Below, piece after piece: positions 1-14,226 of a stretch of 14,226 nt of DNA. Below the pieces are notes generated by a model, which ran no database searches, had not been told where the DNA came from, and saw only the letters and a list, made by a program, of their open reading frames with translations. The position numbers and the translations under genes were made by a program. Source of the stretch: Candidatus Zixiibacteriota bacterium (lineage in GTDB: Bacteria; Zixibacteria; MSB-5A5; CAIYYT01); contig JAGLUH010000332.1 in NCBI GenBank assembly GCA_023134875.1, positions 1 through 14,226 of the forward strand, in the 5' to 3' direction. The first letter of the stretch is position 1, and each line of letters starts with the position of its first letter.

Positions 1-2
1 TT

Positions 3-635
3 ATCACCGCGGGGCAGGCCACCCTCGAAGTTGTGGATACCAACACGATCGGTGATCATCTGTGCTACCGCATCACTTCTCGCACCACCTCCAACAGCGT
101 GGTGGACAAGTTCTATAAGGTGCGCGATACAATAATCAGCCAGATCGATGTTGACGGCATCTTCTCGTGCTATTTCTTCAAATCGCTCAATGAGGGTTCT
201 TACCATTCGATTAGGGAGATCTATTTCGATCATGTCGGCGGCGAGGCAATCTGCCACAAAGATCAGGACCAGGTAGACACCTTGTCTATCGAGCAGTTTT
301 CCCACGACCTTATCTCCGCCTTCTACTATGTCCGTACCCAGACACTTGAAGTGGGGCAGACTCTTCATGTTCCCACCATTTCCGGCAACAAGAAACACCT
401 CCTCGAGGTGCGCGTGCTGAAACGGGAGACCGTCGAGGTTCCCGCCGGTGAGTTCAGATGCCTGGTGGTGGAGCCGTTGCTGTCGGCGACCGGCATTTTC
501 AGACATGAGGGACGGATAAGAGTCTGGCTGACCGATGACCGCCTGCACATGCCGGTACTAATGAAAAGCAAGGTCGTGGTCGGTTCAATCTATGCTGAGT
601 TGAAGGAATTTCGCCTGGGGGATATGGACTGGTAA
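3..635 (+). CDS. DUF3108 domain protein, 5' end missing
   Basis: The frame is open from the left window edge, so the N-terminus is missing. A GTG at 33 could start translation, but the residues before it (ITAGQATLEV) already read like the DUF3108 core, so the true start is probably upstream. Family-like motifs visible in order are FYKVRDT, SAFYYVRTQTL, a VPAGEFRCLVVEP stretch, WLTDD and PVLMKSKVVVGSI. DUF3108 proteins are exported, beta-rich proteins of unknown function, often found near cell-envelope genes. That is family knowledge; the signal peptide would lie outside this window. The stop codon is one base before the next ATG, which suggests co-transcription with the gene at 637. No function beyond a likely envelope role can be claimed. 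Confidence 0.82.
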   Translation: MTAGQATLEVVDTNTIGDHLCYRITSRTTSNSVVDKFYKVRDTIISQIDVDGIFSCYFFKSLNEGSYHSIREIYFDHVGGEAICHKDQDQVDTLSIEQFSHDLISAFYYVRTQTLEVGQTLHVPTISGNKKHLLEVRVLKRETVEVPAGEFRCLVVEPLLSATGIFRHEGRIRVWLTDDRLHMPVLMKSKVVVGSIYAELKEFRLGDMDW

Positions 636-636
636 C

Positions 637-1578
637 ATGAAACGGATCGATCTTGCGAAAATCAAAACCAGGAGGATGAGTCGCCGCCGCTCGAAAGTGG
701 ACAAAAAACAGTTCGCTGCCCGGCTTTCCGTCGGCGGTCTCAGTGACTTCATCGATTCGCTGCCCGATCTCCTGAAGGCCAGGGACTTAAAATCTCTCAT
801 TAGTCGGATCGAGAAGGCCCGTACCCGCAAGAAACCGATCATCTGGATGTTCGGCGCGCACATCTTGAAGGCGGGACTGGTGCCACTGCTGTGTGAAATC
901 ATCAAACAGGGAATGGCGCAGCAGATATCCACCAACAACGCCGTTCTGATTCATGATCTGGAGCTTGCCTTTTTTGGTCGCACCTCTGAAGATGTTGACC
1001 GCGCGCTGGTGGCGGGTGAGTTTGGCATGACGGCCGACACGGCTGAGCTTTACAGCCAGGTGGTTGAACTTGCTGCTAAATCAGATATCGGTCTGGGAGA
1101 GGCCGCCGGCAGATTTATTGCCGCTCAGGCAAGGCATAAGAGCGGCTCGGTTTTCGCCGCGGCTCACCGGCAAAGAATCGCGGCCACCGTGCATGTGGCT
1201 ATTGGCACCGATGTTGTCAATTGCCATCAATCATTTGACGGCGCTGCGGTGGGTCGCGCATCCCAGATTGATTTCGAGATATTCTGTTATAATGTTGCCC
1301 GACTCAAGAATGGCGGAGTAGCATTGAATTTCGGTTCGGCGGTGATCATGCCGGAAGTCTTTCTCAAAGCCATTGCCGTCGCCCGCAATCTTGATTCCCG
1401 CTTCGGCAAGTTCACTACCGCCAATTTCGATATGATTACTCATTACCGCCCGCGGCAGAATATTATCAGGCGCCCGCAACTATTGGGCGCGCAGACGTAT
1501 GATTTCACCGGTCATCATGAAATCATGCTTCCCTTGTTGTGGGCGGGAATAAAAGACAGACTAAACCTGACCACTTGA
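637..1578 (+). CDS. Conserved protein of unknown function, deoxyhypusine synthase-like
   Basis: A 313-residue protein starting at ATG, one base after the preceding stop. The N-terminus is basic (about the first 30 residues). The core has motifs typical of a conserved bacterial family: IWMFGAHILKAGL near residues 68-80, a following IHDLELAFFGRTSEDV segment, an EFGMT motif, VHVAIGTDVVNCHQ, and NFGSAVIMPEVFLKA. The glycine-rich segments and overall layout remind me of the NAD-binding fold of deoxyhypusine synthase, but I see no clear catalytic lysine segment of that enzyme. There is no signal peptide or membrane segment, so it is probably cytoplasmic. It is followed after 25 bases by ftcD. The coding call is secure; the similarity is recalled from memory and weak, and no reaction should be assigned. 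Confidence 0.7.
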   Translation: MKRIDLAKIKTRRMSRRRSKVDKKQFAARLSVGGLSDFIDSLPDLLKARDLKSLISRIEKARTRKKPIIWMFGAHILKAGLVPLLCEIIKQGMAQQISTNNAVLIHDLELAFFGRTSEDVDRALVAGEFGMTADTAELYSQVVELAAKSDIGLGEAAGRFIAAQARHKSGSVFAAAHRQRIAATVHVAIGTDVVNCHQSFDGAAVGRASQIDFEIFCYNVARLKNGGVALNFGSAVIMPEVFLKAIAVARNLDSRFGKFTTANFDMITHYRPRQNIIRRPQLLGAQTYDFTGHHEIMLPLLWAGIKDRLNLTT

Positions 1579-1603
1579 TTGAATTCGCTGGAGGAAGACC
1601 CAC

Positions 1604-3145
1604 ATGGCTAAGATTGTTGAGGCGGTACCCAATTTTTCCGACGGTCGCCGTCCTGAAGTCATTAAGAGTATTACCGACGAAATTACTTCAGTCCCCGGAG
1701 TGGTGCTCCTGGACGCCGAGCTTGACGGCGATCACAACCGCGCTGTCGTTACTATCGCCGGCGAACCGGAGGCAGTGAAGGCGGGTCTTTTTCTCGGAAT
1801 CAAGAAGGCCTCCGAAGTGATCGACCTGAGAACCCACCAGGGCGAGCATCCCCGCATGGGCGCGACCGACGTCTGTCCCTTTGTGCCGATATCAGACATC
1901 ACCACCGCCGAATGTATTGAGCTGGCCAAGTCGCTGGGTGAAGAAGTCGGGAAGAAACTGGGTATTCCCGTCTACCTTTACGATCAGGCGGCCACCCGTC
2001 CCGAGCGGGTGCGGCTTCCCGACATTCGCAACAAGCATGGCGAATACGAAGGCATCAAGGAGCAGATTGCCACCAATGACGACCTGATTCCCGATTACGG
2101 CCCGCGCCGGATGCACGAACAGGCGGGTGCGGTAGCGATCGGCGTGCGGCTGCCCCTGATCGCTTTCAATGCCTACCTGGCTACCGATAACCTGAAAATC
2201 GCCAAGCGGATCGCCAAGGCGGTGCGTTCCAATTCGGGCGGTTATGCCCACTGTCGCGCCCTCGGTTTCGGGATCGCCGAGCGCAACTGCGTACAGGTGT
2301 CGATGAACCTGGTCAACTACCTGCAAACGCCGCCCTACCGTGTGCTGGAGACAATTAAATCAGAGGCGGCGCGCTGGGGAACGACAGTGACGTCAACCGA
2401 GATTGTTGGCCTGGTGCCCAACGAGGCGCTAATCAACGTAGCGCGCTGGTACTTGATGCTGGAGAATTTCGACAAGGATCAAGTTCTCGAAATAAGACTT
2501 GACAACGCCTTGGAAGCGCAGGCGAGTTCAACCGGCCTCAAGAGCTTTATCGACACCGTGGCATCATCTGCACCGGCGCCGGGTGGTGGGTCGGTTTCGG
2601 CGGTGGCCGGTTCGCTGGCGGGCGCATTGGGAGCAATGGTTTGCCGTCTTACTATCGGCAAGAAACAGTATGCCGAAGTTCAGGAGCGAATGAGCGAATT
2701 GCTCAAGAAAACCGACACCCTTAAAGAGGAATTGAATACGCTCGTCAAGAAGGATGCTGATTCTTTTGATGCCGTGATGGCGGCGATGAAACTGCCGAAA
2801 GATACGGATGAACAGAAGCAAAAGCGCCAGGAGGAAATCCAGCAAGCGACCATTGTGGCGACGAAGATACCGCTGGAGGTGATGCGCCATTCACTGGAGA
2901 CAATCAAGCTGGCTGCCGAAATCGCCGAGATCGGTAACGTCAATTCGGTAAGTGACGCCGGTGTCGGTGCTTTAATGGGTCGAACCGCCGTCGAGGGCGC
3001 CTACTATAACGTGATGATCAACCTGCCGGGAATTGAGGATAGGGAGATTGTCGATAAGATCAAAACTGAGGCGGAGAGTATTCTCGCCCAGGCGGAAGAA
3101 TCGGTGAAACTTGCGCGCCGCATAGTTGTTGAAAAGATAAGATGA
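1604..3145 (+). CDS. ftcD: Glutamate formimidoyltransferase / formimidoyltetrahydrofolate cyclodeaminase fusion
   Basis: This bifunctional folate enzyme moves the formimino group of formiminoglutamate to tetrahydrofolate, then releases ammonia to give 5,10-methenyl-THF, the last step of one histidine degradation route. The 513 residues contain both parts. Residues 1-300 are the transferase, with VPNFSDG at 8-14, DHNR at 43-46 and HPRMGATDVCPF starting at His82, which matches the catalytic His82 of the mammalian enzyme. Residues about 312-508 are the cyclodeaminase, with the APGGGS signature at 325-330. Length agrees with fused forms. The start at ATG 1604 is supported by GGAGG at 1590-1594. 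The stop overlaps the next ATG (ATGA), so the two are translationally coupled. No hutH, hutU or hutI gene lies in the window, so the pathway link is from family knowledge. Confidence 0.95.
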   Translation: MAKIVEAVPNFSDGRRPEVIKSITDEITSVPGVVLLDAELDGDHNRAVVTIAGEPEAVKAGLFLGIKKASEVIDLRTHQGEHPRMGATDVCPFVPISDITTAECIELAKSLGEEVGKKLGIPVYLYDQAATRPERVRLPDIRNKHGEYEGIKEQIATNDDLIPDYGPRRMHEQAGAVAIGVRLPLIAFNAYLATDNLKIAKRIAKAVRSNSGGYAHCRALGFGIAERNCVQVSMNLVNYLQTPPYRVLETIKSEAARWGTTVTSTEIVGLVPNEALINVARWYLMLENFDKDQVLEIRLDNALEAQASSTGLKSFIDTVASSAPAPGGGSVSAVAGSLAGALGAMVCRLTIGKKQYAEVQERMSELLKKTDTLKEELNTLVKKDADSFDAVMAAMKLPKDTDEQKQKRQEEIQQATIVATKIPLEVMRHSLETIKLAAEIAEIGNVNSVSDAGVGALMGRTAVEGAYYNVMINLPGIEDREIVDKIKTEAESILAQAEESVKLARRIVVEKIR

Positions 3146-3972
3146 GCGAGCGACTAATTGACTTGCATCTTCATACGACCTTCTCGGATGGCTGCGGCTC
3201 GCCGGAGGAGGCGGTAAAGCGTGCTCGCTTCAAAAGGCTGGCTGCTATTTCCATCACCGACCATGACACCTTCGGCGCGCTTGATCCGGCGCTGGCGCTG
3301 GCTGACGATGATCTTGAAATCATCTCCGGCGTCGAGCTTTCCTGTCAGTATGAAAACACCGATTTTCACGTGCTGGCTTATTTTATCGATTATAAATATG
3401 CGCCTATTGCCGACAAGGTGAAATTCTACCAAGAGGAACGTCTCAAGCGAGGGCGATTAATTGTTGCCAAACTGAATGAAATGGGAATCGATCTGCAGGT
3501 AGATACGGTAATGCGCCTGGCTGCTAAAGGGGCGGTGGGTCGTCCTCATGTCGCCGATGCCCTGGTGCAGGAGGAATTCGTGCATACTGTTGACGAGGCC
3601 TTCAGCCGCTACCTGGGTTACCATGCTCCCGCTTATGTTCCCAAGACCTACTTCGATCCGGCTGTGGCAATCAAACTGGTACACGAGGCGGGGGGGTTGG
3701 CAGTCCTGGCTCATCCGGGGACAGTGCGTCGCGATGAGGTTATCGGCCGGTTCAAGGAATTCGGCCTCGACGGCATCGAGGTCTATCACGCTAAGCATAC
3801 TCCGGCGGTGGTGCGCCACTACAAACGCTTAGCGGAAAAGTATGACCTGCTGATCTCCGGCGGTTCCGATTGGCATGGCCGCAACGATCCTCGTTCCGAA
3901 ATCGGCAGTCAGAAAGTGCCATACTCTGTTTTGCAGAAAATGAAAGAGTATCTTGCGGGAAGACACGATTGA
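3142..3972 (+). CDS. PHP-domain phosphoesterase (TrpH/RNase AM-like)
   Basis: A 276-residue cytoplasmic metal-dependent phosphoesterase of the PHP family. The metal-binding motifs are complete: HLHTTFSDG (His9, His11, Asp16), TDHDT (Asp40, His41), GVELS (Glu65), His76, GRPH (Arg134, His136), LAHPG (His191), GIEVYH (Glu213, His216) and GSDWHG (Asp243, His245). This arrangement matches the YciV/TrpH group, whose characterised members hydrolyse 3',5'-nucleotide bisphosphates or act as 5'-3' exoribonucleases on short RNAs. The start overlaps the ftcD stop in ATGA, so translation is probably coupled to ftcD. The next gene begins 11 bases after the stop. Family assignment is firm; the exact substrate cannot be told from sequence. 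Confidence 0.93.
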   Translation: MSERLIDLHLHTTFSDGCGSPEEAVKRARFKRLAAISITDHDTFGALDPALALADDDLEIISGVELSCQYENTDFHVLAYFIDYKYAPIADKVKFYQEERLKRGRLIVAKLNEMGIDLQVDTVMRLAAKGAVGRPHVADALVQEEFVHTVDEAFSRYLGYHAPAYVPKTYFDPAVAIKLVHEAGGLAVLAHPGTVRRDEVIGRFKEFGLDGIEVYHAKHTPAVVRHYKRLAEKYDLLISGGSDWHGRNDPRSEIGSQKVPYSVLQKMKEYLAGRHD

Positions 3973-3973
3973 A

Positions 3974-3978
3974 GGGAG
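3974..3978 (+). promoter_or_regulatory. Ribosome binding site fixing a GTG start
   Basis: GGGAG lies five bases before GTG 3984. It supports starting the metalloprotease there rather than at the longer in-frame ATG 3870, which lies deep inside the PHP gene and would place about 38 unlikely residues before the signal peptide. Confidence 0.7.
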
Positions 3979-3983
3979 AAGAT

Positions 3984-5876
3984 GTGAAAACTGCAAGGAT
4001 AATTCTGCTATTGGTGTGTATGACTCTTCAACCGTTGGCATTTTCTGCCGCTGTGACGCTTACCGACGAGCAGGCGGTTGAAGTTGAAACGGTTCGAGCC
4101 GCGTTGGATATCTTTTTCTATGGATCGGCCGATACGCAAGCCCTTACTGATTCGGCTGTTTCTCTCTTTGATGGCAAGTGCGGGACGCCCCTTGCCCTGA
4201 GGGCGATGTACCTTCATCATCGTTACGGTACCGCCCTCGGTTTCTCTGACTTCTTCCAAAGACCGTTCGATGCTCTCCTTCCAGAAACTTTCGATTCACC
4301 GTCCGGGCATTTTAAGATTCATTACACTCTGCAGCCAGGAGTGGATCAGATCGATTTAAGCTATGGCGACGCCAATGCTAACGATGTTCCTGATTATGCC
4401 GAGATTGTGGCGCGAATCGCCGACTCCGTCTGGGTTCACCATATTGACGTATTGGGTTACCACGAACCACCCAGCGACACCATATTCAGCAAGGGTGGCG
4501 ACTACCGCTATGATGTCTATGTAAAGAGTCTGGGCACAAACTACTACGGAGCAACCTATCTGGACACATTCTACGCTGCTGAAGGAACATATAGAGCCCC
4601 CTCATATATTGTTCTTCATAACCATTATGAGATACTACCGGGATACGCCAACCGTCCAATTGATGCGTTACAGGTCACGATGGCACATGAGTTCTTTCAT
4701 GCCATCCAGTTCTGGTATGATGCCATTGAGATGGAGGACGCGGTTCAGCAGCGTCCCAATGGGAGTTGGCTCGAGATGACGGCTGTCTGGATGGAAGAAC
4801 AGACTTACGACAATATCAATGATTACTATTATTACCTTGGCTGGTATATGCCGTATGTGCACCTACCGCTCAATTTCTGGACGAACAGCCAGACCGCTCC
4901 CACTCATGAACAGATGCACCCATATGGTGCAGCAATCTTCTGCATCTATCTTTCTCAGGTTTTTGGCCGCGACATCATAAGGGACATCTGGGAGCGCTGC
5001 GCCGAGTTGCCGGGAGCGAATGCCTTCTATGGGGCGATCGATAGCGCTATCATCGAGATGACTGGCGGCGAACGTGGTTTCCCCGATGTATTAACCGAAT
5101 ATTATCGCTGGCTCCTTTTCACCGGCGACCGGCAACCCTCGTTTTTTGAAGAGGGCGCCAACTACCCCATGATTCCGAATGACGATTCCATCGGCATTGA
5201 CGTTATTTATCCTTATATCCGCTATGTTGATCAGTTTCCAGTCCAGGGCGAGAAAGAATATCGATTCTACCCTTCCTCTCTGGGAGGAAACTATGTCGTT
5301 TTCAACGCCGCAGTTCTAGATACCCTGATATTCAATGGCGTTACTTCCAGTCCGGTTGGCCCCGAGTGGCGCATATCGGTGATGGGCTACAACCATATCG
5401 ATCCCTCGGTGCCGGTTTGGGTTGATGACAGTCTTTACTGCAATCGTGACACTCTTATCCCGCAGGGCGGCGAGAACCTGACCCAACTAATCGTTGTGCC
5501 GGTTGTCACGAATCCATTTTATGACAAGGATCGAAACAATTACCGGCTGAAAGCGTACGGCGATACTACTCTGCAGTATAAGGTCAATCGGGTCTACCCG
5601 CCCCGGCCGTCAAAACTGATTCTCGGCGCAACGCCTGACAACGTTATTAAGATAGTAGTGGAAATGGTGGAGGATGCCTTTGTTTACCTGGATGTCTACA
5701 CGGTCGCCGGCGAATGGCTCTTTACCGATGTGAAGCCGGGAAGCAGGGGCTTTGAATGCATGGTTTCCTGGGATGGCACGACCGACCGCGGCCAACAGGT
5801 AGCTTCCGGGATATATGTGCTGGTCGTCAAAGTCAGCGATCAAACCGAAACCTTCAAGGTACTTGTTGTCCGTTGA
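3984..5876 (+). CDS. Secreted HExxH metalloprotease with C-terminal FlgD/T9SS-like domain (MXAN_6640-like)
   Basis: A 630-residue exported protein with GTG start. It opens with a signal peptide: KTAR, then a hydrophobic stretch ILLLVCMTLQPLAFSAA, with cleavage likely after the alanines. The centre carries the zinc motif HEFFH at 235-239 (two His ligands, Glu236 as base), and Glu264 or Glu271/272 could be the third ligand. Residues near 120-150 hold a YGDANANDVPDYAEIV segment typical of this family. The last ~95 residues (536-630) form a FlgD-like beta domain containing VSWDGTTDRGQQVASGIYVL and ending FKVLVVR, like type A sorting domains of the type IX secretion system. It resembles proteins called MXAN_6640 family putative metalloproteases (recalled, not searched). 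Probable location is the cell surface or medium; substrate unknown. The stop overlaps the next start. Confidence 0.88.
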   Translation: MKTARIILLLVCMTLQPLAFSAAVTLTDEQAVEVETVRAALDIFFYGSADTQALTDSAVSLFDGKCGTPLALRAMYLHHRYGTALGFSDFFQRPFDALLPETFDSPSGHFKIHYTLQPGVDQIDLSYGDANANDVPDYAEIVARIADSVWVHHIDVLGYHEPPSDTIFSKGGDYRYDVYVKSLGTNYYGATYLDTFYAAEGTYRAPSYIVLHNHYEILPGYANRPIDALQVTMAHEFFHAIQFWYDAIEMEDAVQQRPNGSWLEMTAVWMEEQTYDNINDYYYYLGWYMPYVHLPLNFWTNSQTAPTHEQMHPYGAAIFCIYLSQVFGRDIIRDIWERCAELPGANAFYGAIDSAIIEMTGGERGFPDVLTEYYRWLLFTGDRQPSFFEEGANYPMIPNDDSIGIDVIYPYIRYVDQFPVQGEKEYRFYPSSLGGNYVVFNAAVLDTLIFNGVTSSPVGPEWRISVMGYNHIDPSVPVWVDDSLYCNRDTLIPQGGENLTQLIVVPVVTNPFYDKDRNNYRLKAYGDTTLQYKVNRVYPPRPSKLILGATPDNVIKIVVEMVEDAFVYLDVYTVAGEWLFTDVKPGSRGFECMVSWDGTTDRGQQVASGIYVLVVKVSDQTETFKVLVVR

Positions 5877-6406
5877 GCAGAGGCAATCCCGCCTTTGTTG
5901 GTGTATTCGCCGCGCTTGCCTATGCCGGATCGTTTTTGCTTCTGGCCATACCGAATGCCACCCTCTCCATCCTGCTGGTCTTTTTTGCCGGCTATCTTCT
6001 GGGCAAAATCAACGGTTTGCTGGTCGGTGTTTTCAGCGCCCTTCTGATAACCCTCTTTAATCCCTATGGTCTGCCGCTGTTGCCGATTCTGGCGGCGCAG
6101 GTCGGCGCTTACGCTGTTATCGGCTGGAGCGGCGGACTCTCCGCTCATTTCCTGCCGATGAATAGCACCACTCGCTATCTGTTCACGCTGGCAGTTCTGG
6201 GTCTGCTTACGGCGTTGATATATCAGGTTCCGGTTTCGGTCGCCGATGCTTATCTCTTTGGCCCCTTCTGGGAACGGCTGCTTCTCTCTGCCGGTTTTGC
6301 CGCCATAACCATCGCCGCCAATATCCTCTTCTTTATCCTTCTTTTTCCAGTCCTTGCCAAATTGAAAAAAGTCGGTATCTTCCATATTCAGGATCGGGAT
6401 ACCTGA
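5873..6406 (+). CDS. ECF transporter S-component-like membrane protein
   Basis: A 177-residue, very hydrophobic protein with about five or six membrane segments. The motif pattern FFAGYLLGKINGLLVG, then LFNPYGLPLLPILAAQV, is like the substrate-binding S components of energy-coupling-factor vitamin transporters, and the length is typical. I place the start at TTG 5873, which overlaps the protease stop (TTGA). The frame is also open upstream to an ATG at 5756, but that would sit inside the protease C-terminal domain and add a non-membrane leader. The TTG choice is an inference with only a weak AAGG upstream (about 5856). No ECF ATPase or T subunit is present, so the energising module would have to be elsewhere. 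The outer-membrane barrel follows within 16 bases. The substrate is not known. Confidence 0.75.
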   Translation: MSRGNPAFVGVFAALAYAGSFLLLAIPNATLSILLVFFAGYLLGKINGLLVGVFSALLITLFNPYGLPLLPILAAQVGAYAVIGWSGGLSAHFLPMNSTTRYLFTLAVLGLLTALIYQVPVSVADAYLFGPFWERLLLSAGFAAITIAANILFFILLFPVLAKLKKVGIFHIQDRDT

Positions 6407-6421
6407 CAAGACAAGGATACA

Positions 6422-8704
6422 GTGATATACCGGACATTGACACGAAAGGTTATTGCCTCCACGCTATTCTGCCTGTTTCTCTCTTCTCCAGTAGTAGTAG
6501 GTCGAAACCCTTGTGGTTTCGACAAGACGCTTTTCATGCTTCGCATGAATGTCGAAAGTACAAGACTTTCGACCTACCAGGAGGTAACCCAAGCTACTCT
6601 TCGTGCGCGGCAGCCTTTCCGGTCTGCCCACAGGTTGAGTGAACGAGGGGCAGGTCAGGAGCCCTGCCGCCCACAGAACTGTCATTGCGAGTTCGCCCCA
6701 GGCGGGCGAAGCAATCTCTTGCCACTAATGAGATTGCCGCGTCGTCCGGCAATTGCCGAACTCCTCGCAATGACTGGGTTCGAGGATAATTCATGTCAGT
6801 ACACAGAATATCTTGGTTTTTATCACAGTCTCAGAAACCCTGCCGCCCACCAGTCTGCTGACTCGACCAGCTTGACCGATACCACATTCTCAGTGACACC
6901 TGATAGCTTGTTTGACAAAGGCATCAAGGTCGAGCCTCTGTCATTTGACCGACAAACATGCCACTTCGGCTCAATTATCACTCTCCTTGACCCGCAGTCC
7001 GTGCCCCGTCTGAATCATCTCGACCTACCGCAAATGTCTTCTCGTTTCGATTATGATCCCATGCTGCTGCGCTCCTACCAGGGTTCCTGGGGGGAAACGG
7101 AGTCTATTTATCCCCTCGGGATGTCGCCGTCGTCCTTGTCACGTGCCGGAGATCTTTTTGGGGATGCCGCTTTCACTCTGCCGGTGCCGGTTCCCGGGTC
7201 GGAACGGTGGCTGCGCGTTGCTCCCTCATCGAAGTATTATTTCCTGACACCGGCGCTTGCCGGTCTGGGCGCGCCGTTCGGGCGACTGGTTTGCCTCTAT
7301 CAGGAAACGCCTTCTGAAAACAGCGACAGCGCTCTCAGCAAGGTTCATGTCACGCGGGGTCGCGGCGGCTTTGCCAATACCTATGTCACTTTTGCTAATC
7401 GCTTCGGTTCGCTGGGGACGGTCTCCCTTGACGCCAGCTTTCTCAAGTACGACGGGATCAGGTTCTTCACCGAAAGCAAAGTTGAGCGTCTGCGGCTTAT
7501 CAACAACCTGACAGTGGCGAACAACACCAATCTGCGGATAGGGTTGTTTTTCAACCGCCTGCGCAACAACGAGCTCTTCTTTCCTCCACACTATGAATTC
7601 TATGGCCGCGTGTCGGACAACTACTCCGGTATTGCCGTGCAAGTTGATCGTCTGCTTGACCAGAGCCGCTCCTATGGGAGTCGGCTGACCTATCGTAACG
7701 ATGATCAGAAGCTGCGGCAGTCGTCTCTTGATTTTGATCAGCGGTTTCAAGTCATCGACGGCAACCTCTATTATCACTGGCGACGAGGTCAACATGATTT
7801 GCAGGCGGATATTGATCTCCGTTATCTTCACTACTCCGTCTACGATGACAGGGATCGCGTTTGCTATCTTCGACTGGCGCTGGGTGATCTGCTGCATCTG
7901 ACCGACAGGATCACTCTGTACGGTAATCTCTCCCTGCTGGCCGCCAGTGGCGTAACCGCCAGACCCGCCGGCTTGGCGCTGATTCATTATCAGCACGATT
8001 CCACCTGGTCGACAGCGTTACTGCTGGCGCGCGGCGTGATACTGCCGCAGGCGGAGATGAAATACCTGCCGGCGATTGCGCGCACATTTATCGCATCAGA
8101 ACCTGATTACCGAATCGAAGGCAATTGCGACCTTGATGCCGGACGAACCAACAACATGGAAGTCTTCTTCTCGTATGCGAAGGGAAGGCTTGATCTGCAT
8201 GTCCGTTCCGGAATCTCACAGATGTTCGGTCTGCCGGCCTGGCAGGTTGATGATACCGACTATTACTATAGCGATTATCACCCAATCGCTGTTGACCGCA
8301 ACCTGATATTCGCTACTACTCGACTTCACTTGTCGCTGCCGCATAATGCTTATCTCTCCGCCGCCTATGGTTACCGGCAGGTATTCAAAGATGATATCGA
8401 CTACACCTACGGCCCTGAGCATCTCGCCAACGGGCTTGTCGGTTGGCGTTACCTGATCCCCAAACTGGAGGTCACCGTGTCGGCATCGGCAGGTGTCAAG
8501 TATCGTTCCCCCACATTACGATATTTCGATGGCAGCGGCGACAACGCCAAATTCGTGGCTGAATCATTTTTGAGCTTTGATCTGAAGCGGTTCCATTTCT
8601 TCTATAACTATACGAATCTTTTCGATACCGAATACGCTCTCAACGGCCGTTTCCAGCCGGGACGTTCCCGCTGGTGGGGCTTTACCTGGGAGTTTGTCAA
8701 TTGA
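6422..8704 (+). CDS. TonB-receptor-like outer-membrane beta-barrel with repeat-derived insert near the N-terminus
   Basis: A 760-residue protein from GTG 6422, with AAGGA at 6413-6417. Residues 1-27 are a signal peptide ending SSPVVVG. Residues about 26-143 are encoded by palindromic repeats and unlike any domain I know. The mature part begins near ADSTSLTDTTFSV; DTTFSVT at 153-159 is a faint TonB-box-like match. From about residue 270 onward, alternating hydrophobic/aromatic strands suggest a barrel. The C-terminus (NYTNLFDTEYALNGRF, then WWGFTWEFVN, ending in an aromatic strand) matches the end of TonB-dependent receptors. No plug domain is recognisable between 160 and 270, so it could instead be a porin-like or plug-less barrel. 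Adjacent to the S-component gene and 15 bases before the HD gene. Likely role is passage of a small molecule across the outer membrane; substrate unknown. Confidence 0.75.
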   Translation: MIYRTLTRKVIASTLFCLFLSSPVVVGRNPCGFDKTLFMLRMNVESTRLSTYQEVTQATLRARQPFRSAHRLSERGAGQEPCRPQNCHCEFAPGGRSNLLPLMRLPRRPAIAELLAMTGFEDNSCQYTEYLGFYHSLRNPAAHQSADSTSLTDTTFSVTPDSLFDKGIKVEPLSFDRQTCHFGSIITLLDPQSVPRLNHLDLPQMSSRFDYDPMLLRSYQGSWGETESIYPLGMSPSSLSRAGDLFGDAAFTLPVPVPGSERWLRVAPSSKYYFLTPALAGLGAPFGRLVCLYQETPSENSDSALSKVHVTRGRGGFANTYVTFANRFGSLGTVSLDASFLKYDGIRFFTESKVERLRLINNLTVANNTNLRIGLFFNRLRNNELFFPPHYEFYGRVSDNYSGIAVQVDRLLDQSRSYGSRLTYRNDDQKLRQSSLDFDQRFQVIDGNLYYHWRRGQHDLQADIDLRYLHYSVYDDRDRVCYLRLALGDLLHLTDRITLYGNLSLLAASGVTARPAGLALIHYQHDSTWSTALLLARGVILPQAEMKYLPAIARTFIASEPDYRIEGNCDLDAGRTNNMEVFFSYAKGRLDLHVRSGISQMFGLPAWQVDDTDYYYSDYHPIAVDRNLIFATTRLHLSLPHNAYLSAAYGYRQVFKDDIDYTYGPEHLANGLVGWRYLIPKLEVTVSASAGVKYRSPTLRYFDGSGDNAKFVAESFLSFDLKRFHFFYNYTNLFDTEYALNGRFQPGRSRWWGFTWEFVN
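6497..6577. repeat. 81-base three-armed palindromic element inside the barrel gene
   Basis: The ends are a perfect 11-base inverted repeat (GTAGGTCGAAA at 6497-6507, TTTCGACCTAC at 6567-6577). Inside are three perfect hairpins: GTCGAAACC/GGTTTCGAC (6501-6509 with 6515-6523, loop 5), TTCATGC/GCATGAA (6533-6539 with 6543-6549, loop 3), and GTCGAAAGT/ACTTTCGAC (6551-6559 with 6565-6573, loop 5). With GTAG/CTAC closing, it can fold as a three-armed cloverleaf. It is exactly 27 codons long and lies in frame. It is probably a REP-like or mosaic palindromic repeat; no transposase is associated. Confidence 0.85.
6662..6850. repeat. 13-base direct repeat bracketing the intragenic palindrome
   Basis: CCCTGCCGCCCAC occurs at 6662-6674 and again at 6838-6850, 176 bases apart, on either side of the 94-base palindrome. 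The two copies are read in different frames by the barrel gene. The first copy also pairs with GGCAGG at 6649-6654 as a small hairpin, so it may be part of another repeat unit rather than a target duplication. The copies do not abut the palindrome ends. Confidence 0.6.
6681..6774. repeat. Three-armed palindromic repeat, copy A (intragenic)
   Basis: The ends are GTCATTGCGAG (6681-6691) and CTCGCAATGAC (6764-6774), a perfect 11-base inverted repeat. Internal arms are TTCGCCC/GGGCGAA (6692-6698 with 6704-6710), GCAATCTC/GAGATTGC (6711-6718 with 6730-6737) and CGGC/GCCG around AATT (6747-6758). Copy B is at 9348-9448 in the same orientation. The GTCATTGCGAG...GCAATCTC wording is of a type I have met in scattered bacterial genomes. 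Here it is translated within the barrel gene (HCEFAPGGRSNLL and following residues) without a stop. Confidence 0.88.
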
Positions 8705-8719
8705 GAGGGGAGGCTTGGT

Positions 8720-9268
8720 ATGGATAGAGATACCGCCTATCGACTTGTTACCGAGAAGGTGCACGAGGGCAACCTGATTAAGCATATCATCGCCGTCGAG
8801 GCGGTTATGCGGCTGTTGGCGCAGCATTTCGGCGAGGATGTCGACCGTTGGGGACTGGTGGGATTGCTGCACGATCTCGATTATTCCGAAACCCTTGATG
8901 ATCCCGACCGCCACAGCTACCTGACTGCCGAATGGCTCAAGGACTATCCGGAAATCGATGCGGCGATGATTCGGGCGATCCATTGCCATGCCGAACATGA
9001 GGAATGCCGCACGCCGCTGGAGTGGGCCTTGTATGCTACCGATCCGACTACCGGCCTGATCGTTGCTGCGGTGTTGATGCATCCCTCGAAGAAGCTGGCG
9101 CAGTTGCAGGTCAAATCGATTAAGAAACGATTCAAGGACAAACGGTTTGCCGCCGGTGCCCGCCGTGACGCTATCGCCAAATGCTCCGAGTTAGGGTTGA
9201 CCCTCGAGGAATTTCTCGGCCTGGCTCTTGACGGTATGCGCCGTATCGCTGATGAACTCGGCTTTTAG
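8720..9268 (+). CDS. HD-domain phosphohydrolase
   Basis: A 182-residue cytoplasmic protein with the metal-binding pattern of the HD superfamily: His22, the His51-Asp52 pair in LVGLLHDLDY, His88/His90/His93 in IHCHAEH, and Asp108 in YATDPTTG. The start is fixed by GGGGAGG at 8707-8713, six bases before ATG. It begins 15 bases after the barrel gene stop and is likely the last gene of the long operon, since repeats and a 260-base gap follow. Small stand-alone HD proteins of this type are annotated as putative hydrolases acting on nucleotides or other phosphate esters; the substrate cannot be read from the sequence. The C-terminal third (LTLEEFLGLALDGMRRIADEL) is helical with no extra domain. Confidence 0.9.
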   Translation: MDRDTAYRLVTEKVHEGNLIKHIIAVEAVMRLLAQHFGEDVDRWGLVGLLHDLDYSETLDDPDRHSYLTAEWLKDYPEIDAAMIRAIHCHAEHEECRTPLEWALYATDPTTGLIVAAVLMHPSKKLAQLQVKSIKKRFKDKRFAAGARRDAIAKCSELGLTLEEFLGLALDGMRRIADELGF

Positions 9269-9287
9269 TCACCGGTTTCTTGGTGTT

Positions 9288-9315
9288 AGCCGCAGGCCAG
9301 AACCTCTGCGAGGCT
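9288..9315. repeat. Imperfect hairpin after the HD gene
   Basis: AGC plus CGCAG (9288-9295) can pair with CTGCG (9306-9310) and GCT (9313-9315), with a two-base bulge and a 10-base loop. It lies 19 bases after the HD stop. There is no T-run after it, so it is more likely repeat or mRNA-end structure than a classical terminator. Confidence 0.4.
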
Positions 9316-9347
9316 GTGCCAGAAGAAAGTATGGACAGTAAAATGCG

Positions 9348-9448
9348 GTCATTGCGAGTCCGCTGTAGGCGGACGAAGCAATCTCAAGTGCTTGGCGATC
9401 AATGAGCCTGAGATTGCCACGTCCGGCAGCCGCCGGACTCGCAATGAC
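9348..9448. repeat. Three-armed palindromic repeat, copy B (intergenic)
   Basis: Its ends are identical to copy A: GTCATTGCGAG (9348-9358) and CTCGCAATGAC (9438-9448). Arms are TCCGC/GCGGA (9359-9363 with 9369-9373), GCAATCTC/GAGATTGC (9378-9385 with 9410-9417) and GTCCGGC/GCCGGAC (9421-9427 with 9432-9438). The central arm is identical to copy A, while the first and third arms differ in sequence but keep pairing. The loop of the central arm is longer (24 against 11 bases). Confidence 0.9.
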
Positions 9449-9454
9449 AAGGCT

Positions 9455-9485
9455 TTTGTCACAGCCGCCCTGTGGTTCCGACAAA
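9455..9485. repeat. Hairpin related to the 81-base element
   Basis: TTTGTC (9455-9460) pairs with GACAAA (9480-9485), and inside CACAG (9460-9464) pairs with CTGTG (9470-9474). The run CCCTGTGGTTCCGACAA (9468-9484) is close to CCCTTGTGGTTTCGACAA (6508-6525) in the first arm of the 81-base element, so this is perhaps a decayed or partial copy. Confidence 0.5.
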
Positions 9486-9519
9486 TCCTTTTTCACGTTG
9501 GCGCCTGACATGAGAACAT

Positions 9520-9525
9520 GGGAAG
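9520..9525 (+). promoter_or_regulatory. Ribosome binding site for the MFS gene
   Basis: GGGAAG lies four bases before ATG 9530. No comparable site precedes the upstream in-frame ATG 9518, so 9530 is the preferred start. Confidence 0.5.
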
Positions 9526-9529
9526 CAGC

Positions 9530-10855
9530 ATGACAACCCCAAAACGAACTGTCGTCGGCTGGGTAATGTATGATTTCGCCAATACGATCTTCTCCATGAA
9601 CATCGTTACCTTCTTCTTTGCGCCCTGGGTTGTGCTCACCCTCGGCGTGGAAGATATTTACTATTCAATCGCCTACTCAGCATCAATGATCCTGGTAGCC
9701 CTGACCATGCCCGCGCTGGGACGTCGTGCCGATCGGGGCGGGAGCAAGCTGACCAACCTTCGGCGATTTACTTATCTCTGTGTCCTGTTCACCGTTGTCC
9801 TCTCCCTGGTGGCGATATCGCATTTTAATCTTCTGCTCACCGTCGTATTGGCACTCACCTGCTTTGCCTGTGCCAACTTCTTCTATGAGGGGGGACTGAC
9901 CTTCTACAACGCTCTGCTGGCCGACGTGAGCAGCGGGGACAACATCGGCAGAATATCGGGAATCGGCGTCGGTTTCGGTTACCTGGGAGCAATTGCCGGG
10001 TTGCTGATTGTCATGCCGATTACCGAGGGTAAATTGATCCCCGGTTTTTCCGGAAGGGAATACGCCTTCTTTCCTACCGCCATTCTCTTTCTACTTCTCG
10101 CCATTCCCACCTTTCTCTGGGTAAGGGAAAAACCAACGCAAAAGCAGGGGCAAATCATTCCCGAATCATTCTTATCGGGCTGGAAGCAGGCACTCCGAGA
10201 AACCCGCAACTACCCCGGCGTGTTGCGTTTCCTTATTGCCGACTACTTGATCGAGGATGCCATCGCCACTCTGGTGATTTTCATGGCGATCTATGCCGAA
10301 GCAGTGGCGGGTTTTACCGACCCCGATAAAGTAATCCTCTTTATTTCTTCCACTCTTTTTGCCTTTGGTGGATCGCTGCTGTTCGGTTGGTTTGCCGACA
10401 AGTTCAATGGTAAACGAGCCCTCCTGGCTGCGGTTATTGGTTGGGTGGTAGTGTTATCGGCGGCAGTCTGTATCTACAACAAGACAGATTTTTTCGTGAT
10501 CGGCGCTCTTGTTGGTATTCTCCTGGGTGCCGTCTGGACGACTTCGCGTCCACTCTTGAACAGCCTGGTGCCGAAAGAGAAACTGGGACAATTCTACGGT
10601 CTCTATACGCTTTCCGGTCGGGCGGCGGCTACCATTGGCCCGCTGTTATGGGGGTTGGTGGCTTTGGTAAGCAAGCAGGAGAAACCTATCGGCAGGTTCG
10701 CACTCGATTGTCTCGACGCTGTCGGTATTGAGATCACGCCCGCTCTGGCGGGGACAATTCATTACCGCCTGGCGCTGGCCTCCCTGCTGGTGACGATGGT
10801 GGTCGGTCTGCTCATTCTGGTAAAAGTACCGGGCCGCCGCACCTACGAAGAGTAG
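9530..10855 (+). CDS. MFS permease, UMF1/Atg22-like family
   Basis: A 441-residue inner-membrane transporter with about twelve hydrophobic segments. The N-terminal signature GWVMYDFANTIFSMNIVTFF and the acidic/basic loop ADRGGSKLTNLRRFTY after the second or third helix match the MFS group usually annotated as UMF1 or vacuole-effluxer-like permeases. The substrates of bacterial members are poorly known. I chose ATG 9530 because GGGAAG precedes it; ATG 9518 would add four residues (MGSS). The gene stands alone between two palindrome-rich gaps, so it is probably transcribed on its own or by read-through. Its stop codon lies inside the left arm of a palindrome (10850-10906). Confidence 0.9.
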   Translation: MTTPKRTVVGWVMYDFANTIFSMNIVTFFFAPWVVLTLGVEDIYYSIAYSASMILVALTMPALGRRADRGGSKLTNLRRFTYLCVLFTVVLSLVAISHFNLLLTVVLALTCFACANFFYEGGLTFYNALLADVSSGDNIGRISGIGVGFGYLGAIAGLLIVMPITEGKLIPGFSGREYAFFPTAILFLLLAIPTFLWVREKPTQKQGQIIPESFLSGWKQALRETRNYPGVLRFLIADYLIEDAIATLVIFMAIYAEAVAGFTDPDKVILFISSTLFAFGGSLLFGWFADKFNGKRALLAAVIGWVVVLSAAVCIYNKTDFFVIGALVGILLGAVWTTSRPLLNSLVPKEKLGQFYGLYTLSGRAAATIGPLLWGLVALVSKQEKPIGRFALDCLDAVGIEITPALAGTIHYRLALASLLVTMVVGLLILVKVPGRRTYEE

Positions 10856-10906
10856 GCCGGTTCTTAGCCGGGGCAGCGTTCAGCCCGACCTAATCTGCCC
10901 CTACTC
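10850..10906. repeat. Palindromic element overlapping the MFS stop codon
   Basis: GAGTAGG (10850-10856) pairs perfectly with CCTACTC (10900-10906). Inside, GGGGCAG (10870-10876) pairs with CTGCCCC (10895-10901), or alternatively CCGG (10857-10860) with CCGG (10868-10871). The TAG stop of the MFS gene (10853-10855) lies in the left arm. The GTAGG...CCTAC ends and an internal GACCTA resemble the 81-base element. There is no T-run, so a rho-independent terminator is unlikely. Confidence 0.6.
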
Positions 10907-10952
10907 AATAACTTACATGAACACACCATCACTTGCGGCTTGAAATTAGAGC

Positions 10953-10980
10953 TTGCTAAAATCAGATTCCCTGATATATT
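10953..10980 (+). promoter_or_regulatory. Putative sigma-70-type promoter for the M23 peptidase gene
   Basis: TTGCTA (10953-10958) and TATATT (10975-10980) are separated by 16 bases in an A/T-rich patch just before the peptidase gene. A leader of about 30 bases would carry GGAGG at 11011-11015, four bases before the ATG. Sigma preferences of this organism are unknown. Confidence 0.45.
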
Positions 10981-11019
10981 TATCATGTACCTGCTGTTAC
11001 TCGTCCTCACGGAGGCTCG

Positions 11020-12471
11020 ATGCGATATTTCTTTCTCCTGCTCCTGAGCATATTCTTCTGTCCCGCTCTCCACGCTACCATTCCCTGGCCGATGGAGCCG
11101 TTTGATTCGGCGCAGCCGATTGGCAACAGTTGGGGAGAATATCAGAATTACGGTACCGCTTACTACATGCATCCCGGCATCGATATTATGCGTCCCGCCG
11201 GTACGCCGGTCTATGCCGTCAAGGCGGGCTGGGTCAAGGCGGTACTTACCACTTCGGCCCAATATCATTGGCGCGTGGCAATCGGCGACTCAGCATCAGC
11301 GGCAGAATGTGATGGCTGGCTCTATGCTCATCTTGTCCAAGCGACTATCGCCGTCAGTGAGGGACAACATGTGGACAGTGGACAGTACCTGGGCGATTTA
11401 ATCTATTGGCCTGTGTCCGGCTTTCATCACCTTCATTTCGCCAAGATTCGCCACAGCGGCCTCACCTGGACATCCGATTGGTGGTTCGTCGGCAATCCTC
11501 TCGATGAGCTGGTCAACATCGATGATTTCGACGAACCCTATTTTCTGGAGATCACTCCTGGCTCGATGTTCCGTTTCTGCCAGAATAACAGCAGCAACTT
11601 CTTTGCCGTTGGCCAAGCCCTCTCCGGCGATGTTGACATCATCGTTCAGGCGCATGACAAAATCGGCCACCCCTTCTGGGTGCTGACTCCTTACGCTATT
11701 GGTTATGAGATATATTCCGACTCCCTTCTTTTCGGTCCTTTCACCTCTTTTGTATTTACCGGCGAGCTGCTCTGGAATCAATCGCATCATGTCGTCTACA
11801 AGCGGAGCGGCCCCTGTATGTCGGAGGGAAATTACGACTACCGTGAATTCTACGAGATCATTACCAACCATGATGAAGATACTCTAATCACCCTATCCGA
11901 CGCCGGCGGCAAATGGGCGACAGGCCAGGTTCCCAACGACCTCTACACTGTCAAGGTGTGGGCGGCTGATCGTTTCGGCAATACCGTCGTCGAAAGCATG
12001 ACCGTCGTGACCGAAAACTACTACCAGGTCTCCGGTACGGTCGATTACAGTGACGGCAATCCCTTTCTCGCCGGTACGGCTGTGGCAATCCCTTTCACCG
12101 GCGCTGGCGCTGACACCGATTCTCTCGGTTATTTTGATTTTGGGTCACAACCGGCGGGGCGTTATCAGATCACCGCCGCGCGGGAGGGTTATGAAACCTT
12201 TGCGCACATTCGTGATATCTTTTCGCAGCAGAATTTGCTGATAACGCTGGAGCCGGCGCCTTTTGTAGATGGTGATGTTGATCATGACGGTATGGTTAAT
12301 ATCGCCGACGTTGTTTACCTGATTGCTTATATCTTTGGCGGTGGACCTCCTCCTGACCCACTTCTGGCAGGCGATGTCGACTGTAACGCGCTGGTGAATA
12401 TCGCGGATGTGGTTTATCTGATAAACTATATCTTCGGCGGTGGGCCGGAGCCATGTGCTGATTGTCCTTAA
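11020..12471 (+). CDS. Secreted M23 peptidase with carboxypeptidase-regulatory-like and dockerin domains
   Basis: A 483-residue exported protein. Residues 1-19 are a signal peptide ending PALHA. Residues about 45-165 form an M23 (LytM-like) peptidase with a complete zinc set: HPGID (His51, Asp55), LYAHL (His104) and HLHF (His137, His139). Such enzymes usually cut peptidoglycan cross-links or glycine-rich peptides. A beta-rich middle follows, then a carboxypeptidase-regulatory-like fold at about 334-412 (VSGTVDYSDG, then PAGRYQITAAREGYE). Residues 418-478 are a type I dockerin of two calcium loops: Asp419/421/423/430, and Asp452/454, Asn456, Asp463, with Ala457 where the first loop has Gly. 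The start has GGAGG four bases upstream. No cohesin or scaffoldin gene is in the window, so the dockerin partner is unknown. Likely role is cell-wall or extracellular protein processing. Confidence 0.92.
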   Translation: MRYFFLLLLSIFFCPALHATIPWPMEPFDSAQPIGNSWGEYQNYGTAYYMHPGIDIMRPAGTPVYAVKAGWVKAVLTTSAQYHWRVAIGDSASAAECDGWLYAHLVQATIAVSEGQHVDSGQYLGDLIYWPVSGFHHLHFAKIRHSGLTWTSDWWFVGNPLDELVNIDDFDEPYFLEITPGSMFRFCQNNSSNFFAVGQALSGDVDIIVQAHDKIGHPFWVLTPYAIGYEIYSDSLLFGPFTSFVFTGELLWNQSHHVVYKRSGPCMSEGNYDYREFYEIITNHDEDTLITLSDAGGKWATGQVPNDLYTVKVWAADRFGNTVVESMTVVTENYYQVSGTVDYSDGNPFLAGTAVAIPFTGAGADTDSLGYFDFGSQPAGRYQITAAREGYETFAHIRDIFSQQNLLITLEPAPFVDGDVDHDGMVNIADVVYLIAYIFGGGPPPDPLLAGDVDCNALVNIADVVYLINYIFGGGPEPCADCP

Positions 12472-12502
12472 TAGAACACACCTCTTCTTGCCGATGTAAA
12501 CA

Positions 12503-12568
12503 GAGAGCCTCCAGCTAGGGGTTCTCGGTCCCTTCGGGGAATGAGAACAGGTCTCACGAGGGGCTCTC
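12503..12568. other. Nested hairpin with UUCG loop after the M23 gene
   Basis: The inner hairpin is GTTCTC (12521-12526), GG, TCCC (12529-12532), loop TTCG (12533-12536), GGGA (12537-12540), AT, GAGAAC (12543-12548). The C(UUCG)G loop is exceptionally stable in RNA. An outer stem GAGAGCC (12503-12509) pairs with GGCTCTC (12562-12568) and can extend two pairs. It starts 32 bases after the peptidase stop. It could be an mRNA 3' structure, a small structured RNA, or part of the mobile-element end. No T-run follows. It lies in the 215-base gap 12472-12686, which holds no gene I can support. Confidence 0.55.
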
Positions 12569-12655
12569 GGCATCGCCAGCGAGATTGTGGCCCTGGTTGT
12601 GGCCTCCGGAGATATGCAGAGCAACAATCAACGTGGGCGGTTGTGCGTTTGATAT

Positions 12656-12683
12656 GTTTACGATAATGTTGTTTTTCGTAAAC
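12656..12683. repeat. Inverted repeat at the 3' end of the integrase gene
   Basis: GTTTACGA (12656-12663) and TCGTAAAC (12676-12683) form a perfect 8-base inverted repeat with a 12-base A/T-rich spacer, ending three bases from the integrase stop. It could be a terminator for the minus-strand gene or a recombinase-binding pair at an attachment site. The sequence alone does not decide. Confidence 0.5.
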
Positions 12684-12686
12684 AAG

Positions 12687-13697
12687 CTACTCAATCGAGA
12701 CCGATCCCGCAACCATCTTTGCCACTTCGCCGGCCAGGTCAAGGCGGCTATCGTCGTAGACGGTTAAGGTCTGCATATTCCGGTGTCTTGAGAATCTTTG
12801 CGCCTTGCGGACATCGCCGCCAGTCAGATCGAGCGCTTCAGTGATCGCCGCGTGCCGGAGACCATGCGGCCGGGCGACCATTCCAGCCTTTCGGCCAAGG
12901 TCTCGCACGAGGTAGTACACTGCGCTGCCAGTCAAGCGCCGCTCACTGGTAGCGCCCTTGCCGGCTCGGTCGCAGTTAATGAACATGGGACCTTGAGCCA
13001 TGCCCCGCACCTCGAGCCACACCTTCAGGGCATTTTGCGTAGGTTCCGGTAACGTCATGGCAACCTTTTGAGTTCTGCCCTTACCCAAGACAGCCAGAGT
13101 ACCGGAGTCCGGGTCGAAATCATCCAGGTTCAGCGATACGATCTCTCCCCGACGAAGCGCCAGATCATACAGTAATCTCAGGATCGCGACGTCCCTGGTC
13201 GCCTTGAACCGATTGCGATTACCAGCGGCTTGTTCAAGCAGCGCCTTGACTCCCTGTTTGCCGGTACCGGTGGTATCCCGATAGGGTTGCGTCTTCTCGT
13301 TTTCAATCTCGATGGACCAATTCACCAGGCCTAACTGCCTTGCCAGTTTGATTGCCGACCGGATTGTCGCCAGTCGGCGGTTGATCGTCGCCGGAGACAA
13401 CCCCCGCTCGATCATGCTGCTTTTGTATGACAGAACCATGCCGTTGGCGTTGCCCTGGCCGGCAGTCACCAGGCAGCTCAGCGCACTGGGGTTGCTTGTT
13501 GCACCGATGAAAGCAGCAAAGTGAGACAGATCGCTCTCATAGGCGCGTCTGGTTTTCTCAGATCGCCGGCAGAGGAAGTCGTCGATCAGGGTCTGGATTT
13601 TGACTTCTGATGCCGAGATGATACCGCTCGCCTGACAACGCACCGTCAGGGCGGCTTGATCTAATAAGGGATTGGTTGATTGGTTTGTGCTTGCCAT
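12687..13697 (-). CDS. Tyrosine recombinase / integrase
   Basis: A 336-residue site-specific recombinase. Residues about 35-125 are the SAM-like core-binding domain (RRSEKTRRAYESDLSHF, then LSPATINRRLATIRSAI). Residues 150-325 are the catalytic domain with a full set: Arg182 in LRRGE, Lys206 in GKG, His278 and Arg281 in PHGLRH, His305 in SRHRNMQTL and the nucleophile Tyr314 in VYDD. All key residues are present, so it is probably active. The start is ATG at 13697 with AAGG about nine bases before it. It lies downstream of the ATPase gene on the same strand, 89 bases away. It may move an integrated element, but a XerC-like or integron-like housekeeping role cannot be excluded from sequence alone. 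Confidence 0.93.
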   Translation of the reverse strand: MASTNQSTNPLLDQAALTVRCQASGIISASEVKIQTLIDDFLCRRSEKTRRAYESDLSHFAAFIGATSNPSALSCLVTAGQGNANGMVLSYKSSMIERGLSPATINRRLATIRSAIKLARQLGLVNWSIEIENEKTQPYRDTTGTGKQGVKALLEQAAGNRNRFKATRDVAILRLLYDLALRRGEIVSLNLDDFDPDSGTLAVLGKGRTQKVAMTLPEPTQNALKVWLEVRGMAQGPMFINCDRAGKGATSERRLTGSAVYYLVRDLGRKAGMVARPHGLRHAAITEALDLTGGDVRKAQRFSRHRNMQTLTVYDDSRLDLAGEVAKMVAGSVSIE

Positions 13698-13761
13698 TGT
13701 TCACTAACCTTGTCACATTGTTTATGGTGTCATTGGTACCAACCTGCGGCACTGGCAGCCA

Positions 13762-13777
13762 CACCGGGCCGCCGGTG
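13762..13777. other. Short GC-rich hairpin between ATPase and integrase genes
   Basis: CACCGG (13762-13767) pairs with CCGGTG (13772-13777) across a four-base loop. It sits just after the ATPase stop on the minus strand. There is no T-run in the minus direction. It may weaken read-through into the integrase gene or be incidental. Confidence 0.3.
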
Positions 13778-13786
13778 GTGTTTTGA

Positions 13787-14226
13787 TTATGCCAGCATTT
13801 CTCCATTTTCAACCTTCTGGAGCGCCGCACGGAAGTTGTTGCGGCAGTCTTTAAGTAACCGCTCATAAGCACCAATAGGCTTGCCGTCTAATCCTTCAGC
13901 GGCAGCAATCTCTTTGATCTTGGCAGCGAAGGCTTGACAAAGGTTACGTGACGTCAACCGGATGCCGATGCATCGGGATGCAAACGGCGTCGAGTCGATA
14001 TGCTCTTCAAACAAATCGGCGCCGTCATTAGTTGTTGTGAAGATGATAACAACGTGTTCCGACAGATTCTCCAGGACGTCAAGCAGGATTTCGATCGTAT
14101 CGCGCCGGAGACCATGCGATTCGTTGACGATCAAGGCATAACCGCCCGTCCCCGGCGTAGCCGAGCAACGGTCAGCACCGAATAACGGCTTGTATGGCCA
14201 TTGGTCAACGAAGTCCTTCAGAGACG
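13787..14226 (-). CDS. Clamp-loader-like AAA+ ATPase, N-terminus outside window
   Basis: The minus-strand frame is open from the right window edge to the TAA at 13789-13787, giving about 146 residues of the C-terminal part. An internal TTG at 14134 could be read as a start, but family-like sequence continues upstream (SLKDFVDQWPYKPLFG, then GGYALIVNESHGL), so the gene is partial. IVNESHGLR sits where clamp loaders (DnaX/RFC type) have a Walker B DEAH-like motif; here Asn replaces the usual Asp. VVIIFTTTND matches sensor 1, and FASRC matches the arginine-finger SRC motif. The tail (NNFRAALQKVENGEMLA) looks like a small helical lid. Similar ATPases occur in phage and plasmid-like islands (recalled, not searched). 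The Walker A region is outside the window. Confidence 0.8.
   Translation of the reverse strand, partial: SLKDFVDQWPYKPLFGADRCSATPGTGGYALIVNESHGLRRDTIEILLDVLENLSEHVVIIFTTTNDGADLFEEHIDSTPFASRCIGIRLTSRNLCQAFAAKIKEIAAAEGLDGKPIGAYERLLKDCRNNFRAALQKVENGEMLA

Follow-up and report, generated by a model that had tools for sequence, protein, structure and literature searches.

How does a gene for an exported protein come to carry, directly after its signal peptide, a run of REPs, which are usually regarded as extragenic, as their name says? We addressed this question for one gene in a 14,226-nucleotide stretch of DNA from a Candidatus Zixiibacteriota bacterium, the whole of which is referred to as the window. 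The gene and the repeats are as follows.

6413–6417, plus strand: AAGGA, a possible ribosome-binding site recognized by reading, four bases 5' of the GTG at 6422
6422–8704, plus strand: open frame of 760 aa with a GTG start, gene for an exported protein, probably an outer-membrane barrel
6422–6496, plus strand: signal peptide, residues 1–25 (MIYRTLTRKVIASTLFCLFLSSPVV), placed by a hydropathy peak and by similar N-termini in orthologs, judged by eye
6497–6577, plus strand: REP pair A, 81 bases, two inverted GTAG-tagged REPs with the tags outward
6603–6674, plus strand: REP-like pair B, GGCAG hairpins with outward tags GTGC (left) and GTGG (right), the left unit partly degenerate
6681–6774, plus strand: REP pair C, 94 bases, inverted CGTC-like REPs, GTCATTGCGAG...CTCGCAATGAC, with tags TGTC (left) and AGTC (right)
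6775–6850, plus strand: tail of the insert, whose last 20 bases (6831–6850) share 90% identity with the right end of B (6655–6674)
9348–9448, plus strand: a further C-type REP pair, between an HD-domain gene and an MFS transporter gene

The product of 6422–8704 is probably an exported protein with a putative outer-membrane beta-barrel fold. Its conserved part begins at about residue 144. The highest 15-residue hydropathy within residues 1–40 is 1.97 (from residue 11), compared with 0.77 for the 15-residue stretches that start at residues 101–180, so no later signal peptide is visible, as an earlier note on this DNA had stated. The N-termini of the related P0002, L098, L012 and L013 are also signal-peptide-like by eye. 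Upstream of the gene lies an ECF-S-like gene (5756–6406; Pfam score of 19.9 bits, under the cut-off of 26.7), and the HD-domain gene is its downstream neighbour. Homologs are present in all four other genomes of the family. Elsewhere in the window, a minus-strand frame of 336 aa (12687–13697) resembles a tyrosine recombinase by eye.

The earlier note had described hairpin-forming repeats in frame after the signal peptide, and folding, the open frame and the repeat families all bear this out. As DNA, the 358 bases from 6493 to 6850 fold at -81.6 kcal/mol, compared with -48.35 ± 4.09 for 100 dinucleotide shuffles (z = -8.13), none of which was equally stable, and A, B and C each fold alone into a closed structure. 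The note's 81-base element, GGCAG hairpins and 94-base element correspond to A, B and C. Pair A has the stems GTCGAAACC and GTCGAAAGT, paired at 9 of 9 positions, with loops of 5 bases (CTTGT); both units start with GTAG in a head-head arrangement, and the stem and loop fall within the ranges for GTAG REPs (stem 5–13 bp, loop 2–20) in Table 1 of Di Nocera et al. (PMC3733652). Pair B carries GTGC and GTGG instead of GTAG at its ends and is therefore named REP-like only; the main text of the same paper reports a GTGG tag in most members of one GTAG REP family. Among the CGTC/TGTC/CCTC variants listed for CGTC REPs, the left tag of C (TGTC) fits and the right tag (AGTC) lies outside the list. The stem of C begins with AT, yet it is longer than the norm for CGTC REPs (8–9 bp, loop 4–5) and interrupted. 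We call C CGTC-like because its unpaired tail reads CTC instead of the usual CCA, both here and in the majority of 18 listed copies. A and C look recent because their stems are mostly intact, and B appears more worn; we infer the order and number of the insertions. No match was found in the window with Rfam at gathering thresholds, or in plasmid records searched with 6450–6900, and a protein search with residues 26–140 matched only P0001 among 122 candidates.

We compared the protein with its orthologs. The segment comprising residues 26–143 is absent in all five orthologs with complete N-termini (P0002, L010, L011, L012 and L013, of which L010 is part of L098 and L011 part of L099). In these, the signal peptide is followed by a short Ser/Asp-rich stretch and then by the conserved part. 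The segment is also absent in P0003, whose annotated start apparently lies near the mature part, and P0004 starts later and is uninformative on this point. Two of the five lie in the same gene order, as the window, L098 and L099 have in common a DUF6055-like gene, an ECF-S-like gene, this gene and the HD gene (the neighbours in L098 and L099 were named after those of the window by likeness). The open frames are 651–678 aa long in the four other family genomes versus 765 in the own genome. The comparison supports the reading that repeat DNA was inserted in frame between the signal peptide and the mature protein. Replacement of a lost plug domain, which the earlier note had offered as one role for the insert, is rejected since the orthologs have no plug-sized domain between the signal peptide and the conserved part, and no Pfam family, and so no plug, was found in the window protein.

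P0001 is the same gene on a separate 16,510-base contig; it covers the protein from residue 117, at the right end of C, and differs from the window protein at one residue in 644. The start given to P0001 is the ATG at 6770–6772 (plus strand), at the end of C, after which there is no signal peptide. This start lies past nearly all the repeats and counts against the reading of the repeats as coding. It would suit repeats that are extragenic, with translation from ATG 6770 or later and the upstream region forming a 5' leader with hairpins, and Di Nocera et al. caution in the main text that many N-terminal in-gene REPs may be products of misannotation (PMC3733652). However, such a start would deprive an exported protein of its sole visible signal peptide, and the 15 bases that separate GTG 6422 from the ECF-S-like gene compare well with the 21 in L098 and the 12 in L099 (first start). 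We consider a start beyond the repeats decidedly unlikely. Even less probable, in our judgment hardly credible, is an assembly error by which a REP cluster from between genes was fused to this one. In its favour, the assembly is split into 651 contigs and REPs are short and repetitive, but the separate contig encodes the protein from the right end of C onward and the flanking genes are ordered as in relatives. The left part of the insert is covered by the window contig alone.

The next consideration is whether an open frame through the repeats is surprising. The segment 6497–6850 is open in one of its six frames, and the same frame is open in 374 of 20,000 dinucleotide shuffles. Among complete copies outside the window, open frames number 4 of 18 for A, 12 of 18 for B and 23 of 72 for C. 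The in-frame state is thus beyond chance, though not by much, and the shuffle rate together with the open frames of the copies leads us to expect that a few in-frame insertions would survive without selection for the peptide.

We assessed whether the gene is decaying, with the insert as the mark of a disused gene, as the earlier note had also considered. Three repeat pairs stand consecutively, and a DUF7948 paralog on contig C645 is seemingly broken amid a pile of REPs. Codon usage of residues 26–115 is non-coding-like (-0.139, which among 351 coding windows falls between the 1st and 5th percentiles); the signal peptide, with 25 codons, scores alike (-0.153). These points would fit decay, but the rest of the gene argues against it. 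Departures from the columns that are invariant in the other seven sequences number 9 of 83 in the window protein and likewise 9 of 83 in its sister P0002, 5 of 79 in P0003, 4 of 78 in P0004, 1 of 75 in L098 and 2 of 76 in L011 (mutually close relatives), 11 of 85 in L012 and 10 of 84 in L013. The branch length is 0.51 for the window protein and 0.76 for P0002. The window gene shows no more decay than its orthologs and is not visibly decaying; its conserved positions are retained about as well as in the sister, there are zero stops and zero frameshifts in the 760 codons from GTG 6422 to 8704, and P0001 is nearly identical. Decay is for now not supported and we regard it as unlikely, with room left for very recent decay. 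The note's further suggestion, a tolerated flexible segment, gains partial support because no additional decay is apparent in the remainder of the gene.

We searched for further copies of the repeats. At E ≤ 0.001, the own genome holds 32 matches to A, 14 to B and 19 to C, counts that include the window copies and a few places counted on both strands. Merging the matches of complete-copy queries gave 69 elements (31 A, 18 B and 20 C) in the loci examined, and a strict pattern found 4 complete A pairs. At least one part of the query 6493–6778 was matched in 88 of the 132 genomes of the class, with at most five candidates scored per genome. Of the 69 own-genome elements, 4 lie in frame between stretches that look coding (frames assigned by reading), namely the three in the window gene and a B pair on contig C165; a B on C645, in frame in a fragment, was left out of this count. 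In related genomes, none of 49 REP elements in 37 loci is in frame within a gene by eye. In-gene copies are therefore rare outside special sites, which speaks against the reading that we favour below. Eight open frames across those 37 loci were all judged spurious by eye, and A copies on C42 and C457, a C copy on C251 and a B copy on C93 border frames on their 5' side and were taken to precede the true start. At the C251 locus (L005; G000:C251:293-387), the last bases of the C-type REP pair are ATGAC, and a protein with a signal-peptide-like start, MTLTKNNCHSFIPFVV..., begins there, so the REP may supply the start codon.

The own genome also encodes a candidate mover. A RAYT gene (L101:1372-1851, G000:C279; 159 aa) scores 110.1 bits against NF047646, for which the cut-off is 80. 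It lies between inverted GTAG GTAGGTCGGGTTCC repeats, which start at 1302 and end at 1912, and forms a REPtron. The stem of these repeats is unlike that of A, so this RAYT need not be the mover of A. A second Y1 transposase match, on C192, has a stop codon within it.

The B pair on C165 marks a second site. It lies in frame at about residues 93–116, within a loop, of a DUF7948/SBBP protein with a signal-peptide-like start (P0005; L088:1-1851:-, G000:C165). The alignment columns of this insert hold 3 to 57 residues in 40 homologs and seem to be full of REP-coded peptides. We quantified this using the best 120 of 2,453 homologs. The first pattern count gave 69 occurrences in 4,214 loop residues and 6 in 97,560 other residues, with at least one REP-coded pattern in the loop of 35 of 120 proteins; its patterns were chosen after the loops had been seen. 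An earlier gapped test at score 50 matched 20 of 120 proteins, against 4 with reversed and 5 with shuffled peptides. A further test used six-frame translations of 44 repeat copies (22 A, 3 B, 17 C and 2 of the CATTCCCGC kind) from 112 loci without the DUF7948 motif, compared with 119 homologs (100,814 residues, of which 4,167 are in the loop, 5,181 before the domain and 91,466 in the rest). At score 50, 20 of 23 matches fell in the loop, 1 before the domain and 2 in the rest. Five shuffled sets gave no loop match at this score (rest 0, 2, 0, 2 and 0), and reversed peptides gave none in the loop and 2 in the rest. At score 54, there were 10 matches in the loop, 0 before the domain and 1 in the rest, and the shuffled sets gave nothing. 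The looser score of 46 is less favourable to our reading: it gave 26 loop matches, 3 before the domain and 4 in the rest, but controls reached the loop as well (shuffled sets 0, 1, 2, 2 and 1, with 8, 6, 5, 10 and 3 in the rest; reversed peptides 4, with 5 in the rest).

DNA comparisons covered 22 of 30 loci; the other 8 dropped out for lack of an identifiable domain motif or of identifiable loop borders. Three of the 22 loops (own genome, G012 and G037) match REP B over 28–30 bases at 93–97% identity, whereas none of 434 control pieces of the same genes does. The remaining 19 loops, including that of G045, scored no higher than control pieces. By reading, the G045 loop contains two GTAG units head to head and, after them, a CATTCCCGC hairpin, which we take to be a common repeat kind, and the G012 loop holds a GTAG pair plus a B unit. 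Pieces of these loops have at least 45 matches in G045 (40 of 72 candidates scored) and at least 47 in G012 (40 of 76 scored), counts that include the gene itself and some both-strand pairs. REPs are thus present in the DNA of the DUF7948 loop in three further genomes (G012, G037 and G045). On the protein tree, the carriers of A, B and C by pattern (13, 20 and 6 proteins) require 10, 17 and 4 changes, near the shuffled means of 12.6, 18.8 and 5.9; because the carriers are scattered, several insertions or losses are needed.

Some observations stand beside these results. The paralog on C645 (L086; G000:C645:7640-8044) is an N-terminal fragment with B at the same place as in C165; its frame stops soon afterwards, inside an accumulation of repeats (B, a VIPAQAGIQ-coding repeat, B and A), and it is apparently a broken relative of the C165 gene. 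Peptides coded by VTLSGVEG- and VIPAKAGIQ-type repeats also occur in the DUF7948 loops of P0012, P0014, P0031 and P0041; in the 120 proteins, the first type occurs 20 times and the second 3 times in loops, and neither occurs elsewhere.

The site after the signal peptide also recurs. In 6 of the 120 DUF7948 proteins (P0014, P0017, P0024, P0026, P0044 and P0058), a B-coded peptide (GRQ...SAP) starts at residues 26–58, after an apparent signal peptide and before the domain, and thus occupies the same kind of site as the window insert. The frames in which the repeats are read are uneven: of the six frames of the left B unit, loops use the GRQxxxxAP one in 16 proteins, one more frame in a single protein and the remaining four never, according to patterns written after the loops had been seen. 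In the window gene, A and the left B unit are read as they are in the loops, and C is read in a different frame. Such a bias, and the agreement of the window gene with it, could mean that selection favours REP-coded peptides as a source of new segments with flexibility or binding capacity, beyond mere tolerance. Although the pattern is suggestive, the order in which patterns and loops were examined weakens it, some proteins may have one insertion in common (the carriers outnumber the changes on the tree for each repeat), and avoidance of cysteine-rich or hydrophobic frames would yield an equal bias. We give selection for the peptides a low probability.

The reading that we favour for both proteins is recurrent in-frame insertion of REPs at permissive sites of exported proteins, as far as their sequences indicate. 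For the window gene, we consider it likely that REP pairs of three families were inserted with the frame kept at the signal-peptide junction and that they are read as an N-terminal linker. The pairs would have landed at the first codon past the signal peptide or close to it, and A was probably mobilised by a RAYT transposase. Because the insertions sum to an intact frame and no stop is met, the ribosome would read the repeats as about 115 extra residues at the mature N-terminus. Since neither the signal peptide ahead of the insert nor the conserved protein behind it is damaged, normal export, with a long Arg- and Pro-rich and probably disordered N-terminal linker, is the most likely outcome. 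We note that the 116 residues from residue 26 include 5 Cys and carry a net charge of +5, which is not obviously a harmless linker. Survivors would be visible here because the stretch beside the signal peptide is variable and tolerant, and the DUF7948/SBBP loop would be a recurrent landing site by the same logic.

We compared the insert with known systems. In-gene GTAG and CGTC REPs, with larger clusters that code for 43–82 residues, were catalogued by Di Nocera et al. in 2013, and the main text of that paper identifies RPE-4 and RPE-6 of R. conorii as CGTC REPs and reports that R. conorii proteins bearing an N-terminal RPE-1 are expressed (PMC3733652). Like the GTAG REP/RAYT REPtrons described there, A has the GTAG tag, perfect 9-bp stems, a short loop and the head-head pair, and the own genome has a GTAG-flanked RAYT and in-gene copies. 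In contrast to those cases, about 115 codons are involved here rather than 43–82 aa, with three families beside a signal peptide. C shares with CGTC REPs, including RPE-4 and RPE-6, the TGTC variant, the AT at the stem start, the inverted pairs and the in-gene reading, but it differs in its CTC rather than CCA tail, in its longer interrupted stem and in having other REP families alongside; the comparison with the Rickettsia copies is by their description in that text. Rickettsia palindromic elements likewise lie in frame in unrelated genes, but as described in the MITE review PMC10969869 they are about 150 bp long and each codes for a conserved peptide, and A, B and C are likened to them by description. 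As with in-gene copies of that kind, the window insert is missing from the orthologs and keeps the frame. Enterobacterial RU elements (Delihas 2007, PMC2759123) are also small mobile repeats fused in frame, one of them in a putative exported protein; the elements and hosts are different, and the abstract mentions no recurrent site in one protein family.

Since in-gene REPs, including RPE-4/6, are already known, the window insert is a new and large example (about 115 codons) of a known phenomenon. The earlier note's remark that it knew of no description of such an arrangement in a Zixibacteria-like genome is therefore only partly right, as the elements resemble the GTAG and CGTC REP superfamilies, whose in-gene copies are on record. 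For Zixibacteria, as far as titles and the beginnings of abstracts go and within a search scope that excluded preprints and most subscription papers, no report was found that places REPs within genes of this group or within the SBBP loop. The main text of PMC3733652 does not mention Zixibacteria, and a literature search with the repeat core returned nothing related by title among the matches listed. What appears to be new is that REP insertion is concentrated where exported proteins are permissive, in the loop and in the stretch after the signal peptide.

For annotators, the locus is a warning that starts placed past such repeats may be wrong. The window gene and the DUF7948 loop together offer a natural insertion series for measuring which frames are chosen, what is tolerated and whether function is gained. 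More broadly, and tentatively, since we would place this slightly on the doubtful side of even, REPs of multiple families in Zixibacteria and their relatives may have entered exported proteins in frame again and again, at a small number of permissive sites; read mostly in one hydrophilic frame, they would thus be a regular source of new surface peptide.
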